Source: an uncultured Poribacteria bacterium (GTDB lineage: Bacteria; Poribacteria; WGA-4E; WGA-3G). From it: a stretch of 64,000 bases of DNA. Each line of letters opens with the position of its first letter. Position 1 is the stretch's first letter. The position numbers and the translations under genes are program-made. The DNA lies in assembly GCA_951812525.1 (NCBI GenBank), contig OX638316.1, positions 2,908,506-2,972,505 of the forward strand. The letters are read 5' to 3'. Shown piece by piece: positions 1-64,000 of this stretch. The notes beneath the pieces were generated by a model. The model was not told the origin of the DNA. It saw only the letters and a program-made list of their open reading frames with translations, and made no database searches.

Positions 1-286
1 CGTCGTGTGAAGCGTAGGTCAAGCCGGTATAGACCCCTCCCAACGCGCCAGCGTTGGAAACAGCGTCTTCGTGCGTCGGTAGGTCTAAGTGTGCATATTC
101 AGCAGGACTATTGGTAATAAGAAGGAGTTCATCCGTAATAAGGCGCATACGATGGATAACATGCCCAATCAGAGAGTCTTCTCCAAGCCGCAGCAACGCC
201 TTGTTTTTCCCCATCCGCCGACTCTTACCCCCTGCAAGGATAACGCCTGTGACTGGCAGCCTTTTTTTAGGTGCGTTCAATGACAT
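1..286 (-). CDS. mobA: Molybdenum cofactor guanylyltransferase, N-terminal part (runs off the window)
   Basis: The protein would attach GMP to molybdopterin to make the guanine dinucleotide cofactor, in the cytoplasm. Only the first 95 residues are inside the window. Residues 14-27 carry the nucleotidyltransferase signature GVILAGGKSRRMGK, and GALGGVYTGL lies at 80-89, both typical of MobA. The ATG at 286 overlaps the last 20 bases of the M28 peptidase gene upstream on the same strand, so translation is probably coupled. Known for the family: NTP-transferase fold of about 200 residues. A related MobA-like nucleotidyltransferase acting on another substrate cannot be ruled out from the N-terminus alone. 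Confidence 0.8.
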   Translation of the reverse strand, partial: MSLNAPKKRLPVTGVILAGGKSRRMGKNKALLRLGEDSLIGHVIHRMRLITDELLLITNSPAEYAHLDLPTHEDAVSNAGALGGVYTGLTYASHD

Positions 287-1430
287 CGGTAAGTAACACT
301 CCTACTTGTTGTAGACTTTTCACATCCAGCAGGTCGCTGCGATCCTGTTTTGAGTGGATTTTCAATGCGACCCTGCTCACATCGCCTGCTGTTAACGTGA
401 CCACTTCAAATCCACGACTCGCAATCGGAATGCTATCCAGTCCTACGCCAATCGGTAGATAGCGTTCTGACACCTTGATGTCGAGCGACTCACCCGATGT
501 CCGAAACATCTCAGCTAATGTACGCGTCGTGTGAACCGGTGGAATACCGTAACGTGTAACGACATTAACACCATTTCCAGCACCCAGTCCATCTAAGTTG
601 ATGACGTAAGTGTAGTTGTGGTCGTATTCGTTAGCATGCTTTTGGATATAACGTAATGCGCCACACATGCCGTACTCTTCTGCACCAGCGGCGAGGAAAG
701 TAATAGGCTTTTTCTCACCACGCGCCATCACCACGCGTGCCACCTCAAGCATAACGCCAACGCCAGAAGCATTGTCAAAACCGCCAGGTGAATGATTCTG
801 CGTAAAATTGATTTGCAACAGCAAAAGGCAAAAAGTAGTAATCCCAGCGACGCTCCAGACGATATATTCAGGCAGCCAAACAAAGGTGATAACCTTAATC
901 ACCATTGCGATTGTAAGTCCAATGAGTCCGAGGATCGCGATACCGTAAGCAATTGCACGAACAGCAATCGGCAATACCTGCGATTTGGAGTCATAATGTG
1001 CAACGAAAAGAAGGGAAGGAGTATTGCTGTTTTGTTCTACACCGTTTGTTGCGACAATGTTTTCTGAGTAGTACCTTCTACCAACATCGTATAAGCCTTC
1101 AAACCGCTGCTGCCATTGGGTGAAAAACAGTGCTACAGAGAGGCTGAATAGACAAGCGAGAGATATGAGTATCGGAAACTGTTCACCCAACCACGGGACA
1201 GAAAGGACTATGGGTACAAAAAGACCACAAAGGATACGGGGAAACACTTCAGCCGGAAACTTTGTGAAAGAGAAAGTTTCTTGAGAGACTTCCAATCCTA
1301 ATGCCTTAAAATGTTCGATGATATACGCTTGGGCGTTTGCCTCACCTATGCTGCCCACCAGCCTCGGAAAAGCGAGTCGTGTAATGTGATGATACGCACG
1401 TTTTGCATCGTAAATAAGGTTGGCATCCAT
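267..1430 (-). CDS. M28-family metallopeptidase with membrane segments inside the catalytic domain
   Basis: A zinc aminopeptidase-like protein of 387 residues. Visible metal/catalytic motifs: VAHYDS at 143-148, FDNASGVG at 218-225, GAEEYG at 249-254, NLDG at 278-281, and a late histidine in KIHSKQDRSDLLD. Hydrophobic segments lie at about 65-105 (two) and, unusually, at about 155-178 and 187-207, between the HxD motif and the FDN motif, which in ordinary M28 enzymes are only a dozen or so residues apart. The active site should therefore sit at the membrane. The gene lies 6 bp after the sulfatase and overlaps mobA, so the three form an operon. Substrate unknown. Confidence 0.85.
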   Translation of the reverse strand: MDANLIYDAKRAYHHITRLAFPRLVGSIGEANAQAYIIEHFKALGLEVSQETFSFTKFPAEVFPRILCGLFVPIVLSVPWLGEQFPILISLACLFSLSVALFFTQWQQRFEGLYDVGRRYYSENIVATNGVEQNSNTPSLLFVAHYDSKSQVLPIAVRAIAYGIAILGLIGLTIAMVIKVITFVWLPEYIVWSVAGITTFCLLLLQINFTQNHSPGGFDNASGVGVMLEVARVVMARGEKKPITFLAAGAEEYGMCGALRYIQKHANEYDHNYTYVINLDGLGAGNGVNVVTRYGIPPVHTTRTLAEMFRTSGESLDIKVSERYLPIGVGLDSIPIASRGFEVVTLTAGDVSRVALKIHSKQDRSDLLDVKSLQQVGVLLTDVIERT

Positions 1431-1436
1431 TGGAAT

Positions 1437-2819
1437 TTATCGCTCTGTCCCTAATTCTGACCGGAACCGTCTTCCCAAACGTCCACTGAGTGTTCTGACG
1501 ATTTCGCGCTCCGACGCTGCGATGTTATGCAATTCCGCAGGATCGTTCTCCAAGTCGTACAGTTCCGTTACATCGCTGTAGTTTTCAATGAGTTTATGTG
1601 TTGCTGTACGAATGCATCGGAAGTTTCGGAGCGCGCTCACGGTTTCGGAGTGATGTGTTTCCGTTTCACCGCGAAGGACAGGGGCAATAGACCTCGCGTC
1701 GATGTGCGGCAGCACGGGTACGCCAGCCATATCGCAGATCGTCGGATTCATGTCGATTAACTCAACCAAACTATCTGAAATTCGGTTGCCCGCGATACCC
1801 GGTCCGGCAACGAGAAGGGGGACTCTGAGTGATGCTTCGTAGGCGACACTCTTTGTGTAAAGTCCGTGATCTCCAAGCATTTCGCCGTGGTCGCTTGAAT
1901 ATATAATGTAGGTATTATCAAGCATGCCGCGTTCTTCAAGTGCACGGAGCATTTCGCCGATTTGGTCGTCAATCAGTTCCGTCGCCGCGCAGTATTGTTG
2001 TCGTGTTACAGCAATCTCCTCAGGACTTATATCAACGACGCGTCGTTTCACCCATTCGGGCTTTCCGTCCATATTGTCAGTGATAGCAGGCGGCATCTCG
2101 GCGTGGCGATACTTGTCGCCATATTCAGTCGGCGGATCGAAAGGGTCGTGTGGTCCGACGAAACTGACGAACAGATGCCACGGGAAGTCATCCGGGATAT
2201 TCTCAATAAATTCAGTTGATCGTCTGCCGATATAGGTATCAGCGAAATCCTCCGTCGGAAGGACAGAATCGTGAGAACCGTTTTTAATCCAGTGATTGCT
2301 ACTGCGTTTCTGATAATCTTCATGAAACGCTTGGAGCATATCTTTCTCTTGAAGATAGTGGGTATAAGGACCGATCGGGGTTGGCGAACTTCCAGCATGC
2401 ATTTTCCCTTCGCATTCTTCTGGATGTGTGAATCCCCAACTGTAGGTGCGTGGACGGTCGCCGTAGCGTCCGTTATATCCATCAGGCTTGGCGAGGTCGA
2501 GTTTTCCAACGCATCCGACCCGATAGCCGTGGTCGCGGAGTTGCTGATAGTAGGTCGGCATGGTAGGCGGTAAGAAACTCCCGTTGTCCACTGCTCCCAC
2601 GCGAGACGGTTGCAGTCCAGAGGCAAGAGCAATACGCGATGGTGCACAGACAGGCGCATTCGTGGTACAGTTTGGGAAACTCACGCCTTGTTCTGCTAAG
2701 CGTCGCAAGTTAGGCGTGTTGAGTGCTGCGGGAGCATTCTCATCAGTTTCCAGATAATCGTATCGGTGCTGGTCCGACATGATAAAGAGAACATTCGGTT
2801 TGTTCGTTCTTCGACGCAT
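1437..2819 (-). CDS. Formylglycine-type sulfatase
   Basis: Hydrolyses sulfate esters, most likely from sulfated polysaccharide or glycan. The 460-residue protein begins with the metal-binding stretch NVLFIMSDQHRYD (residues 9-21) and has the maturation motif CAPSR at 58-62, in which the cysteine becomes formylglycine; SSDHGEMLGDHG further on is the second metal site. No signal peptide is evident, so it may be cytoplasmic or exported unconventionally. The start ATG follows AAGGATATTTAA. First gene of the sulfatase-M28-mobA operon. A possible relic of a formylglycine-generating enzyme lies about 250 bp upstream on the same strand. Length is normal for the family. Confidence 0.92.
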   Translation of the reverse strand: MRRRTNKPNVLFIMSDQHRYDYLETDENAPAALNTPNLRRLAEQGVSFPNCTTNAPVCAPSRIALASGLQPSRVGAVDNGSFLPPTMPTYYQQLRDHGYRVGCVGKLDLAKPDGYNGRYGDRPRTYSWGFTHPEECEGKMHAGSSPTPIGPYTHYLQEKDMLQAFHEDYQKRSSNHWIKNGSHDSVLPTEDFADTYIGRRSTEFIENIPDDFPWHLFVSFVGPHDPFDPPTEYGDKYRHAEMPPAITDNMDGKPEWVKRRVVDISPEEIAVTRQQYCAATELIDDQIGEMLRALEERGMLDNTYIIYSSDHGEMLGDHGLYTKSVAYEASLRVPLLVAGPGIAGNRISDSLVELIDMNPTICDMAGVPVLPHIDARSIAPVLRGETETHHSETVSALRNFRCIRTATHKLIENYSDVTELYDLENDPAELHNIAASEREIVRTLSGRLGRRFRSELGTER

Positions 2820-3049
2820 TTAAATATCCTTTAAGGTGTCTAATCAACGTTTTTCGTTGTGTAGTGTAGGGTATAGGATTTCCCTTCTTTGGTGTTTAAA
2901 CCATTATACATGTTCATACACTAATTCTCAATCCAAAAATCACCATTGATTCGCGTGGAAGAACCGAAATAATACACGGGTGTATTTATAGGGATTATCT
3001 AAAGTGAGTATGCTTTTACTTTACTGAGCTTACTCGAAAAATACGAGTT

Positions 3050-3190
3050 GGAGATTCAACGGTACATCTCCTATAAATTCTGAATCCTACTGCAGGACCG
3101 GTGCGCGATGAGAACCACCCACCGCGCCATCGGAACCGCTCCCCGCGCGATGAGAACCACCAAAAAACCGTCCCAAACCCCGAACCGCCT
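3050..3190 (-). pseudogene. Possible relic of a formylglycine-generating-enzyme C-terminus
   Basis: Read on the minus strand in two frames, this stretch gives RFFGGS followed after a frameshift by WFSSRGERFRW, RGGWFSSRTGPAVGFRIYR. The spacing GGSW ... R ... TGP ... GFR resembles the end of FGE-sulfatase domains. The same 17-base unit (GGTGGTTCTCATCGCGC on the minus strand) occurs twice, 35 bases apart. This is a weak, pattern-based call; the match is short and no upstream domain is visible. If real, it is a decayed activator gene next to a sulfatase. Confidence 0.22.
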
Positions 3191-3303
3191 CTAGCGTCTG
3201 ATCGAACGCCACACGTATCACCTTTGGCATCTGGTGACAATCCCGATCCTTCAACAGCCCCACTGCCAACGACCCATATAACTATCAAATATCTGTGATA
3301 TTC

Positions 3304-3406
3304 TGACGTTTACCGTGTGAGACAACACACAGCGCGTCCCCAATTTTGCCAGTTGGGGGGAGACGGGAGATAGAGAGTCTACCTCGGCAATCCGTCTCCA
3401 ACGTCA
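3304..3406 (+). ncRNA. Candidate structured RNA with four stems around a junction
   Basis: A closed secondary structure can be read directly: P1 TGACGTT (3304-3310) with AACGTCA (3400-3406); P2 GTGTG (3315-3319) with CACAC (3326-3330); P3 CCCCAA (3338-3343) with TTGGGG (3353-3358); P4 GGAGACGG (3359-3366) with CCGTCTCC (3392-3399). All 26 pairs are Watson-Crick, and P4 abuts both P3 and P1 for stacking. P3 can be extended by a T-G wobble at 3337/3359 only if the plus strand is transcribed. It matches no riboswitch or tRNA consensus I know; no tRNA T-loop is present. It lies about 290 bases upstream of the GNAT gene. Confidence 0.4.
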
Positions 3407-3485
3407 ATAGCAACTTACGTGATTTTCCAAAGAAAACAGTAAATCCCTAAGTCGTTTAAAATGTCATACAAATCTATCGAAATAT

Positions 3486-3560
3486 ATGATATAATTAAAC
3501 CCGCACTGGCAATCAGACTGGCAGTGCCGCGGTTCGGGAGTCTGAACCACTCGCCGAACC
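3486..3560 (+). promoter_or_regulatory. TATAAT-like box followed by hairpins that can refold
   Basis: TATAAT occurs at about 3490-3495. Ten bases later come GCACTG (3503-3508) paired with CAGTGC (3522-3527), then GGTTC (3531-3535), which can pair either with GAACC at 3544-3548 or, as GGTTCGG, with CCGAACC at 3554-3560. The two pairings are mutually exclusive. This may be the 5' leader of the GNAT gene at 3700. No convincing -35 box was seen. Confidence 0.25.
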
Positions 3561-3699
3561 ACCCATAACGGTATTACGGATGCCAATACATAGTATAGCA
3601 TAAATTCCAAATAGAATGCCACATTATTTTTCATACACCGTTATGACTTCCTAACCCAGAAAAAACGGTACACGCATTCTTTATTCGAGGAAAAGCCTA

Positions 3700-4170
3700 A
3701 TGAAAGTCGAGGTCGCTACACGCGCTGATATTCCGAGTTGGCTCGCACTGGCATCACAGGTAGAGTTTCTTTTCGGACCTATGGTTGATCAGCCTGAATT
3801 TCACAACGCACTCCGCAAAAATATAGATCGAGGAAGTGCCTTCTGTGTGCGGGAACGAGATCAATATGAGGGAGCACCGTTGATGGGAGGCTTGTTTCTG
3901 TCCTTCAGGTCACCCGCATATCATATTGGCTGGCTGTCCGTAGCTGAGCAATGGCGTCGTAGGGGTGTCGGCACAGTGCTCTTAGCGCATATATATGATT
4001 TGATCCAGCCATCTACCGAGTTATATGTCACAACATTCGGTGCGGATAATCCCGATGGTCAGCCAGCGCGACAATTCTACAAGAAGATGGGTTTTGAACT
4101 TTTTTCAAAGGCACCACCAGGACCTGAAGGAGGATCCAGAGAGATCTTCCGAAAGTCCTTGAATACATAA
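3700..4170 (+). CDS. GNAT-family N-acetyltransferase
   Basis: Transfers an acetyl group from acetyl-CoA to an unknown amine. The 156-residue protein contains the acetyl-CoA pyrophosphate-binding motif as QWRRRGVGTVL (about residues 86-96), preceded by the beta-strand HIGWLSV and followed by the C-terminal ARQFYKKMGFELF typical of the fold. ATG start with GAGGAAAAGCC just upstream. The gene stands alone between a long non-coding stretch and the CRISPR leader region. Nothing indicates its substrate. Confidence 0.85.
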   Translation: MKVEVATRADIPSWLALASQVEFLFGPMVDQPEFHNALRKNIDRGSAFCVRERDQYEGAPLMGGLFLSFRSPAYHIGWLSVAEQWRRRGVGTVLLAHIYDLIQPSTELYVTTFGADNPDGQPARQFYKKMGFELFSKAPPGPEGGSREIFRKSLNT

Positions 4171-4250
4171 AACGTCGCACACCTGCAACCCTTCACACCT
4201 GCAACCCCGCAACATTGCAGACCTACATCTCCAGTAACCTGTCCATTCCA

Positions 4251-4281
4251 AGTTTTTTGTACCACAAACTGTTAGTTTGTC
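4251..4281. repeat. Dispersed palindromic repeat (ACAAACTGTTAGTTTGT type)
   Basis: TTTTTTGTACC is followed by ACAAACT (4264-4270), a 3-base loop and AGTTTGT (4274-4280). The same TTGTACCACAAACTnTTAnTTTGT sequence recurs twice in tandem at 47358-47459, so it is a dispersed intergenic element. Confidence 0.7.
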
Positions 4282-4338
4282 GTATTTGGGCGATCTCCCA
4301 ATCCACTCCCTATAATCCGCGAAATCTGTGTAATCTGC

Positions 4339-4366
4339 GATTCAGACAAATACCAACCGCTTAGTA
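4339..4366 (+). repeat. Short direct repeat left of the CRISPR array
   Basis: GATTCAGACAA, then ACCAACCGCT. A variant with the same two blocks is at 5311-5336, so the pair brackets the array, its leader and its terminator. See the matching entry. Confidence 0.5.
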
Positions 4367-4414
4367 GTAGAATCCTCACGCTATATATGCTGTAATTACG
4401 CTCACAAAAAATAT

Positions 4415-4443
4415 TTGACATTTTTTTACATTTCCGATACACT
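4415..4443 (+). promoter_or_regulatory. Possible promoter upstream of the CRISPR leader
   Basis: TTGACA at 4415-4420, a 17-base spacer and TACACT at 4438-4443, pointing into the array about 240 bases ahead. The -35 box is perfect, the -10 box is a partial match. The gap 4444-4683 would be the leader and holds no gene. Confidence 0.4.
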
Positions 4444-4683
4444 GAATAGAGTGAAATCCAAACGCGACGCATTGACCCGCTGCCAACGCAACACAAATCG
4501 CCCAAGAACACAGGCAGCGTCTCACTCCAGCGCAGTTTTCATAAAAAAATCGTGTTTGGATCAGTGTTTATCGGGGTTCATCGCATTTTCGGGGCAAATA
4601 TTCAGTCAAAAAAAGCCCTGGGGAGTTCGCGTTTGGATTTGGGCGTACGGAGCCCCGTCACCACTGCGTGCAAAAAGGGTGCT

Positions 4684-5174
4684 CTTGCAACACACTATCC
4701 CGTTTGAAGGGAATTGAAACTCTTTGAACCCTGCCCGAGTATAAACAGGTGGAATTAACTCCTTGCAACACACTATCCCGTTTGAAGGGAATTGAAACGT
4801 TTCAATCTTTTTATCATAGACCTTTGCGCTTGCACGCTTGCAACACACTATCCCGTTTGAAGGGAATTGAAACTTTGCACATCACTTGGTAACTCAAGTT
4901 TGTACAGATTGCTTGCAACACACTATCCCGTTTGAAGGGAATTGAAACCCTTGATTATATGCCCTCACCGCATATGTGAGTGCATCCTCTTGCAATACAC
5001 TATCCCGTTTGAAGGGAATTGAAACCATCGCAATCATTACATTTTTCATTTTCCAGAGGCTTTGCAATATACTATCCCGTTTGAAGGGAATTGAAACCCT
5101 TGATTATATGCCCTCACCGCATATGTGAGTGCATCCTCTTGCAATACACTATCCCGTTTGAAGGGAATTGAACC
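4684..5174 (+). CRISPR. CRISPR array, 7 repeats and 6 spacers, no cas genes nearby
   Basis: The 37-base repeats begin CTTGCAACACACTATCC and end GGGAATTGAAAC. They lie at 4684-4720, 4762-4798, 4837-4873, 4912-4948, 4989-5025, 5061-5097 and 5138-5174. Spacers are 41, 38, 38, 40, 35 and 40 bases. The repeat holds TCCC/GGGA inverted arms and the ATTGAAAC tail common in type I and III systems. Repeats 1-4 are identical; 5 and 7 carry CAATACAC; 6 carries CAATATAC; and 7 ends GAACC. Decay rises to the right, so the leader is on the left. Spacers 4 (4949-4988) and 6 (5098-5137) are identical. No cas gene is recognisable anywhere in the window. Confidence 0.97.
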
Positions 5175-5183
5175 CGGACGTGC

Positions 5184-5230
5184 AAAAAAAAAAGCGGAAC
5201 AGGTATCTTTCAACCCGTCCCGCTCTTTTT
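5184..5230. terminator. Intrinsic terminator, probably bidirectional, after the CRISPR array
   Basis: An A-tract (5184-5193), stem GCGGAACAGG (5194-5203) with CCCGTCCCGC (5214-5223; two wobble-type positions) and TCTTTTT. It sits 10 bases after the last repeat and between convergent units (array on plus, coiled-coil gene on minus), so it can end both. Confidence 0.65.
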
Positions 5231-5310
5231 CATTTAAAGCGACTCACTCCATTGTAGAATGAGTTTCTCATCCGACCCGATCCTGCGAATCCTAAAATCC
5301 TGAAAATCCT

Positions 5311-5340
5311 GATTCAGACAATTAACACCAACCGCTAATA
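5311..5340 (+). repeat. Short direct repeat right of the CRISPR array
   Basis: GATTCAGACAATTAACACCAACCGCT, sharing GATTCAGACAA and ACCAACCGCT with 4339-4366. It overlaps the 3' end of the coiled-coil gene by a few bases. A looser relative (AATCCGCGATTCGGACTAAC) is near 37479. Confidence 0.5.
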
Positions 5341-5736
5341 AGGCAACCGCCCCAACAACCGCCCCCAGAACCCTTGCCCCTGATATGCCACCAACTTCGC
5401 CTTCACCACCGACAAATCCGACACGCTTTCCTCATACTTCGCCTTAAAACAATCCCGCGCAACCTTATATTCATCGCGTTGCGACAGCATCATATCCCGA
5501 TCCCCTTCCACCACCGAAAGCCGCTCACACGTCGTCTCCAACGCCGAACGGAAATCATTACGCTCTTTGAGCAGCCTTTCCTTCTTCTCCATCAACGCAG
5601 CATTCGCATTCGTCAACAACTGGCACTGTTTCCGCAGATCCACCCGCGAAAACTCCGCCTCCAACGCTTGGACAATCATATCCTGCTGCGACAGCCCCAA
5701 GATCTTCATCGCCGCAGAAAACTTATTATAACCCAA
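5335..5736 (-). CDS. Coiled-coil protein of unknown function
   Basis: No family recognised. The 133-residue product is soluble, with a helical, heptad-rich core from about residue 28 to 118 (long runs of E, K, R, L and A such as EKKERLLKERNDFRSALE) and a short hydrophobic/aromatic tail WGRLLGRLPY. The first codon is TTG at 5736 after AGGTGGCAAC; an internal ATG at residue 10 is the alternative start. The gene points toward the CRISPR array and shares its terminator, but the sequence gives no sign that it acts with CRISPR. The upstream 5760-5870 stretch is rich in hairpins and would be its leader. Confidence 0.55.
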   Translation of the reverse strand: MGYNKFSAAMKILGLSQQDMIVQALEAEFSRVDLRKQCQLLTNANAALMEKKERLLKERNDFRSALETTCERLSVVEGDRDMMLSQRDEYKVARDCFKAKYEESVSDLSVVKAKLVAYQGQGFWGRLLGRLPY

Positions 5737-5759
5737 GTTGCCACCTATTTATACACATA

Positions 5760-5870
5760 GCACCCCACCGGGGTGCGGTTACCGAAACATACCGCTTTCT
5801 ATAGACATATCACCCCTGAATCAACGCTGAATGCGCGTGTTGCCTCGCAGTGAGAGTCATCGGGGGTGAT
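5760..5870. other. Hairpin-rich non-coding segment
   Basis: GCACCCC (5760-5766) pairs with GGGGTGC (5770-5776) across 3 bases; GCGGT (5775-5779) with ACCGC (5791-5795); ATCACCCC (5809-5816) with GGGGTGAT (5863-5870). No gene fits here. It may be the 5' leader of the coiled-coil gene or a terminator of the operon ending at 5931. Confidence 0.4.
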
Positions 5871-5930
5871 GGAACACCTGAAAAGCCTTGTTGAGATGTT
5901 CAAATTTTGTTAGTAGCAACTTAGGTTATT

Positions 5931-7892
5931 TTAACTAAGCAAGATTCGATAACCCGTGCTGACACCCGTTGCCATTCCAATAAGTGCCCAGATTCCAGCG
6001 CAGGTCATCTCGCCAAGCACAAGCCCAAGGAATATTGGTCTCGCACTTCGATACATTCTCAATCCCCCGTACCTGACGAGAATATACTTCATCATCCAGC
6101 CTAGAAAGATTGAGGGCCACAGCTTTAATGAAGCCCAAGAACTAAGCATTGTATACCCGATTGGATGAAGCGTCCACCACATGAAAACCCTTCTCAGCCA
6201 CATCAACAGCGCCATGAAAAGGCTGCCTCCGACCATAAAACCTGTGTTCGTCCAGTCCGTCCCGGTCTCGGCACTAACGAGCACAGAAGTCAGCCACCGC
6301 ATGTCGCCCGCCCCACCTGTGTACGGCGCACGATGTGCATAGCTGACCTTGAGGACGGAATAATATGAGACAAGGGTTCCGATAACCATCGCCGCACCCA
6401 TAGCTATTAACAGCCCCCTCCGTCTGACCTTGACTTCATCGGCCGCCTTGAGACCGTTTGCCACATACGGCATCATAATCTCCCTCAAGTCGCGCGTTAG
6501 AGAGGCCGGATGCATAAACAGCGATGTCATGGTTGAAGGATTGATTCTCGCCGAACCTAGCGTGGTAAAGAGAACGTAATGCGCTGAATACGAAGGATTG
6601 ACAAAAGGAATTCCTCCGTGGATGACTTGCCATGTCAAGACAATGTAAATTCCTAGAAGCACCAGCACAAAAAGCAGTGCGAATCCCAACGACATTCCCA
6701 TCAGATGATTTGCATACGCCAGCAGCAATATCCCGCCGACGAGACCGGTAATTGCCAAACCAGAGGGCATCGCCTCGTTTGAGTCATCGCTTTTGCGAAA
6801 GGCACTGACAAGCATGCTTCTGATGTGATGCCGTGCTATGAAAAGAGTGTAGATGACAAAGGTGAGGCACGCACCAATTTCCTGAGAAGCACTGAACGAA
6901 TACGCGTTCCACTGCACGCCAGGACCTTTGGTGATTTGGAAACCGAGTATCGAGCCGATAAGGCTTTGGAGTTTGAAGAATAGAAAGAAAAACCACAGGC
7001 TAAACGACACCTCAAGTGCCAGTAAATAGCTGAACCCCACCATCGAACAATACAAGTTGAGTTGCAAAGGTCTCAGTGCACTCCAAGGCTTTTCAGTTAA
7101 GTACGGATGCGGATTGAATCGGACAGGAAATTCCGGCACGCTAGGGAAGAACGCATGAAGGCCGTTCAACGTGTGAATGCATAGGGGAATGGCAAATCCG
7201 ATCCATAATGCTCTGCTCCTGAAGAGTGAATTTCTCGCTCCCGGCGGGTTGTTTGCCATCTCCACAGGCAACACAACCAGCGGAAAGCTACACCGCTCAA
7301 TCTCGACCCATTGTCTGCGCAGCAGCACCGAGAGGCATATCACAACGAAGTAGAGGACAAACACGTAAAGTGTCCAAGCGAATAGAGGTATCAGCCATGC
7401 CCTCCAGGGAATGGATTCACCCAAATAGATGCCTTCATAAAAGGATTTGATAGCATTCTCATCACGAACAACGCGCCAGTGCGGAATATATTGATGGAAA
7501 AGTGCTTCCCAATCATTTTCGGGTGTTGCAAAATACTGGTAGGCGACAAGCGGGCGAAACGCGTATCTCATCATGCCTGTCGAAGGAATGCCGGAGGCGG
7601 CTGCCATGATACACCAGATCGTCACCAATTCACCCGCCGACAGTGCGAGTTTGGGAGAAACTGCGCTCAAGATGCGGTTGCCAATCAGCACCAGGATGGT
7701 CAGGACAAAAAATGGACCGACAGGAAAATGACCGCCAGCGAGAAAGACATTGCGAATCACGTAATCATTGTAAGGCGCAATCATACATTCCCCAGCGGCA
7801 CAGACGAGCCCAATGAGAACTGCCCGCGATGATATGCCAACAGATTTGCTCGTAGGGTTTATGTAAGTATCGAACCGTTTTGACTTGCTCAT
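5931..7892 (-). CDS. Large polytopic membrane protein, OPT/DUF6785-like
   Basis: A 653-residue integral membrane protein with roughly a dozen or more hydrophobic segments spread through its length, for example VLIGLVCAAGECMI near the start, PFFVLTILVLIG, LYVFVLYFVVICLSVLLRR and GFALLFVLVLLGIYIVL. The start GISSRAVLIGLV, the stretch HGGIPFVNPSYSAHY and the C-terminal WTLHPIGYTM resemble the DUF6785/DUF6784 proteins, thought to be related to oligopeptide transporters; this assignment is from memory. It is the last gene of a four-gene unit (dioxygenase 44 bp upstream), so it is probably the importer for the substrate of that pathway. Not a known transporter by experiment. Confidence 0.6.
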   Translation of the reverse strand: MSKSKRFDTYINPTSKSVGISSRAVLIGLVCAAGECMIAPYNDYVIRNVFLAGGHFPVGPFFVLTILVLIGNRILSAVSPKLALSAGELVTIWCIMAAASGIPSTGMMRYAFRPLVAYQYFATPENDWEALFHQYIPHWRVVRDENAIKSFYEGIYLGESIPWRAWLIPLFAWTLYVFVLYFVVICLSVLLRRQWVEIERCSFPLVVLPVEMANNPPGARNSLFRSRALWIGFAIPLCIHTLNGLHAFFPSVPEFPVRFNPHPYLTEKPWSALRPLQLNLYCSMVGFSYLLALEVSFSLWFFFLFFKLQSLIGSILGFQITKGPGVQWNAYSFSASQEIGACLTFVIYTLFIARHHIRSMLVSAFRKSDDSNEAMPSGLAITGLVGGILLLAYANHLMGMSLGFALLFVLVLLGIYIVLTWQVIHGGIPFVNPSYSAHYVLFTTLGSARINPSTMTSLFMHPASLTRDLREIMMPYVANGLKAADEVKVRRRGLLIAMGAAMVIGTLVSYYSVLKVSYAHRAPYTGGAGDMRWLTSVLVSAETGTDWTNTGFMVGGSLFMALLMWLRRVFMWWTLHPIGYTMLSSWASLKLWPSIFLGWMMKYILVRYGGLRMYRSARPIFLGLVLGEMTCAGIWALIGMATGVSTGYRILLS

Positions 7893-7936
7893 AACGATTT
7901 GGCTGAAGCCGGATTTTGTCCAGTTGAAATGTCCAA

Positions 7937-9049
7937 TCAGTCGAGGGGATTGTCCGCCTCAAGCACTCGGCGTGCCGCAGAGGAGAGCCTTCCTTCCACC
8001 GCGGCCCGTTCCACCCAATGGGCAGGTATGCCATTTGTCCACTTGGCCGGGCTTGCGTCGGGGTCTGGTGTCCGATACGCTATCAGCAAGCCCCATCGGG
8101 TCGGGGTTCCTGGCTTGCGATGGCCGACATGATGCGGCATGTGATGCGGAAACGAGACCATACTCCCAGGCGGTAGCGAGAAGCGTACCATTTCCAACGG
8201 CTTGCCGGTGAAGGCGTGGATCTTTCCCTTCAGCCAGCCTGCTTTCATGGCGGCATCATCATCGGGCCGCTCGGTGCTCCATTTGTACGGAATACGGTAG
8301 AGATGAGCACCCGGGATGACCCCAAGTTCCCCACCCTCCTCGATGGTTGCACCTTCTGGGTAGCAGAGCGTCCGAATACACTGCCGTTGCAGATAATCGG
8401 TGGTAAGGGCGTGTCCGGTACCGATAGGATCTTCGACCTCGTACTGCCCCTGCCGATACTGGTGAGCATGCCACCGCCGCCCTATTGAGCTCGGCGTCCG
8501 GTTAAGCATGTTGCAGTGGTCGAGTATGAAGCGGTCACCGAAAAGTTTGGTGAATAGCTCCATCATCTGAGGGTGGGCGGTGGCGACATCCCTGATGAAG
8601 TCGTCGTATCCAATCGAGAAATGTTCCGGCATGACTCCCTGCGACTCGTACCCGCGTGTCACCAACGCAGGACCTGGACCGAACAGCCCGTGGTCGCGCA
8701 TGTATTGATTCAGTCCTCGTGGTATGAAGCGCATCTGCTCTGAGCCACCGCAACAAGTCGCCAAAAACTCCGGGGTGATTTGCTCCGGCAACGGCGGCTG
8801 TAGCCCCCGGCCCGCGAAGTCGATGGCAGCCCAGTCGGTGTCCATGACGATCTCATCGTTCATCTGCTGTAGCTTCTGCAAGCTCTCCGTCCACCGCTTG
8901 CGGCCGGTGTCGGTTAGTATACCCTCCCACACCCAATATCCTTCGCGCTCGAAGAATGTGCGGTCAAATGCCTGAAGCACTTCCGGCCGCAGCAGGTCAT
9001 GCACGCGGCTTGCTGGGGCGGCGTTGTCGGTTTGACTCCAATTATCCAT
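7937..9049 (-). CDS. Phytanoyl-CoA dioxygenase-like Fe(II)/2-oxoglutarate enzyme
   Basis: Likely hydroxylates or oxidatively demethylates a small metabolite with 2-oxoglutarate and O2. I take the ATG at 9049 (370 residues) because AAAGGAG lies 8 bases upstream; it overlaps the stop of the preceding gene by 8 bases. Features: RRWHAHQYRQGQ in the middle supplies the first iron histidine region, GELGVIPGAHLYRIP the core strand, and HHMPHHVGHRKPGTPTRWGL the distal histidine and 2-oxoglutarate arginine region. The usual HxD appears as HAH, so the acidic iron ligand is not obvious. The family is often expanded in sponge symbionts. Substrate unknown. Confidence 0.75.
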   Translation of the reverse strand: MDNWSQTDNAAPASRVHDLLRPEVLQAFDRTFFEREGYWVWEGILTDTGRKRWTESLQKLQQMNDEIVMDTDWAAIDFAGRGLQPPLPEQITPEFLATCCGGSEQMRFIPRGLNQYMRDHGLFGPGPALVTRGYESQGVMPEHFSIGYDDFIRDVATAHPQMMELFTKLFGDRFILDHCNMLNRTPSSIGRRWHAHQYRQGQYEVEDPIGTGHALTTDYLQRQCIRTLCYPEGATIEEGGELGVIPGAHLYRIPYKWSTERPDDDAAMKAGWLKGKIHAFTGKPLEMVRFSLPPGSMVSFPHHMPHHVGHRKPGTPTRWGLLIAYRTPDPDASPAKWTNGIPAHWVERAAVEGRLSSAARRVLEADNPLD

Positions 9050-10676
9050 TCGCTGCTCCTTTGATAGAAGTTCGACAGTTAGATACAGAAGTGCCAACGG
9101 TATCAATGGCAGTGCTAAATCCTGGACCTCCAGCCGCCACATAGCCATCGCTGGCGCCTGTTAAATCGGGACTGACCCAGAAAGAATATAACTGTCCGTT
9201 TGTTAAATAAAACCTAAATTTCACCGACTTACCAACCAGAGAAGATAAATCTTCTCCTTTTTTCCACCTTACTAATTGACAGGTAGTATCCTTGCTTATC
9301 GGAACACAGTTTATATGGGAATATGGCTCAATCACATTGCCTTGATTGTCTAAAATTTCAACTTGAAGCATACCATTTTTTGTATTCGTATTAACAAAAA
9401 GATGCTTGCCCTTATTAAATATCACGGGTCTAGTTGTTAAAGATTCAGTAGATAAACCGGCATTCATGGAAGCAAAACCGTCTCGGCGAAGTATTGCTAG
9501 TCCAGTCGTACCTCCTGCATACATGTGTCTACCGAGTGTAGGTGACTCTCCGGACCAGGCGCCAAAATAAAAGTAAATCTTATCATTCACTACCAAACAT
9601 CCACCACCTGCCGCATGAATATAACCCCTATTCCATCTGCCTTCCTTTCGCGATGCGGCTATAAAAGGACTGCGAACAGGTCTATGCCAGTGGAAACCAT
9701 CGCGGCTATAACCTAATACCAGTTCATTAATCTTAGGGAATCCCCCTATGGCACATAGCTCATTTGGTGGACCCTTAAAAATTGCAAACAAGCCCAGAAG
9801 CAAGCTCTCATAGGCAACTGCGTTAACGTCATATAGCTGAGGTGAATATCCGAGGTCAGGGTCAGCCTGGTCCAGTTCATCAGCTCTCGCCCAGAATACC
9901 ACATCTTCCTTCTTCCATGAAGCACCTTTGATAAAATCCTCGTGTTCGCGATAACTTCGGGTGCGTCCAAGCGTACGATTAGAGGTCCTAATACTGTAAA
10001 CCCACTTTTTCCTGAAGGCATTATAGAAGAAAGTCGTATTATCCCCACAAGGACCAGTTCTTACTGGCTTACCCCAGTGGATACCATCAAATGAGGTATA
10101 AACTTCCCCGCCTGACCAGTCAGGAGAACGGAAGTATACAAACATTTTAAACCTTTGATTTGGATCGTCTGTTTGGTGGTCTAACCAGACTGCGGCTCCA
10201 TCTCGCCGATATCCTTCCCTTACCGGAAGTACCCTGTTAGTAGCTGGTGCTACATCTAACATGGGTCTATTCCAATGTAAGCCATCTTCACTTATTGCAT
10301 AACCAACACCATCGAACCATCCAGCATGATACCACATTTTAAATAACTGATCTTCGGCATCATAAAAAACGCCGTCATTAAACGGAGAGGCAACCGGATA
10401 TTTTCCATTATTGATCTCCAGTTGAGTTTCAGGCTTTAAAACCGGATTCTCTTCATATAAGCGTGGTTTGTGAAAATCCCTTTTTAGATTGGTATTTTCA
10501 ATGAGAAAGTCATCTACAAACAGTTGTCTTCCCTTATCTATATAAATAACTGTTGGCGGATTCTCTAAGTATGGTACTGAGATAGGTGAAAGGGTTGTGT
10601 CACACAAATTTCGTGGGGGCCACTCTTCGGGCAGCCGAATTCCATTATATAGAATTTCTTTCTCACTGTTTTCCAT
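9042..10676 (-). CDS. Glycoside-hydrolase-like beta-propeller protein (GH32/43-type)
   Basis: Start chosen at ATG 10676, preceded by CAAGGAGGC; this gives 544 residues. Repeated motifs such as FKMWYHAGW, GVGYAISEDGLHWNRP, VYTSFDGIHWGKP and LGYSRDGFHWHRP are the blade motifs (S-x-DG-x-xW) of five-bladed propeller glycosidases and related proteins. RQLFVDDFLIE near the N-terminus is typical of this group. No signal peptide, so it may act on imported oligosaccharide, or serve as a phosphorylase. Catalytic acids cannot be assigned by eye. It lies 46 bp after a paralogue-like gene and overlaps the dioxygenase, so the genes are co-translated. Confidence 0.65.
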   Translation of the reverse strand: MENSEKEILYNGIRLPEEWPPRNLCDTTLSPISVPYLENPPTVIYIDKGRQLFVDDFLIENTNLKRDFHKPRLYEENPVLKPETQLEINNGKYPVASPFNDGVFYDAEDQLFKMWYHAGWFDGVGYAISEDGLHWNRPMLDVAPATNRVLPVREGYRRDGAAVWLDHQTDDPNQRFKMFVYFRSPDWSGGEVYTSFDGIHWGKPVRTGPCGDNTTFFYNAFRKKWVYSIRTSNRTLGRTRSYREHEDFIKGASWKKEDVVFWARADELDQADPDLGYSPQLYDVNAVAYESLLLGLFAIFKGPPNELCAIGGFPKINELVLGYSRDGFHWHRPVRSPFIAASRKEGRWNRGYIHAAGGGCLVVNDKIYFYFGAWSGESPTLGRHMYAGGTTGLAILRRDGFASMNAGLSTESLTTRPVIFNKGKHLFVNTNTKNGMLQVEILDNQGNVIEPYSHINCVPISKDTTCQLVRWKKGEDLSSLVGKSVKFRFYLTNGQLYSFWVSPDLTGASDGYVAAGGPGFSTAIDTVGTSVSNCRTSIKGAANG

Positions 10677-10722
10677 TATTTCAAAGCCTCCTTGCCTATT
10701 GGTTCTCTCGAACTTTTTTATT

Positions 10723-12174
10723 TTAATACTCATAAATTGGATTTGGGGGTATGCCCTGATCTTTGAATCGCCGGTAATCTCCACTCCGAATGGGACTAAA
10801 ATTACCGCGGATGCTGTAGATCCTGCCGTTGAAGAGTTTTACCTCGAGCCGCACCACCTGCTCCATAAATTCTGAGACGGATGGGTGATTCTTCCACTTT
10901 GGTTTCCAAAAAAGATCATCACCGGTAAACGGTATGCAGTCTTCAAAGGTATAACCTTGGTGAGGTTTCCCATCTGGATCTGTTATCTGAACCCGGACCT
11001 CCCCCTGAGGAGCCTGGACGTTGAGGGTGAGTTTTTCACCGTGGAAGAAGAACAGCCGCGTCGTAAAAGATCCTGGACCACCCTGCGGTTCAAAATAGGA
11101 AAATCCATCGAGCCTTAACTCGTGGGTTAATATTGCTCCCTCACCTAGATCCGGACGTGCGTGGATCTGGGCATGTTCTCCCTTTGAGGCGCTGGAATAG
11201 ATCCTAATCTTTTTGTCTTCAGTAATGACCATACTGGATGGGTAGATACAACCATACCCGAATTCACCTGGCTCGGCGTTGGGTAAAAACGGCTCTCTGA
11301 GGGTTCGCTGAAAGTGCAACCCATTATAACTGTAAGCCAGTTGGCACCGCACCTTCCCATGTATGTACTTATTCGGGCTGTCAACAATAGGGGACACTTG
11401 ATATATCCACAGGAATCCGACGAATATGCTCTCGTACGGGAAAACGGGCATACCATAGACCTCAGAGGCTGACGTATCCTGCGCATCGGTCCGGATAGCC
11501 ACCTCGGGTTGGGAGAAGGTACGCCAATCCTTGGTTTCATAAACCGAGATCCGGCGATCTCCCCCTTTAGGCCTTGCTGCAATAACGTAGCTACCCCGGA
11601 TAGGGTTCCAGAAACCCGATACCGCCGGGTCTATTCCAAATGGGTGCCACCTAGCATCTTTGATGAGTTTCCAGGATAAACCATCGGGTGAAACATACAA
11701 AGGAGAGTGTCCTTGGGAGCCTTTTTTTAGGTTACTAGAACTGACAAAAGCCTTAATCCGCTCAGCGGCGTTATCAGTATGGGCATCAAAGAAACAGGGA
11801 CCCCATTCGTCGAACCCTTCAAGAGGAAGGACCTGGTGGGAACAAGCACGATCTGGGATTTGTATTTTATCCGATAGGTCTTCAATCTCCCATCTGACGC
11901 CGTCATCGCTTTCGACTGCTACCGGGACGTGCTGCATCCGACGGCCTGGTCTTGTGTATTGCGTATCGAGTTGACCCTGATACAGACAACGCCAGCGACC
12001 GGTATTGGAGTCTACAAAGGCAGTTGGATAGCCCCAGGAAGGATCGAGATTAGGGTCTATAAATATCCCATCAGCTACTAATTTAGGACGCCCGACATGA
12101 CGGACGAGGTTTTCCCGGCGATGCAGGTACCAATCGTCAAAAAATAGTATGGTCGAACTATCGTTATTGTCCAT
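10723..12174 (-). CDS. Second glycoside-hydrolase-like beta-propeller protein
   Basis: The 483-residue product shares layout with the next gene: FFDDWYLHRREN near the start, propeller motifs PLYVSPDGLSWKLI and LAYSYNGLHFQR, and a C-terminal beta-domain (LTLNVQAPQGEVRVQITD then VRLEVKLFNGRIYSIRG) that parallels the end of the neighbour (LFVNTNTKNGMLQVEILD, VKFRFYLTNGQLYSFW). The two are therefore probably ancient duplicates now working together. ATG 12174 follows TTAAGGAGAAAATTTC. First gene of the unit running to 5931. No signal peptide. Enzymatic activity is inferred from fold resemblance only. Confidence 0.6.
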   Translation of the reverse strand: MDNNDSSTILFFDDWYLHRRENLVRHVGRPKLVADGIFIDPNLDPSWGYPTAFVDSNTGRWRCLYQGQLDTQYTRPGRRMQHVPVAVESDDGVRWEIEDLSDKIQIPDRACSHQVLPLEGFDEWGPCFFDAHTDNAAERIKAFVSSSNLKKGSQGHSPLYVSPDGLSWKLIKDARWHPFGIDPAVSGFWNPIRGSYVIAARPKGGDRRISVYETKDWRTFSQPEVAIRTDAQDTSASEVYGMPVFPYESIFVGFLWIYQVSPIVDSPNKYIHGKVRCQLAYSYNGLHFQRTLREPFLPNAEPGEFGYGCIYPSSMVITEDKKIRIYSSASKGEHAQIHARPDLGEGAILTHELRLDGFSYFEPQGGPGSFTTRLFFFHGEKLTLNVQAPQGEVRVQITDPDGKPHQGYTFEDCIPFTGDDLFWKPKWKNHPSVSEFMEQVVRLEVKLFNGRIYSIRGNFSPIRSGDYRRFKDQGIPPNPIYEY

Positions 12175-12514
12175 GAAATTTTCTCCTTAATGCGTCACAA
12201 ATCTTTAGAATCTGCTTGACACGTTTTGCGTGGCTCCATCCATGCCGAATGCGTAGATTTATGTTTCATCGCAAACAGGCGAATATTTTCGGACAGAGAG
12301 ACGCTCGGATCAAATTCATTCTTTGCTGTTGCGTCTATTTCAACGCATAATATGACAAACGAGTGGATTGATCTAAGTTTCAGGTTTTACCTTGTGCCAT
12401 TCCTAATCTCACTCGTTTACCCACTTTAATGATATCAGTGCCATTCATAATTAGATGGACACTGTTAGATTTCTCAACACGGGTTCAGACTTGATTCTGA
12501 CAATAATTGAACGC
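12175..12514. other. Intergenic gap, nothing recognised
   Basis: Between the start of the propeller operon and the stop of the glycosyltransferase gene, both on the minus strand. Apart from the AAGGAG site at about 12186-12191 I see no gene, RNA or clear promoter. Confidence 0.5.
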
Positions 12515-14503
12515 TCATGGAGAAAAATTGGAAGAAAAAGGATACTCAGTAATAGAAGGTCCGTCTGCTATGTAGAACTTTCTGTCCGTAAACTGCCTCA
12601 TAAGCTCGGAATTCTTTCTCTCGTCGAGAAACCTTGCATAGATAACATCGGATTTCAAAAGCGGATGGTTCTGTGGAAATACACTTCTATAACCCATAGG
12701 CCTATCTGATCTGACGAACACGATGGCGTTCTCTATCTGCATCTTTTTGACGGCTTTCACAATCTGCGCGTTTGCGCCCCAGTAGCCGTCCGAGTAGACT
12801 CTCAACAGACTGGGTATGTTTGATGCGAAACCCAGGCAAAAGCAGGCTATGAGGATAATGGCAACGTAACCTTTCACTCTGCTCTTATCGACGATACCGA
12901 AGAGGTTGTGGACAATATCTGGCACGGCGGCTATTCCACGTGCGGTGAGCAGAACCAAGGCAGCGGTTGATGAAAACAGGACCCGGGGACCCAAACACCA
13001 GTCCTGATGCCAGTAGGTAAAGTAGGCAAGTATCAGCGACGAGGCATAACCTATGAGAAGCAAATCCCAGGTATTTGCTTTTAAAGAGACGAATGCAAGG
13101 AAAACGAAGATCAGAGATGGAATAGGAAGCTCAAAGAGAAACTTGTTCAAGGCATTCAGGTTGTTGAGGGTCTGGATGAGACCCCTACGGGGTGTATGAG
13201 GTTCACCCCAGCCACTATGACCAAAGCCGGGATCATGATCCTTGCCATGCAGGACGTGGTACCCGAAGGTAAGAGGATCGCCGTTCGTGAGATAGTTGAA
13301 CGTTAGTAATCCCCCTAACATCACTCCGAACATTGCCAGTGCTATGAAGCAGAGCACTGTAAAGCGAAATGATTCCTTCCTCGATGTCATAAACAGCATA
13401 ACAAGTTTGGATATGGCATAGATAAGAAACGGAATGCCAATAGCAACAGCAGTCAGTGGACGCATGTTGACCACATATCCCAGAGCAAACCCAGCCAGTA
13501 AAGCGTCCCTTGGCCTTAGTCTCTTTACCATACGCACAAATCCGAGCAGGAAAAGCTCGAAGAAGAAGAGTGTGGGTGTATGGTTCATATACTCAGACGA
13601 CATGAAAACCAAGAACGGTGACAAAGCACCCAGGAGTGCGGCCAGCCTTCCTATTCTTTCACAGTATATTTCTTTTCCGATGAAATAGAGCAGAACAATG
13701 CAGAGGGATCCAAGCAAAGGGTTAATAATCCACGGGGCGTGAAGAATGTGACCGAGACTCAGTAAGAGGGTCTGTCCCGGCGGATACTGCGAGTACCACC
13801 TGCCATTGTTAATCATGAGTGTGAAGTCGAAGAGTTCTCTGGGTTCAGGCGATGGAACAGTTAGTCTACCCAGAAGAAATATCTTGGCATGAAAGACCTG
13901 GTCAACGCTGTCTGCGACGTGGGGTATGTGCTCGAAAAGGAAATAAGAACCCAGATTTGTTGCGGTGAAGACCAGGGCGAAAAGTGACGCGAGCAGCGTC
14001 CAAGCTGGCATCCCATAGAACCATCGCTGAATCTTTTGTCCTAGATTTCTCAGCTTAAAGATTAAAGTGTCCACTAGCGGTGAGGTGCCGACGCATATCA
14101 TCGTTATCCCCGCTGTTCCAAGCGTGAGGTATAACACAATTGGCCAGCCTTTCTCACTTGGCGTCAACGTGAAGAGTTGATATCCCAAAGCGAGAAGCAG
14201 AATAGTCAGCCGCCGAGGCTGGCGGATAAGCGACTTAAGGCATTTCCGGGCAGAGGGGATTATCAGAATCATGCCGACAAATAAAGCCGCTAACGATATT
14301 AGAAAGGCACCCGCAGATAAAGTGAACTCGGATTGGAAGAATTTAACCTGGATGGACATATCCTCGCCAAGCGCGCTCTGGATATACTGCATCTTATACG
14401 CCATTCCAGTTTCGCTAGCAGGATAAGTGATTTCGTTTGGCGCGCTCAGAGCCAGCATCAAGAAACCAGTTATTATCAGGATTAAACGCCAGATATATCT
14501 CAT
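12515..14503 (-). CDS. PMT/GT39-type membrane glycosyltransferase
   Basis: A 662-residue polytopic protein resembling the dolichyl-phosphate-mannose:protein mannosyltransferase superfamily (GT39/ArnT/PMT_2), which moves a sugar from a lipid carrier onto protein or glycan at the outer face of the membrane. Two N-terminal membrane segments are followed by the first large loop with VADSVDQVFHAKIFLLG and NGRWYSQYPPGQTLLL, the position where the catalytic acidic residue and the QYPPG-type motif occur. About ten further hydrophobic segments follow (such as PLLGSLCIVLLYFIG and LRPRDALLAGFALGYVV). Alone on its strand between the propeller operon and the broken LamG gene. Confidence 0.7.
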   Translation of the reverse strand: MRYIWRLILIITGFLMLALSAPNEITYPASETGMAYKMQYIQSALGEDMSIQVKFFQSEFTLSAGAFLISLAALFVGMILIIPSARKCLKSLIRQPRRLTILLLALGYQLFTLTPSEKGWPIVLYLTLGTAGITMICVGTSPLVDTLIFKLRNLGQKIQRWFYGMPAWTLLASLFALVFTATNLGSYFLFEHIPHVADSVDQVFHAKIFLLGRLTVPSPEPRELFDFTLMINNGRWYSQYPPGQTLLLSLGHILHAPWIINPLLGSLCIVLLYFIGKEIYCERIGRLAALLGALSPFLVFMSSEYMNHTPTLFFFELFLLGFVRMVKRLRPRDALLAGFALGYVVNMRPLTAVAIGIPFLIYAISKLVMLFMTSRKESFRFTVLCFIALAMFGVMLGGLLTFNYLTNGDPLTFGYHVLHGKDHDPGFGHSGWGEPHTPRRGLIQTLNNLNALNKFLFELPIPSLIFVFLAFVSLKANTWDLLLIGYASSLILAYFTYWHQDWCLGPRVLFSSTAALVLLTARGIAAVPDIVHNLFGIVDKSRVKGYVAIILIACFCLGFASNIPSLLRVYSDGYWGANAQIVKAVKKMQIENAIVFVRSDRPMGYRSVFPQNHPLLKSDVIYARFLDERKNSELMRQFTDRKFYIADGPSITEYPFSSNFSP

Positions 14504-14632
14504 TGCAGTGTTCTATCCATGCCTTTCATCGGCTATCAGAAGAATGGATCAGGGAAAAGGATGCCAACCCCAAAAGGAAATGCAGCGCGGGATTACATCA
14601 AAACACTAAAGCTCAGAGGCGAAGAGAGGAGA

Positions 14633-14674
14633 ATGTGAAGTTAAATATGTGAAGTTAAATATGTGAAGTTAAAG
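14633..14674 (+). repeat. Three tandem 14-base repeats
   Basis: ATGTGAAGTTAAAT occurs at 14633-14646 and 14647-14660, and with a changed last base at 14661-14674. They lie in the 350-base gap between the glycosyltransferase and LamG genes, which otherwise holds nothing I recognise. Confidence 0.85.
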
Positions 14675-14853
14675 GACGAGGGACGAGGAACGAGCAAGCG
14701 TCTGCTTTTTCACAACATGTTTTCTGCCAAAGAGCCCAGGGAAGTGAGAAAGCGGTGAAATCTCCACTTTCTCATTTCCAAAAACTCGGATTATGCGCTT
14801 CGCGGAGCATCTAATCTGCCGTTTGCGCCATAAGTTGTATGAAACGGAGTTGT

Positions 14854-15666
14854 CTATGGAGAAGCCTGCTTAACCTTACCCCATGTGGTAGTGAGGTGCC
14901 CCAATGGAGAAACTGGGAGAAATTCCTCCATATTATTCATGACCGTCTCGATATCGTCTTGATCTAGCTCGCCTTTGAAAAGGGCGACCTCGTCAATGAC
15001 GCCGTTGAAAAATGAACCACCTCTGTGATCACCCATGCTGACTCCGATTGCAAATCCGTTCTCGTGATCAATGCTACCTTTGACCACGCTATGGTCAATA
15101 GCGCCTCCCTGCTGTTCTCCATCGACGTAGATATATCGCTCACCCTTTGTTCTGCTAAAAACCACCGCAACATGATGCCACTTCCCGTCGTCAAGACCAG
15201 CTCCTCTGTTGTCACAAACTGTGACAGGTTCAGTCTGCAGTCAGGTCCTGATTTGTCCTCCATCAGTGAACTTGACTTCAAATCCAGTCCAGTCTCCAGC
15301 CAGCCTTGTTTTACTCATTATGAAACCTGTGCCTACATCCGTTTTAAACCAAGCGGTAACAGTAAAGTCGGTCTTATCGCCGAGTTCAAACTCAGTCAGT
15401 TTGTCAGCACTTTCCGTCTCGACCGAGGTCCCGCTGCCATCAAATTCCAGAGCACTGCCGAACTTACCTTCAACCCATTTGGGTCCGGCTATGAGCTCGC
15501 CATCATTGCCATTGGGTGAGGAATCTTTAGCTACATTTCCTTTACCTTCGTCAAAGAGCCATATCCCGATTGCGTCATCTACGCTAACTTCAGCTGCGCT
15601 TAGTAAAGGGAACACAGAAGCTAGACATGCGCAAGCTATGACCTTTATCACCAATACTCGTATCAT
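14854..15666 (-). pseudogene. Secreted LamG/concanavalin-like protein interrupted by an in-frame TGA
   Basis: Reading straight through a single TGA at 15241-15243 gives a 270-residue LamG-domain protein: signal peptide at 1-24 (VLVIKVIACACLASVFPLLSAA), then GIWLFDEGKG, ALEFDGSG, FTVTAWFKTD, after the TGA DDGKWHHVAVVFSR, ERYIYVDGEQ, FFNGVIDEVALFKGEL, and the ending TTTWGKVK also found in the intact LamG gene at 47515-48309. Length agrees with that gene. A perfect TGTCACA-GTT-TGTGACA hairpin starts 15 bases after the TGA on the coding strand. The simplest reading is a nonsense mutation; readthrough is possible. It has a perfect promoter. Confidence 0.8.
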
Positions 15667-15772
15667 GGTAGTTTCTCCTTACATTCTGAAATAGAATAGA
15701 AAATGGAAAAACCGTCCTTTTACAGCGTTGGTTTCCAAACTGTATCAACTAATTATACTCAACTCAATGTAT

Positions 15773-15804
15773 ATTATATTCAACTTGATATATTATGTCA
15801 AGTT
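15773..15804 (-). promoter_or_regulatory. Consensus promoter with overlapping palindrome
   Basis: On the minus strand TTGACA (15796-15801), 17 bases, TATAAT (15773-15778), firing toward the LamG gene at 15666. A perfect inverted repeat AACTTGA (15782-15788) / TCAAGTT (15798-15804) covers the -35 box and spacer and looks like an operator. The rest of 15667-16209 shows no gene. Confidence 0.75.
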
Positions 15805-16209
15805 AACACCTTGATTTCGCCCAAATAAGCCAGTTGTCGATTGTCGATTGCAAAGATAACAGGAGTTGACCCAGCAACACTTCATCATTTCATCCGAACT
15901 AGAAAGCTAATTGAAAATCCTTAACTGGATTTTCTGTTCCATTGCTACACAAAGTCCATGGACAGGTTTTGACAAGTGTTGATAGCAAACAAAGAAACAT
16001 TTAACGGCTAAGTTCTGGGTACTGAAAACTGAAAGTGAGCATAGCGAGCGTACTGAAAGCCACGCGGTGGCGTACTGAAAACTACTTCCGACTTGCATGT
16101 CTACGACGGTTGCTCCGGCTTGTGGAAGTGAGACGACAGGCGACTAATTGTTGTGTTGTTGAATGTAACGAAAATGGCTTTTATCAGGTTCATTTTTCAC
16201 TGCTCATCA

Positions 16210-19200
16210 CTACTTCTTCGGCAGTGCATAAACCCCCCATCGGACCTTTTGAATCTCACCGATCTTGGTAAGCCGCAAGATTTCGTTATATATTGACGAA
16301 GGATTCCCATCGATGGCTGCGATCACGTCAGCTGCCTTTTTCTCACCATCCGCCAAGAGGAAGAGGATTTGTTCGCGGAAAGTTACACGTGGAATATTGC
16401 CGCCCCGTAGTTTGTTTAACGTCCGGTTTGCCTGTCGTGATGAGCATCCCAAGATCCGTTCGATTTCTTGCCTGCTGGTATTAACAGTTATCTGGTTCCG
16501 TTCTGTTTCAAACCGCTGACGTATGGTTATTGTTTCAGGAAGTTTGTCAAGTCCGCCGGCGACTTCAAAATCTTCCCAGTCAAAAAGGAGCGTCTCAGGT
16601 CGGTCTGTGATGTTTGGAATTTCAAGACTACTCATCAATATCACCTTTTTACCGCTCCTGCGATTTAATCCTGTAAGTCCAACGATCTTTGTGATGAATT
16701 CCCCAACAGTCTGTGTGTGAATTCTCTGGACGCGTTCATCCTTATAGTGTTGGAATTCTGTGTCTGCTTCATAACAGAGGGGCTCCTCATCATTACCATA
16801 TAAGATTTGTGCACGCCGCCATACGACACCCGGCTCCAAGTACGGCGTGCCGACAATCCAAGTAACTTCTGCTGCCTCAAAAGCCGTCTCCAAATTGTAT
16901 ATATTATTGTATTCGGTTAGTAAACAGACGTTCTCCATTTTCGCGACCTCTTTCAGTTGTTGGATCGCTAAAATGTCAGTAATAATAGCATGTTTAACAT
17001 TCGGATCTCTCTTAATTTCCGCACAGATACCGAGCAGAAAGCGTTCTCCCATTTTAGAGAGCCCAATAACATCCCATGTGCTATCGAAGTCGAACAGTGT
17101 TTTTAGTGTATGGATACCCGTCCGAATCTGAAATACCTGATTTCCAGCGATCCACGGAGTCGGGTTAATATGAATAAATTCAGTTTCTTCGCTTGGAAAC
17201 GCCTTATGAAGCTGTTCCTTAGACAACGTTACTGACATAAACAAAAGCTGTTTTATACTCGGATGCAGCACCGGTGGCACCCAGAACCGTAGGAGTTCGT
17301 CATACCATATCATCGGTGCGTCGGCATCCCGGGTATAATGTGCTAAGAACCGCTTGAGTTGATGCCAGAACGTCCAGTCTGGATTCCGATAGATGCTCGG
17401 GAATTTCTGAATCTTCTCGACAGTTGTGATATCCAAGATACCTAACCCGATGGCGCGTTCAATCGACATCGGTATTCTCAAATCCTCGTTAAGCACAAAG
17501 GATTCGAGTTGGAAAACCTGTAGCCTCTTTGCCATGAGTCTATCTGCAGCGGCACTATCAAGCGGAATGTAAGCAAAAATGCCACCATCAAACTCGATCC
17601 CAAAACGTGCTAACTCCGTTCCAGTCTCGTCATCAGCAATTCCTCGCGCGACAACCTTGCCTCTGGCATTAACTTGACACATCTGCTTAACGATTTCTGC
17701 TTCATGTCGCTGAAATCCCCGTACTATTGTGCGAATACGTCTAATAACAAAATCGTCAGGTTCGCTTTCGATTTCCAATGTGTTTATTAAAGCCTCTGCG
17801 AAGTTCCCTAACGCATGCCCTTGCCAGTTTACGCGCCATTCTTCTAATCTCTCACTCGATATACTACATCCCAAAAATAATCCGTCCGATTTTATTGAAC
17901 TAACAATACAAAGGCGTTGGGTGCCGTTGATGGGTTTAAGAATTTTTTCTAACACTGCCAATTCTTGTGGATCCAAAAACTTTTGGTGAAACCCAAATAG
18001 TTGTGTCTCAGCACGTTGCAATGTGGCTGGCTGCGATAGATAACCTCGCTCCTGGCAGGCCGTATAGACAGGACACTGTGGACAGAGAGTTTCACTTGCA
18101 TTCACTCCTTTCGCCACGAGTGCTAAGAACCGCTCGGGATCCTCACAGACGTTCCCACGTTCAAAAGGAGCTGCCATCCGAACGTCAATAGGTATTTCTT
18201 TCAGCTGATTCCACAAATAAGGCACATTTCGCCAGCGTGCGAGGGATGGTAGATTTTGTCTTTGGAAGTGTTTCACCGCTCCTTCTACGATACGGAAGTT
18301 CGCGCTGTAAGCGACTGTGCCGCTTTTTAGGAGATGTGATTCCACTTCATAGTTGCACCTTGCATCCGTCTCGGCAACAAGTCCAATAACGCGCTTATCG
18401 CTCTCAAAGACTTTATTTATTTCACCGATATTTTCTTCGAGGGGCCCATAAACTTTCTCAGTAACTTCGGATTTTTTCAACACCGGAGATGGACGTTTTA
18501 TTGCCAACGGACTGAGAGTTCCTTCTCGCACCGCAAGCACTGTATCAGAAACAGGAGGGTCCGCAGTAATCGGTGGTAGAATGCTCGTATCGTCCCAAAC
18601 ATCTGTGATGAGGGTATCTTTCGTCGGGAGTCCTAAATCCGATGTAGAGGCACGTATCCACACACCAGCATCTGTCTCCCATAACACCACGTCTGTAACA
18701 TTATCCGTACTGTCACGCGCCGTCCAGTGATGGAAATCGTCTTCTTCTCCGATATAAGAAAGCCCGCGTTTCAAAAACGCCTCTTTTGCTAAATCTAACT
18801 TATGTGAACCCAAGGACGGTAGGGAAGTTATAACAGATTGCGATGTCGGCAGCGGTCTCTCTGGTCCAAGCAGTTGCGGTACGTGCAGTTCGGATCGGAG
18901 CGTATCAATAGCAGAAAAGAGCACACCTTTGGCAATCACAGGCGGATCTAATAGGTCTCCAAGCAGCAGCTCATAGCGCGCATCCCAAGGGCTGTGTCCG
19001 GCTTCTCCAAGGATTTCAAGATACACGTCCCGATGATGCGGATTTTCCGGTGTCGGGGCATCCTTATAGATATACAGTCTCGCCTCTTCAGTGTTCTCAT
19101 GGAGGTAATCCGGGATTCTGCAAGAGAAACGCAAACCTCCGGACTTTGTCAGCGTCAACAGCGGATTCCCGACAACACTGACGAGTGTCTCAATACAAGC

Positions 19201-19608
19201 CAAGACCGCCTCGGGTGCCGCACAGATCGCTTCGTATGTAAACTCAAAGTCGTGCCATCGCGCACCATGGTGTTCGGAAGGTATACCCGTATACACTCGG
19301 ATCCCCCACGATGTATGCCAGTGTCTGATTTCCCAGTCTCCAATCCTTTGACGTCTCAAAAAACGTTCGCCACCAAAAGACTGTGGAACTCTGTCGTATC
19401 CAGGACCCCCTCCTACAGGCATAAAGGAAATCCCCGCCTGCTCTAAGTCATAAAGCCTAACGGGGTATCTCTGTGCACAATAGACCGTGAAATGGTAATA
19501 CAACCCCTTGTAGACAGAAGGTGTTACAATCGTCTTTTTCTGTCGGAGCGGCTGCGAGTGTCGTTGATGGCAGCGTTGGATTATATCTTCCAAGGAATTT
19601 ATATTCAT
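16210..19608 (-). CDS. Large primase/helicase-like protein with winged-helix tail, Walker A degenerate
   Basis: No exact family recognised. Of 1132 residues, the N-terminal part (about 90-245) has RWHDFEFTYEA, KSGGLRFSCR and DVYLEILGEAG, faintly like archaeo-eukaryotic primase motifs. Residues 405-830 resemble an XPD/DinG-type SF2 helicase: VIGLVAETDARCNYE sits where a Walker A would be but lacks GxGKT; four cysteines C488, C509, C512 and C518 (CPQCPVYTAC) look like the iron-sulfur cluster ligands; WYDELLRF (768-775) stands for the DE box; LLFMSVTLSKEQL (788-800) for motif III. Residues 910-990 contain VGTPYLEPGVVW and GLNRRSGKK. The tail has two HTH-like units (SRQEIERILGCSSRQANRTL and a wHTH at 1078-1130). 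Probably a replication- or defence-related nucleic-acid protein; ATPase activity is doubtful. Confidence 0.55.
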   Translation of the reverse strand: MNINSLEDIIQRCHQRHSQPLRQKKTIVTPSVYKGLYYHFTVYCAQRYPVRLYDLEQAGISFMPVGGGPGYDRVPQSFGGERFLRRQRIGDWEIRHWHTSWGIRVYTGIPSEHHGARWHDFEFTYEAICAAPEAVLACIETLVSVVGNPLLTLTKSGGLRFSCRIPDYLHENTEEARLYIYKDAPTPENPHHRDVYLEILGEAGHSPWDARYELLLGDLLDPPVIAKGVLFSAIDTLRSELHVPQLLGPERPLPTSQSVITSLPSLGSHKLDLAKEAFLKRGLSYIGEEDDFHHWTARDSTDNVTDVVLWETDAGVWIRASTSDLGLPTKDTLITDVWDDTSILPPITADPPVSDTVLAVREGTLSPLAIKRPSPVLKKSEVTEKVYGPLEENIGEINKVFESDKRVIGLVAETDARCNYEVESHLLKSGTVAYSANFRIVEGAVKHFQRQNLPSLARWRNVPYLWNQLKEIPIDVRMAAPFERGNVCEDPERFLALVAKGVNASETLCPQCPVYTACQERGYLSQPATLQRAETQLFGFHQKFLDPQELAVLEKILKPINGTQRLCIVSSIKSDGLFLGCSISSERLEEWRVNWQGHALGNFAEALINTLEIESEPDDFVIRRIRTIVRGFQRHEAEIVKQMCQVNARGKVVARGIADDETGTELARFGIEFDGGIFAYIPLDSAAADRLMAKRLQVFQLESFVLNEDLRIPMSIERAIGLGILDITTVEKIQKFPSIYRNPDWTFWHQLKRFLAHYTRDADAPMIWYDELLRFWVPPVLHPSIKQLLFMSVTLSKEQLHKAFPSEETEFIHINPTPWIAGNQVFQIRTGIHTLKTLFDFDSTWDVIGLSKMGERFLLGICAEIKRDPNVKHAIITDILAIQQLKEVAKMENVCLLTEYNNIYNLETAFEAAEVTWIVGTPYLEPGVVWRRAQILYGNDEEPLCYEADTEFQHYKDERVQRIHTQTVGEFITKIVGLTGLNRRSGKKVILMSSLEIPNITDRPETLLFDWEDFEVAGGLDKLPETITIRQRFETERNQITVNTSRQEIERILGCSSRQANRTLNKLRGGNIPRVTFREQILFLLADGEKKAADVIAAIDGNPSSIYNEILRLTKIGEIQKVRWGVYALPKK

Positions 19609-19654
19609 TTAAACTACCTTTTTGGTAATTTTTTCTTTATGAACCTTTATGGAA

Positions 19655-19684
19655 ATAATATCATACACAACCCTTCTACGTCAA
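19655..19684 (-). promoter_or_regulatory. Promoter of the primase/helicase-like gene
   Basis: On the minus strand TTGACG (19679-19684), 18 bases, TATTAT (19655-19660), 46 bases before the ATG at 19608. One mismatch in each box. Confidence 0.6.
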
Positions 19685-19951
19685 GCCGTTGCTTTTGAAC
19701 AATTTGCCAATATGAGTAAAGCGAAACGAAAAAATAAAGGAGTTTTGAAAGCACATGAGAGCAGTGTGGTTATTCACCAACATAAATTTTTCGCATTGTA
19801 ATTTGCAATTATATTGAAAACATTGTATTATATACATGTTAGGACATAAATATAGTAATTTAATATAATAATTTAATTGTCTTAATACGGAATTAATGGT
19901 TGAATATGCGCATTTTACTTAGACAGTGACTTTCGCTGTAGTAACTAATTA

Positions 19952-20024
19952 ACCAACAAAGAATCCCACGGCTTTACGGATGTGAAGGTCAAAGGGAAGC
20001 ATCACTTCCGTTGGTCATTTTTTT
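19952..20024 (+). other. Terminator-like nested hairpin with IS605-end-like sequence
   Basis: ACCAAC (19952-19957) pairs with GTTGGT (20010-20015), enclosing GGAAG (19995-19999) / CTTCC (20005-20009), followed by seven T at 20018-20024. The inside, GAATCCCACGGCTTTACGG then GTGAAGGTCAA, recalls the right end of IS200/IS605 elements. Nothing on this strand upstream needs terminating, so it may be a transposon-end relic or a small RNA. The rest of 19685-20080 is AT-rich with no gene. Confidence 0.3.
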
Positions 20025-20104
20025 CTTTACGCATCTAAAAATGAGCGGGATTGCAATAGGGACTTAGAAGGGGAAACCCATGCTAGACGGCATTTTTCTG
20101 TTTG

Positions 20105-20485
20105 ATGGAGCATACTTTCCAGGAATCCGCATGTCTCCTCGGGCGTGCAATTTTATCAATCAATTATAAAGACGAGGACCCAGTTTTTTCAATAACCGAC
20201 ATACTCTGTCTCCTCCGCAGTGTGAATGCACATGGCCCAGGTGAGTTTGAAATTCGCCAAACCCTTTCTGGCTATATTCAAATTGTTTATACACCAGATG
20301 TTCTTGATGAAGTAGGATTTGACGAAGGATACATACTGATTGATTTTGTAGAGACGTTTGATCGCGGACAGAACCTTCTCTGGATTAACGAAAAAGTCAT
20401 TATTGCCTTCATAGAAAGAATCTATCATGCAACAACATTCAGTGTTCATTCAATTGCCATCAGCGCCAATGCAGGCGATTTATAA
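20105..20485 (+). CDS. Small protein of unknown function overlapping the AAA+ regulator gene
   Basis: A 126-residue soluble product from ATG 20105, without recognisable domain; it is acidic with alternating strand/helix character (GEFEIRQTLSGYIQIVYTPD, GYILIDFVETF). Its last 59 bases overlap the start of the sigma54-type gene, so the two are translationally linked and it may be that protein's sensory or partner subunit. No ribosome-binding site precedes this start. A better one (AAGGGGAAACCC) precedes ATG 20080 in another frame, which opens a 29-codon frame starting MLDGIFLFDGAYF and ending at 20169. Either a leader peptide or a frameshift in the true N-terminus could explain that. Confidence 0.5.
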   Translation: MEHTFQESACLLGRAILSINYKDEDPVFSITDILCLLRSVNAHGPGEFEIRQTLSGYIQIVYTPDVLDEVGFDEGYILIDFVETFDRGQNLLWINEKVIIAFIERIYHATTFSVHSIAISANAGDL

Positions 20486-21530
20486 CACAATTCGGCAGGT
20501 TGGAAGGTCAAACATACCGTTCTTCATTACTGGCGAAACCGGTGTCGGTAAGGAAGCGGTCGCACGATATATCCATGAAAGTGGTCCACGACGCGACCAA
20601 CCTTTTATCGCTATTAGCTGTGGTAGATTTTCCGCAGAACTCTTGCAAAGCGAGTTCTTTGGGCATGAAGCAGGAGCGTTTACGAGCGCAATCCGTCAGC
20701 GGCGGGGTGCGTTTGAAGTAGCAGACGGTGGCGTTCTCTTTTTGGATGAAGTCCCCGAAATGTCGTTGGATGCTCAGAAAATGCTGCTGCGTGTCTTAGA
20801 CACAGCAACATTTACGCGTCTGGGTGGAAACGAAGTCCTGGCAGTGGACATTCACATAGTTGCAGCGACGAACAAAAACATTATGAAAACCGTTGCGGAA
20901 AAGGAGTTTAGAGAGGATCTCTACTATCGCCTCAAAGGAATGATGCTCCATCTACCCCCATTAAGAGAGCGTCCAGAGGACATCGTGCCTTTAGTAGAAG
21001 CGTTTATTAGCAAGTTCAGTGCCGAATATGAAAAAAATGTTACAGGGATCTCCCAAGAGGTGCTTACGCTTCTTGAGCAAGCGGCATGGCCTGGGAACAT
21101 CCGCCAGTTGAAAAGCACAGTCCAGACGGCTGTCGCTCTTGCTACAACTGACAAACTAGAACCTAAAGATTTTCCTGGCATCTACCCAGAACTCGCCGAG
21201 ACACTTATTTCTATATGGCACACCCTCCCATCGGAAACGCAGGACGCAGTATGGGAGACACTCTCTCTGGAAACACAACACACAATTATGCATGAACTCT
21301 CGAAACCGACAGCAGGGTTTTGGCGTAGCCTGTCCGTTTCCAAAATGGCGAAAAAGATCGAAAATGGGGAATCTGTGAATATAGAAAATATGGATCAGAA
21401 TCAAATTCTACGTGCGGTTGTCCAGAAACGGATACAGCAATATCCCTCTTCGCGTGAGGCAGCTGAATCACTAAGTATTGATATCCGTACGCTTCAAAGA
21501 TACGCACAATTCGAGGAATCAGACGAATAA
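20427..21530 (+). CDS. Sigma54-activator-type AAA+ regulator with altered GAFTGA loop
   Basis: A 367-residue AAA+ protein of the NtrC/PspF class, in which ATP hydrolysis normally remodels sigma54 RNA polymerase. Walker A GETGVGKE is at 36-43, the sigma54-contact loop reads GAFTSA (83-88) instead of GAFTGA, Walker B VLFLDEVPE at 103-111, arginine-finger region FREDLYYRLK at 161-170, WPGNIRQL at 221-228. The C-terminus (326-362) forms a Fis-like HTH (SSREAAESLSIDIRTLQRYA). There is no N-terminal receiver domain; the overlapping upstream gene may supply the input. The family normally needs the GAFTGA glycine region, so sigma54 contact is in question. It faces away from the primase/helicase-like gene. 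Confidence 0.85.
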   Translation: MQQHSVFIQLPSAPMQAIYNTIRQVGRSNIPFFITGETGVGKEAVARYIHESGPRRDQPFIAISCGRFSAELLQSEFFGHEAGAFTSAIRQRRGAFEVADGGVLFLDEVPEMSLDAQKMLLRVLDTATFTRLGGNEVLAVDIHIVAATNKNIMKTVAEKEFREDLYYRLKGMMLHLPPLRERPEDIVPLVEAFISKFSAEYEKNVTGISQEVLTLLEQAAWPGNIRQLKSTVQTAVALATTDKLEPKDFPGIYPELAETLISIWHTLPSETQDAVWETLSLETQHTIMHELSKPTAGFWRSLSVSKMAKKIENGESVNIENMDQNQILRAVVQKRIQQYPSSREAAESLSIDIRTLQRYAQFEESDE

Positions 21531-21551
21531 TGTTCTTTGTGTATGGGTTGA

Positions 21552-21933
21552 TATCCCTTCGAGTCGTATCGGGAGCAGTATGTCAAATGGGGTGATGCCG
21601 AATACAACAATGCGGATACAGCAGAATCCCTGAAGCAGCTCGCCATTGAAGAGGCAGAAAAAGATGTCGAAACATACATCAATAAACCTATGTGGTTTAT
21701 CATTGGTTGTATTTTCCCAGGTGTTGGGCTGCTCGCCCCTTATATGTATAAGCCTCCTGTCCCTGCCGGAGAGTTGGGTTGGAAAATCCCCGGCGTACGT
21801 CGCTTACTACACCGATGCCTATAAAGCAAAAATGGAGCGACTTCAGTTTCGTTATGCCGTCAATGGTTGTGTTACTTGGGGCATTGTCAACTTTGGTATA
21901 TTCGGTTGTCTGACAGTCGTGGGTTCACTTTAA
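21552..21933 (+). pseudogene. Frameshifted small membrane protein
   Basis: Two frames together give one plausible protein. The first, from about 21558, reads SYREQYVKWGDAEYNNAD, a charged helix, then the membrane segment WFIIGCIFPGVGLLAPYM and PPVPAGELGWK; near 21780 the reading must shift to GKSPAYVAYYTDAYKAK followed by a second membrane segment NGCVTWGIVNFGIFGCLTVVGSL ending at 21933. No start codon with a ribosome site is seen for the first part, so this is a decayed copy. Confidence 0.6.
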
Positions 21934-22151
21934 TAACTGAAGCCCCGCAGTTCTTTGCATCGAGTAAGACCTGTAGCAGTTGTGGACGTAAGAAGAAGAA
22001 CTCTCGCTATCAGAGAAAACCTATCATTGTAGTGTTTGCGATACTTCTATAGATAGAGACGTAAACGCTGCAATAAACTTAAAACGCTTGTGTCGGAAAG
22101 TTGCGAGTTTCATTGGGTTTCAGCCCGGTTCATGCCTCACAGAAACCTGAA
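21934..22151 (+). pseudogene. C-terminal relic of an IS200/IS605-type TnpB
   Basis: Frame one gives TEAPQFFASSKTCSSCGRKKK, the first half of the TnpB zinc ribbon; after a shift near 22020 another frame gives CSVCDTSIDRDVNAAINLKRL, the second CxxC and the RuvC-III DRDxNAAxN motif, ending QPGSCLTET at 22151. Everything upstream of the ribbon is missing. TnpB is the RNA-guided nuclease of these transposons; this copy cannot be active. Downstream hairpins CTTTTGCG/CGCAAAAG (22176-22203) and CTCAC/GTGAG near 22235 may be what is left of the right end. Confidence 0.8.
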
Positions 22152-22292
22152 TACCGTTGATTCCAAAACGATAACCTTTTGCGCGCCGTTAGCCTCGCAA
22201 AAGTCGCCATTTCCCGTGAGTCTGTATAAGATCTCACTTGTGAGGCGGTAGGTGTAGAAGCAAGCACACTATACATAAAAAGAGGATTTACA

Positions 22293-23513
22293 ATGTCTAA
22301 CAAAGAATCTCACAATTTTAGGCGTGGAAGTGTCAAAAAGCGTTTGTTTTTAATGACGATTGTGTTGTTTGTTTCGATTTTACTTCCGCTGGAGAGTTTT
22401 TCTCAAATCGTCGCACCTCAAGAGCTTCTGCCTGTAGGGGCTATCGCGCGTCTGAGAGATAAAATCTCTATTGCTCGGGATATTGCGTATTCACCCGATG
22501 GTAAGAGTATAGCGATAGGACACGGTGGGGGAACAATCATCTATGATACCAGCACCTACGAAGAAATCGGATCCCTGCGATCTGGAGGTATTGATTCCGT
22601 CGCTTTTTCGCCGGATGGGAAAATACTCGTCAGCGTAGGTGATAACTATAACAGTTCTATCTGGTATCTGCAAACAGGGGGATTTCGCCAACTCAGTGTT
22701 GGAAGTCTACAGGTCGTCGCGTATAGTCCCGATGGATTAACATTTGCAACTGGAAGTGGTTCACGAAATGATGAACTACGTATATGGGACCCACAAACGG
22801 GTCTACCCCTGCATAGTTTCGTTCGTGGTAACATCACGAGCCTCGCGTATAGTCCCGATGGGCGGATAATCGCAAGTAATGACAGATGGAGCGAATCTAG
22901 CATTCGGTTATCGGATGCCAAAACGGGTGAACTCCTGCTCGATATAGACGCTCCGCGCGTCTACTGCCTCGCGTATAGTCCCGATGGACTCACCCTTGCG
23001 AGTGGGACCGCGCATCAGAGTGATGCGGATGAAACTGTAAATCTCTGGGACGTAAAAACGCGTGAAAAACTCCAAACATTCACAGGACATACGTATGCGA
23101 TCCGCAGCGTCGCCTTCAGCCCTGATGGACTTACCCTTGCGAGTGCTGGAGTTGATGAGACCGTCTTTTTATGGGATGTAAAAACGGGTAAAGCTCTCAA
23201 TAAATTCATAGGACATACGAATGGGATCCACAGCGTCGCCTTCAGCCGTGATGGATCAATCCTCGCAAGTGGCGGAGATGATAGTCAGGTGTTTTTCTGG
23301 GGACTCTCATCTAATGCCCCGCAACCCGTTGCCCCGCAACCTCGTGAACCTGACCTAGACGTAAACGATGATGGAACCGTTAACATTTTAGACCTCGTGC
23401 AACTCGCATGGAGAATGGAGAATGGAGATTACTTCGAGGGAGAAGATGTCAATGCTGATGGAGTCATCAACATTTTAGACCTCGTGCAAGTCGCAGGCGC
23501 CATCGGATTATAG
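22293..23513 (+). CDS. Secreted WD40-repeat protein with C-terminal dockerin-like pair
   Basis: The 406-residue protein starts with a signal peptide (about 1-33, LFLMTIVLFVSILLPLESFSQ). Residues 45-345 form about seven WD40-type blades with the VAFSPDG and LASxxxDxTVxLWD pattern, blades 1-4 being more divergent than 5-7. The end holds two calcium-loop motifs, DVNDDGTVNILDLVQLA and DVNADGVINILDLVQVA, as in type I dockerins. WD40 propellers bind other proteins; the partner is unknown. After the stop there is an out-of-frame remnant of the sorting domain that such proteins normally carry, so this copy has probably been shortened. AGAGGATTTACA precedes the ATG. Confidence 0.8.
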   Translation: MSNKESHNFRRGSVKKRLFLMTIVLFVSILLPLESFSQIVAPQELLPVGAIARLRDKISIARDIAYSPDGKSIAIGHGGGTIIYDTSTYEEIGSLRSGGIDSVAFSPDGKILVSVGDNYNSSIWYLQTGGFRQLSVGSLQVVAYSPDGLTFATGSGSRNDELRIWDPQTGLPLHSFVRGNITSLAYSPDGRIIASNDRWSESSIRLSDAKTGELLLDIDAPRVYCLAYSPDGLTLASGTAHQSDADETVNLWDVKTREKLQTFTGHTYAIRSVAFSPDGLTLASAGVDETVFLWDVKTGKALNKFIGHTNGIHSVAFSRDGSILASGGDDSQVFFWGLSSNAPQPVAPQPREPDLDVNDDGTVNILDLVQLAWRMENGDYFEGEDVNADGVINILDLVQVAGAIGL

Positions 23514-23520
23514 TTAAGAC

Positions 23521-23646
23521 TTCAACCTGGAGACCTGGATACCCTATCAGTTGTCAAAAGCATCGGATGTCACGCTCAGCATCCATGCGGTAGATGGCAC
23601 AGCAGTGAGAACTTTGGTGTTAGGACATCAGCCTGCGCGGTCCTAG
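23521..23646 (+). pseudogene. Out-of-frame remnant of a C-terminal sorting-type domain
   Basis: Reads FNLETWIPYQLSKASDVTL, SIHAVDGTAVRTLVLGHQPA and stops at TAG 23644-23646. It matches the domain FNPETWIPYQLSEPAEVTL of the large protein at 33017-36841. It lies 7 bases after, and out of frame with, the WD40-dockerin gene, which has lost the linker between them. Confidence 0.75.
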
Positions 23647-23764
23647 CAGTAGTGCCTGTCCTAAACGGACTAAGTTTTAGACTCGGAGGTTTTACAAACT
23701 AATATCATCCCCACACGCTGATTTAAGCGGTCTGTTGGGTAAGAAGCTTTAACATTGTTGCTTT

Positions 23765-24012
23765 GCGGGTTGTGCGATCATAGAGAACAACCCGCATTTA
23801 CAAACCAAATTGTGGAGTAGGAGTGGTCTCTGAATCGCGGTTACTGATTGCCAACCATCCTATGGGAACAGATCTGATACCCTATCTGTTCCCGCCTTAT
23901 GGGGGAGTTTCTCCTTCGCCCGGTACTCCCCCGCCCATCTACTGGAAGGTGTCTGCGACACACTGGAAAGTCGTAAAAAAAGCCTGAGCAAACGATAAAT
24001 TGGCTCAGTTTT
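23765..24012 (+). ncRNA. Candidate small RNA: chain of perfect hairpins ending in a terminator
   Basis: GCGGGTTGT (23765-23773) / ACAACCCGC (23787-23795); GGGAACAGAT (23864-23873) / ATCTGTTCCC (23884-23893); GGGGGAGT (23901-23908) / ACTCCCCC (23925-23932); GTGTC (23949-23953) / GACAC (23957-23961); then a terminator CTGAGC (23984-23989) / GCTCAG (24003-24008) with flanking A-tract and TTTT. All stems are perfect. It ends 77 bases before the TolC start, so it is either a separate small RNA or a leader that attenuates the export operon. No known family recognised. Confidence 0.45.
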
Positions 24013-24088
24013 GAAATGATTTTGGCATGTGATAATGTGTCGTGGTGTAAACCATCGCGAAGGTAAATTTCTTTTGACAGAGGTGTAT

Positions 24089-25495
24089 ATGTTTACAAGA
24101 TATCTCGGATTTGGTGTTGTTTTCTTTCTACAAACACTTGGCTTAATTCTTGCGCCTCACCTTGATGGGGAAATGGCATCGGTTGAGGAGCCTGTCCGAA
24201 CTTTCACGCTCGCTCAAGGCATTAATCACGCTTTGCGCAATAGTCGCGAGTTCCAGGCTGCTCAGAAAGATGTCGAACTTGCTACTGAGAAAGCCAAAGA
24301 AACACGCGCCATATTGCTCCCGCAACTAACGTTAGATGCTCGATACAGATTCGAGGGAGATCTGTCCACGATTGTGCTGGATCCGCGTTTTCTGGAGTTT
24401 CTCAGAGACCCTATGTCCCAAGACGATTCTACAGGTGGGCGTACAAATGAAAACGGCACTGAACCGATCGAAATTGAGCTTGGGGCAAAACACAATTTGC
24501 AAGGACAAGCGCAGGTAGTGTATCCCCTATTTACGTGGGGACGACTCAGCAACATTTACCGTCAGGCAGTCTTAGGAGAGCAGGCAGCCGAAAGGGCGTT
24601 GGAAGTGATTCAACTTGATGTTGAGCTAAAGGTTCGTCAAGCATTTCACGCCGTGCTATTGATGGAGGCCTTCATTCAGGTCTCGGAGCAAGCCCTTGAT
24701 CAAGTTGAAAAACGCTATAAGGTCGCACAAGAACAGAAATCCGCAGGCGTCACCACACGGCTGGAAGTAATTCGGTCCAATGTTCAAGTTGTCAATGCTC
24801 GTTCTCAGTTGATTCAAGCGCGGAACCAGCGTAAACTCGCCAAAGAGAACTTTAAATTGACCCTTGGGCTTCCGCTTGACCAAGCTATCTTGATTGAAGG
24901 TGAACTGCGTGCTGAACTCAAACAAGTGAACATCGAACAAGCCATTATGACAGCACTTGACAGGCGTCCCGAGATCCATCAGTTTAATATCCAAGAGCAG
25001 ATTGGTGAAAAGCAGATCAAAGTTGCTAAAGCTGGAAATAAGCCAACAATTTCTACGTTTGGCAACTACATGTTCAATGACAGCGAGCGTCAAGTCTTCG
25101 GTACCGCTTGGAATGTTGGATTCGCGATTCAATTCCCAATTTTCGATGGATTCTCGACGCGATCACAGGTTAACCAAGCGCGTATACATCTCGATCAACT
25201 TCAGACAAACAAAGACCAGATTCTTGACAGCATCAAACTTGAGACTAAAGCTGCTGTTTTCGATCTTCGAGCGGCAGAAAAATTAATCGAGGTACAAGAG
25301 GGTATTGTTGAGGAAGCTGCGGAAGCATTGCGTATTGCGAATGCCCAACATGAAACTGGAATGATCACAGGTGTGGAATTGACAGACGTTGAGATGTCCC
25401 ACACACAAGCCCAAGTCAATCAACTACAAGCCATCCATGACTATATCGTCGCCGTTGCGAGGGTGGAACGCGCAATTGGTAGTAAACTTGAATGA
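24089..25495 (+). CDS. TolC-family outer membrane efflux channel
   Basis: Outer-membrane exit duct of a tripartite pump. The start is taken at ATG 24089 (468 residues), since GACAGAGGTG lies just before it and a signal peptide follows (YLGFGVVFFLQTLGLILAP). Two repeated OEP halves are visible: TFTLAQGINHALRNSREFQAA opens the first helix pair, QAVLGEQAAERALEVIQLDVELKVRQAFHAVLL and KRYKVAQEQKSAGVTTRLEVI are the long helices, RRPEIHQFN starts the second half, and AAEALRIANAQHETGMITGVELTDVE ends it. First gene of the TolC-adaptor-RND operon, 24 bp before the adaptor. Confidence 0.9.
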   Translation: MFTRYLGFGVVFFLQTLGLILAPHLDGEMASVEEPVRTFTLAQGINHALRNSREFQAAQKDVELATEKAKETRAILLPQLTLDARYRFEGDLSTIVLDPRFLEFLRDPMSQDDSTGGRTNENGTEPIEIELGAKHNLQGQAQVVYPLFTWGRLSNIYRQAVLGEQAAERALEVIQLDVELKVRQAFHAVLLMEAFIQVSEQALDQVEKRYKVAQEQKSAGVTTRLEVIRSNVQVVNARSQLIQARNQRKLAKENFKLTLGLPLDQAILIEGELRAELKQVNIEQAIMTALDRRPEIHQFNIQEQIGEKQIKVAKAGNKPTISTFGNYMFNDSERQVFGTAWNVGFAIQFPIFDGFSTRSQVNQARIHLDQLQTNKDQILDSIKLETKAAVFDLRAAEKLIEVQEGIVEEAAEALRIANAQHETGMITGVELTDVEMSHTQAQVNQLQAIHDYIVAVARVERAIGSKLE

Positions 25496-25519
25496 CAGTC
25501 AGATGTGAGGAGGGAGCAG

Positions 25520-27106
25520 ATGAGGCAAAACAGATTTCAATATTTTATTTTACTATTGTGCTTTGGGTTAGGTGGGTTAAGTTTTGATTATGCCCACGCT
25601 CAAGAAGCTTCAAAGCCCAAACCGGTCAAAGTTACCACACCTCAGCGGGGTAAGATTGAACGGAAAATCACTTATACAGGAAACTTGGAACCCGATGCTA
25701 TGCTCAATATTTTCGCCAATATCCCTGGAAAACTGATGGTGCTGAATGTCAACGAAGGCGACCACGTCAACAAAGGAGACGTTCTGGCACAAACTGACTC
25801 ACGGGAACTACATCTTGCGTTGAAACAAGTGCAAGCGGCGTTAAAGGCAGCGGAGGCACAGTTATCAATAGCCAAGGTGACCGCACGAATCAAGATCGAA
25901 GTTCAAGCGGAAATCGCTCACGCCTCTCTTGATGCGGCGAAGGTTCAGTTAGCGCAAGCACTGGCATTGTCAGAGGCACAAGCGACATCTCAGTTTAAAC
26001 AGGCAACAGCCGCAGTTACTGTTGCCGAAGCCAACCTAAAAAAGGCTTTGAAAGGTGCAAGGAATCAGGAAATACAACAAGCAAAAGCGGTCGTTTTGGG
26101 GGCAAAGGCGGCGTTGGATAACGCACGGACGAACTTTGAGCGTGTCCAGAAACTCCATAAAACTGAAGCGATTAGCGACCGTGATTTTGACAATGCCAAA
26201 GCGCAGTACAACAATGCCAAAGCACAGCACGAAGGGGCAGTTGAACAGCTCAGCTTGATTCAAGAGGGACTGCAGCCAGAAGATATTACCGCTGCAGAAG
26301 CACAACTCCATCAGGCACAGGCATCGCTAGTGCTCGCTCGTGTTGCGGTAGACACCAAAGACTGGAACACACAAATCACAATGGCAGAATCTCAAGTCAG
26401 ACAGGCGGAAGCAAATCTACGCACTGCGAGTGAATTAGTCAAAACCCAGGCTTGGAAACATGATATCGCTGTTGCAGAAGCGCAATTCGATCAAGCAAAA
26501 CAACAGGTTAACCTCGCACAAAAGCGATTCGATGATGCAACGATCACTTCCCCTCTAAATGGAATCGTGGTGAATCGAGACTCAAATATCGGCGATTATG
26601 TAGGGAGCGGACCCGGAGGGAATCCTATACTTATGATCGTCAAAATGGATGCGGTCAAAGTGGTTTTTTCCATCCCTGAAGCCGACCTCAGCAATGTCGC
26701 AGTTGGGACCCCAGTCCGTATTTCTACAAGGCAACACCACACCAGCGGAAAAATCAATTTTGTCAGCCCAATTGTGAAACCTGAAACGAGGACCGTAAAG
26801 CTCAAGGCGGAGATTCCAAATCCAGAGTATCAACTCAAGCCAGGCATGTTCGTGGAAGTTAGCATAGACTTCTCAACTACTGATGATTCGCTGCTTCTCC
26901 CTCGTGATGCAGTCTTAGATATCCAAAATGGAGTGGGACACGTTTTCATTGTGTCAGATGGCAAAGCACACCAACAGACTGTAAAAGTAGGGCCTGCTTG
27001 GGGCGAGAAGATCTCAATTCTTGAAGGTGTGATCGATTCGACTCCCATCATCGTTAGGGGGCATCAGCTGTTAGCAGATGGCACAAAAATCTTGGTTGTG
27101 GAGTAA
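25520..27106 (+). CDS. RND/HlyD-type periplasmic adaptor (membrane fusion protein)
   Basis: Bridges the inner-membrane pump and the TolC channel. ATG 25520 follows GGAGGGAGCAG and opens a signal peptide (FQYFILLLCFGLGGLSFDYAHAQ). Residues 35-95 hold the first lipoyl half (KVTTPQRGKIERKITYTGNL, NEGDHVNKGDVLAQTDSREL). An unusually long helical hairpin of about 250 residues follows (Ala-, Gln- and Lys-rich: KAALDNARTNFERVQKLH, ISDRDFDNAKAQY). The second lipoyl half (ATITSPLNGIVVNRDSNIGD), the beta-barrel (VVFSIPEADLSNVAVGTPV) and the membrane-proximal domain (GVGHVFIVSDGKAHQQTVKV) come after. At about 528 residues it is longer than typical adaptors because of the hairpin. Confidence 0.92.
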   Translation: MRQNRFQYFILLLCFGLGGLSFDYAHAQEASKPKPVKVTTPQRGKIERKITYTGNLEPDAMLNIFANIPGKLMVLNVNEGDHVNKGDVLAQTDSRELHLALKQVQAALKAAEAQLSIAKVTARIKIEVQAEIAHASLDAAKVQLAQALALSEAQATSQFKQATAAVTVAEANLKKALKGARNQEIQQAKAVVLGAKAALDNARTNFERVQKLHKTEAISDRDFDNAKAQYNNAKAQHEGAVEQLSLIQEGLQPEDITAAEAQLHQAQASLVLARVAVDTKDWNTQITMAESQVRQAEANLRTASELVKTQAWKHDIAVAEAQFDQAKQQVNLAQKRFDDATITSPLNGIVVNRDSNIGDYVGSGPGGNPILMIVKMDAVKVVFSIPEADLSNVAVGTPVRISTRQHHTSGKINFVSPIVKPETRTVKLKAEIPNPEYQLKPGMFVEVSIDFSTTDDSLLLPRDAVLDIQNGVGHVFIVSDGKAHQQTVKVGPAWGEKISILEGVIDSTPIIVRGHQLLADGTKILVVE

Positions 27107-27112
27107 TATAAC

Positions 27113-30100
27113 ATGAATCTATCGAGAATCTGTGTTGAACATCCGGTGCTCGCGGTGATGCTCAATTTAGTGTTCATATTTCTAGGAATTGTCTCGTTTT
27201 CAGCCCTGACCATGGATCTCCTCCCAGAAATCGATTTGCCCGTGGTGAGCGTTAGAACTATCTGGGCAGGAGCCAGCCCAGAGGAGATTGAAAGTCAAGT
27301 TACCAAAGAGATTGAAGATGCCGTCGCAACAATTAGTGGTATCGAAAGTATCGAATCCCGTTCTCTTGAGAGTCTATCAATTGTTACCATTAGATTTGAG
27401 TTTGGAATTGATATCAATTTCGCTCACATTGAGGTGAAAGACAAAGTTGATGCTATTATCGCGCAATTACCAGATGATGCTGATCCGCCAATTGCAGGAA
27501 AACACGATATTGGTGCCAGCCCAATCATGGAGTTGATGGTTACAGGGAACATCCCGTTGCAGGAATTATCTGAACTGGTAGATCGAGAGGTGAAGGAATC
27601 GCTATCACGAATTCAAGGCGTCGCCGGTGTTAATATCTTAGGAGGAGAAAAACGTGAAATCCAGGTGAACCTCTCCAAAGAACGCTTGAAAGGATATGGA
27701 CTCTCGATTACCGATGTTGTACAGGGAATACAATTAGGAAATATGTCGGTCCCCGCTGGCAGAATTACGCAATCGAAACAGGAATTCACTGTCCGCATGG
27801 CAGGTGAATTCTCAAACCTCAACGAACTTTGGCATTTAGACATCTTCCTTCAATCAGGCGAGACGGTACAGCTCGGGGAACTCGCTTCAATCGATGATAC
27901 ATCAGCCGAGAAACGGACGATGGTTCGATATGATGGCAAAGAGGGAATTGCGCTCAGCATTGTCAAGCTCGGCAACGCACAACCTATTAAACTCGCCGAT
28001 GACGTTCGTAAAACTATCAAATCACTTGAAGCGGAATTTCCAACCGATGTTGATATTGCAGTGATCAGAGATGACTCAATCAAAATCTTGGATTCAGTCA
28101 ACGATGTTCAGACAAACATCATTATTGGGATCATCTTAACCTCAATTATTCTCTACCTTTTTCTTCACAATCTACGAATGACAGTTATCGTCGCTGTTGT
28201 GATGCCAGCCTGTATCCTCTCGGCGTTCTTTCTGATGCGGTTATTCGGATTTACACTAAACATGATGTCGATGCTCGGACTCGGGCTATCAATTGGGACG
28301 CTTGTCGTTAACGCCATCGTTATTCTCGAAAGCGTGACACGGCGGCTCGATTCAGGCGAAACGCCTCAGATCGCAGCTGTGGAGGGAACGAAAGATGTTA
28401 CCGTCGCTGTCATTAGTTCTACAATGACGAACATTTTTGTTTTCATTCCTATCGCATTTATGTCCGGAATCGTTGGCGCGTTTTTCCTTGAATTCGGACT
28501 GACAGTTGTTTTTGCTACAATTTTTTCGCTCTGGATGTCCTTTACAATGACACCTATGTTAGCTGCTCACCTCCTTAAACCTACCATGGAGGAACAAACA
28601 CAGAACCTTTTTTTTCAACTTTGGAACCGGGGTATGCACAGTCTGGAACGAGGCTATGGAAGAATATTGGGTTGGTCCCTAAAACACCTTTGGGTAAATG
28701 TCCTAATCGCGATTCTCCTAACCGTGGGTGCGGTCCTTTTACTAAGAACGTTAGGCGGTGAATTTATCCCTAAGTCCAATGGTGACTTTATTAGCGTCTA
28801 TGTTGAACTGCCGCCGGGCACCACATTAGCCGAAACAGATGAGATAACCTTGGATATAGAAACTGTCCTTAATAACTCACCTGAAGTCAAAGATGTCTTA
28901 ACAAAAATTGGGACTAACGAAGGGATTAATTACGCCGAGTTGCTGGTGGTTTTACCCCAAAACCATAAAAAACACGTGCTTGAGGTTAACGATGAACTCC
29001 GATCTGTTTTGGATGGTAAGTTTCCTGGAGTCATTCGGCAACAGGTGATTGCTGGCGATGGAGCGGATATCGGCGTTGAAATCTTCGGAACTGAAAAGGA
29101 AGTATTGACTAAAATCACCAACCAAGTGAAAGATATTGTGGATAATATTCCCGGGTTAGTGGAGACGAAATCCACTGTCCGAACAGGTAAACCCGGAATT
29201 ACCTTTATTCCTGACCGAAATCTGCTCAAAGACCACGGCGTAACCGTAGCCGAGATTGGGCAGGCCTTAAACTACAGTCTAACAGGAACAACAGCCTCCA
29301 CCTATGAGGAAGGAGACGAAGCGTATGATATTCAGGTACAGTTAGCAAAGACGGATCTCAACATTGCTGAGAATGTTGATCGCATTCTGATCCGAACCCG
29401 AAAAGGTTTAGTGCCATTGTTCTCATTAGGATACCTCATCGAACGCCCGAGTGAAACACAAATCACACGCAAGAATAAACAGAAAGTCTTTCGCGTCGAA
29501 GCAAACATCCTTGATGGGTCCATTGGAGAAGCCAGCAGCAAAATTCAACAGCAGGTTAGTCAGATTGAGTTACCCCCCGGATATCGGATTAGTATGGGAG
29601 GCGACGCAGAAAGTCAAACCGAGTCCTTTCAAGCGATTGCCATAGCACTTGTTCAAGCCATTATCTTGACGTACATGCTTCTTGCTGCCATCTTAGGCTC
29701 CTACATCCACCCCTTTACAATTATGCTGACGCTCCCTTTGGCATTTGTCGGTGCTATATTATCAATGTTGATCTTCGGACTGACTCTTAATATCTTTTCA
29801 CTATTAGCAATCGTTATGTTGGTTGGAATTGTCGTAAATGATGCAATTTTGCTGCTTGATCAGACGCGTATTTTTCGGCAGGAGGGGCTTCCAGTTAAAG
29901 AGGCACTACTGAAGGCATGCCCACTAAAATTACGGACCATTATCATGACAAATTTAACCATCGTCATCAGTATGTTTCCGCAGACGCTTGGTGATCGAGG
30001 GGCGGCTGTCATGCGCGCAACCTTAGCAGGGGTCGAAATTGGTGCGATAATCGTTCAGACCCTATGTACATTAACTATCATTCCAGTGTTTTACACGATT

Positions 30101-30190
30101 CTTGATCGATTTTCTGCCCGTAGATACGCCTCAGATGTTCAAGCGACTACACTCGCAGAAACGAATACCACGGACGATTCGGATGCTTGA
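27113..30190 (+). CDS. RND-family inner membrane efflux transporter (AcrB-like)
   Basis: A 1025-residue pump subunit with the two-fold RND plan: TM1 at 12-33, large periplasmic loop, TM2-6 at about 335-480, TM7 near 535, second loop, and TM8-12 from about 860. ASPEEIESQVTKEIE (55-69) and the LPPGT strand are family signatures. In TM4 the AcrB aspartates D407/D408 are replaced by V399/N400 (LVVNAIV), and in TM10 the AcrB lysine K940 by N909 with D910 next to it (VVNDAIL), so the usual proton relay is missing or rearranged. It starts 6 bp after the adaptor gene. Substrate unknown; a drug, lipid or glycoside export role is open. Confidence 0.93.
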   Translation: MNLSRICVEHPVLAVMLNLVFIFLGIVSFSALTMDLLPEIDLPVVSVRTIWAGASPEEIESQVTKEIEDAVATISGIESIESRSLESLSIVTIRFEFGIDINFAHIEVKDKVDAIIAQLPDDADPPIAGKHDIGASPIMELMVTGNIPLQELSELVDREVKESLSRIQGVAGVNILGGEKREIQVNLSKERLKGYGLSITDVVQGIQLGNMSVPAGRITQSKQEFTVRMAGEFSNLNELWHLDIFLQSGETVQLGELASIDDTSAEKRTMVRYDGKEGIALSIVKLGNAQPIKLADDVRKTIKSLEAEFPTDVDIAVIRDDSIKILDSVNDVQTNIIIGIILTSIILYLFLHNLRMTVIVAVVMPACILSAFFLMRLFGFTLNMMSMLGLGLSIGTLVVNAIVILESVTRRLDSGETPQIAAVEGTKDVTVAVISSTMTNIFVFIPIAFMSGIVGAFFLEFGLTVVFATIFSLWMSFTMTPMLAAHLLKPTMEEQTQNLFFQLWNRGMHSLERGYGRILGWSLKHLWVNVLIAILLTVGAVLLLRTLGGEFIPKSNGDFISVYVELPPGTTLAETDEITLDIETVLNNSPEVKDVLTKIGTNEGINYAELLVVLPQNHKKHVLEVNDELRSVLDGKFPGVIRQQVIAGDGADIGVEIFGTEKEVLTKITNQVKDIVDNIPGLVETKSTVRTGKPGITFIPDRNLLKDHGVTVAEIGQALNYSLTGTTASTYEEGDEAYDIQVQLAKTDLNIAENVDRILIRTRKGLVPLFSLGYLIERPSETQITRKNKQKVFRVEANILDGSIGEASSKIQQQVSQIELPPGYRISMGGDAESQTESFQAIAIALVQAIILTYMLLAAILGSYIHPFTIMLTLPLAFVGAILSMLIFGLTLNIFSLLAIVMLVGIVVNDAILLLDQTRIFRQEGLPVKEALLKACPLKLRTIIMTNLTIVISMFPQTLGDRGAAVMRATLAGVEIGAIIVQTLCTLTIIPVFYTILDRFSARRYASDVQATTLAETNTTDDSDA

Positions 30191-30253
30191 TAGCCGCCCA
30201 TAACTTAAACAGAGCGGTCTAAAGTTCGCCAGTGCGGAAAGATTAGGGAATTT

Positions 30254-30718
30254 ATGAAATCAACCAAAGATTCTAACCCCAAGTTAGTACTTAGACGAGC
30301 TGTTAAAGAGACACTTCTCCTCGCACTCGTAGTTCTCATCGCTATCGCGCTCTTCATAGGAACAATCTACTTCATCGCTAGCATAGAAACTGAACATGAG
30401 TTGCAAAACCGACGGTGGGGATTGTTATTAGGCTGGTTGACAACCGTTAATGTTGGTCTCATTCTGGGCAGGACCCGACGGAAGGAAGAAGGCGTTCTAC
30501 TGTCCAAATCAATTATTATAATTCAGGAATCACTCCAAATTTTTCTGTTACTCCTCTCTTTCAGTGTGCTTTGCTATGGCTCCTACCTTATATACACATC
30601 AAGGGCGTTGATTGTGCACCGACCCTGGGCACTCCTGATTGGATGGTTTGCTCTCTTGGTATCCATCGCATTCTTTGTGAAAGCGAGGCACCTCGTTCGA
30701 TTTGCGCGACGTAAATAA
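30254..30718 (+). CDS. Small four-helix membrane protein of unknown function
   Basis: No family recognised. The 154-residue protein has four hydrophobic segments: ETLLLALVVLIAIALFIGTI (about 19-38), WGLLLGWLTTVNVGLILG, LQIFLLLLSFSVLCYGSYLIY and WALLIGWFALLVSIAFFVKA, with basic ends, suggesting both termini are cytoplasmic. The two WxLLxGW motifs suggest an internal repeat. It follows the RND gene by 63 bp on the same strand and may be an accessory of that operon. Confidence 0.6.
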   Translation: MKSTKDSNPKLVLRRAVKETLLLALVVLIAIALFIGTIYFIASIETEHELQNRRWGLLLGWLTTVNVGLILGRTRRKEEGVLLSKSIIIIQESLQIFLLLLSFSVLCYGSYLIYTSRALIVHRPWALLIGWFALLVSIAFFVKARHLVRFARRK

Positions 30719-30888
30719 TCGGAAGTTCCTGTTTTGATGATGTACACTATGAGATTGATCCATCAAACGGGTTAGGTTGGTTTGTGCCCGCGGATCATGC
30801 CAGGATAGTCGCAGAGATTGTGTTTTAGTTGGTTTTATTCACTAATAATAGTATGTGTATGTTTAGTATACCCTACAAGGAGGAACTT

Positions 30889-31182
30889 ATGTTAAGAAAA
30901 CTCTCTGCTGTTCTGTTGATTGTTGCGATGGTCTTTGTCATCGGCTGTGCAGCACATACACACAAAGTCGGACACGGTGCAGTCTTCAATCGGACGAACG
31001 TTGAACGACAATGGTATATTCTTTATGGACTCGTGCCCCTCCACGATATTGATACACAAGCAATGGCGGATGGGAAGAGGAATTATGAAATCACCACGCA
31101 GATTACGCTGGTTGACTTCATTTATCGGGTTCTCTTTTATCCTGCCACAATCACGTGTCGCACGGTGACAGTTACGAGATAA
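30889..31182 (+). CDS. Small Bor-like lipoprotein
   Basis: A 97-residue product from ATG 30889, which follows AAGGAGG. The signal LRKLSAVLLIVAMVFVIGCAA has a lipobox (VIGC), so it should be lipidated at C21 or so. After it come HTHKVGHGAVFNRTNVERQWY and YGLVPLHDIDTQAMADGKRNYEI, resembling the Bor/Iss-type small surface lipoproteins (VERQWYxLYGLVPL). Function in this organism unknown. Stands alone after the RND operon; 26 bp before a truncated dockerin gene. Confidence 0.65.
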   Translation: MLRKLSAVLLIVAMVFVIGCAAHTHKVGHGAVFNRTNVERQWYILYGLVPLHDIDTQAMADGKRNYEITTQITLVDFIYRVLFYPATITCRTVTVTR

Positions 31183-31207
31183 CTTTCGCAGTCCCTCCGC
31201 GCTCGGA

Positions 31208-31819
31208 TTGAATAGGTTTCACTTATCCTTTGATATACCAAGTAATACTAATAATTTAGTTATCAGGGTAACAGACGCTGGAGATGGACCCGATTGTGAC
31301 CATTTTATTTTTGCCGATGCAAAATTGTTATATGGTGATAGTTCAGAACCAGAAACTATAACTGGTGTTTCAGAAAAACATACAGACATTAACAGGGATG
31401 GCAGGGTGACAATCGCTGATCTCATTATCGTCGCCTCGCGGTATGGCGAAAGAGTAAAGGCGGACATAGACCCAAACCCGGATGTGGATCGCGACGGCAT
31501 AGTAGACATTCAGGATATAACTCTAATTACCGATGAGATGCCACTAAACGCACCGTCTATAAATGCTTTTCCTATGACTAACCAGCCCGTTCAAACACAA
31601 CTCCTTGCGAACTATCCTAACCCATTCAACCCGGAGACATGGATACCGTATCACTTGGCGAAAGCAAGCGATGTACAGATTACCATTTACGATACGCACG
31701 GGGTTGTTGTCAGACAGATGGAATTAGGAAATCAACAACCAGGCTTTTACACAAATAGGAGTCGAGCAGCGTATTGGGATGGGCGAAGAAAACTTTTAGC
31801 GTATATAACCTCTGAATGA
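31208..31819 (+). pseudogene. 5'- and 3'-truncated dockerin/sorting-domain protein
   Basis: Has no signal peptide or convincing start. It opens inside a carbohydrate-binding-like strand set (NLVIRVTDAGDGPDCDHFIFADAKLLYG, as ends NPCBM-type domains), continues with two dockerin loops (DINRDGRVTIADLIIVASRYG, DVDRDGIVDIQDITLI), then the sorting domain NYPNPFNPETWIPYHLAKASDVQI up to SRAAYWDGR, after which KLLAYITSE replaces the last 25 or so residues. So it is the tail of a larger gene, cut at both ends. The 147 bases 31616-31762 are duplicated at 32855-33000. Confidence 0.7.
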
Positions 31820-32033
31820 GACAAACCAAAGACCCTTCCAAGAAATGGAGTTGCATGTTGCAGGCCGCTAATGGGGAGTTCCTGAAATGGCTGCTGTAAG
31901 CTTGCCATGATATAGTATGCGATTTAGCCATGACGATTATATCATGGCGCAGTATAAAAATGAATATTCAAAGAAAATGAGCGGGCATTTCACCTTGTTT
32001 TTTGTAGGAGACCGGTGTCCGAAAAGTAATCCC

Positions 32034-32535
32034 ATGAAACTTCGAAGGTCAGAGTTACTTGTGTCGGGTTTGCAGAAAATAGGCGTTGAGATCGGATTCT
32101 TTACGATGCTGCTGTGCGTGGTGGTGGCATTTTTGGGGTGTGCCGATGGCAGAAAAAAAAACGACGGCTGCTAAAATCTCAGAACACTTCAAAAACTATG
32201 CGAAGTTAAAACAGAACGATCCAGTGAGTGCTCGCGGTGAACTCTACGCTGCGGCATACCTACTCCACAAGGGACACCCGAAGTCTAAACTTTGGGCGGA
32301 AAAGGTCTATGAAATGGATAGCACAGGGAGGGTGAGTTTCTCGGAGTTGCTTGCCTATGAGATACTGCTATTTGAAATTGCCACCGACAACGGTGCGCCC
32401 AAAAAATTCTTAGAGAAACACCAAGAGGTCATCAATGTGACGCTACAGCAGATCGAAGCTCTTAAAGCCGAGGGTAAAGACCCCAAGGCAATCTGGACGA
32501 AAGCGTATACATTTGATTTTTCTCCGGATCCATAA
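32034..32535 (+). pseudogene. Lipoprotein gene split by a frameshift at an A9 run
   Basis: ATG 32034 opens a lipoprotein signal (LRRSELLVSGLQ, FFTMLLCVVVAFLGC, lipobox FLGC) that ends prematurely at 32174. Nine A at 32153-32161 separate it from the other frame, which continues TTAAKISEHFKNYAKLKQND and VSARGELYAAAYLLHKGHPK to 32535. Removing one A joins both into one protein of about 166 residues with the usual lipoprotein layout. Alternatives: sequencing error in the homopolymer, transcriptional slippage, or an independent short protein from ATG 32146. The mature part has no recognised domain; it is helical and may be TPR-like. Confidence 0.6.
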
Positions 32536-32628
32536 CCTCAATGACGAATACACCTGCACGCTGATTTACGGGTGGCGATTTTCGCTAACGCTACACTGGA
32601 GGGAAACGATGCAACAGGAGACACACTC

Positions 32629-32859
32629 ATGAAAATACGACTCGGCAAGGTTCTAATTGATACCCAGTACATAGTGGTAGTGACGCAAAAATCACCTTCC
32701 ATTTGTCAAATCCAGTTCACATCAGGAAACATTCTTGAAGTCGTATGCGGAATCAAGACCGCCAACCGAGAGATTGCAGTGTTTGATGGAGACGGCAGCC
32801 AGTTCTTAGACTACATCGAGAACATTGACAAAACCGAGAAACCCGCCCTGTGGACCTAA
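32629..32859 (+). CDS. Small protein of unknown function, 3' end replaced by duplicated sequence
   Basis: From ATG 32629, with CAGGAGACACACTC before it, 76 residues: KIRLGKVLIDTQYIVVVTQK then QIQFTSGNILEVVCGIKTAN, a small beta-rich domain of an unrecognised family. The stop codon TAA (32857-32859) lies inside the start of the duplicated sorting-domain cassette, so the original C-terminus has probably been lost or altered. Confidence 0.45.
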   Translation: MKIRLGKVLIDTQYIVVVTQKSPSICQIQFTSGNILEVVCGIKTANREIAVFDGDGSQFLDYIENIDKTEKPALWT

Positions 32860-33000
32860 CCCTTTCAATCCGGAGACATGGATACTGTATCACTTGGCGG
32901 AAGCAAGTGATGTACAGATACCATTTACGATACGCACGGGGTTGTTGTCAGACAGATGGAATTAGGAAATCAACAACCAGGCTTTTACACAAATAGGAGT
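32855..33000 (+). repeat. Second copy of a sorting-domain coding segment (direct repeat of 31616-31762)
   Basis: Aligns with 31616-31762 over the whole length, with a handful of substitutions in the first part, one missing T (frameshift) and the last 81 bases identical. It cannot be translated as a full domain. Its right edge, AGGAGT (32995-33000), is also the ribosome-binding site of the next gene, and AGGAGT occurs at the same point in the first copy (31757-31762) in coding sequence. Confidence 0.9.
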
Positions 33001-33016
33001 TTTAATTTTTAAACCT

Positions 33017-36000
33017 ATGAAAAAGATACAACTCTTAACCTTTACACTACTATTAGTTTCTATCTCCTTGCTGCCTACACGAGTAGCAACCGCTCAACTT
33101 AAAGCGACACTTGAAGGACACACAGATCTCGTCTGGAGCGTGGCATTCAGTCCGAATGGACGGACGCTCGCCAGCGGGAGTCAAGACAGAACCATTCGTT
33201 TGTGGAACGCAAACAACGGAAATCTCAAAACAATTCTTACTGGACATAGAGATGCTGTCATCAGCGTTGCCTTCAGCCCCGATGGTCGAACGCTGGCGAG
33301 TGCCAGTGGCGACCAATCGATCCGGCTATGGAATCCAAACAATGGAAATCTTAAAAGAACGCTCTCTGGACATACCAATGCTGTCACCAGCGTTGCCTTC
33401 AGCCCCGATGGTCGAACGCTGGCGAGTGCCAGCTGGGACGCAACCATTCGGCTATGGAATCCAAACAATGGAAAACTCAAAAGAACGCTCAAAGAGCATA
33501 CCGATGCTGTCGATTCTGTGGTGTTTTCCTCGGATGGTCGAACGCTGGCGAGTAGCAGCCGCGACCAAACGATCCGATTATGGAATCCAAACAACGGAAA
33601 ACTCATAAGAACTCTTACTGGACATACCGGTGATATCCCACGCATAATGTTCAGTCCCGATGGGCAGACACTTGCCAGTGCGAGTCGAGACGACACAGTT
33701 CGGTTATGGAATCCAAACACCGGGCAACAAAAAAGAACCCTTACCAATCGGACAGGATGGACAAAGCCAGTCGTATTCAGTTCCGATGGTGCGACACTTC
33801 TCATTGGCGGACACGGGATTTTCAATTGGGATACACAGACAGGTGAATACAAAAAGCCCCTCGCCAGAGATATAACGGATTTCTTCTCTGTCGTCTTCAG
33901 CCCTAACGGACAGATCGTTGCGAGTGGGAGCGCAGACAATAAGGTTCGCTTATGGGAATACAATGCTTCCGATTATGAGATTCCGTCTATCACTGCAAAC
34001 GGCATGGTCCGGCTGGTTTACTTCCTTCCTAACGACCGACCCGTTCGGCAAGAAAGAGTGACAGCACTTCGTCAGTTGATTAAAGAGGCACAGCAGTTTT
34101 TCGCTGACGAGATGCAAAGCCATGGATTCGGTAGAAAAACCTTCTCTGTTGAAACCGATAAAGATGGTGAACCTGTGGTCCACCGCATTGACGGTAAGTT
34201 CTCGGAAGAACACTATTACAAAGAGGGCACTGGTTATAAAGTCTGGACAGAAGTTCGCGATCACTTTGACGATAAAGATCTCCAGCACATCTATTTTACT
34301 GCGATAGATCTCAGTCACGAAATCCTTCATGGTGGGCAATCAAGCGGGGAAGGCACTATCAACTTTTACTCTCAAAACGAGCAGAGGGTTGCATGGAGAC
34401 GGCCAGGCATAACACAAAGGGAAGAAGCGTATGGAGGCTTTGTCCTAATTCCCGCGTCTGGTACCGATTTTGAAACACTTGCTTTGACTGCCCATGAACT
34501 TGGACATGCTCTTGGCTTGCTCCACGATTTTCGGGAAGCTCGGAAAAGTGACTATGTCATGGCTTACGGAAGCCAAAGTCGATTATCTAAGTGTTCCGCC
34601 GAATGGTTGTCTGTCAGTCGCTTCTTTAATACAGAACCCATATCAGCTAACGCTCCAGCGGAGATTCAACTTCTCTCTGTGCGAGCTTATAGTCGCGAAA
34701 CAATAAGTCTTCGTTTTAAGGTGACGGATCCCGACGGACTTCATTATGCTCAGTTGCTGCTACCAGAACTCGACCCTGAAGGTGTCTCGGTTCCCCGTAC
34801 TTTGTTCGACTGTAAACGACTCAACGGCGAAACAAGTACATTTGAATCCTCCGTTAGAACAGCAGAACTCATTGATAGAGCCACGCTTCAGATTATTGAT
34901 ATGAACGGAAATGTCACATGGACAACGCTGCCTATCGAGTTGGATGTGGCAGTATCTGCCCAAAATGTCTTAGATGTAAGCAGTGATGGTGTCGTGAACA
35001 CCTCGGATTTGACACGCATTGCCTCGCGGTTTGGACAACGTGGGAACAATCCAGCGGACGTTAACGAAGATGGGGTTGTCAATACTGTCGATCTGCTTTT
35101 AGTTGCAGCAAACTTGTCTTCTGTGTCCCGACAAGCAGCTGAGACGTTCGCTGCTGCAGATGTTCAGAAATGGCTAAACGATGCCAAGCAGCTTGAAGTT
35201 GAAGATACAATTCTGCGGAAAGGAATTGTATTTCTCGAATATCTCTTGACTGAGATAGCCCTATCGTCAAAGCCTACGAAGGCAGCATCAAGTCCTTCCA
35301 AAGCAATCTTTGAGGGACACACGGATTTTGTTTCATCTGTAGCGTTCAGTCCAGATGGACAGACGTTGGCAAGTGCAAGTTGGGATAGGACTATACGCCT
35401 GTGGGATCCACACACGGCACAACTCAAAACGCTCCTTATAGGACATAAAAATATTGTCTATGGCATTGTGTTCAGTCCTGATGGGCAGACACTGGCGAGT
35501 GCGAGCCCAGATACAACCATACGATTATGGGATCCACACACCGGTAAACACAAAACATCGCTCAGGGCACATACCGGATTCTCGCACGCCGGTTTCTTTT
35601 CCGTTGCGTTCAGTCCTGATGGACAAACACTCGCCACTGGTGGTGATTCCAGTGACCGTGCTATCCGATTGTGGAGTCTACGCGAAGAAAAAAATATAAG
35701 AACACTCACAGGACATACAGATCGAATTACATCAATATCGTTTTCTCCAGATGGACAGACACTTGCCAGCGGGAGCGCGGATAATACCATCAGATTATGG
35801 AATCTAAACAACGGACAACTCAAAACAACCCTTACTGGACATACACGGGAGGTTGAGTCCGTTGCATTTAGCCCAGATGGACAGATACTTGCCAGTGGAA
35901 GTCGGGATCGTACAATTCGACTGTGGAATCCAGAAACTGGAAAACTCAAATCAACGCTCACAGGCTATACAGATTGGATTAATCCCTTAGCGTTCAGCCC

Positions 36001-36841
36001 AGATGGACAGATACTTGCCAGTGGAAGTCAAGATCAGAGAATCCGCTTATGGGATGCACAGACCGGTGAATATAAAAACACCCTTCAGGAAGGTGCCGGT
36101 CATATTATATCTGTTGTGTTCAGTCCAGATGGACAACTGCTTGCGAGTGGAAGAGAGGATGGAACAGTTCGACTCTTGGATGTCCAAACGCTACTTGAGC
36201 CGATTTCGACTTCGCAACCCGATCTAGTAGATTCTGTAGATGTCAACAGCGATGGTATAGTGAACATCTTGGATCTGGTATCAGTATCCTCAAACTTCGG
36301 AAAAACTGGAGATAATATCGCAGATGTCAATGGCGATGGTATCGTCAATATCGTGGACCTCGTCAAAGTCGCTGGTGAGATGGGAGCCGGCGCAGCCGCG
36401 CCTTCAGCACACCCACAGACGCTGGAGATACTCACCGCAGCTGATGTGCAACAATGGCTCATACAAGCACAACATTTAGATCTTACAGATGCTACATCCC
36501 AACGAGGTATCCTCATGCTTCAGCAGCTTCTCGCAGCACTCATCCCGAAAGATACATCGCTGTTACCCAACTATCCCAATCCATTCAACCCAGAGACGTG
36601 GATCCCGTACCAGTTGTCTGAACCCGCAGAGGTGACGCTCACCATCTATGCGGTAGACGGCAGATTGATTCGGACATTGACACTGGGACACCAGCCCGCG
36701 GGGATGTATCAGAGCAAAAGTCGTGCAGCCTATTGGGACGGTAGGAATGAGGTAGGTGAACCTGTGGCGAGTGGTGTGTATTTCTATACATTCACAGCGG
36801 GTAAGTTTACTGCCACCCGGAAAATGCTGATTCGTAAGTAA
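33017..36841 (+). CDS. Giant secreted protein: WD40 propeller, metzincin-like protease, dockerin pair, second WD40 propeller, dockerin pair, sorting domain
   Basis: 1274 residues. Signal peptide 1-27 (ends TRVATAQ). Seven WD40 blades at about 28-312, each with FSPDGRTLASASxDxTIRLWNP. Residues 320-560 hold a zinc peptidase-like domain with HELGHALGLLHD at 493-504, the extended HExxHxxGxxHD motif. Dockerin-like loops DVSSDGVVNTSDLTRIA and DVNEDGVVNTVDLLLVA at about 651-698, seven more blades at 762-1060, a second dockerin pair at 1073-1125 (DVNSDGIVNILDLV, DVNGDGIVNIVDLV), and the C-terminal domain NYPNPFNPETWIPYQLSEPA to RKMLIRK (1180-1274). The last is like secretion/anchoring domains of the type IX kind. 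Presumably a surface or secreted protease held by protein-protein contacts. Confidence 0.88.
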   Translation: MKKIQLLTFTLLLVSISLLPTRVATAQLKATLEGHTDLVWSVAFSPNGRTLASGSQDRTIRLWNANNGNLKTILTGHRDAVISVAFSPDGRTLASASGDQSIRLWNPNNGNLKRTLSGHTNAVTSVAFSPDGRTLASASWDATIRLWNPNNGKLKRTLKEHTDAVDSVVFSSDGRTLASSSRDQTIRLWNPNNGKLIRTLTGHTGDIPRIMFSPDGQTLASASRDDTVRLWNPNTGQQKRTLTNRTGWTKPVVFSSDGATLLIGGHGIFNWDTQTGEYKKPLARDITDFFSVVFSPNGQIVASGSADNKVRLWEYNASDYEIPSITANGMVRLVYFLPNDRPVRQERVTALRQLIKEAQQFFADEMQSHGFGRKTFSVETDKDGEPVVHRIDGKFSEEHYYKEGTGYKVWTEVRDHFDDKDLQHIYFTAIDLSHEILHGGQSSGEGTINFYSQNEQRVAWRRPGITQREEAYGGFVLIPASGTDFETLALTAHELGHALGLLHDFREARKSDYVMAYGSQSRLSKCSAEWLSVSRFFNTEPISANAPAEIQLLSVRAYSRETISLRFKVTDPDGLHYAQLLLPELDPEGVSVPRTLFDCKRLNGETSTFESSVRTAELIDRATLQIIDMNGNVTWTTLPIELDVAVSAQNVLDVSSDGVVNTSDLTRIASRFGQRGNNPADVNEDGVVNTVDLLLVAANLSSVSRQAAETFAAADVQKWLNDAKQLEVEDTILRKGIVFLEYLLTEIALSSKPTKAASSPSKAIFEGHTDFVSSVAFSPDGQTLASASWDRTIRLWDPHTAQLKTLLIGHKNIVYGIVFSPDGQTLASASPDTTIRLWDPHTGKHKTSLRAHTGFSHAGFFSVAFSPDGQTLATGGDSSDRAIRLWSLREEKNIRTLTGHTDRITSISFSPDGQTLASGSADNTIRLWNLNNGQLKTTLTGHTREVESVAFSPDGQILASGSRDRTIRLWNPETGKLKSTLTGYTDWINPLAFSPDGQILASGSQDQRIRLWDAQTGEYKNTLQEGAGHIISVVFSPDGQLLASGREDGTVRLLDVQTLLEPISTSQPDLVDSVDVNSDGIVNILDLVSVSSNFGKTGDNIADVNGDGIVNIVDLVKVAGEMGAGAAAPSAHPQTLEILTAADVQQWLIQAQHLDLTDATSQRGILMLQQLLAALIPKDTSLLPNYPNPFNPETWIPYQLSEPAEVTLTIYAVDGRLIRTLTLGHQPAGMYQSKSRAAYWDGRNEVGEPVASGVYFYTFTAGKFTATRKMLIRK

Positions 36842-36914
36842 CCTTCACCTTCAACGCTTATTGTCAGGGAAATTCTATATCCGTCTGATAATCCAGAAGG
36901 AGTTTTATTTTATT

Positions 36915-37061
36915 ATGAAAAGGATACATATTCTAACGATTATACTACTATTAGTTTCTATCTTCTTGCTGTCTACGCGAGTCGCAACGGCTCAACTCAA
37001 AGCGACGATAGAGGGCACAGGCAAATCTCTTTATGTTTGTGACAACACCCCTAACTCCTAA
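36915..37061 (+). pseudogene. Duplicated 5' fragment of the giant WD40 gene
   Basis: AGAAGGAGTTTTATTTTATT precedes an ATG opening KRIHILTIILLLVSIFLLST, RVATAQLKATIEG, nearly the same signal peptide and first strand as the gene at 33017, after which the match ends (GTGKSLYVCDNTPNS, stop). The upstream ribosome-binding region is also alike. A truncated paralogue made by local duplication and deletion. Confidence 0.8.
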
Positions 37062-37531
37062 AGAAGTGCCGATACACAAAATTACCCGACCCTCATATTA
37101 TGGGCAGTAATACAATTTTTGCGCTTAACCATCCAATTTTTGCAGGGTAGCAATAGATGAGAAACTACAAAAGAACCTTCTTTCCTAAGAGACAGTAATT
37201 TTTTAGAAAAAAATGAGTTTTTGTATCCATTTGATAAACCCAATGCCTGTCTGACTTTCACACATCCGAGCGAAAATATCCTTAATACTTCAGCGGATTC
37301 GATATAAATATAGCGTTTTATTAAGGGCACTGGCACAAAATTTGTGTACAAACAGAGATTCTGACAAAAATAGTGCTTTTATCAAAGGAATTGGACATAA
37401 TTTGTTTATAGGCAAAATAATGAAGCAGTTTTATAGACGCGTGATGTACAGGAACCCGAAGATCCGATTAATCCGCGGCAATCCGCGATTCGGACTAACT
37501 GATAACTTACACTGTTTCAAAGGAGTATACT
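37062..37531. other. AT-rich gap with an imperfect internal repeat
   Basis: No gene. ATATAGCGTTTTATTAAGGG then GGCACAAAATTTGTGTAC (about 37308-37349) is echoed by AAATAGTGCTTTTATCAAAGG then GGACATAATTTGTTTAT (about 37369-37410). Otherwise nothing recognised apart from AAAGGAGTATACT just before the next gene. Confidence 0.4.
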
Positions 37532-39526
37532 ATGTATAAAAGACTTTTTTCACTTATAATTGCCTTGTTTATAGGTACTAACATTGTCTATGCACAGGAC
37601 GAAGTAATATGGATGCCGGATCCGAATTTGCGACAGGCTATCCGAAAGAAACTTAAAATCGCTGATAGCACCCCTTTGACAATTCCCGACATGCAGCACC
37701 TCTATGATTTGGTTAGTATTAACGAAGGGGTCACCAATCTTCAAGGCTTAGAACATGCTATCAATCTTGAATTTCTGCATGTCGCTCCGAGTCAAGTTTC
37801 AGACTTAACCCCCATTGGGAATTTACCGAATCTGCGGGTATTGAAATTATATCAAAATGGACTCGTTGATATTTCAGCACTTGCTAACTTAGCAAGTCTG
37901 GAAGTCTTACATTTAGAAAATAACCAGATTGTTGATATATCACCACTTGGGCATCTAAAAAACTTGCGGGAACTACAGTTACAGGGCAACCTGATAGAAG
38001 ACTTTTCACCGCTCGCAGGACTGACGAACCTCGAAAAACTCACAATCCAAGAAAATATAGGTGTAGATATCTCTTCAATTCCGACATCAAAGTTGACGGA
38101 ATTCGTATACGATAAATTCTGTGATTTAGAGAGAGTTCCAGTCTCTGAGCGCGTCAGGAATCGCGAATATCCTTCTATTTTCGGCGCATGGCATAACATC
38201 ATCAACTTGCCGACACTCCCGTGGAATGAACGATTGGCGTACCACGACTTATACTTCTGCTGTCCTATGTTCGGGTTGTATTGGCGTTCAACGCCTAATG
38301 GCATGAAATTAGCTGGTGACTTGGAATCAGCGAAGGCAGAAAAAAACGTTATTCTTTCTCAGAATCCAAAGATGGTCTTTCTTGTTGGGATTTATTATTA
38401 TGGCGCACACCCAAGCAATTACCCAGAGGATTGGCCATATTGGCTCAGAGATGAATTCGGAAACCAAATTCAAGATGTCGGTTGGGGTGAGCGTTTAATT
38501 GACTTCACACAATCCGGAGCGCAAGATCACTTTGTACAACAAGCAATTGAAGTTGCTAAATGTGGTCTCTATGATGGTATTTTCTTCGATTGGTGGAGCG
38601 AGGAATGGAATGCTCTTTACAACCGCAGAACTGGAAAACCTTATTATGACCTTGAAGTGGAAGTAGAGGCAAAGGTTTCAATGCTCCGTCGTATCCGTGA
38701 AGCGGTTGGTGATAATTTTCTCATTCTTGTTAACACCAATCGTAGCAAGGTCCCCCGTTCTGCCCCCTATATAAACGGAACTTTCATGGAGACTTTACGG
38801 GATTATGATGGAGGTTATACGTATGCTGGACTTTCTGAAATTGAAAGCACACTCCTGTGGTCAGAAGAAAATTTCAGATCCCCTCAAATTAATAGTTTAG
38901 AAGGTTGGGGAACTGAAGGCGATCCCCTTGACAGTTCAACAAATCAGCAATGGATGCGGGTCTTTACGACAATGAGTTTGACGCATTCCGATGGGTATGT
39001 ATCGCTTGTTACTGGAATTTCGTCACAGGATCACGAGCATGCTTATGAGATTTGGGAAGGACATTCTGATGCGCATGCCCGTGGTGAACCTCACGATCAT
39101 ACACATCAGCATTATTGGTATGATTTTTGGGATGTTGACCTTGGACAGCCCCTCGGCGAGAAAGGGCAGTTGTATATAAATCGGAGTGGACTTTCTATCG
39201 AAGGACTGTTCGCCCGCGAGTTCACCAACGGCTGGGCGGTCTATAACCGCTCAGGACAGTCACAAGAGATTCAGCTTTCAGAGGAAGTCTCTGGTGTCGC
39301 AAGTGGGATCAGGGGCACCGAGCATACCCTCCCCGATTTAGATGGCGAAATCTATCTCAAGACTACTGCCAAACTTACCAACCCCGCTGATGTCAATGCG
39401 GATGGTGTTGTTAACGTTCTTGATCTCGTCGTCGTTGCCAACGCCTTCGGCAAACAACAGCCCGACATCAATGGCGATGGCGTCGTCAATGTCCTCGACC
39501 TCGTCATTATCGCGAATGCCTTTTGA
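37532..39526 (+). CDS. Secreted leucine-rich-repeat protein with glycoside-hydrolase-like and dockerin modules
   Basis: 664 residues. Signal peptide 1-22 (LFSLIIALFIGTNIVYAQ). Residues 35-190 contain short SDS22-type leucine-rich repeats (LVDISALANLASLEVLHLEN, IVDISPLGHLKNLRELQLQG, LIEDFSPLAGLTNLEKLTIQ). Residues about 220-560 look like a TIM-barrel glycosidase-like domain: MVFLVGIYYYG, GLYDGIFFDWWSEEW (acidic pair near the strand end), ILVNTNRS, FMETLRDYDG. The C-terminus is two dockerin loops (DVNADGVVNVLDLVVVANAFG, DINGDGVVNVLDLVIIANAF) and the protein stops right there, with no sorting domain. Joining LRR recognition, sugar-degrading and docking parts in one chain is unusual. Catalytic residues not proven. 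Confidence 0.72.
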   Translation: MYKRLFSLIIALFIGTNIVYAQDEVIWMPDPNLRQAIRKKLKIADSTPLTIPDMQHLYDLVSINEGVTNLQGLEHAINLEFLHVAPSQVSDLTPIGNLPNLRVLKLYQNGLVDISALANLASLEVLHLENNQIVDISPLGHLKNLRELQLQGNLIEDFSPLAGLTNLEKLTIQENIGVDISSIPTSKLTEFVYDKFCDLERVPVSERVRNREYPSIFGAWHNIINLPTLPWNERLAYHDLYFCCPMFGLYWRSTPNGMKLAGDLESAKAEKNVILSQNPKMVFLVGIYYYGAHPSNYPEDWPYWLRDEFGNQIQDVGWGERLIDFTQSGAQDHFVQQAIEVAKCGLYDGIFFDWWSEEWNALYNRRTGKPYYDLEVEVEAKVSMLRRIREAVGDNFLILVNTNRSKVPRSAPYINGTFMETLRDYDGGYTYAGLSEIESTLLWSEENFRSPQINSLEGWGTEGDPLDSSTNQQWMRVFTTMSLTHSDGYVSLVTGISSQDHEHAYEIWEGHSDAHARGEPHDHTHQHYWYDFWDVDLGQPLGEKGQLYINRSGLSIEGLFAREFTNGWAVYNRSGQSQEIQLSEEVSGVASGIRGTEHTLPDLDGEIYLKTTAKLTNPADVNADGVVNVLDLVVVANAFGKQQPDINGDGVVNVLDLVIIANAF

Positions 39527-39636
39527 CGAGTGGAGCAGTTATAATAACTTACTTTTAAGAATATCCCATGGATTTACAACTACCTACTAACTGGCAACTT
39601 GCGTTAAAATAGTGAGTCGTCAAAAAGGAGATTTAT

Positions 39637-40473
39637 ATGAAGTTTACCCAATGTGTGCCTTGGTTAAAGGCGGTTTCGATATTAGGTCTTATATGTTGTT
39701 TTGGATTCACAGTTGCAGCAGAAAACTATTATCCGGCAGAAGTCGGTAATACTTGGGTTTTCCTGAGTGCTGATGGCAGTGAGCAGCGCACCTATACGCT
39801 TGAGGTCCCTGAGCACACGGGTCTTGAAGGACTTATCGCACTAAACATCACCAATGAGGCACTCGGTACAGACGTAAGCGTCACTGACACATATTTGATA
39901 ACTGTTGAAAACGATGGCGGTCTTCTGCTACACCAGAGTGCCGTGAACCAAGGTGCGTTCGGCATCGCGGCAGCGACGTTCAATCCACCGGTCACTTTCT
40001 TTCCAGCCGAGTTGCCACTTGGGCATACATGGCAGATTGTGGTAGAAACGCAGCTCAAACTCGTCGGCGCAGTGACCAGCACTAGCACTATAGAAGTTGT
40101 CGCGATTGAGGATGTTGAAACACCAGCAGGTGTATTTGAGGATTGTGTGAAGTTAAAAATTAATCAAAGAGATCAACTAGCACTCGCAGTTCTCCGCGAG
40201 ACTTCCTATCAATGGCTGGCACCTGATATTGGTCCCGTGAAGTATCTCAACGACCAAGATATTCTCTACGAGTTACAAAGTTACAACTTAATTGAACCAA
40301 GCCCTGTAACCGTCAAGGCGGAAAAAACTGCGGATCTCAATGGAGATGGGGTCGTAAATATCCTTGACTTGGTGATCCTCGCCAACGCCTTTGGCAAAGA
40401 TTCACCGGATCTCAACGCGGACGGCGTGGTGAATATCCTTGATCTCGTTGTCATCTCAAACGCCTTGGATTGA
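39637..40473 (+). CDS. Secreted protein with C-terminal dockerin-like pair
   Basis: 278 residues from ATG 39637 after AAAAAGGAGATTTAT. Signal peptide about 1-30 (AVSILGLICCFGFTVAAEN). The main part (YYPAEVGNTWVFLSADGSEQ, EVVAIEDVETPAGVFEDCVKL, SYQWLAPDIGPVKYLN) follows a pattern seen in uncharacterised extracellular beta-proteins; no enzyme motif. It ends in DLNGDGVVNILDLVILANAFG and DLNADGVVNILDLVVISNALD, dockerin-type calcium loops. Follows the LRR gene by 110 bp on the same strand. Confidence 0.72.
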   Translation: MKFTQCVPWLKAVSILGLICCFGFTVAAENYYPAEVGNTWVFLSADGSEQRTYTLEVPEHTGLEGLIALNITNEALGTDVSVTDTYLITVENDGGLLLHQSAVNQGAFGIAAATFNPPVTFFPAELPLGHTWQIVVETQLKLVGAVTSTSTIEVVAIEDVETPAGVFEDCVKLKINQRDQLALAVLRETSYQWLAPDIGPVKYLNDQDILYELQSYNLIEPSPVTVKAEKTADLNGDGVVNILDLVILANAFGKDSPDLNADGVVNILDLVVISNALD

Positions 40474-40561
40474 TAAAGGGGTGAGTTGATGAAAAGAAAT
40501 CTTCTTTCAATTTGTGAACTTGACAGAATCTGTGTTCGGTTAAGTTCAGGGAGAATATACA

Positions 40562-40858
40562 ATGAATAACGACGTACGACGACAGCACGCAAAAACGGGC
40601 TTAGAGATGCTCAAGGAGGCGATACTTCTGGTGTTATATGAACAGCATAGGTATGGAGATCAGCCCTACTTGGATTTTAACGACATTCATGACGCTATTG
40701 GCATCGAGCGGATTCCGAAAACAAAGGACTATTTCGTTCACGGCATTTTGCTGCGTCTTTGGCAGGACGATGGGCATGCTGAATGGTTTGGAAGCAGAGG
40801 TCTCTGGAAAATCACTGAAGAAGGGATAGCGTTGATGGATGCTAAATTCCGTTACTGA
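40562..40858 (+). CDS. Small winged-helix-like protein, function unknown
   Basis: 98 residues from ATG 40562, preceded by CAGGGAGAATATACA. The helical start (TGLEMLKEAILLVLYEQHRY) and the pattern DFNDIHDAIGI, DYFVHGILLRLWQDDGHAEW, GLWKITEEGIALMDAKF match the shape of a winged-helix DNA-binding or effector domain: helices followed by a small beta wing with a W-x-I-T-E-E-G ending. No partner gene is evident; neighbours are a dockerin protein and a VOC protein. Confidence 0.55.
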   Translation: MNNDVRRQHAKTGLEMLKEAILLVLYEQHRYGDQPYLDFNDIHDAIGIERIPKTKDYFVHGILLRLWQDDGHAEWFGSRGLWKITEEGIALMDAKFRY

Positions 40859-40944
40859 ACAGCCTAAAATCTCGCCTAACCTTCTTGCTAAAATTTACAG
40901 AGTACGCTATTATATTTCCACCACTTCTCAAAAAGGAGATTCAC

Positions 40945-41367
40945 ATGGCAGTTTTTTTACATACACGGGTTCGCGTCAGCGACCTTGACGGTTCTATCGA
41001 TTGGTATTGCAACCATTTAGGGTTTGAAGTCCTCAGTCGGAGCGATAAATCACCGGCGGGCAACCAGATCGTACATCTTGAACTCCCAGGTAACGCACAC
41101 ACGTTGGAGCTAACCTATTCACCCGACTTTGAACTTCAGGTCCAAGAGGATCTGATGCACTTTGCTATCGGTGTCCCGGACATTGTGGAATTTTGCGACG
41201 GACTGGACAAAGCAGGGCTGGAAATTTGGCCCGATGAATGGCGCGAACAGTTCACATCCGGCGGAATGAAAATGGCATTCATCACCGACCCCGACGGCTA
41301 TGAGGTCGAGATCTTGGAACGGGCAGATGCCGCTGGTGATCCACTCGACGTTCTTGACGAATCTTAA
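40945..41367 (+). CDS. VOC/glyoxalase-family protein
   Basis: 140 residues from ATG 40945, which follows AAAAAGGAGATTCAC. VFLHTRVRVSDLDGSIDWYC opens the first beta-alpha-beta unit and HLGFEVLSRSDK the second; HFAIGVPDIVEFCDGLDKAG and KMAFITDPDGYEVEILE complete the vicinal-oxygen-chelate fold. The metal ligands would be the H in LHTR, the E in HLELPG, the H in MHFAIG and the E in YEVEIL, which fits lactoylglutathione-lyase-like metal binding. Its stop overlaps that of the convergent M55 gene by 4 bases. Confidence 0.8.
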   Translation: MAVFLHTRVRVSDLDGSIDWYCNHLGFEVLSRSDKSPAGNQIVHLELPGNAHTLELTYSPDFELQVQEDLMHFAIGVPDIVEFCDGLDKAGLEIWPDEWREQFTSGGMKMAFITDPDGYEVEILERADAAGDPLDVLDES

Positions 41368-42179
41368 GCGTAGGGCCAGAACTGATTCCAGGCAGTCAGC
41401 CAATCTTTTGCGCGGCTTTCAGCCGTAACAGGTCCCGTTATTTCGACCCCTGAACGTCCCTTGAAGTCTGCGAGTTTATCAACGCTTGCGACCTCAATTT
41501 TAATCGTTGTCGGTGCTTCGGGGACATAAGGTTTAAGTCGAGATAAATCTGAGAGCGCATCTCTTGCTGCGTCTTCAATCAATTGGCGGGCACGCACCGG
41601 TGGCAGCTGTCGCGCACTATATCGGCTGAGTCCGCGCTTAACAGCGACTGTGAGCAGTGCGTCGCCGAGGAGTTCTTTCGCTTCTCGGCAAACTGCCACA
41701 TCGCCAGTAACAAGAGCAACCGGTACACCGTAGCTTCCATTGAGGGCAGCGTTCACTCCGGTTTCACCGACCAGATCGTCGTTGAACCACAGATTCTGAT
41801 ACTGCACACTGGAAATAGTGTGGCATAATACGCCATCAGGTGTGCCGTTGCGGGCATGCATACCGATGAGCAAGCACGCATCACAGCCGTTTTCCCACAT
41901 ATCTTCAAAGCGTCCCCATCCGTGATGTGCCACCCATTCGCAATCTGGATGAATTTGATCGGGGATGAGTGAATTAAAAGTCCAGCCTCTTCCTGCCCCG
42001 TGGCAATCTACAACCACAATTTCTGTCGCACCAGCAGCTTTCGCCCCCCGCACCGCTGCGTTAATTTCTTCCGTGTAGAGACGTCTACCTTCTTCAAACA
42101 TAGGGGCACCGCCACTCACCTGATCCCACACAACGATACCACTGACGCCTTCCATATCCGACATAATAAGTACCCGCAT
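41364..42179 (-). CDS. M55-family D-aminopeptidase (DppA-like)
   Basis: Zinc peptidase related to the D-aminopeptidase DppA, likely acting on D-amino-acid peptides from cell wall. The 271-residue protein starts with MRVLIMSDMEGVSGIV, whose aspartate and glutamate bind zinc, then VVDCHGAGRGW, HHGWGRFEDMWENGCDACLLIGMHARNG and SVQYQNLWFND, all characteristic of M55. ATG 42179 follows AAAAAGGAAGTGTATCA. Full length for the family. No oligopeptide transporter is next to it. Confidence 0.88.
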   Translation of the reverse strand: MRVLIMSDMEGVSGIVVWDQVSGGAPMFEEGRRLYTEEINAAVRGAKAAGATEIVVVDCHGAGRGWTFNSLIPDQIHPDCEWVAHHGWGRFEDMWENGCDACLLIGMHARNGTPDGVLCHTISSVQYQNLWFNDDLVGETGVNAALNGSYGVPVALVTGDVAVCREAKELLGDALLTVAVKRGLSRYSARQLPPVRARQLIEDAARDALSDLSRLKPYVPEAPTTIKIEVASVDKLADFKGRSGVEITGPVTAESRAKDWLTAWNQFWPYA

Positions 42180-42329
42180 TGATACACTTCCTTTTTGTTA
42201 AAATTTGCTATAGAAAATCTTATATTTTTATACTACTATAAACCTGTTATTCCTAAAATTCAAGCAGAAAATCGGTACACTCTTTGCTGACAGCTGACAA
42301 CTGATAACTGGCAACTCCTAAACGAACGT

Positions 42330-42358
42330 TTGACATTCGCTTCCCGTTGTGCTATAAT
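42330..42358 (+). promoter_or_regulatory. Perfect consensus promoter for argS
   Basis: TTGACA (42330-42335), 17-base spacer, TATAAT (42353-42358), 63 bases before the argS ATG. Matches the housekeeping sigma-factor consensus in all twelve positions. Confidence 0.85.
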
Positions 42359-42421
42359 TCTGTTAATGGAAAGTGTATTGAATCTCAAAAAAGAGGCTGA
42401 TACTAAATCATAATTTCGCCT

Positions 42422-44131
42422 ATGGACGCAATTAAAGCAGAAGTTTACGATATTCTAAAAAATGCAATCCATGCGGCTATCGCCGCTGGTGACCTCTCTA
42501 TAACCGAAGTGCCGGATATCCCCTTTTCACCAACGAAAACCCCTGAGCATGGTGATATTGCTACTCCAATTGCATTAGGGCTTGCAAAACAGGCACGGAA
42601 GCCTCCGCGCGACATCGCAAAAATAATTAAAGATCGTATTGATCTTGAGTCCCACCCAACCATCCATGAAGTTGACATCGCTGGTCCAGGTTTTATAAAC
42701 ATATATCTCTCGGACGAATGGCTCTACGATACCCTCCGAACAATCGCATCGACGCAATCCGAATATGGCACCTGCGACAAGGGAGCAGGAAAACAACTAC
42801 AAATTGAGTTTGTCAGTGCCAACCCGACGGGACCGATTAACATTGTAAGCGGACGCGCCGCAGCCGTTGGGGACACCCTCGTCAATATTCTGAATGCCAT
42901 AGGCTACAAGGCAATCCGTGAGTACTACGTCAATGATGCCGGTGGTCAGGTTGACAGGCTCGGTGAATCGATTGATGTCCGTTATCGACAAGCACTCGGC
43001 GAAGAAGGTTTGGAAATTCCAGAAGGCGGATATCAGGGGGAATATCTTCGGGAATACGCTGAGGCTATTGCTGAAACGGAGGGGGATACATATCTTCAAC
43101 TTGAGACAAATGAGCGGGTTGGGCACTTCCGAGATAAAGGCGTTGCCCACATCTTAGCACAACAAAAAACTGCTTTAGAACGCTTTGGCGTTAATTTCGA
43201 TGTCTGGTCGAGTGAAAAAGCGATTCGGGATAGTGGGAAGCCGGAGGAAATCATCGGATTGTTCCAAGAAAAGGAATACCTTTATGAAGCCGAAGGCGCG
43301 ACATGGTTTCGGATGACAGATTTTGGCGATGATAAAGATTGTGTGGTCATTCGGAGCAGCGGCGAATATACCTACTTTGTTCCTGATGCCGCTTATCACC
43401 GCGATAAATATGACCGAGGTTTTACGACAGTCATTGATCTGTTGGGACCCGATCATCAAGGGCATATTACACGACTCAAAAACTTAGTCAAAGCACTCGG
43501 TATACCCGATGATTGGCTCGAAATTTCTATCATTCAACAGGTGAATCTTGTGGATGCAGAAGGCAATCGATTGGATATGTCGAAAAGGCGCGGGCAGTTC
43601 TTTACACTTGACGCACTCATTGATGAACTTGCAGAAACGGTCGGTGAACAATTCGCAGTGGATGTTGCCCGCTATTTCTTCCTCATGCGTGCCAACAATA
43701 CGCACCTTGATTTCAATATGGAATTGGCGGTCACCCATGCCAGCGAAAATCCTGTCTTTTACATCCAATATGCGCATGCCCGGTGCTGTAGCATTTTCGA
43801 GCAGGGAAATGAACAGGGCATCGCACCCAAACCGATTGAGGCGGTCTCGCTTAAACTACTGACTGAACCGATAGAGTATGAACTGATTCGGAAATTAGCC
43901 GAATACCCGTCAGTCGTGCTTCTGAGCGCAGAGGCACGCGAGGCACACCGAATTCCGCACTATCTACATGAACTCGCCGGAATTTTTCACCCATACTACA
44001 ACCAACACCGAGTCCTTGATTCGTCAGATATGGAAAAAACACACGCACGTCTTATTCTCATACAAAGCGTGCAAACGGTGTTGAAAAATGGATTGACACT
44101 GTTAGGCATCTCCGCCCCTACATCCATGTAA
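42422..44131 (+). CDS. argS: Arginyl-tRNA synthetase with altered HIGH motif
   Basis: Charges tRNA-Arg. The 569-residue protein has the N-terminal additional domain (about 1-110), then SANPTGPINIVSGRAAAVGD (132-151) where the class I HIGH sequence is replaced by NIVS; REYYVNDAGGQ is the following family signature; FVPDAAYHRDKYDRGF and IDLLGPDHQGHI come next; LDMSKRRGQF is the KMSKS-type loop; and the C-terminal anticodon domain ends at 569 with a typical DALR-type helix set (YLHELAGIFHPYYNQHRVL). Length is normal. Own promoter. The HIGH change is seen in the sequence; whether it is common in this lineage I cannot check. Confidence 0.93.
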   Translation: MDAIKAEVYDILKNAIHAAIAAGDLSITEVPDIPFSPTKTPEHGDIATPIALGLAKQARKPPRDIAKIIKDRIDLESHPTIHEVDIAGPGFINIYLSDEWLYDTLRTIASTQSEYGTCDKGAGKQLQIEFVSANPTGPINIVSGRAAAVGDTLVNILNAIGYKAIREYYVNDAGGQVDRLGESIDVRYRQALGEEGLEIPEGGYQGEYLREYAEAIAETEGDTYLQLETNERVGHFRDKGVAHILAQQKTALERFGVNFDVWSSEKAIRDSGKPEEIIGLFQEKEYLYEAEGATWFRMTDFGDDKDCVVIRSSGEYTYFVPDAAYHRDKYDRGFTTVIDLLGPDHQGHITRLKNLVKALGIPDDWLEISIIQQVNLVDAEGNRLDMSKRRGQFFTLDALIDELAETVGEQFAVDVARYFFLMRANNTHLDFNMELAVTHASENPVFYIQYAHARCCSIFEQGNEQGIAPKPIEAVSLKLLTEPIEYELIRKLAEYPSVVLLSAEAREAHRIPHYLHELAGIFHPYYNQHRVLDSSDMEKTHARLILIQSVQTVLKNGLTLLGISAPTSM

Positions 44132-44149
44132 AGGGGTATCAATCCGAGA

Positions 44150-44164
44150 GCGGTCTGAGACCGC
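44150..44164. repeat. Short perfect palindrome between argS and the aminotransferase
   Basis: GCGGTCTGAGACCGC, arms of 7 with one central base; an outer GGTAT/ATACC pair encloses it. Similar palindromes at 51088-51106 and 51377-51398. Confidence 0.6.
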
Positions 44165-44189
44165 AATACCGCGGACGGTAGGAAAAAGT

Positions 44190-45530
44190 ATGACGATAGA
44201 TTATAGAAAAACAGATAAGGCGCACGTGTGGCATCCGCTATTTCAGCATCAACGCCTTGAAGAGACATCGTTAGTTGTTTTTGAGTCGGCACACGGGACA
44301 ACGCTTGTAGATTCAGAGGGACGCGAATACTTAGATGCTTATTCGGCGTTGTGGAATGTCAATGTTGGTTATGGACGGCAGGAGATAGCAGATGCCGTTT
44401 ACGCACAGATACAACAGTTGCCTTACTATCCACACTCACAGATTAACGTTCCTGCCACTGTATTAGCGGAGCAACTCACTGCGTGCCTTCCAGGTGATCT
44501 GAACCATGTCTACTTTTGTAACAGCGGTTCGGAGGCGAATGAAACCGCCATCAAAATGGCAAGACAGTATGGCAGGCAGACCTATCCCGGCGAAAATCGC
44601 TATAAAATCATCAGTCGCTATCGCGGGTATCATGGGTTCACGTATGGTGCACTATCGGCGACAGGGCAGGCGCGAAGAAGGAAAGCATTTGAACCGCTTG
44701 TCCCGGGGTTCCTACATGCCCATCCACCTTATTGCCACCGATGTCCGATTGGATTAGAATATCCGTCTTGTGGTACTGAATGTGCTGATGAGATTGAACG
44801 GATGATTCGCTGGGAAGGACCCGAAACTGTAATCGCTGTTATTGCCGAACCTATCATCGGTGGTGGCGGTGTGATTGTGCCACCAGACGAATATTTCCCA
44901 AGACTAAGACAAATCTGTGATGACTACGGATTACTCCTCATCCTTGATGAGGTGATTACTGGATTTGGTCGGACCGGAAAGATGTTTGCCTGCGAACATT
45001 GGGACGTACAACCTGACATCATCACCTTAGCCAAGGGACTGACAAGTGGTTATATCCCGCTCGGTGCCTGTGTCGCTTCAGCCGAAGTTTTTGATGCCTT
45101 CCTCGGCGAGTCCGATGAAAATAAAGAGTTCGCCCAAGTTTGTACCTATGGTGGACACCCTGTAGCATGCGCTGCCGGGATCGCGAATCTGGAAATTATC
45201 CAAAAGGAACGGCTCTGGGAAAATGCGGAAAAGGTCGGTGCTTATCTGCTTACGAAGTTAGAAGCCTTGACCACATTACCTATTGTTGGCGATGTCCGCG
45301 GTAAAGGGTTAATGATTGCTGTAGAACTCGTCCAAGCCGACGGTTCACATCTCGAAACAGCGAAGACTAATCAAATTGTAGGACAGTTGCGAGAGAACGG
45401 TATTATCGTCGGGAAGATTGGTCACGCTATCGAAGAACCAGAAAATATTATATACATCGCGCCTCCACTTATTCTAACCGAAGCGGAGGCGGATAGAATC
45501 TTTGAGACGCTACAACAAGTACTTGTCTAA
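44190..45530 (+). CDS. Class III PLP-dependent aminotransferase
   Basis: Moves an amino group from an omega-amino acid or amine to a keto acid using pyridoxal phosphate. 446 residues. HVWHPLFQHQRLEE opens the protein as in omega-aminotransferases; FCNSGSEANETAIKMARQY is the phosphate-binding segment; YHGFTYGALSATG, ILDEVITGFGRTGKMFACEH (cofactor aspartate) and ITLAKGLTSGYIPLGA (Schiff-base lysine) follow. Between 185 and 200 HAHPPYCHRCPIGLEYPSCG holds several cysteines, which could bind a metal. The gene overlaps the end of the convergent mtnP gene by 21 bases. Substrate not deducible. Confidence 0.9.
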   Translation: MTIDYRKTDKAHVWHPLFQHQRLEETSLVVFESAHGTTLVDSEGREYLDAYSALWNVNVGYGRQEIADAVYAQIQQLPYYPHSQINVPATVLAEQLTACLPGDLNHVYFCNSGSEANETAIKMARQYGRQTYPGENRYKIISRYRGYHGFTYGALSATGQARRRKAFEPLVPGFLHAHPPYCHRCPIGLEYPSCGTECADEIERMIRWEGPETVIAVIAEPIIGGGGVIVPPDEYFPRLRQICDDYGLLLILDEVITGFGRTGKMFACEHWDVQPDIITLAKGLTSGYIPLGACVASAEVFDAFLGESDENKEFAQVCTYGGHPVACAAGIANLEIIQKERLWENAEKVGAYLLTKLEALTTLPIVGDVRGKGLMIAVELVQADGSHLETAKTNQIVGQLRENGIIVGKIGHAIEEPENIIYIAPPLILTEAEADRIFETLQQVLV

Positions 45531-46367
45531 CAGGAGTTTTAGCTGATGTCGCTTCGCAGGGGGTATCTTGTCCGGGTTGGTAGCGAGGGCATATTGAAGG
45601 GCAGTTGAGCAAGCGCAGCTGCGTTCTCCCGCTGGGATTTTGGCGACAGTGCTTCTCACGGTCTTTTTAGATGCCTCTACATTGGCATGGACGTTATCAA
45701 GAATCATCTCGGTAGTAACGTGATCGTGTTCGGGGTGCCAACAGTCATAATCGGTAGAGCATGCAAGGACAGCATAGCAAATTTCTGCCTCACGCGCTAA
45801 TTTGGCTTCCTGTGCCGCTGTCATTCCGATAATGTCGAAGCCAAGGTGTCGGTAGACATTGGATTCGGCTTGCGTTGAAAACGCCGGTCCCTCCATACAG
45901 ATATAGGTGCCGCCGTTATGAACAGTTGTGCCGACCTCGGTTGCTGCGGTGTATAAATGATCGCTTAGGATTGAACAGAAAGGATGTGCAAGGCTAATAT
46001 GTGCGGTAATGCCATCACCAAAAAAGGTTGATTCTCGGTGCTTGGTGTGATCATAGAGTTGATTCGGTACGACGAAATGGCGAGGTTCGATTTCCTGTTT
46101 TAAGCTTCCGACAGCACTGACGGCAATAAGCCATTCTACGCCTAACGATTTTAGGGCATAAATATTAGCGCGGACGTTAATTTCAGAAGGGAGAATCCGG
46201 TGACCAACACCGTGTCGAGGTAAAAACACAACGGGCTTTCCATCAAGGTTGCCCATAATAAGAGCATCGCTGGGTTTGCCAAACGGGGTTTCGATCTCGA
46301 TTTCTTCGATATCTGTTAAGCCTTCCATCTGGTAAAAGCCGCTGCCGCCTATAATTCCGATACGCAT
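45510..46367 (-). CDS. mtnP: S-methyl-5'-thioadenosine phosphorylase
   Basis: Cleaves methylthioadenosine from polyamine synthesis with phosphate to adenine and methylthioribose phosphate. 285 residues. IGIIGGSGFYQMEGL starts the nucleoside phosphorylase fold, LPRHGVGHRILPSEIN binds phosphate, NGGTYICMEGPAFSTQAES and IGMTAAQEAKLAREAEICYA are the MTAP/PNP family-2 signatures, the latter reading MTAAQE rather than the usual MTNxPE, and DYDCWHPEHDHVT contains the base-recognition aspartate. Start ATG 46367 follows GAAAGGACAAAAA. Single gene, convergent with the aminotransferase. Confidence 0.9.
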   Translation of the reverse strand: MRIGIIGGSGFYQMEGLTDIEEIEIETPFGKPSDALIMGNLDGKPVVFLPRHGVGHRILPSEINVRANIYALKSLGVEWLIAVSAVGSLKQEIEPRHFVVPNQLYDHTKHRESTFFGDGITAHISLAHPFCSILSDHLYTAATEVGTTVHNGGTYICMEGPAFSTQAESNVYRHLGFDIIGMTAAQEAKLAREAEICYAVLACSTDYDCWHPEHDHVTTEMILDNVHANVEASKKTVRSTVAKIPAGERSCACSTALQYALATNPDKIPPAKRHQLKLLLDKYLL

Positions 46368-46528
46368 TTTTTGTCCTTTCGTGGGATGATAATGAAAAGA
46401 GCCTTGTTATAATGAGGGTTCACTTTATGAAATCGCTTTGTCTGTTTGACGAAGGTTGTATTAATTTTCGACGGAGGAACGTCCGGATTAAACGGGTCTT
46501 CAGTCGTTAACAAAAGTTGTAATTCAAT

Positions 46529-47350
46529 ATGGCACTGTTACAATGTGGTAATTTAACACTTGAAGGAAAATCCAGTTCCGCCGTCGCTACTTACATACGG
46601 GTGAAAGAGCTTGACTTGGTTTTCGATTTAGGTAGATGTCCAATGAATTTCATTGGCATCGGTAACGTCTTTATTTCGCATTTTCACCTGGATCATTACT
46701 TTGGACTGCCCATCTATATCAGCCAACGCTGGCTTTCTGGTATACCCCCTGGTAATGTCTATGTTCCATCACAAGGGTCTAAACAACTTATACAGATTCT
46801 TGATAGGATTTCGACGTTAGATACAGGTCGAAGTTGGGCATACCAAATCAATCCCGTCCGAGTAGGAGATACCATCCCGTTTCGACAGAATCTGGTTGCC
46901 CATATTTTGCCCGGTAACCATAGCGTTCCCGCCGTTTCTTATCTAATTTGTGAAGTTCGCAAGAAACTGAAACCGAAGTTTCAGCATCTGGCAGGGCGTG
47001 ACATCGCTGAATTAAGACGTTCAGGCGTCGAGGTGACGAGGGAGGTGCAATTACCCTTAGTCGCATATCTTGGAGATACGCGGAGCATTCCGCTTGATGC
47101 GCATCCGTTGCTCAAACAGTGCAAGGTGCTGATTTGCGAATGCACATTTATCCTACCTGAACATCGGTCCCGCGCAAAGAGAACGATGCACTTACACCTT
47201 GAGATGTTACCCTCAATGTTAGCCGACATTGAGAGCGAACACATTGTACTGACGCATTTCTCCCGTCGCTATACCCCGGAACTCATCCGCCAAAAAGTGT
47301 TTAACTACTTACCTTCGGAAGACCGCTCCCGGATCCAACTCTTTCTTTAA
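46529..47350 (+). CDS. RNase Z-like metallo-beta-lactamase-fold hydrolase
   Basis: 273 residues. VFISHFHLDHYFGLP contains the HxHxDH zinc motif, GNHSVPAVSYLI and LVAYLGDTRSI supply the further histidine and aspartate ligands, and LTHFSRRYTPE the last histidine, in the order of the RNase Z/ElaC family that trims tRNA 3' ends. The exosite arm seen in tRNA-cutting enzymes appears shortened, so another phosphodiesterase role is possible. Start ATG 46529 has only a weak ribosome site. Downstream lie two tandem palindromic repeats. Confidence 0.75.
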   Translation: MALLQCGNLTLEGKSSSAVATYIRVKELDLVFDLGRCPMNFIGIGNVFISHFHLDHYFGLPIYISQRWLSGIPPGNVYVPSQGSKQLIQILDRISTLDTGRSWAYQINPVRVGDTIPFRQNLVAHILPGNHSVPAVSYLICEVRKKLKPKFQHLAGRDIAELRRSGVEVTREVQLPLVAYLGDTRSIPLDAHPLLKQCKVLICECTFILPEHRSRAKRTMHLHLEMLPSMLADIESEHIVLTHFSRRYTPELIRQKVFNYLPSEDRSRIQLFL

Positions 47351-47357
47351 TACTGCT

Positions 47358-47459
47358 GGTATGTTGTACCACAAACTGTTAATTTGTGGCGCGCTCAGTA
47401 AAACTCAAAGGTATGTTGTACCACAAACTATTAGTTTGTGCGCGCTCAGTAAAACTCAG
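47358..47459 (+). repeat. Two tandem 50-52-base units of the dispersed palindromic repeat
   Basis: Unit 1 (47358-47409) and unit 2 (47410-47459) both read GGTATGTTGTACCACAAACT, then a loop, TTTGTG and CGCGCTCAGTAAAACTCA. The ACAAACT/AGTTTGT hairpin is the one found at 4264-4280. Confidence 0.85.
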
Positions 47460-47514
47460 AAGTATCGCAAACTGGACAATTCCTTTTTGTTGCACTCACG
47501 GTATACGACTGTTT

Positions 47515-48309
47515 CTAACGACGAGAACGCTTGATTTTGCCCCACGTCGTTGTTAGCTTATTCAATGCTTCAACGGCGAGTCCCTGCGTCGCGAGTTTTT
47601 CAATCTCATCTTCGGACAACGCTCGATCAAAGATCATCACCTCGTCAATGATACCTTTGAAATAACGATTGCCGCCGCAACAGTCAACCCATCCGATATT
47701 CAATGGTCCGATCGGCTGTTCAACATGTGGAATATCGTTGATGCCTTTGGTCAAACCGTCAGCATCGCTATAGATGTAAAGTATTGCGTGCTTTGGTTCA
47801 ATCGTCATCGCGGCGAGTGCCCATTCTTCCATCGGAATCTCTGGTCCGCCATCCCATCGCCATGTCTCAGCGGAATTATTGTTCCAGACGTAGTGGAGGA
47901 GATCATTATCGCCGAATATCAACTCCGTAGCAGTCGGTGTACGTGACCCAACGATACCTGCCCACGCAGAGGCTTTCCAACCGTTAATCCATGCGGCATA
48001 GGTCGTTGTTTCAGTGTTAAATTTGTATTTAGGCATCTGAATTTTCTGTGAACCGCCATCCAATTCAACACCTTTGCCGACGCGTGCGTTCACCCATGAT
48101 GGACCTCCAACCACCTCCCCGTCTTGGTTGCCAATGCTGTCGGTGGCGTCACCATCGAGTGGCCAATAGTTGATGAGTCCGTCCTTGAGGTCGGCAGCAC
48201 TCGGAACACTGAATAATATAACGAGGCAAAGCGAAATGAATATATAGCGGAAAGTAGATTCAACGCAACATTCAGTTGGCGTTCTGATACCAAACATTTT
48301 CGTAAACAT
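47515..48309 (-). CDS. Secreted LamG/concanavalin-like domain protein
   Basis: ATG 48309, preceded by TAAGGGGATCGCT, gives 264 residues. The hydrophobic stretch TFRYIFISLCLVILFSVPSAA is a signal peptide with a rather long basic N-region. A single LamG-type jelly-roll follows: LINYWPLDGDATDSIGNQDG, GVELDGGSQKIQMP, TTTYAAWINGW, WALAAMTIEPKHAILYIYSD, FKGIIDEVMIFDRALSEDEI. It ends in LTTTWGKIKRSRR, the same short basic ending as the broken LamG gene at 14854, perhaps a cleaved or anchoring tail. Such domains bind sugars or proteins; ligand unknown. Confidence 0.8.
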   Translation of the reverse strand: MFTKMFGIRTPTECCVESTFRYIFISLCLVILFSVPSAADLKDGLINYWPLDGDATDSIGNQDGEVVGGPSWVNARVGKGVELDGGSQKIQMPKYKFNTETTTYAAWINGWKASAWAGIVGSRTPTATELIFGDNDLLHYVWNNNSAETWRWDGGPEIPMEEWALAAMTIEPKHAILYIYSDADGLTKGINDIPHVEQPIGPLNIGWVDCCGGNRYFKGIIDEVMIFDRALSEDEIEKLATQGLAVEALNKLTTTWGKIKRSRR

Positions 48310-48416
48310 AGCGATCCCCTTACCTGCGGCTGCAGATTTCAATGTGGTTCTAAGCGTTTGATATGGGAGTGTGTTTGTAGGACGAAGTGGATTGCCTTCA
48401 TGAGCAGTGTCTACTA

Positions 48417-49292
48417 TTAGTCGTTTTCTTCCGAACTTTCCAATTTTTCAAGCTGTTGTTCTAAATTGCGAAGTTCGTAATCAGACTTATCGTATGGTTG
48501 TGAAGCGTTTTCTGCGTACCATTCTCTGTATCCACCGACGCGTCGGGAATGAAAGTCTTGGAAGACATTCGGGAAGCGTTCAACGAGAATCTCAGCGATC
48601 TGCGAGAAGACGAGACGGATTTCTTCTTCGGCATGTCTTGAAGTCCTCAGTGGAATTAAATGGCGCGCTGTACGAAGGTTCATCGAAAAGACAATGCAAG
48701 TTGCAAGTCCGATAGGAGCGATCCTTCTAAACGCAGAGGTTAACTTCTTCTTGATAGCAAAGCTTTTGCGTTCGTCGATTTGATAAATTTTTGCCAATTT
48801 CTCTTGCACGGATTCGAGATATTCAACTGCCTCCTTGATAAGAGCAACACCTTCACTGTCCGCATTGTCTTCATCTTTCAGGACTTGTGGAATCCAGAAG
48901 TCAATATCCACCAATCGCACGAAGCGGAGGCTCTCTTGACTGAATGCGGTCCCTACTCGATGTCTAACGAGTTCGTGAGTAAACACGCGGGACACATTGT
49001 AAATTAGGAATGAAACCGACGTATGTTCAAGAACACTGCCATGTCCGGTGCTAATGATATTTCCAATATACTCTTTTGTATCGCTGCGTGTTCGCGTAAC
49101 GTTCGGATTCAATCCGGGTTGCCAACTCCGATAACAGGCTTTGCCAGCCGCCATAATCAAAGATTCGCCATCAGATTCAGCGGAGTGTGGGTCATATTCG
49201 GTTGCTCCAATTGAATCGAGGTAGGATTGGAGTTGCTCGAAATCCATCTTTGTCTCGGCGATGATTTCAACCTGTGGGGTTACTTCTTTCAT
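48417..49292 (-). CDS. thyX: Flavin-dependent thymidylate synthase
   Basis: Makes dTMP from dUMP using methylene-tetrahydrofolate and FAD. In the 291-residue protein, RHRVGTAFSQESLRFV is the RHR(x)nS nucleotide/FAD-binding motif; EHTSVSFLIYNVSRVFTHEL precedes it as in ThyX; LRTARHLIPLRTSRHAEEEIR near the end contributes the second FAD/dUMP-binding block. Residues 20-70 form an extended N-terminus. ATG 49292. Single gene on the minus strand. The presence of thyX implies the organism may lack thyA, which is not in this window. Confidence 0.92.
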   Translation of the reverse strand: MKEVTPQVEIIAETKMDFEQLQSYLDSIGATEYDPHSAESDGESLIMAAGKACYRSWQPGLNPNVTRTRSDTKEYIGNIISTGHGSVLEHTSVSFLIYNVSRVFTHELVRHRVGTAFSQESLRFVRLVDIDFWIPQVLKDEDNADSEGVALIKEAVEYLESVQEKLAKIYQIDERKSFAIKKKLTSAFRRIAPIGLATCIVFSMNLRTARHLIPLRTSRHAEEEIRLVFSQIAEILVERFPNVFQDFHSRRVGGYREWYAENASQPYDKSDYELRNLEQQLEKLESSEEND

Positions 49293-49485
49293 ATCTCATA
49301 TCTCTAAATTGGTTCATACAGCAACGTATCAATTTGATTATCTGTGAATCTCGGTGAAGCCCTGAAATCTGTCTTGTAACACAAGTCGGAAAACAGAGAC
49401 ATAGCCGATGCCTGCTTGTTAAAATGGCATAGGGAAACCAAAGCACGAGGGCATGGTTTCCCTAGACATTCCAGTGAGCCTTGAA

Positions 49486-50883
49486 TTAGCTTCCCATACC
49501 GGGGTGGGAGCTTGCATCCTGATCGGATGTTCCCGCTTCTTGTTCCTCGTAGAACTTGTATCCATCTTCATCTTGGTCAAGTTCGTACTGACGAACAATC
49601 TGCTCTGCTTCGCGAAGGTAAGGGGTATCTCCCTTTGTAATGCTCATATAGGCTTTGAAACCTTCATAAGCAGCTCCGAATTCACGGATAGAGCGATAGC
49701 AGACTGCCTGTTGGTAAACGGCTTCGTTCCGCCACACAGATTCTGGAGCGTTATCAAACAGATTCTGATAAGCTTGAATCGCGCGTTCATAGTCACCATT
49801 TTGCTGGTAGAGCGAACCAACCCGGAACAATGCATCAGCGGCGGCGAATTTTTTATGCGAGAGGTCTCTTGCTAAAGTGGTGTAGGCGTCAATAGCGAGT
49901 GGATAGTTGCGGAGTTTTTCCCAGTTACCCGCAATCTGTTGGAAATTTTGAACGACCTGATCGCTATATCCCATCACCCACATATCAGCAGGCGTAATTT
50001 TCCGACCTGTCTTTTGGTATTCAACCGCTTTCTTATTTCGAAACTTATCAATTTCATCCTTCAGGAAACTGATCTCGGTCAGAACTTCTGCTGTCTGCTT
50101 CAGGAGTGTTCCAGCTTGTGAGGCTTCGTAAGAATCTGGGAATTTCTCTGCAACTGCTACATAAGCGGGCCAGCCACCTTTATAATCATGAAGCGTGTAA
50201 AAGTAGACGTTACCGATCTGGAATTGGGCTTGTGCTGCTTTGGGGTGCTCAGGGAATTCTTCGACCATTCGCTCATAGTTACGGATGGATTCAGTATAAT
50301 TCTCTAAGCTTTCGTATGCACGCGCGACTTCATAGATCGCGTCTGCAGCAATATTAAAGGTCTCGTCTGTCGGCGCACTATCATAAATAGCTTTATAGTT
50401 TTGGTATTCAGCACGCTTTGTCTTGATGACATCTCGGTTCTTGCGGATATTCGCTGTGCCACTTTTTGCCTCGTTGGCATAATATCCGGTGGGATCTAGG
50501 GCGACAATTTCTTGATAATGCTCAACTGCTTTATCCCAATCATAGCGACGTTTATAGATTTTAGCGATTTGATAATGTGCACGCTGGGCATATTTCCCTT
50601 TCGTGTCGCGTTCAATTACCTCTGTGTAGAGCGACATAGCTTTATCATAAAGATCCCGCTGCCTTGCACGATTCTGCTCCGTCTTTTCGGGATCGTCGTC
50701 GCGCACTGCTATCGCTGCTGCTTGGTCGAATGCGGTATCGGCGTTCTGCAGTTTCGCACCGAGGGGGACGACGCTGCTGAGACCTGTGCACCCGATAGTT
50801 GTCACTGCCAGAAATACGAAAGCAAGAACGAGAAGATAGGCTCGACCTGTTCGGAGATCGAACCCGTATGTGAAACGGTTCAT
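49486..50883 (-). CDS. TPR-repeat lipoprotein, BamD/YbgF-like layout
   Basis: 465 residues. The signal AYLLVLAFVFLAVTTIGCTG has a lipobox (TIGC). At least six tetratricopeptide units follow, such as AQRAHYQIAKIYKRRYDWDKAVEHYQEIVALDP, VARAYESLENYTESIRNYERMVEEFPEHPKA (each shown in part), ADALFRVGSLYQQNGDYERAIQAYQ and RNEAVYQQAVCYRSIREFG. The tail is acidic. It probably sits in the periplasm at a membrane and holds a multiprotein assembly; nothing nearby names the partner. A perfect promoter on the minus strand drives it. In evidence this is fold-level, not functional. Confidence 0.8.
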   Translation of the reverse strand: MNRFTYGFDLRTGRAYLLVLAFVFLAVTTIGCTGLSSVVPLGAKLQNADTAFDQAAAIAVRDDDPEKTEQNRARQRDLYDKAMSLYTEVIERDTKGKYAQRAHYQIAKIYKRRYDWDKAVEHYQEIVALDPTGYYANEAKSGTANIRKNRDVIKTKRAEYQNYKAIYDSAPTDETFNIAADAIYEVARAYESLENYTESIRNYERMVEEFPEHPKAAQAQFQIGNVYFYTLHDYKGGWPAYVAVAEKFPDSYEASQAGTLLKQTAEVLTEISFLKDEIDKFRNKKAVEYQKTGRKITPADMWVMGYSDQVVQNFQQIAGNWEKLRNYPLAIDAYTTLARDLSHKKFAAADALFRVGSLYQQNGDYERAIQAYQNLFDNAPESVWRNEAVYQQAVCYRSIREFGAAYEGFKAYMSITKGDTPYLREAEQIVRQYELDQDEDGYKFYEEQEAGTSDQDASSHPGMGS

Positions 50884-50973
50884 GGTGAGTCCTCCTTAGG
50901 AAAATAGAAATACGCCGGCGTATTTTCAGCCAGAAAAGTCTAATTGGCCGGCATTCCGTTCATCGTTCCTAAC

Positions 50974-51001
50974 ATTATACTAAATTTACAAAAAATGTCA
51001 A
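50974..51001 (-). promoter_or_regulatory. Consensus promoter for the TPR lipoprotein gene
   Basis: On the minus strand TTGACA (50996-51001), 16-base spacer, TATAAT (50974-50979), 91 bases before the ATG at 50883. Confidence 0.85.
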
Positions 51002-51087
51002 CATTTTTTTAATTTTTTACTCGAATCGACGTTTGGACGTGTTTGTGTCGAAGAATTTGGAACACGAATGCTACTATAAACTTGTAG

Positions 51088-51106
51088 GTGCGGTTTGAAA
51101 CCGTAC
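51088..51106. repeat. Short palindrome in a long intergenic gap
   Basis: GTGCGGTTTGAAACCGTAC: nine pairs (one G-T) around one base. The 595-base gap 50884-51478 holds this, the palindrome at 51377-51398 and a promoter on the minus strand, but no gene. Confidence 0.6.
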
Positions 51107-51376
51107 AGTTGTATTGGATAATTTAATACACGGATGATGGATGTCTGTTATCAGTTTTCGGTTGTCCAGTATAAATTTTTTTACAAAATCGGATATATAA
51201 AGGCACAAAGATTGCGCCTATGGGAAAACTGAATAGCTTCAGAGAGAAACAGGAAAGACTTGACAAACATCTGCAAATATGTAAAAATTGAACTTACGCA
51301 AAGCGGTTGAGACTCCAATCGCGGTATCACTGTTAATATAAACTTGGAATGTGATAGGGCATTCAGTTTTCCTGTA

Positions 51377-51398
51377 GGAGCGATCTCCTGATCGCGAC
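51377..51398. repeat. Short palindrome upstream of the dehydrogenase gene
   Basis: GCGATC (51380-51385), TCCT, GATCGC (51390-51395), inside GTAGGAGCGATCTCCTGATC. AGGA/TCCT gives an alternative pairing. Confidence 0.55.
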
Positions 51399-51478
51399 TT
51401 TCCTAACCAAAAAGGTTAAAAATTTGAAAACTAAACAACCTTTGAAATGTGAAGATTAGACATATTAGGGAGGCAAAC

Positions 51479-52381
51479 ATGGCAAATTCAGATTATAAAA
51501 TTGGCGTTGTAGGAGTAGGCAGAATGGGGGCGAACATCGCCCGACATCTCAATGACGAAGGATTTGATGTCGTCGTTGTGTACGATGTTGCAAGTGAACG
51601 AGTACAGGAACTCGCCGCAGAAATACAGGCAACAGCCGCAGCGGAGCTCGCGACAGTTACGTCACTCGCTGACTATATCATTACCGTGGTTACAGACGAC
51701 GCTGCAATGCGAGCGATTTTCTCAGAGGACGCAGATGATAGCCTCCTTCAGGGAGCATTGGGCAAAGTTTTTATTAACTGTGCAACAATTAGTCCGCAGG
51801 TCCACGTGGACATTGAACAACTCGCCGCAAAGCATGGAGCAGACAGTCTCGAAGGGTGTATGGCGAGTAGCATTACACAGGCACGAGAAGGCACACTCTA
51901 CCTCATGTGCGGTGGTAAAAAGGCAACATTCGACAAGACACTCCCTATTCTCGATTCAATGAGTATTTCCCTCCGGTATATCGGTGAAGCAGGTCAGGCA
52001 GCGCAGGTCAAGGCACTTGTCAACATGGTGATGAATATCAATACGGCAGGGCTCGCTGAAGGGCTCGGCTTGGGTGCCGCACTTGGGTTGGATCTGGCGA
52101 TGCTGCAAGAAGTTTTCTCACAAACCGGGGCGAACTCCCGCGTCTTGGAAACGGATGGAGAGGATATGGAGGCACGTGATCATGAGTGTTATTTCTCCGC
52201 TGCGCATGCATCTAAGGATTCAGGCATCGCACTCGACTTAGCAGATGCTGAAGGCGTTTCTCTTCCGCTCGCACAAGCGACGAAGGCGCAATATGACCGG
52301 ATGATTGAAAAGGGGTTAGGCGATTTGGATAAGTCTGGTGTCGCCGAACTCACTTTCCCCGGACGCGGAGGGAATAACTAA
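51479..52381 (+). CDS. 3-hydroxyisobutyrate-dehydrogenase-family NAD(P) oxidoreductase
   Basis: ATG 51479 follows GGGAGGCAAAC and gives 300 residues. KIGVVGVGRMGANIARHLND is the Rossmann GxGxxG dinucleotide-binding motif; VFINCATISPQVHVDIEQ, EGCMASSITQAREGTLYLMCGG and GEAGQAAQVKALVNMVMNIN, with the catalytic lysine in VKALVN, fix the beta-hydroxyacid dehydrogenase family (tartronate semialdehyde reductase, glyoxylate reductase and similar). The exact hydroxy acid cannot be read. The downstream nucleotidyltransferase gene starts 3 bases after the stop, so the two are co-transcribed. Confidence 0.87.
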   Translation: MANSDYKIGVVGVGRMGANIARHLNDEGFDVVVVYDVASERVQELAAEIQATAAAELATVTSLADYIITVVTDDAAMRAIFSEDADDSLLQGALGKVFINCATISPQVHVDIEQLAAKHGADSLEGCMASSITQAREGTLYLMCGGKKATFDKTLPILDSMSISLRYIGEAGQAAQVKALVNMVMNINTAGLAEGLGLGAALGLDLAMLQEVFSQTGANSRVLETDGEDMEARDHECYFSAAHASKDSGIALDLADAEGVSLPLAQATKAQYDRMIEKGLGDLDKSGVAELTFPGRGGNN

Positions 52382-52384
52382 GCC

Positions 52385-53113
52385 GTGCTCAAAGGAGTAA
52401 TCCTCGCAGGTGGGTTGGGTACCCGCTTGTATCCACTCACCAAAGTCACCAGTAAACACCTCTTACCCGTTGGCAATGAACCCATGGCGTTTCATTGTGT
52501 TAGGCAGCTCACGTCAGCAGGTATTACTGATATCCTTATCGTGACAAGTCCTCAATACGTCGGAGACTTTGTGAATGCGTTAGGAAGTGGCAAAGATTTC
52601 GGGTGTGAATTCACCTATCGGGTCCAAGAGGAGGCAAAAGGTATCGCACACGCACTCGCCTTGGCGGAAGGATTTGCCAACAATGGTAGAATCGCTGTCC
52701 TATTGGGGGACAATATCTTTGAAACCTCAATTTTGCACGCTGCCGAAGATTTTCAGGCTCAGCAGAGAGGTGCACGCGTATTACTCAAACAGGTTCCAGA
52801 CCCCGAACGGTACGGTGTGGCTGTCTTGAACGGAAATGACCGTATCGTCGCGATTGAAGAGAAGCCGGAGCATCCTAAGAGTGATTACGCCGTGGTAGGT
52901 GCATACTTTTATGATGCATCCGTGTTTGACATCATCCGCACGATTGAACCTTCGGCACGCGGGGAATATGAGATAACTGCTGTCAACAACGCCTATATGC
53001 AGCGGAGCGAACTTGAATACAGTTTTGTGCGCGGAAAGTGGGTTGATGCAGGAACCTTTGACGCTCTCAGCGAAGCGCATCAGATCCTTTTGAATTCCAT
53101 AGATTGGCACTAA
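52385..53113 (+). CDS. Sugar-1-phosphate nucleotidyltransferase (RfbA-like)
   Basis: Activates a sugar 1-phosphate with dTTP or another NTP. 242 residues from GTG 52385. LKGVILAGGLGTRLYPLTK is the nucleotide-binding signature; SKHLLPVGNEPM, IAVLLGDNIFE (metal aspartate), KQVPDPERYGVAVLN, IEEKPEHPKSDYAVVGAYFYD and KWVDAGTFDALSEAHQ follow the glucose-1-phosphate thymidylyltransferase pattern. At 242 residues it is somewhat shorter than the RmlA enzymes of about 290, lacking part of the C-terminal regulatory helices. Supplies sugar nucleotide, perhaps for the glycosyltransferase that follows 61 bp later. Confidence 0.88.
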   Translation: MLKGVILAGGLGTRLYPLTKVTSKHLLPVGNEPMAFHCVRQLTSAGITDILIVTSPQYVGDFVNALGSGKDFGCEFTYRVQEEAKGIAHALALAEGFANNGRIAVLLGDNIFETSILHAAEDFQAQQRGARVLLKQVPDPERYGVAVLNGNDRIVAIEEKPEHPKSDYAVVGAYFYDASVFDIIRTIEPSARGEYEITAVNNAYMQRSELEYSFVRGKWVDAGTFDALSEAHQILLNSIDWH

Positions 53114-53174
53114 TCTATAGACTATTTTTCCGCGCCAAGATCGCGAAGATAATCCCCATATCACAGAGAGATAT

Positions 53175-54407
53175 ATGGACGAAAAACCGATTCTATCCAT
53201 CGTGGTCCCGGTTTACAATGAAGAAGAGAATGTTTGCCTATTGTTTGAAAAGATTCGGGTTGTATGTGAGACAATGGGTGAAGCCTATGAGGCGATATTC
53301 GTAGATGACGGGAGCCGCGATGAAACCTTTGCGGTGCTTTCAGAACTGAGCAAAAAGTTCACCCAATTGGTGGTCATTCGGTTCCAAAAGAATGCCGGTC
53401 AGACAGCAGCGATGGCGGCAGGTTTTGAGTTCGCGCGCGGGCAGCGCATTGTCAGCATGGATGGCGATCTGCAAAATGACCCAAGCGACATACCTAAGCT
53501 TCTTAAAAGGCTTGACGAAGGTTATGACTTAGTATGCGGATGGCGGCAAGATAGACAGGATAAGTTCTTAACACGACGCCTCCCTTCCATTGTTGCTAAT
53601 TGGATAATCGGTAAAGTGATGGGCGTGCCTATCCACGACAACGGATGTTCACTGAAAGCCTATCGCGCCTCGGTTATCAAACAGGTGCCGCTCTATGGGG
53701 AGATGCACCGGTTCATTCCTGCGATGTCTACCGTGGCAGGCGCGCGTATTGCTGAAATCGTCGTCACACATCATCCACGCCGTTTCGGTCAAAGCAAGTA
53801 CGGACTCGGTAGGGTATGGCGTGTAGCGTTAGATATTGTGGCGTTCAAGTTCATTATTTCCGTTTTCGCACCACGCCTCAGCACTCAGAAACCTTCACCG
53901 TGGCAGCGGCTATCAAATATCCTTTTCAATCCGAAACAACGGGTATTTCAAGCTGCGGCATTGCTCAGTTTTCCTTTCTTCGTTTTAGGACGTGTTTTGT
54001 TTGGTAGTACCAAGATCGCAGCACTTAGCTCCGTCGGTTTAGCGGTAGCCTTACTGCTACTCGGTTGGATAACGGAAGGTAAAATTCAGCGGGCTAAACA
54101 GGAACTGTCAGAGTTGGGGACACTCGCACGCTTCTTTATTTTTCGATACAATCGGCGACCCATTCGGTTTTTTGGTCCTATTGGTGTACTATTGTTTGTA
54201 CTCGGCGGCGTTCTCTCAATCGCGCCTCTCTATTCTTTCTTCTTCAAGGTGTTTAACGTTGCGGAGATCCCGAATCTGAGTCCTGTTCTCATTGCAAGCG
54301 GAATTCTGGTATTTTGTTTCGGTCTGTTCGGGGAGCTCATCGCGTTTGCCAATGCCCAACGGGTGAATGATTATACAGTCGAAACATTTTTGAATATGAA
54401 CAAATGA
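53175..54407 (+). CDS. Family 2 membrane glycosyltransferase (DPM1/GtrB-like)
   Basis: Transfers sugar from a nucleotide donor, probably to an undecaprenyl-phosphate carrier. 410 residues. LSIVVPVYNEEENV opens the GT-A domain, FVDDGSRDET and SMDGDLQNDPSDIPKLL are the donor/metal-binding acidic motifs, CSLKAYRASVIKQVPLYGEMHRFIP is the acceptor segment. After about residue 240 there are at least four membrane helices (ALLSFPFFVLGRVLFG, IGVLLFVLGGVLSIAPLYSFFF, VLIASGILVFCFGLFGELIAF), longer than in plain GtrB proteins. Together with the preceding nucleotidyltransferase it suggests surface glycan decoration. Confidence 0.88.
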   Translation: MDEKPILSIVVPVYNEEENVCLLFEKIRVVCETMGEAYEAIFVDDGSRDETFAVLSELSKKFTQLVVIRFQKNAGQTAAMAAGFEFARGQRIVSMDGDLQNDPSDIPKLLKRLDEGYDLVCGWRQDRQDKFLTRRLPSIVANWIIGKVMGVPIHDNGCSLKAYRASVIKQVPLYGEMHRFIPAMSTVAGARIAEIVVTHHPRRFGQSKYGLGRVWRVALDIVAFKFIISVFAPRLSTQKPSPWQRLSNILFNPKQRVFQAAALLSFPFFVLGRVLFGSTKIAALSSVGLAVALLLLGWITEGKIQRAKQELSELGTLARFFIFRYNRRPIRFFGPIGVLLFVLGGVLSIAPLYSFFFKVFNVAEIPNLSPVLIASGILVFCFGLFGELIAFANAQRVNDYTVETFLNMNK

Positions 54408-54417
54408 GGTAAACGCT

Positions 54418-55569
54418 TTGAAGAGTTCCACTGATTGTAAATCTTATCTGAGTTGGCGCAGCGAATTTCCGGTGACCGAAACCTATATCTATATGAATCA
54501 CGCCGGTGTAGCACCGTTATCGCGTCCGGTCCGAGATGCGATGACAGGATTCTTGGAAGATGCTACTGTGAATGGTGCTGTGAATGCTAAACTCTGGGAA
54601 AACGCAGCTGAGGCGTGCCGAGATGTAGCGGCGCAACTCATCAATGCCGACGTAACTGAAATCGCCTTTATGAAAAATACTACACAAGGCATTCTCATTG
54701 CTGCGAATGGTATTGATTGGCGCGCAGGGGATAATGTCGTCACAACGGCGGTGGAGTTTCCGGCAAATGTATATCCGTGGTGGAGTTTGAAGGAACGCTA
54801 TGGTGTTCAAACACGCATGGTGCCAGAGCGAGTAGGACGTATCCATATCGAAGATGTTGCTGCAGCGATTGACGAGCGTACGCGAGTTGTGACAATTAGC
54901 CATGTAGAGTTTGCCTCTGGCTTCCGAAACGACATTCAAGTGCTCGGCGAGATTTGTCGAGAACGCGATATCTGGTTTGTTGTGGATGCTATTCAGAGTC
55001 TCGGTGCGATTGGGGTGGATGTGAAATCCTGTAACGTCGATATTCTTGCTGCTGACGGGCATAAATGGCTACTCGCACCGGAGGGCGCAGCGATTTTCTA
55101 CTGCGCTGACGAAAAACAGGAACGGCTGATTAACACCAATGTGGGTTGGGCAAGTGTTGTAAATCCGCGCGATTTTCTCAATTATGACCTAACGCAGAAA
55201 CCCGATGCAACCCGTTTTGAAGAAGGCTCCTACAACAGTGTCGGATTGTACGGACTCAAAGCAGCGATTGAGTTGCTTCTTGATATTGGTATCTCCACAA
55301 TCGAAGCGCATATTTTGGAGCTGACGGAGCACTTGATGGTAGGATTAAAAGCCAAAGGCTATCGCGTCGTCACGCCGAAAGCAGATTCAGAGCGGGCGGG
55401 GATTGTTATCTTTGAGAGTAACCAGCATACGCCAACTGAAATCTACGAAATGTTGCACGCTGAGAACATAATCACAGCGGAACGTGGGAGCGGCGTAAGG
55501 GTTTCTCCGCATTTCTATAACACAACATCTGAGATCGAACGTCTGCTTGAGGTACTACCTAATCTTTAA
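54418..55569 (+). CDS. Class V PLP aminotransferase (cysteine desulfurase-like)
   Basis: 383 residues from TTG 54418, chosen because TGAGGTAA lies 6-13 bases upstream and the alignment-typical start YIYMNHAGVAPLSRPVR falls at residue 23. AFMKNTTQGILIAANGIDW is the phosphate-binding start, TISHVEFASGFRNDI and VVDAIQSLGAIGVD the cofactor aspartate region, and ADGHKWLLAPEGAAIFYC the Schiff-base lysine. It is of the SufS/isopenicillin epimerase/kynureninase-like branch; no Fe-S assembly partner is nearby, so a role in sulfur transfer is not established. Ten bases separate it from the glycosyltransferase. Confidence 0.87.
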   Translation: MKSSTDCKSYLSWRSEFPVTETYIYMNHAGVAPLSRPVRDAMTGFLEDATVNGAVNAKLWENAAEACRDVAAQLINADVTEIAFMKNTTQGILIAANGIDWRAGDNVVTTAVEFPANVYPWWSLKERYGVQTRMVPERVGRIHIEDVAAAIDERTRVVTISHVEFASGFRNDIQVLGEICRERDIWFVVDAIQSLGAIGVDVKSCNVDILAADGHKWLLAPEGAAIFYCADEKQERLINTNVGWASVVNPRDFLNYDLTQKPDATRFEEGSYNSVGLYGLKAAIELLLDIGISTIEAHILELTEHLMVGLKAKGYRVVTPKADSERAGIVIFESNQHTPTEIYEMLHAENIITAERGSGVRVSPHFYNTTSEIERLLEVLPNL

Positions 55570-55595
55570 TTCCAGCCTTAAAATAAGGAAAAAAA

Positions 55596-57101
55596 TTGGA
55601 AACTAAATATATACAAGATAACGCTCAGGATCATATAACGAGGTATATCTCAAAAGCCTGTCTATCACTTGTACTTGTCTCTCTGCTGATGTTCAGCGCA
55701 TGTACAATGCCCGGTGGCGATCAGAAGATTAGTAAGATCCGTCTTTCTATTCAAAATACATTGCCTATCCATCGAAATAAGGTCCCGATTGTGCTGACTG
55801 GCGCGCAGCTTCGAAAGGTGAACCCCGATTTCACCTTCAAAGCGTATTCTGTTGTTACCGGAACAGCCCCACGGGAAGTGATGGTTCCTGCGCAAGCCGA
55901 TGATTTAGACTATGATGGCGAACGCGATCAGCTCTCTTTCTTGTTAGATTTAGCGCCGGAAGAGACAAAAGAGGTATCTATCCTTTACGATCCGAATGTC
56001 AAAGCGACGTTAACTCTTGACATCACTAAACAGACACGCGCCGCAATATTCCCTGAACTGAAGGTTGTCGCAGCGATGGAATCGAATTTAATTGCGTATC
56101 TGCTGAAACCGGACGGTGCCTTCGTCGCTTATGGAAAAAAGCGATCAGAACTTTTTAGTGTGGACATAATGTTCCAGCCCGAATTGGATTATGAAAGACC
56201 CATCTCACCAGAACTCAGGCTTCATTTTGAGAATAATGCCATTACGCTCTCCCAACAGGTTCAAATAGAGATAGAGAAACCAGAGCAGCAGTGGGTAGCC
56301 CGCGATCTTGAGAATCAAGAGGTTTACTTTATTCGGAAATCATACAACGGTACGACTGCCGAACTCGGACAGGAGACTGAACCAGAAGAACAGTTGAGTG
56401 TCTCTAAATCGATTGGTCTGTCCTTGAATGAACTTCTCAAGTCTGAAACGTCGCAGATGATCGCGCTGACACCATCGGAGGGTCTGATAGGCTGTGGCGG
56501 GATTGCACTGTGGCATAAGAAAGAAAGAAAAATGATGCCTTTGCCTACGGAAGGTGATTACGTCCGAATTCTCGCCGATGGTTCTATCCGTTCCATCGTT
56601 CAACGGATTGTCCCAGCGTTGAACATTCAGGGTGAGGAGTTTCGGTTTACATCGACCGCGTTCGTCTATGGAGAGAATCCTTGGATTGAGCATCGCGTTC
56701 ATATTGATGGAAACCTACCAACGGATTATGCGATTGTCACAGGTATTCCGCATCTGAGCGGCACTTATGATAAAGATGAAAAACAGGGGTGGATATGGAG
56801 TTGGGGAACAGACCCAAACGGCATAGATGCACTCGGTGTTGCGCTCATTGTACTTGCCGGCAGTGAGACCGAAGGGACAGACGCATCCGTCAATCGTAAT
56901 ACGTCGGGTAACCCTCTGTTGCCAGTTGTTCTGACCCCTAATGTGGAAGGCAGACTTACATATCGCACGTTCGCTATCTGGGGTGGCGGTATCGACGGAA
57001 TTGAGACCGAATCCGAATTTGCGCAGCACGTCCAGATTACCACAACTGCGCTGAAGACACCACCACAAATTAAGTTCCTACCACCGGAAGAGGAGAAGTA
57101 G
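55596..57101 (+). CDS. Secreted lipoprotein, possibly DUF4861-type
   Basis: 501 residues; TTG start at 55596 with AAGGAAAAAAA before it, 26 bp after the aminotransferase. The signal ACLSLVLVSLLMFSACTMPG has a lipobox (FSAC), so it is lipid-anchored. The body is beta-rich: SKIRLSIQNTLPIHRNKVPI, DDLDYDGERDQLSFLLDLAP, IQGEEFRFTSTAFVYGENPW, IEHRVHIDGNLPTDYAIVTG, GWIWSWGTDPNGIDALGVAL. This layout and the second-half motifs recall DUF4861 proteins of polysaccharide-using bacteria, from memory only. Function unknown. Confidence 0.6.
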   Translation: METKYIQDNAQDHITRYISKACLSLVLVSLLMFSACTMPGGDQKISKIRLSIQNTLPIHRNKVPIVLTGAQLRKVNPDFTFKAYSVVTGTAPREVMVPAQADDLDYDGERDQLSFLLDLAPEETKEVSILYDPNVKATLTLDITKQTRAAIFPELKVVAAMESNLIAYLLKPDGAFVAYGKKRSELFSVDIMFQPELDYERPISPELRLHFENNAITLSQQVQIEIEKPEQQWVARDLENQEVYFIRKSYNGTTAELGQETEPEEQLSVSKSIGLSLNELLKSETSQMIALTPSEGLIGCGGIALWHKKERKMMPLPTEGDYVRILADGSIRSIVQRIVPALNIQGEEFRFTSTAFVYGENPWIEHRVHIDGNLPTDYAIVTGIPHLSGTYDKDEKQGWIWSWGTDPNGIDALGVALIVLAGSETEGTDASVNRNTSGNPLLPVVLTPNVEGRLTYRTFAIWGGGIDGIETESEFAQHVQITTTALKTPPQIKFLPPEEEK

Positions 57102-57123
57102 TTTCAGACTATTGGAGAAAGTT

Positions 57124-57720
57124 ATGATTAACAAAGAAGAGGGTCTACAACTCATCGCGAATCAGCGGACAGACGAAATCGTGGTCACCACAATGGGGAT
57201 CACCGTGCCGTGGGGTGAAATATCAACGCATCCGCTGGACTATGCATCCGTGGGCAGTGCAATGGGACACGCCGCCGACTTCGCACTCGGCATCGCACTC
57301 GCCAAACCGGATAAAAAGGTTATTGTGCTCAACGGTGACGGAAGCATGCTGATGTGCTTAGGTACGTTAGCGACGATTACTGCCCTGAACACGCCCCCGC
57401 CTAATTACCTCCTTTTCGTTTGTGATAACGGCACCTATGAAGTTACGGGTAATCAACCCGTCCCTGCTGGTAACGTGGGTTTCAGTTGGTCAACGATTGC
57501 GAAAGGGGTCGGTTTTGAGAAGGTTTATGAGTTTGACCAGGCAAACGAACTGGAAACAGCACTGCCGAAAATTTGGAATGAGACCGGACCTATTTTTGTG
57601 AGTCTGAAAATTGAGCAAGCACACGAGCCACCGCCTGATCGATGGGGCGGTTTTCCCTACCCGTACCTACAGGAGTCGCTTGCTGAGTCTACACATAAGT
57701 TGAAGCAAGCACTTGCATAG
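57124..57720 (+). CDS. Thiamine-diphosphate-binding decarboxylase subunit (ComE/phosphonopyruvate decarboxylase-like C-terminal half)
   Basis: ATG 57124 is preferred, with TTGGAGAAAG just upstream; 198 residues. VIVLNGDGSMLMCLGTLATI followed by CDNGTYEVTGNQP is the ThDP/magnesium motif (GDG ... N). SVGSAMGHAADFALGIALAK matches the C-terminal PP domain of sulfopyruvate or phosphonopyruvate decarboxylase. Only the pyrophosphate half is present; the pyrimidine-binding partner subunit is not in the neighbourhood, so the enzyme needs a partner from elsewhere or is not a decarboxylase. Between a lipoprotein and an aldo/keto reductase gene. Confidence 0.75.
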   Translation: MINKEEGLQLIANQRTDEIVVTTMGITVPWGEISTHPLDYASVGSAMGHAADFALGIALAKPDKKVIVLNGDGSMLMCLGTLATITALNTPPPNYLLFVCDNGTYEVTGNQPVPAGNVGFSWSTIAKGVGFEKVYEFDQANELETALPKIWNETGPIFVSLKIEQAHEPPPDRWGGFPYPYLQESLAESTHKLKQALA

Positions 57721-57792
57721 TAGTAGGCACGCTCCCACAGAATACCACACGCGCATTCTGTGTTGATTTGTGCCGTAATCCACAGGACAATT

Positions 57793-58689
57793 ATGCAGAC
57801 AAAATTAGAAACCCGACGGATGGGACGTACTGACATGCATCCGAACGCGCTTGCCCTCGGCGCGGCGTGGATGTGGCAAAAACCCGATGCCGAAGTTATC
57901 GGAGCGATCCGACGCGGTATTGAACTCGGCATTAACTATATTGATACGTATCCCGGACACGCTGAACATCTCTGGGGCGAAGCACTTTCTGGTGGATTGA
58001 GAGAGAAAATCTACCTACAAGCGAAGATCGGCACGCATCCCGAACGACGGAAAGACTTCTCCGCAGACGGAACACGCTGGAGCGTCACAAATAGTCTCGA
58101 AAGTCTCCGCACGGATTACCTTGATTCAGTGCTTATCCACGATCCTCTTGATATGGAAAGCGTATTGGCACCCGGTCAGGCGTTGGATACCCTATTAGAA
58201 ATGAAAGCGGAGGGTGTGGTCAGACATATCGGTGCAGGCGTGCGTCCCCACGAATTCCACAGAGAACTCATTGAAACCGGACATATCGAAATTATCCTTA
58301 CCTTCTTGGACTATACACTGTTATCGCAAACTGCAGCAGAGTCCACATTACCGTTAGCGCGTGAGCACGATGTCGGCATCATCCTTGCGAGTCCATTAGG
58401 CATGGGCAGTCTGACGGGCGCGGAGCCGAATGTTGAAGAAGAACGCCGACGCAATCCCAATGCTGAACCGAAGGCGTATGCAATGTGGAAGTGGTGTCAG
58501 GAGTGTGGAGTCAACATCCGTCATCTGGCGATGCAGTTTTGCCTTGCCGCTCCTATAGATGGCGTTGTTATGTTCGGTCCTGCCGACAAAGCGCAGGTAG
58601 AAGATGGGTATGAAGCCGCTACAGCTGAGGTGCCACCAGATATTTGGGAAGCATTTGAGACGGAGTTTGGCATCCAGCGCGGTATGTAA
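57793..58689 (+). CDS. Aldo/keto reductase-like protein
   Basis: 298 residues from ATG 57793. RRMGRTDMHPNALALGAAWM opens the barrel; INYIDTYPGHAEHLWGEAL contains the catalytic aspartate but the YG of the common DTxxxYG motif reads PGH, so the catalytic tyrosine is not in its usual place; IYLQAKIG has the lysine, DYLDSVLIHDP the histidine. VVRHIGAGV, GIILASPLGMGSL and AAPIDGVVMFGP complete the fold. It resembles the galactose dehydrogenase-like branch. Substrate and activity uncertain because of the tetrad change. Follows the ThDP gene. Confidence 0.8.
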   Translation: MQTKLETRRMGRTDMHPNALALGAAWMWQKPDAEVIGAIRRGIELGINYIDTYPGHAEHLWGEALSGGLREKIYLQAKIGTHPERRKDFSADGTRWSVTNSLESLRTDYLDSVLIHDPLDMESVLAPGQALDTLLEMKAEGVVRHIGAGVRPHEFHRELIETGHIEIILTFLDYTLLSQTAAESTLPLAREHDVGIILASPLGMGSLTGAEPNVEEERRRNPNAEPKAYAMWKWCQECGVNIRHLAMQFCLAAPIDGVVMFGPADKAQVEDGYEAATAEVPPDIWEAFETEFGIQRGM

Positions 58690-58711
58690 AGTGTGGGGAT
58701 TCCACAACGCT

Positions 58712-59512
58712 CTAAGCCTTTACACCAGCAGCTAAATCTGACGCGAATTGCTTTACCGTGGTGAGTAATTTTTCCTCGTCGTCTATGTGCGCTTCATAAG
58801 CATTTATGATGGCGCTTGCCACAATCGCACCGTCAGCGATTTGCGCGACCTGTGTCGCCTGTTCAGGTGTTGAGATACCGAATCCAATACTGATTGGCTT
58901 ATCCGTATGTTTTCGCAGTTCTGCGATCATCGGCGCGACTTCGTCTGACAACTCTGCCCGCGCGCCCGTTACACCCGTTACTGAAACACAATAGATGAAT
59001 CCGGTACTGACCGATGCGATTAATTTCATCCGTTCCGGTGGACTCGTCGGCGCGACGAGAAAAATCGTAGCGAGGTTATATTGCGGCGCGATTTCAAGGA
59101 GTGACTGTGCTTGCTCTGGTGGTAAGTCTGGGATGATAAGACCATCAACGCCTACCTCGTGTGCAGCCTTGCAAAATGCTTCCTCACCCATCCGAAAGAT
59201 TGGATTATAGTAACTCATCAAAGCGATAGGGATCTCTGTCTGCGGGCGGATGTCTGCCACTATTGCCAAAATTTGCTCGAGTGAAATGTTATGTGTGAGT
59301 GCGCGTTCGCTTGAGCGTTGGATGGTCGGTCCGTCAGCAATCGGGTCGGAAAAGGGGACACCCAGTTCAATGATGTCTGCACCTGCTTCCTCAAGGGTGA
59401 GGAAAAGTTTGGCGGTCAGGTCGGGGTTTGGATCTCCAGCGCAGACATAAGGCATAAACGCTCTTACACCTTGATCCCGGAGTTCTTGAAATTTTTTGTC
59501 AATTCGGTTCAT
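58712..59512 (-). CDS. trpA: Tryptophan synthase alpha subunit
   Basis: Cleaves indole-3-glycerol phosphate to indole and glyceraldehyde phosphate. The 266-residue barrel has AFMPYVCAGDPNPDLT, IIELGVPFSDPIADGPTIQRSSERAL with the catalytic glutamate and aspartate, DGLIIPDLPPEQA, FIYCVSVTGVTGAR at the phosphate site, and ISIGFGISTPEQATQVAQIADGAIVASAI. Full length. It stands alone: trpB is not adjacent in this window, which is unusual, since trpB normally precedes trpA. Driven by a perfect consensus promoter. Confidence 0.95.
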   Translation of the reverse strand: MNRIDKKFQELRDQGVRAFMPYVCAGDPNPDLTAKLFLTLEEAGADIIELGVPFSDPIADGPTIQRSSERALTHNISLEQILAIVADIRPQTEIPIALMSYYNPIFRMGEEAFCKAAHEVGVDGLIIPDLPPEQAQSLLEIAPQYNLATIFLVAPTSPPERMKLIASVSTGFIYCVSVTGVTGARAELSDEVAPMIAELRKHTDKPISIGFGISTPEQATQVAQIADGAIVASAIINAYEAHIDDEEKLLTTVKQFASDLAAGVKA

Positions 59513-59554
59513 GGATATGGTTAAGTTCCGACTTTCTCTTAATATGTTTTTTCA

Positions 59555-59583
59555 ATTATACCTTGAATGAAGTGAATTGTCAA
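59555..59583 (-). promoter_or_regulatory. Perfect consensus promoter for trpA
   Basis: On the minus strand TTGACA (59578-59583), 17 bases, TATAAT (59555-59560), 43 bases before the trpA ATG. No attenuator-like hairpin fits into the short leader. Confidence 0.85.
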
Positions 59584-59668
59584 GCCGGATTTATTCTGTT
59601 ATATAGCACTATCGCACTTTTGGAAAAATCTAAAATTAAAGTATGTTTGTTAACAAGGAGGTATCTTC

Positions 59669-59845
59669 GTGCCTATCAAATCCATCAGAGTTGGGCTTTC
59701 TTTTATTTCGAATAAACTCGCGAGATTACGCCAGTTTGGTGAAGAGCATCAGATGTGTTCAAACACGGACAGCTTGAAAGATGCAACGATATACCCGAAG
59801 ATTGTTGGCTTTATCCTTGAATTGCGTTGGGATCCGGATGTTTAG
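59669..59845 (+). pseudogene. Short reading frame with strong ribosome site, probably frameshifted
   Basis: AAGGAGG (59656-59662) precedes GTG 59669, opening 58 codons (IKSIRVGLSFISNKLARLRQ, IYPKIVGFILELRWDPDV). A neighbouring frame continues beyond the stop as GCLEVFEGEWWTLLDLILRAVKKYVSKS to 59922, so the original may have been about 85 residues. No family recognised. Confidence 0.35.
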
Positions 59846-59911
59846 AAGTATTTGAGGGCGAATGGTGGACGCTTTTAGATTTGATTCTCCGGGCGGTGAA
59901 GAAGTATGTCT

Positions 59912-60397
59912 CTAAGAGTTAACCTGTTCTCTATAACATCTTTTCACTTTCCTGAGTTCTTGGACTTGGTATTTATCCAAAACCACCCATGCGTTGCCGT
60001 CGCTTTTCTTGAACGATAAGGGTTTCGGGTTCGGGAAAGGATATGGTCTTGTGATATGGATGAGCGTTGCGTGTTTTGAATCACACTTTTCATTCCATTC
60101 CGTGTTTACGAATTCTGGGTCAGAGAAACGCCTGCCAAACATCTGCTGACCATATTTTTCATAAATATCATTTTTCTCTACCGATGTTATGGTATCAAAG
60201 GTTTCGACTTCAGAAGCGGTAAATATGCCATGAACCAGACGACCTTTATTCTCCTTCATATAAATGATGTCACCTTTATTGACTTTGCCGTAGGGTGCAG
60301 ATCGTCGCTTTTTGTGCAACCAATATAAGATTGTTTTACTCCCGTCAAGGATTAATTCTATCCAGACGGGTGATACGATAGCGAGATGATGTTGCAT
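59912..60397 (-). CDS. ASCH/PUA-like small protein
   Basis: 161 residues. HHLAIVSPVWIELILDGSKTILYW, with KKRRSAPYGKVNKGDIIYMKE, is the opening of the ASCH/EVE type of PUA-like fold that binds RNA or modified nucleic acid; the C-terminal half (PKPLSFKKSDGNAWVVLDKYQ) is not recognised. ATG 60397. A fragment of another reading frame ends 19 bases upstream on the same strand, so it was probably the second gene of an operon whose first gene has decayed. Function unknown. Confidence 0.5.
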   Translation of the reverse strand: MQHHLAIVSPVWIELILDGSKTILYWLHKKRRSAPYGKVNKGDIIYMKENKGRLVHGIFTASEVETFDTITSVEKNDIYEKYGQQMFGRRFSDPEFVNTEWNEKCDSKHATLIHITRPYPFPNPKPLSFKKSDGNAWVVLDKYQVQELRKVKRCYREQVNS

Positions 60398-60415
60398 TAT
60401 GTTTGACTCCCGATG

Positions 60416-60550
60416 TTATCCGAACTTGAGAATCTCGGTGATTGTCTCGTTATCTCGTAGTCTGGAGAGGTCATATTCCCGCAGTGCAAACTCTAGGAAG
60501 TGAACTGCCCAAAACGTTGGTTTCGTGAACTTGACGATTTCTCCAAAATG
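60416..60550 (-). pseudogene. 3' fragment of a lost gene upstream of the ASCH-like gene
   Basis: The frame reads HFGEIVKFTKPTFWAVHFLE and then FALREYDLSRLRDNETITEI, ending LKFG at 60416. It is preceded by a stop and has no start. I do not recognise the family. Between 60551 and 60922 I see no gene. Confidence 0.35.
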
Positions 60551-60922
60551 TACCTTTCAGCTTTTTAACCTCTATAACACAAACCTAGTACAGGACGAAT
60601 TATTCTGCGATCCTTTCAGTTATGTTGGGATACCAACGAACGACACACGCACACTGCAGCTTTAGTAAGTGTTTGGCATTGGTTGTGTTGCGCTAAAAAT
60701 CACGGACATGGATGAAATCGACGTATTGAGTAGGTTCTACGAACATCCCGATAGGATTGAGGGTTTCTCGTGAAAACCGCTACCAGAGTGAATTCACTTT
60801 GGCTCCAATGGACCGCTCTGTAGAACATGACGAATGACAAAAAAGAAAAAGCCATCAGCAGTGAAAACTGGAGGCTCGCCTGAATCAAAAATCGTCTTGA
60901 GGATAGGGTGGTAGTAGGCGAT

Positions 60923-61162
60923 CTAAACCGGAACCGGAATCAATACAGATAACATGCCCTGATCAATTTGAACAGGGGCACTTGACGGCAGTGGAACAAC
61001 ATCCCCATCTTCCCGCAGTCCTTGAATATGAAATTCGATGGCTTCAGCGATTAATACCTGTACTTCTTCCAATGTCTCACCGACAACACCGCATCCTGGA
61101 AGATCCGGGGCATAAGCACCGTAACTGTTCTCGCCCTTTTCAAAAATAACAACATATTCCAT
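60923..61162 (-). CDS. hicB: HicB-family antitoxin
   Basis: 79 residues; partner of the HicA gene just upstream. EYVVIFEKGENSYGAYAPDLPGC is the partial RNase-H-like HicB fold that covers the toxin; GETLEEVQVLIAEAIEFHIQGL is the helix following. The C-terminal 20 residues (SSAPVQIDQG) lack an obvious DNA-binding helix-turn-helix or ribbon-helix-helix, so autoregulation is unclear. ATG 61162 follows TGAGGGGAAAACC. Confidence 0.88.
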   Translation of the reverse strand: MEYVVIFEKGENSYGAYAPDLPGCGVVGETLEEVQVLIAEAIEFHIQGLREDGDVVPLPSSAPVQIDQGMLSVLIPVPV

Positions 61163-61174
61163 AAGGTTTTCCCC

Positions 61175-61363
61175 TCAACTTTTGAGACCGGCTTGCTTTA
61201 GAATGTTATTCAATGTTCCCTTGGGAACATCTTCATTTGGTTTGCCAGCAATCGTCACTGTTCCCCTTTTTATTAAATGTTTAAACTGCCTATGACTGCC
61301 TCGCGTTCGATGATGATGCCACCCATCGTCTTCAATCATTTTAATGATTTGTCTAAACTTCAT
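61175..61363 (-). CDS. hicA: HicA-family mRNA interferase toxin
   Basis: 62 residues with a dsRBD-like fold. KFRQIIKMIEDDGWHHHRTR then GSHRQFKH holds the catalytic histidine (GSH), and TIAGKPNEDVPKGTLNNILKQAGL is the standard ending. In HicA proteins the toxin cuts mRNA in ribosomes, and HicB blocks it. hicA comes first, hicB 12 bp later, the common order. Full length, so the module looks intact. Confidence 0.9.
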   Translation of the reverse strand: MKFRQIIKMIEDDGWHHHRTRGSHRQFKHLIKRGTVTIAGKPNEDVPKGTLNNILKQAGLKS

Positions 61364-61460
61364 GATAGACTTCTGTTGGCTTTGAGTTCACTGGGTGGAC
61401 GAAACATGGATGCCTCAACTTGACGCAGAAAATAATGCTTTAGAGTTTCTTGTGCTATAA

Positions 61461-61688
61461 TCAGGCTTCATATTCCTTCTGGCTAAAAGCGGCCGAAACG
61501 TTGCCTTCATCGCTCTCTGATTTTTCGACGTGGAAGGAGCATATAACGCGACCTTCATGAATTATCAGTAGTTTACCATTTTCGTCAAACTTGATACCCG
61601 CTTTGAAGGCATCGGTTTGGTACACTGTTGCTGTAACGTTATACCCTAATGAATTTATATCTTTGAGACCAACACTTTGCTTTTCCAT
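61461..61688 (-). CDS. Small protein of unknown function
   Basis: 75 residues from ATG 61688, preceded by GAAGGAAAATAATCA. The sequence (GYNVTATVYQTDAFKAGIKF, NGKLLIIHEGRVICSFHVEK) suggests a small beta-sheet domain with a charged C-terminal tail. No family recognised. It lies 97 bp upstream of hicA on the same strand. Confidence 0.5.
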   Translation of the reverse strand: MEKQSVGLKDINSLGYNVTATVYQTDAFKAGIKFDENGKLLIIHEGRVICSFHVEKSESDEGNVSAAFSQKEYEA

Positions 61689-61835
61689 TGATTATTTTCC
61701 TTCCGAGCGTTACACTTCACAGACCTACCCAATCAGGTTAAACGAAATTATATCACAGATCACTCACAAAATCAACCCGATAGTTTCTGAGGAATTCACT
61801 CGCAAGTATCCCAAAAATTTGTGAATCTATTTCAA

Positions 61836-62929
61836 ATAGGACTTACGCATCAGCGATTTTTATCATAGGAGATTTTAGTTGTTGACAGAGATATTCAGAA
61901 AGCAATCTGCGTTTGACTTGATAAAGGGTTGAGCTGTTTGATGAGCTTTACGCATCAGATGCCCCGAAACCCAAAACGCAGAAGCAATGTAATTGCGAAC
62001 AATACGCGGGAGACGACACTGACAACTTTCCAAACCTGTCAACTGTTTGGATTCTCGGTGAAAGCGTTCAATCTTCCAGCGCACGTCGCACACTTGTCGT
62101 ACGACGGACACATCAGATTGACTCAAGTCGTTGGTCGCAACATAATCTGTGCGTTGAGAAGATGCCACCCGGAAAACTTTCACCTTATGATTTCTCGGAA
62201 ACCTATGAAGTTTCACGCGTTTGCCTGATTTTTCTTCTGCCTCTGTCCACCGTAAAGAATCAATGCGTTGATACGGTTTCTGGGCATCAGAATCATCAAC
62301 AAGGCGATTACATTTCAACGCCACATAATACGTCTTATCAAGATTTTCAATATAAAGCAGAAGCGACTTACTCGCATACCAAGCATCCATGAACACGGTT
62401 GAAAAAACGACAGCACGAGAGTAGACTAAGACCGAGAGTATATCTCGAAGATGATCCAACTTTGATTTACCGTCGCCATCTTTATCGTAGATACGGTAAT
62501 CCATCAACCAATATCGGTCTAACTTCGCATTGACATAGACGCAGGTAACAATAGCAATACCGTTGATGATACCGCCAGCATTGCCCGAGTATTGTCGCTG
62601 AGCGAGTGCGATCTTCTTGGCAGAGCGTTTATCAATGACGGTATCATCAATGATAAGGTATCCATCGGGGTCCAGCACCACGTCATTTTTGAAGTCTTCC
62701 CAAAGCATGCGGGGTGTCAGACGGTCTCCTGCGAGATAACGGTTGATCTGATCATGGCTGAAACTTTCAGAATGTTCTGCGAAATGAGTCAGTGTATAGT
62801 TGATAGGCGTGCTGAGTAGATATTGGCAATAATCCAGACGTGTCGGTCTAACCATCTCTAATGTGCCTTCCCAAACACCATATTAGTGTTTTTGGAAGTA
62901 AAGGTCAAACATTATTGCGTAAGTCCTAT
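61836..62929 (-). mobile_element. Insertion sequence with DDE transposase (IS701/IS4-like)
   Basis: Terminal inverted repeats ATAGGACTTACGCA (61836-61849) and TGCGTAAGTCCTAT (62916-62929) enclose one transposase gene, 1094 bp in all. A target duplication longer than AT cannot be called. The element looks intact. It is inserted between small accessory genes and clpB. Confidence 0.85.
61875..62855 (-). CDS. DDE transposase of the insertion sequence
   Basis: 326 residues. GYLIIDDTVIDKRSAKK (65-81) carries the first aspartate, STVFMDAWYASK (152-163) the second, and VRWKIERFHRESKQLTG (258-274) the glutamate with the spaced lysine typical of the IS4/IS701 group (E263, K270). HDQINRYL near the N-terminus is the DNA-binding helix region. 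Moves the element by cut-and-paste transposition. No frameshift or stop inside the gene, so it may be active. Confidence 0.9.
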   Translation of the reverse strand: MVRPTRLDYCQYLLSTPINYTLTHFAEHSESFSHDQINRYLAGDRLTPRMLWEDFKNDVVLDPDGYLIIDDTVIDKRSAKKIALAQRQYSGNAGGIINGIAIVTCVYVNAKLDRYWLMDYRIYDKDGDGKSKLDHLRDILSVLVYSRAVVFSTVFMDAWYASKSLLLYIENLDKTYYVALKCNRLVDDSDAQKPYQRIDSLRWTEAEEKSGKRVKLHRFPRNHKVKVFRVASSQRTDYVATNDLSQSDVSVVRQVCDVRWKIERFHRESKQLTGLESCQCRLPRIVRNYIASAFWVSGHLMRKAHQTAQPFIKSNADCFLNISVNN

Positions 62930-62975
62930 AAGTAATAAACAACAGCGAGACACAAAGCCTCACCACTGTATTAAA

Positions 62976-64000
62976 TCACGCCTTCCGAAAAACGAATTCC
63001 CCTTCGTCAAAATCAACAGCAATCGCATCCCCATCTTGGAAAGTGCCTTCCAAGATCTGGATAGCCAGCAGGTTGAGAATATCCCGCTGGATTGTCCGAC
63101 GGAGCGGACGTGCGCCGTAGACGGTGTCAAATCCATGTTGCACCAACGCCTCGTTTGCAGATTCAGAGAGCGTCAAAGTCATCTCCTTCTCCGCAAAACG
63201 GTGACTCAACTGCGCAAGTTCCAACGTGACAATCCGTTTTAGTTCCTCAATGCCGAGGCGATCGAAGATAATTAGATCGTCAATACGGTTCAGGAATTCC
63301 GGCGGGAAATGCACCTGTACTGCTTCCATCACCTTACGCCGAATTTCTTTCGTATCCAAAAGAGCATCGCTGATCCACTGACTGCCGATATTGGAAGTCA
63401 TGATGACAACAGTGTTCTTGAAATCGACGGTGCGTCCCTGTCCATCCGTCATTCTACCGTCGTCAAGCATCTGGAGCAAAACGTTGAACACCTCTGGATG
63501 CGCCTTCTCAACCTCGTCAAGCAGGATGACACAGTATGGGTGCCGTCGCACTGCTTCCGTCAGCTGCCCGCCTTCGTCGTAACCGACGTACCCTGGCGGT
63601 GCACCGATTAATCGAGAGACGGTGTGTTTTTCCATGTACTCGCTCATGTCGATACGCGCCATCGCATTTGCGTCATCGAAGAGGAACTCGGCAAGCGATT
63701 TAGCGAGGTGCGTTTTACCGACACCCGTTGGACCCATAAAGAGAAAAGACCCAAGAGGTCGATCAGGATCGCCGAGACCAACACGGGCGCGTCGAATTGC
63801 ATTGGAGACAGCACTAACCGCCTCATCCTGCCCGATGACCTGTTCACACAGACGCTCTTCCATGTGAATGAGTTTTTGTGTCTCGCCCTCCATCAGTCGA
63901 TAAACAGGGATACCCGTCCATTTCGCCACAATTTCGGCGATGTCCTCTGCACCGACCTGCTCTTTTAACATCTGTGTGCCTTGCGCATCTGTTTCCAGTG
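62976..64000 (-). CDS. clpB: ClpB disaggregase, C-terminal part (runs off the window)
   Basis: Hsp100 ATPase that resolves protein aggregates with DnaK. The window has the last 341 residues: [22 protein letters not shown] at the junction between the middle and second AAA+ domains, [20 protein letters not shown], Walker [41 protein letters not shown] (pore loop GYVG), Walker [18 protein letters not shown], sensor region [11 protein letters not shown], the arginine [11 protein letters not shown] and the small domain [13 protein letters not shown]. The reading frame is open to the window end upstream. Lacks the acidic C-terminal extra seen in some ClpC, and has no ClpP loop visible. Confidence 0.95.

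Follow-up and report, generated by a model that had tools for sequence, protein, structure and literature searches.

What kind of element, if any, is marked by the self-complementary 103-base segment at positions 3304-3406 of the DNA analyzed here, a 64,000-nt stretch of an uncultured Poribacteria genome that we refer to as the window? The initial annotation proposed a four-stem RNA on the plus strand, and the fold that it described is present at that location: four perfect stems with 26 Watson-Crick pairs and one 25-base loop. Read from the sequence, these are a 7-bp closing stem (TGACGTT 3304-3310/AACGTCA 3400-3406), a 5-bp hairpin (GTGTG 3315-3319/CACAC 3326-3330), a 6-bp hairpin (CCCCAA 3338-3343/TTGGGG 3353-3358), and an 8-bp stem (GGAGACGG 3359-3366/CCGTCTCC 3392-3399) that closes the loop at 3367-3391. 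Such an arrangement had been considered unlikely to form by chance, and folding agrees, with a minimum free energy of -41.5 kcal/mol for the plus-strand segment vs -28.6 +/- 3.55 in shuffles (z -3.63; 0 of 200 shuffles equally stable). The complement of the segment is more stable still (-47.8, z -5.15) and beats all 200 shuffles.

Comparison with related copies shows that these hairpins are one end of a larger folded RNA, for which chance is a poor explanation; we hold it very probable that the element is a functional RNA or leader. The proposed limits were too narrow: the conserved unit spans about 300 nt, roughly three times the length of the original segment, and in the window it occupies 3306-3589 on the minus strand (about 284-296 nt, with the 5' end near 3589 and the 3' end near 3306-3296). 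What survives of the original candidate is a conserved, unannotated structured RNA, while its strand, its limits, and its open pocket find no support. The 25-base loop, previously taken for a possible ligand pocket, is occupied in relatives by a helix (GGTAG/CTACC) with 95.5% of cells paired, and the 5-bp GTGTG hairpin was rejected as a family feature, being absent as a conserved element from the other copies. In line with the reported lack of resemblance to any known riboswitch, Rfam 15 yields 0 matches in the window, and a permissive Rfam 15 search (E up to 10) of window positions 3200-3750 and of the copy L111 returned only matches far below gathering scores. ARAGORN likewise predicted 0 tRNA or tmRNA genes in the 64-kb window.

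Conserved structure and probable RNA strand

The window copy is recognized at 201.5 bits (E 2.1e-49) by a minus-strand covariance model built without it, whereas the strongest family copies reach 357 bits. Across 39 copies, 95.8% of the minus-strand pairs of the approximately 300-nt structure are kept, compared with 34-49% when the structure is slid along the alignment. Homologous loci thus retain the pairings, and they do so with compensating changes: in the same 39 of 54 copies, both sides have changed in 15 of 80 minus-strand pairs vs 5.4 +/- 1.6 in shuffles, amounting to 38 both-side-changed cells vs 9.3, and on the plus strand, with 46 of 54 copies, in 19 of 70 pairs (7.0 shuffled, 7-12 slid). 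Alignment A1 contains 46 of the 54 copies, eight truncated or poor ones having been dropped (L091, L098, L100-L104, L118). Alignment A5 and model R3 contain 39, with divergent copies held out (the window copy, L074, L086, L105, L108, L116, L119) and with the partial copies L102 and L103 and those lacking a clean start (L098, L100, L101, L104, L118, L122) left aside.

Covariation is found in helices P2, P6, and P7, with single covarying pairs in P5 and P8. The hairpin P2 (GGTTCGG...CCGAACC; 3531-3560, minus strand) carries the best covariation of the element, with C-G/G-C, G-C/C-G, and A-U/U-A exchanges, and an unbiased scan over 72,771 column pairs places three of its pairs among the four top signals. 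The 8-bp stem of the original segment and its 25-base loop correspond to helices P7 and P8 (3359-3399, minus strand), whose pairing is kept across the 39 copies (99.7% of cells in P7, which has both-side changes at 2 pairs, and 95.5% in P8). On the minus strand of the segment, helix H1 (3304-3310/3400-3406) encloses H2 (3338-3343/3353-3358) and P7/P8, with H1 paired in 96.3% of cells and H2 in 91.4%. Hairpin H7, of the type GCACUGcCAA/UUGcCAGUGC (3503-3527, minus strand), is paired in 100% of cells in the 39 copies, and the long-range pairings P1 and P3 in 95.8-100%, and yet H7 excludes both P1 and P3. The RNA therefore has two mutually exclusive conserved folds, P1+P3+P9 and H7+H2+H1, of which the fold originally drawn is the mirror image of the second, minus H7. 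P1, P3, H7, H1, H2, and P9 are all conserved with zero both-side changes. An additional pairing in model R1, CATTCGTAA/TTACGGATG, was dropped because TCGTAA/TTACGA, a local helix, shows covariation, with both-side changes in 4 pairs.

We consider it likely that the RNA is made from the minus strand (window orientation), because a promoter-like site, the bias of wobble pairs, better folding, and the co-orientation of the downstream gene all favor that strand over the plus strand proposed initially. Of 51 scanned copies, 42 carry the sequence TTGTA[T/A]-16 to 18-TG.TATAAT directly 5' of a conserved GGCATCC. Its -10 element keeps the A at its second and the T at its sixth position, and its -35 element matches only 3-4 of 6 consensus bases. 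In the window this promoter-like site is degenerate (3592-3621, minus strand; -35 TGGCAT 3616-3621, 18-nt spacer, -10 TATACT 3592-3597, TG extension) and was not flagged by a generic consensus scan. Generic promoter and terminator scans gave no call at the window copy of the RNA or on the minus strand of L090, and inspection by eye revealed no sigma-54 promoter within the element. In helices that are possible on both strands, minus-strand G-U combinations number 60 vs 29 for A-C, although the wobbles of helix P2b point to the plus strand. Window positions 3296-3591 fold to -115.9 kcal/mol on the minus strand (z -6.51) and -89.6 on the plus strand (z -4.85), and over 13 copies, with 20 approximate shuffles per copy, the z-scores are -6.41 and -4.94, minus being better in 12 of the 13. 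The gene 3' of the RNA is co-oriented with it in 46 of 50 copies, counting L094 as not co-oriented despite the minus-strand gene (LDL-receptor repeats) present there, and, counted by gene family, in 17 of 21 (p 0.007), with L106 assigned to the gene beyond its winged-helix-like open reading frame. Covariance scores do not decide between strands, with held-out copies scoring about equally under plus- and minus-built models; the plus-strand reading was the one first pursued and was then given up.

Distribution and spread of the copies

The RNA represents a narrowly distributed new structured RNA family, carried in several copies by sponge-associated Poribacteria. A DNA search (E up to 0.1) hit 38 of 97 genomes, the source genome included, with a few very short matches, and the piece common to unrelated contexts corresponds to about 3333-3640 of the window and extends further in other copies. 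Covariance models (E up to 0.01) match 38 of 84 genomes of the phylum with R1 and 37 of 84 with R3, all within the family to which the window belongs and in two of its genera, with up to 6 matches per genome; no match was obtained in 26 genomes outside that family. The exact pattern of the best hairpin, searched across 84,980 species, occurs in 30 stretches, all titled Poribacteria, with 0 exact matches in viral contigs. A tail of weak covariance-model matches indicates that degraded copies exist. In the parts of the literature accessible to our search no paper on a structured RNA of Poribacteria was found, and structured RNAs of this phylum appear to be unexplored.

On a tree of 46 copies, clustering by genomic context exceeds chance. 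Copies beside the neighbor families F8 and F21 are nonetheless intermixed, two copies at different sites in one genome (L078 and L080 in G032) pair with 100/96 support, and copies within one genome share long stretches; copies have therefore moved or been converted between sites, many of which are old. At one locus (L123, G004:C87), two RNA copies in the same direction, separated by about 5.9 kb, flank a gene of 1017 aa.

The single-contig, 5.06-Mb source genome contains only one copy, as judged by a repeat search of that genome. The closest relative of this copy is the one in G028, with which the window shares the element and, on its promoter side, a gene for a GNAT acetyltransferase (3700-4170, plus strand; assigned by Pfam and aligned in G028). 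Similarity drops off on both sides of this common stretch (3282-4184), and the element is less identical than the GNAT gene. The window copy, a diverged member of the family, may be partly decayed or differently controlled.

A possible leader and its alternatives

A conserved structure is found upstream of a gene and on the strand of that gene, and two mutually exclusive conserved folds adjoin a weak terminator-like hairpin (P9, with a 24-nt loop), which suggests a leader or attenuator; we put the probability of this mechanism at roughly 45%. From the observed structure, distribution, and neighbors we infer transcription, switching, and regulation as follows. A sigma-70-like promoter of its own would drive minus-strand transcription of an RNA of about 300 nt, which would serve as 5' leader to the co-oriented downstream gene. 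In the P1+P3 fold, the 5' arm of P9 would be free and P9 would be followed by a U-run, whereas the H7+H2+H1 fold would tie up that arm, so that a signal, either a ligand or a protein, could shift the balance between folds and set the level of read-through into the downstream gene.

That gene would originally have been a small winged-helix-like regulator. A protein of about 120 aa with weak TrmB similarity, and with only weak matches in Pfam, PHROGs, and NCBIfam, is encoded after 7-8 RNA copies, including the G028 copy. Seven of 58 genomes contain a total of 12 matches to it, and 8 of these lie 3' of an RNA copy at a distance of no more than about 220 nt. The RNA with this gene is probably the ancestral arrangement, because the conserved spacer ends at the gene's own SD-like motif, TGAAAGG, followed by its start codon. 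About 11 copies without the gene retain the SD-like end. At one of the divergent copies (L086:4122-7814, minus strand), an in-frame ATG after that end opens a 1231-aa protein with a C-terminal MarR-like winged helix.

Copies now also precede genes for secreted surface proteins. By Pfam, the 3'-side genes encode WD40, VWA, LDL-receptor repeats with dockerin and FlgD_ig, and cohesin/dockerin proteins, as well as a sulfatase-modifying enzyme with a caspase domain, Omp85, an outer-membrane barrel, and bacterial Ig domains. Judged by a rule of our own making, 32 of 46 of these genes are signal-peptide-like; among the other genes of these loci the count is 146 of 443, and on the promoter side it is 7 of 49. 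Counted by gene family the enrichment is modest (10 of 21 vs 39 of 178, p 0.015). In the window, the winged-helix-like gene has been lost, and the next co-oriented gene 3' of the RNA encodes a sulfatase (1437-2819, minus strand; Pfam Sulfatase 2.8e-45).

Several observations weaken the leader reading. The competing helices lack both-side changes, the generic promoter and terminator scans of the L090 minus strand were negative, and both the -35 element and P9 are weak. The distance from the RNA to the 3'-side gene varies from 45 to 1040 nt, and the secreted-protein enrichment at the family level is only modest. In the window itself, the sulfatase has its own promoter-like site (2931-2903, 11 of 12 matches), the winged-helix-like gene is absent, and no U-run was found at the 3' end of the copy. 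A scan for a separate promoter between the RNA and the gene, with 20 of 44 copies scoring vs 14.1 expected, is uninformative.

The variable distance and the sulfatase's own promoter-like site would also suit the main rival, a free-standing, trans-acting multicopy sRNA gene with its own promoter and terminator, for which the co-orientation of neighbors would be a matter of history. Such a gene would be consistent with the constant body of about 300 nt between the promoter-like site and a T-run, which stands immediately 3' of the RNA in 33 of 54 copies, and with the many different neighbor families. We regard it as somewhat unlikely, since co-orientation extends to so many copies and families, the terminator is weak, and the conserved unit runs about 100 nt beyond the T-run and reaches the winged-helix-like gene's SD-like motif.

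A further alternative is a nonautonomous DNA element, mobile or spread by gene conversion, whose hairpins would work as single-stranded DNA, with any RNA being incidental. Copies dispersed over unrelated contexts, the within-genome clustering, the intermixed F8 and F21 copies, the long shared stretches, the degraded tail, and the element and GNAT gene shared with G028 between otherwise unrelated flanks would all fit this explanation. We nevertheless find it improbable: terminal inverted repeats spanning the unit are absent from the three loci inspected (L078, L111, L106), the promoter-like tail is conserved, the wobble bias points to one strand, and the same neighbor recurs in many species, with F1 (about 700 aa; receiver and Sigma54_activat domains) on the promoter side of 21 of 54 copies and F8 (362 aa; Sigma54_activat) on the same side of 10 of 54. 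Those two neighbors, with their shared Sigma54_activat domain, might instead point to a DNA operator or recognition site for sigma-54-type regulators, but this is highly improbable, as exchanges within stems alter the half-site sequence, unlike in protein sites, many copies have neither F1 nor F8, and F1 also occurs without the element (L186-L189).

Of the 58 genomes of the family, 24 have F1 and 23 have F8. One F1 gene (L115:8715-10841) reads GAFADA in place of the usual GAFTGA, and LLNVE where the phospho-acceptor aspartate would be expected; given these deviations, F1 may work differently from an ordinary sigma-54 activator. A TnpB/OrfB_IS605-like gene (L108:6042-7364, minus strand) lies on the promoter side of an RNA copy, before a gamma-glutamyltransferase-like gene, and the related G007 locus (L116) is without this TnpB-like gene.

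Known systems and other features of the window

If the leader reading is correct, it offers a way into how a major uncultured sponge symbiont regulates its possibly host-contacting surface proteins of the WD40, VWA, and dockerin types, and it provides ligand and structural studies with a new class of large RNA. Like riboswitches and protein-binding leaders, attenuating bacterial leaders among which it would belong, the Poribacteria RNA is a structured 5' region before a co-oriented gene with alternative pairings near a U-run; it differs in its unusually long distance to many genes, its weak terminator, its confinement to one bacterial family, and its lack of an Rfam match. OLE, GOLLD, ROOL, and raiA are large ornate bacterial noncoding RNAs of about 300 nt or more with elaborate folds, and the Poribacteria RNA resembles them in size and elaboration, but it has no Rfam 15 match, and a single genome can carry as many as 6 copies next to unrelated genes. 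In type III toxin-antitoxin loci, an RNA is followed by a small protein gene, an order recalling that of the RNA and the winged-helix-like gene; the RNA within 3296-3591 contains no tandem repeat of the kind found there, and the winged-helix-like protein is weakly TrmB-like with no toxin match.

A more far-reaching scenario, which we consider improbable, begins with a module of RNA and winged-helix regulator that spread through the genomes of sponge symbionts. With the regulator lost from most sites, the module would have been put to new use as a common switchable leader of secreted-protein genes, and one RNA class would coordinate the host-facing, eukaryote-like surface proteins of an uncultured phylum.

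Two further features of the window were noted. Tandem repeats of 126 bp (42 codons) at 23046-23282, 33203-33738, and 35344-36029 are as expected for WD40 repeats, and a CRISPR-like array at 4684-5180 comprises seven repeats of about 37 nt ending in GTTTGAAGGGAATTGAAAC, spaced 72-78 nt apart.

Follow-up and report, generated by a model that had tools for sequence, protein, structure and literature searches.

A Poribacteria protein family of probable Fe-S helicase descent, with copies that have lost ATPase motifs and kept four cysteines

The gene on the minus strand at positions 16210-19608 of the window (the whole stretch of 64,000 nucleotides analysed here, from an uncultured Poribacteria bacterium) encodes a copy of a protein family that joins a Prim-Pol-like N-terminal region, a DinG/XPD-like central part and a C-terminal winged helix, and in this copy the ATPase motifs have been lost. 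The family likely descends from a superfamily 2 helicase of the DinG/XPD type carrying an Fe-S cluster, a descent well supported by profile comparisons, and it represents a large, lineage-specific expansion of paralogues in Poribacteria that has apparently not been described so far. ATPase motifs have been lost in many copies and the four cysteines of the module never have, suggesting that a motor was probably turned into a DNA-binding regulator. That the family is Poribacteria-specific and derived from an Fe-S helicase, with the subclade of the window copy acting as an ATP-independent DNA-binding regulator, is held here with the balance about even.

The gene and its family

The host, a Candidatus Poribacteria sponge symbiont with a genome of 5,062,467 bases in one contig, harbours 12 intact ORFs of the family (the window copy, of 1132 aa, and 11 others, the whole ranging from 782 to 1175 aa), as well as a 91-aa C-terminal fragment; the original prediction had missed these other copies. 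In a search of 85 genomes of the phylum with a 23-row profile, members were found in 49, all from two genera (g1 and g20) within a single family; no member was detected in the other families, orders, and classes. A lone C-terminal winged-helix remnant of 74 aa also occurs at L020:3123-3347, 8 kb from an intact copy. The invariance of the cysteines and the purifying selection described below confirm, at the level of sequence, that the window gene is real and not a chance ORF.

No such family appears in the titles and the opening parts of abstracts of papers dealing with Poribacteria and with primases or helicases, and the main text of a review published on DinG-like proteins in 2025 (PMC11981726) is silent on primase, AEP and Poribacteria. 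As this coverage of the literature is partial, the novelty of the family is provisional.

ATPase motifs and the cysteine module

An alignment of 70 family ORFs was used to compare the window copy with its relatives; the sites described in this section all lie on the minus strand. At the Walker A (motif I) position, residues 408-420 (IGLVAETDARCNY; 18349..18387), relatives read IGLxAETGAGKSY, and the sequence TDARCN was indeed found at residues 414-419 where GxGKT is expected, as had been reported. The DE box ascribed to this copy in the original prediction is absent, since the degraded motif II (residues 566-576; 17881..17913) reads LCIVSSIKSDG, against LCIIDEA in relatives. The motif III position (residues 789-796, LFMSVTLS; 17221..17244) does retain the predicted SVT, at residues 792-794, where relatives have SAT or SST, and the eroded motif VI (residues 972-985, ITKIVGLTGLNRRS; 16654..16695; relatives LTQIVGRAGLNR) contains the stretch KIVGLTGLNR in place of QxxGRxxR. 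With motifs I, II and part of VI decayed, the usual binding and hydrolysis of ATP are not expected.

Paralogues possess a normal Walker A (TGAGKS), IIDEA, SAT or SST, and QIxGR, arranged as in helicases; L004, a paralogue from the same genome, reads TGAGKS, IIDEA, SST, and IGR. GxGK[S/T/N] occurs in one large and one small clade, many of whose members also have IIDEA, SAT or SST, and QIxGR; GxGK[ST] is present in just 14 of the 70 rows, 10 of them also with hhDE. The window subclade comprises seven rows (the window copy, two more copies of the same genome, L009, L010, L011, and L030), in which the Walker A site reads TDA-R/K or TDVR. L012, the earliest branch of the window clade, has GARNN at this site and yet keeps IIDEA and SAT, and the motifs can thus be arranged in a series from GAGKS through GARNN with IIDEA to TDARxN with IVSS.

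The four-cysteine module (residues 488-518; 18055..18147), with the spacing C488-x20-C509-x2-C512-x5-C518, was located at the very residues given originally (C488, C509, C512, and C518). All four cysteines are kept in 61 of 61 module-bearing members of the 70-row alignment, and their codons are mixed, both TGT and TGC being used. Neither GxGK[ST] nor hhDE is present in 36 of the 62 rows counted, the 62nd being a short form that enters the count through an artefact of alignment. The module is missing from nine rows, and the N- and C-terminal parts are still conserved where it has been removed. On one quick midpoint-rooted tree, built with the motif columns excluded and no outgroup, these absences correspond to about 6 clean, in-frame removals of the whole module, compared with 2 changes of GxGK, 9 of the DE box, and 12 of motif VI. 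The cysteines may bind an Fe-S cluster.

Conservation along the alignment is highest in columns 100-240 and 481-530, the latter with 38% of columns at 90% identity or more. Pairwise dN/dS values in the window subclade are 0.17-0.21, at dS of about 0.6, and 0.17-0.28 in the Walker A/Fe-S region of the window clade; with the clade at about 0.2, the window copy is no free-running pseudogene. The original prediction held that relatives with a normal Walker A would mark this copy as simply degenerate. The motif is absent from the window copy and normal in relatives, including paralogues of the same genome, so by that reasoning the copy is degenerate; however, "simply degenerate" is too weak a description, because the subclade devoid of Walker A has been kept across several genomes with dN/dS of about 0.2 and every cysteine retained.

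Helicase ancestry

The XPD/DinG-like helicase ancestry proposed at the outset and the Fe-S-type cysteine cluster are supported at the level of the family, while the window copy itself shows a low-confidence fold match alone. The order of the motifs in paralogues, together with the DinG match of L037, points to a DinG/XPD-like ancestry. This intact paralogue, which has all motifs, matched the type IV DinG profile in one stretch (residues 393-805, E 1.8e-7), a profile reached by 1 of the 23 members scanned. When intact members were aligned by hhalign with 25 Poribacteria DinG proteins, CPxCPVYxxC was placed opposite CxxxxCxTYxxC of the DinG loop and IIDE opposite IIDEAH, with a score equalled by none of 150 shuffled profiles; helicase domain 2 alone showed no significant similarity to DinG, as 42 of 150 shuffles scored equally high.

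No helicase or primase model of Pfam and NCBIfam matches the family, and the window protein alone gave weak matches, mostly to HTH proteins, against Pfam, NCBIfam, PHROGs, and PDB sequences. The AlphaFold model of the single window sequence had a pLDDT of 33, and that from an 11-row alignment was also poor (mean pLDDT 49.6). XPD (2vsf) was the sole PDB match of the model below 1e-3, of low confidence (E 1.9e-4, TM-score at most 0.23), and the viral structure library yielded nothing significant.

The family shares with DinG, CasDinG, and XPD the order of Walker A, four-cysteine module, DE box, long insert, SAT, and QxxGR, and differs from DinG and XPD by its Prim-Pol-like N-terminus, its C-terminal winged helix, and the cysteine spacing x20-x2-x5; the window copy further differs by the absence of Walker A and the DE box. 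CasDinG is presented (PMC10450177) as a helicase that is active although its FeS domain is vestigial, and as there described is the reverse of the window copy.

N- and C-terminal regions

A primase-like N-terminus had been predicted, and what stands of this is a weak, colinear resemblance to Prim-Pol (AEP) proteins over residues 35-245 (18874..19506, minus strand). Residues 52-225 align with Prim-Pol proteins (PF09250) of the phylum, whose landmarks GISFMPhG, GIxxxTGxxS, WHDxxF, SGGLxFxxR, and VYLEI are all five found in the right order. WHDFEF (118-123) occupies the motif I position, SGGLRFSCR (156-164) that of motif II, with Arg160 replacing the His, and YLEI (196-199) that of motif III. Asp120 of motif I is present in 69 of 70 rows and the second acid in 46 of 70, whereas all 70 rows have Arg for the His of motif II, a difference from Prim-Pol proteins. 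The N-terminus gave no match to Prim-Pol in Pfam or the other libraries, one profile comparison had a global hhalign E of 0.0053, and the score of the Prim-Pol alignment exceeded that of shuffled profiles only modestly, 6 of 200 scoring as high. The primase resemblance of this region is suggestive. Other Prim-Pol proteins of the phylum have no cysteine cluster of the kind seen in the family.

AEP-TOTE proteins (PF22548) were considered as well, as they resemble the family in uniting primase and helicase in a single polypeptide of about 1100 aa (L100). This identity was rejected, for nothing in the genome matches PF22548 even at a threshold of E 1; L100 also differs in that the CxxC-type cysteine cluster tested for is absent.

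The DNA-binding HTH units foreseen at the end of the protein are borne out by an HTH-rich C-terminus (residues 1036-1132; 16213..16503, minus strand), with a Crp-like helix pair at about 1037-1071 and a winged helix of AbiEi_4/ArsR/TrmB-like type at about 1077-1130. The Pfam AbiEi_4 model matched 20 of 23 members (best E 1.2e-6), and the C-terminal model has a TM-score of about 0.8 to small winged-helix chains, both of which argue well for a predicted winged helix. The likeness to AbiEi_4, ArsR, and TrmB proteins covers the C-terminal 50-90 residues, the rest of those proteins being absent.

Genomic setting

The genes next to family members vary from copy to copy (WD40, FGE-sulfatase, IS605 OrfB, SNF2, AMP-binding, and others), with no conserved gene among them to suggest a pathway. 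One array of four family genes recurs in a second genome, with gene order and flanking genes preserved; the array genes have dS of 0.8-1.3 and dN/dS of 0.16-0.21, and the flanking genes have dN/dS of 0.08-0.14. Judged from these sequence comparisons, family members are resident genes, and their rate of evolution is about double that of their neighbours. In a tandem array of four family copies there is an IS605 OrfB/TnpB-like gene (L021:9232-10320). An origin as a mobile element marked by terminal repeats or by constant cargo was rejected, given that the flanks of the copies are unrelated except for orthologous loci, the pair formed by the window copy and L026, and one short dispersed repeat.

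The window copy and the short paralogue at L026:5934-8447 have common flanks, with 77-88% DNA identity in parts, and the genes themselves belong to different clades (dS about 1.5), a pattern suggesting that a gene was replaced or converted at sites that had been duplicated. The short dispersed repeat lies just 3' of the window gene (16060-16225) and has five more copies in the genome, at 77-89% identity. A divergent pair of genes beside the window gene (20102-21530, plus strand) encodes proteins of 127 aa and 367 aa, the latter an AAA+ protein resembling sigma-54 activators, in which GAFTSA replaces the usual GAFTGA. Of the close copies of this pair in the genome (91% and 75%), one adjoins another family copy and one is truncated. 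The activator was rejected as a general partner, as it adjoins 3 of the 12 genome copies and is present elsewhere without the family.

Other genes were observed in these surroundings. Near a family copy, L024:4171-5253 encodes a protein with the 5-hmdU DNA kinase helical domain (PF18723, E 6e-98), possibly a DNA base-modification gene in Poribacteria. On the minus strand of the window, three proteins encoded side by side at 7937-12174 (403, 580, and 483 aa) have zero Pfam matches; the 580- and 483-aa proteins are related to each other.

Proposed function and alternative explanations

According to the proposed mechanism, the ancestor would have been a DinG/XPD-type Fe-S superfamily 2 helicase whose N-terminal region was Prim-Pol-like and whose C-terminus carried a winged helix. 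In the window subclade the ATPase motifs would have decayed with the fold still under selection, and DNA might be recognised by the winged helix together with the Prim-Pol-like part. The four-cysteine module may stabilise a DNA-gripping lobe or make this lobe respond to the state of the cluster, and the protein could be a road-block or a regulator, possibly working side by side with paralogues of the same cell that are still competent ATPases. Six lineages do without the cysteine module altogether, which counts against this explanation. A regulatory role of the window protein is nonetheless favoured; the ATP-independent, helicase-derived regulator of the original prediction is compatible with the helicase origin and with motif loss under selection.

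A wider reading, tentative and less likely than not, extends this role to the whole family, which would have dropped the motor and kept the Fe-S lobe as an ATP-independent DNA sensor or regulator, with the cysteine cluster as its selected functional centre and about a dozen versions per genome.

The family might instead stem from a Prim-Pol-helicase that served replication or repair and had a mobile origin, the copies devoid of Walker A being functionless, slowly eroding leftovers. Plasmids do carry Prim-Pol/helicase replication proteins of similar architecture, three motifs have eroded, two of them repeatedly (DE box and motif VI), and copies are dispersed, some being truncated, such as the 91-aa piece, and some in other genomes carrying internal stops. 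Such relaxed decay is nevertheless unlikely, as dN/dS stays near 0.2 over the whole window subclade, the cysteines are invariant, the frame stays open for about 1130 codons in most copies, orthologous arrays have persisted over dS 0.8-1.3, and phages, plasmids, and viral contigs contain zero relatives of the family.

The persistence of a SAT-like motif, the Fe-S-type cysteines, and part of motif VI, along with paralogues of the same genome bearing GAGKS, GAGKN, and IIDE, might indicate a working ATP-dependent helicase, with either an unorthodox nucleotide site or an intact paralogue supplying the ATPase in a complex. This is improbable in view of the loss of the P-loop Gly and Lys and of both motif II acids from the window copy, and of the Walker A segment (columns 391-430) being the least conserved of the protein, with 3% of columns at 90% identity or more. 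Equally improbable is a component of anti-phage defence, with divergent paralogues kept as variants against changing invaders: the family is multi-copy and lineage-specific, evolves at about twice the dN/dS of its neighbours, and its DinG-like and AbiEi-like profile matches come from a defence library, but no defence genes recur beside the copies, the AbiEi match covers a generic winged helix only, and no nuclease or toxin domain was recognised.

Concluding remarks

What the cluster does apart from the motor is an open question for XPD/DinG-type helicases. Loss of the ATPase with all Fe-S-type cysteines kept, as favoured here for the window subclade, would allow the two roles to be told apart. 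The family constitutes a natural test series, with members having a full motor, a P-loop without the catalytic Glu, no P-loop, or no cysteine module.
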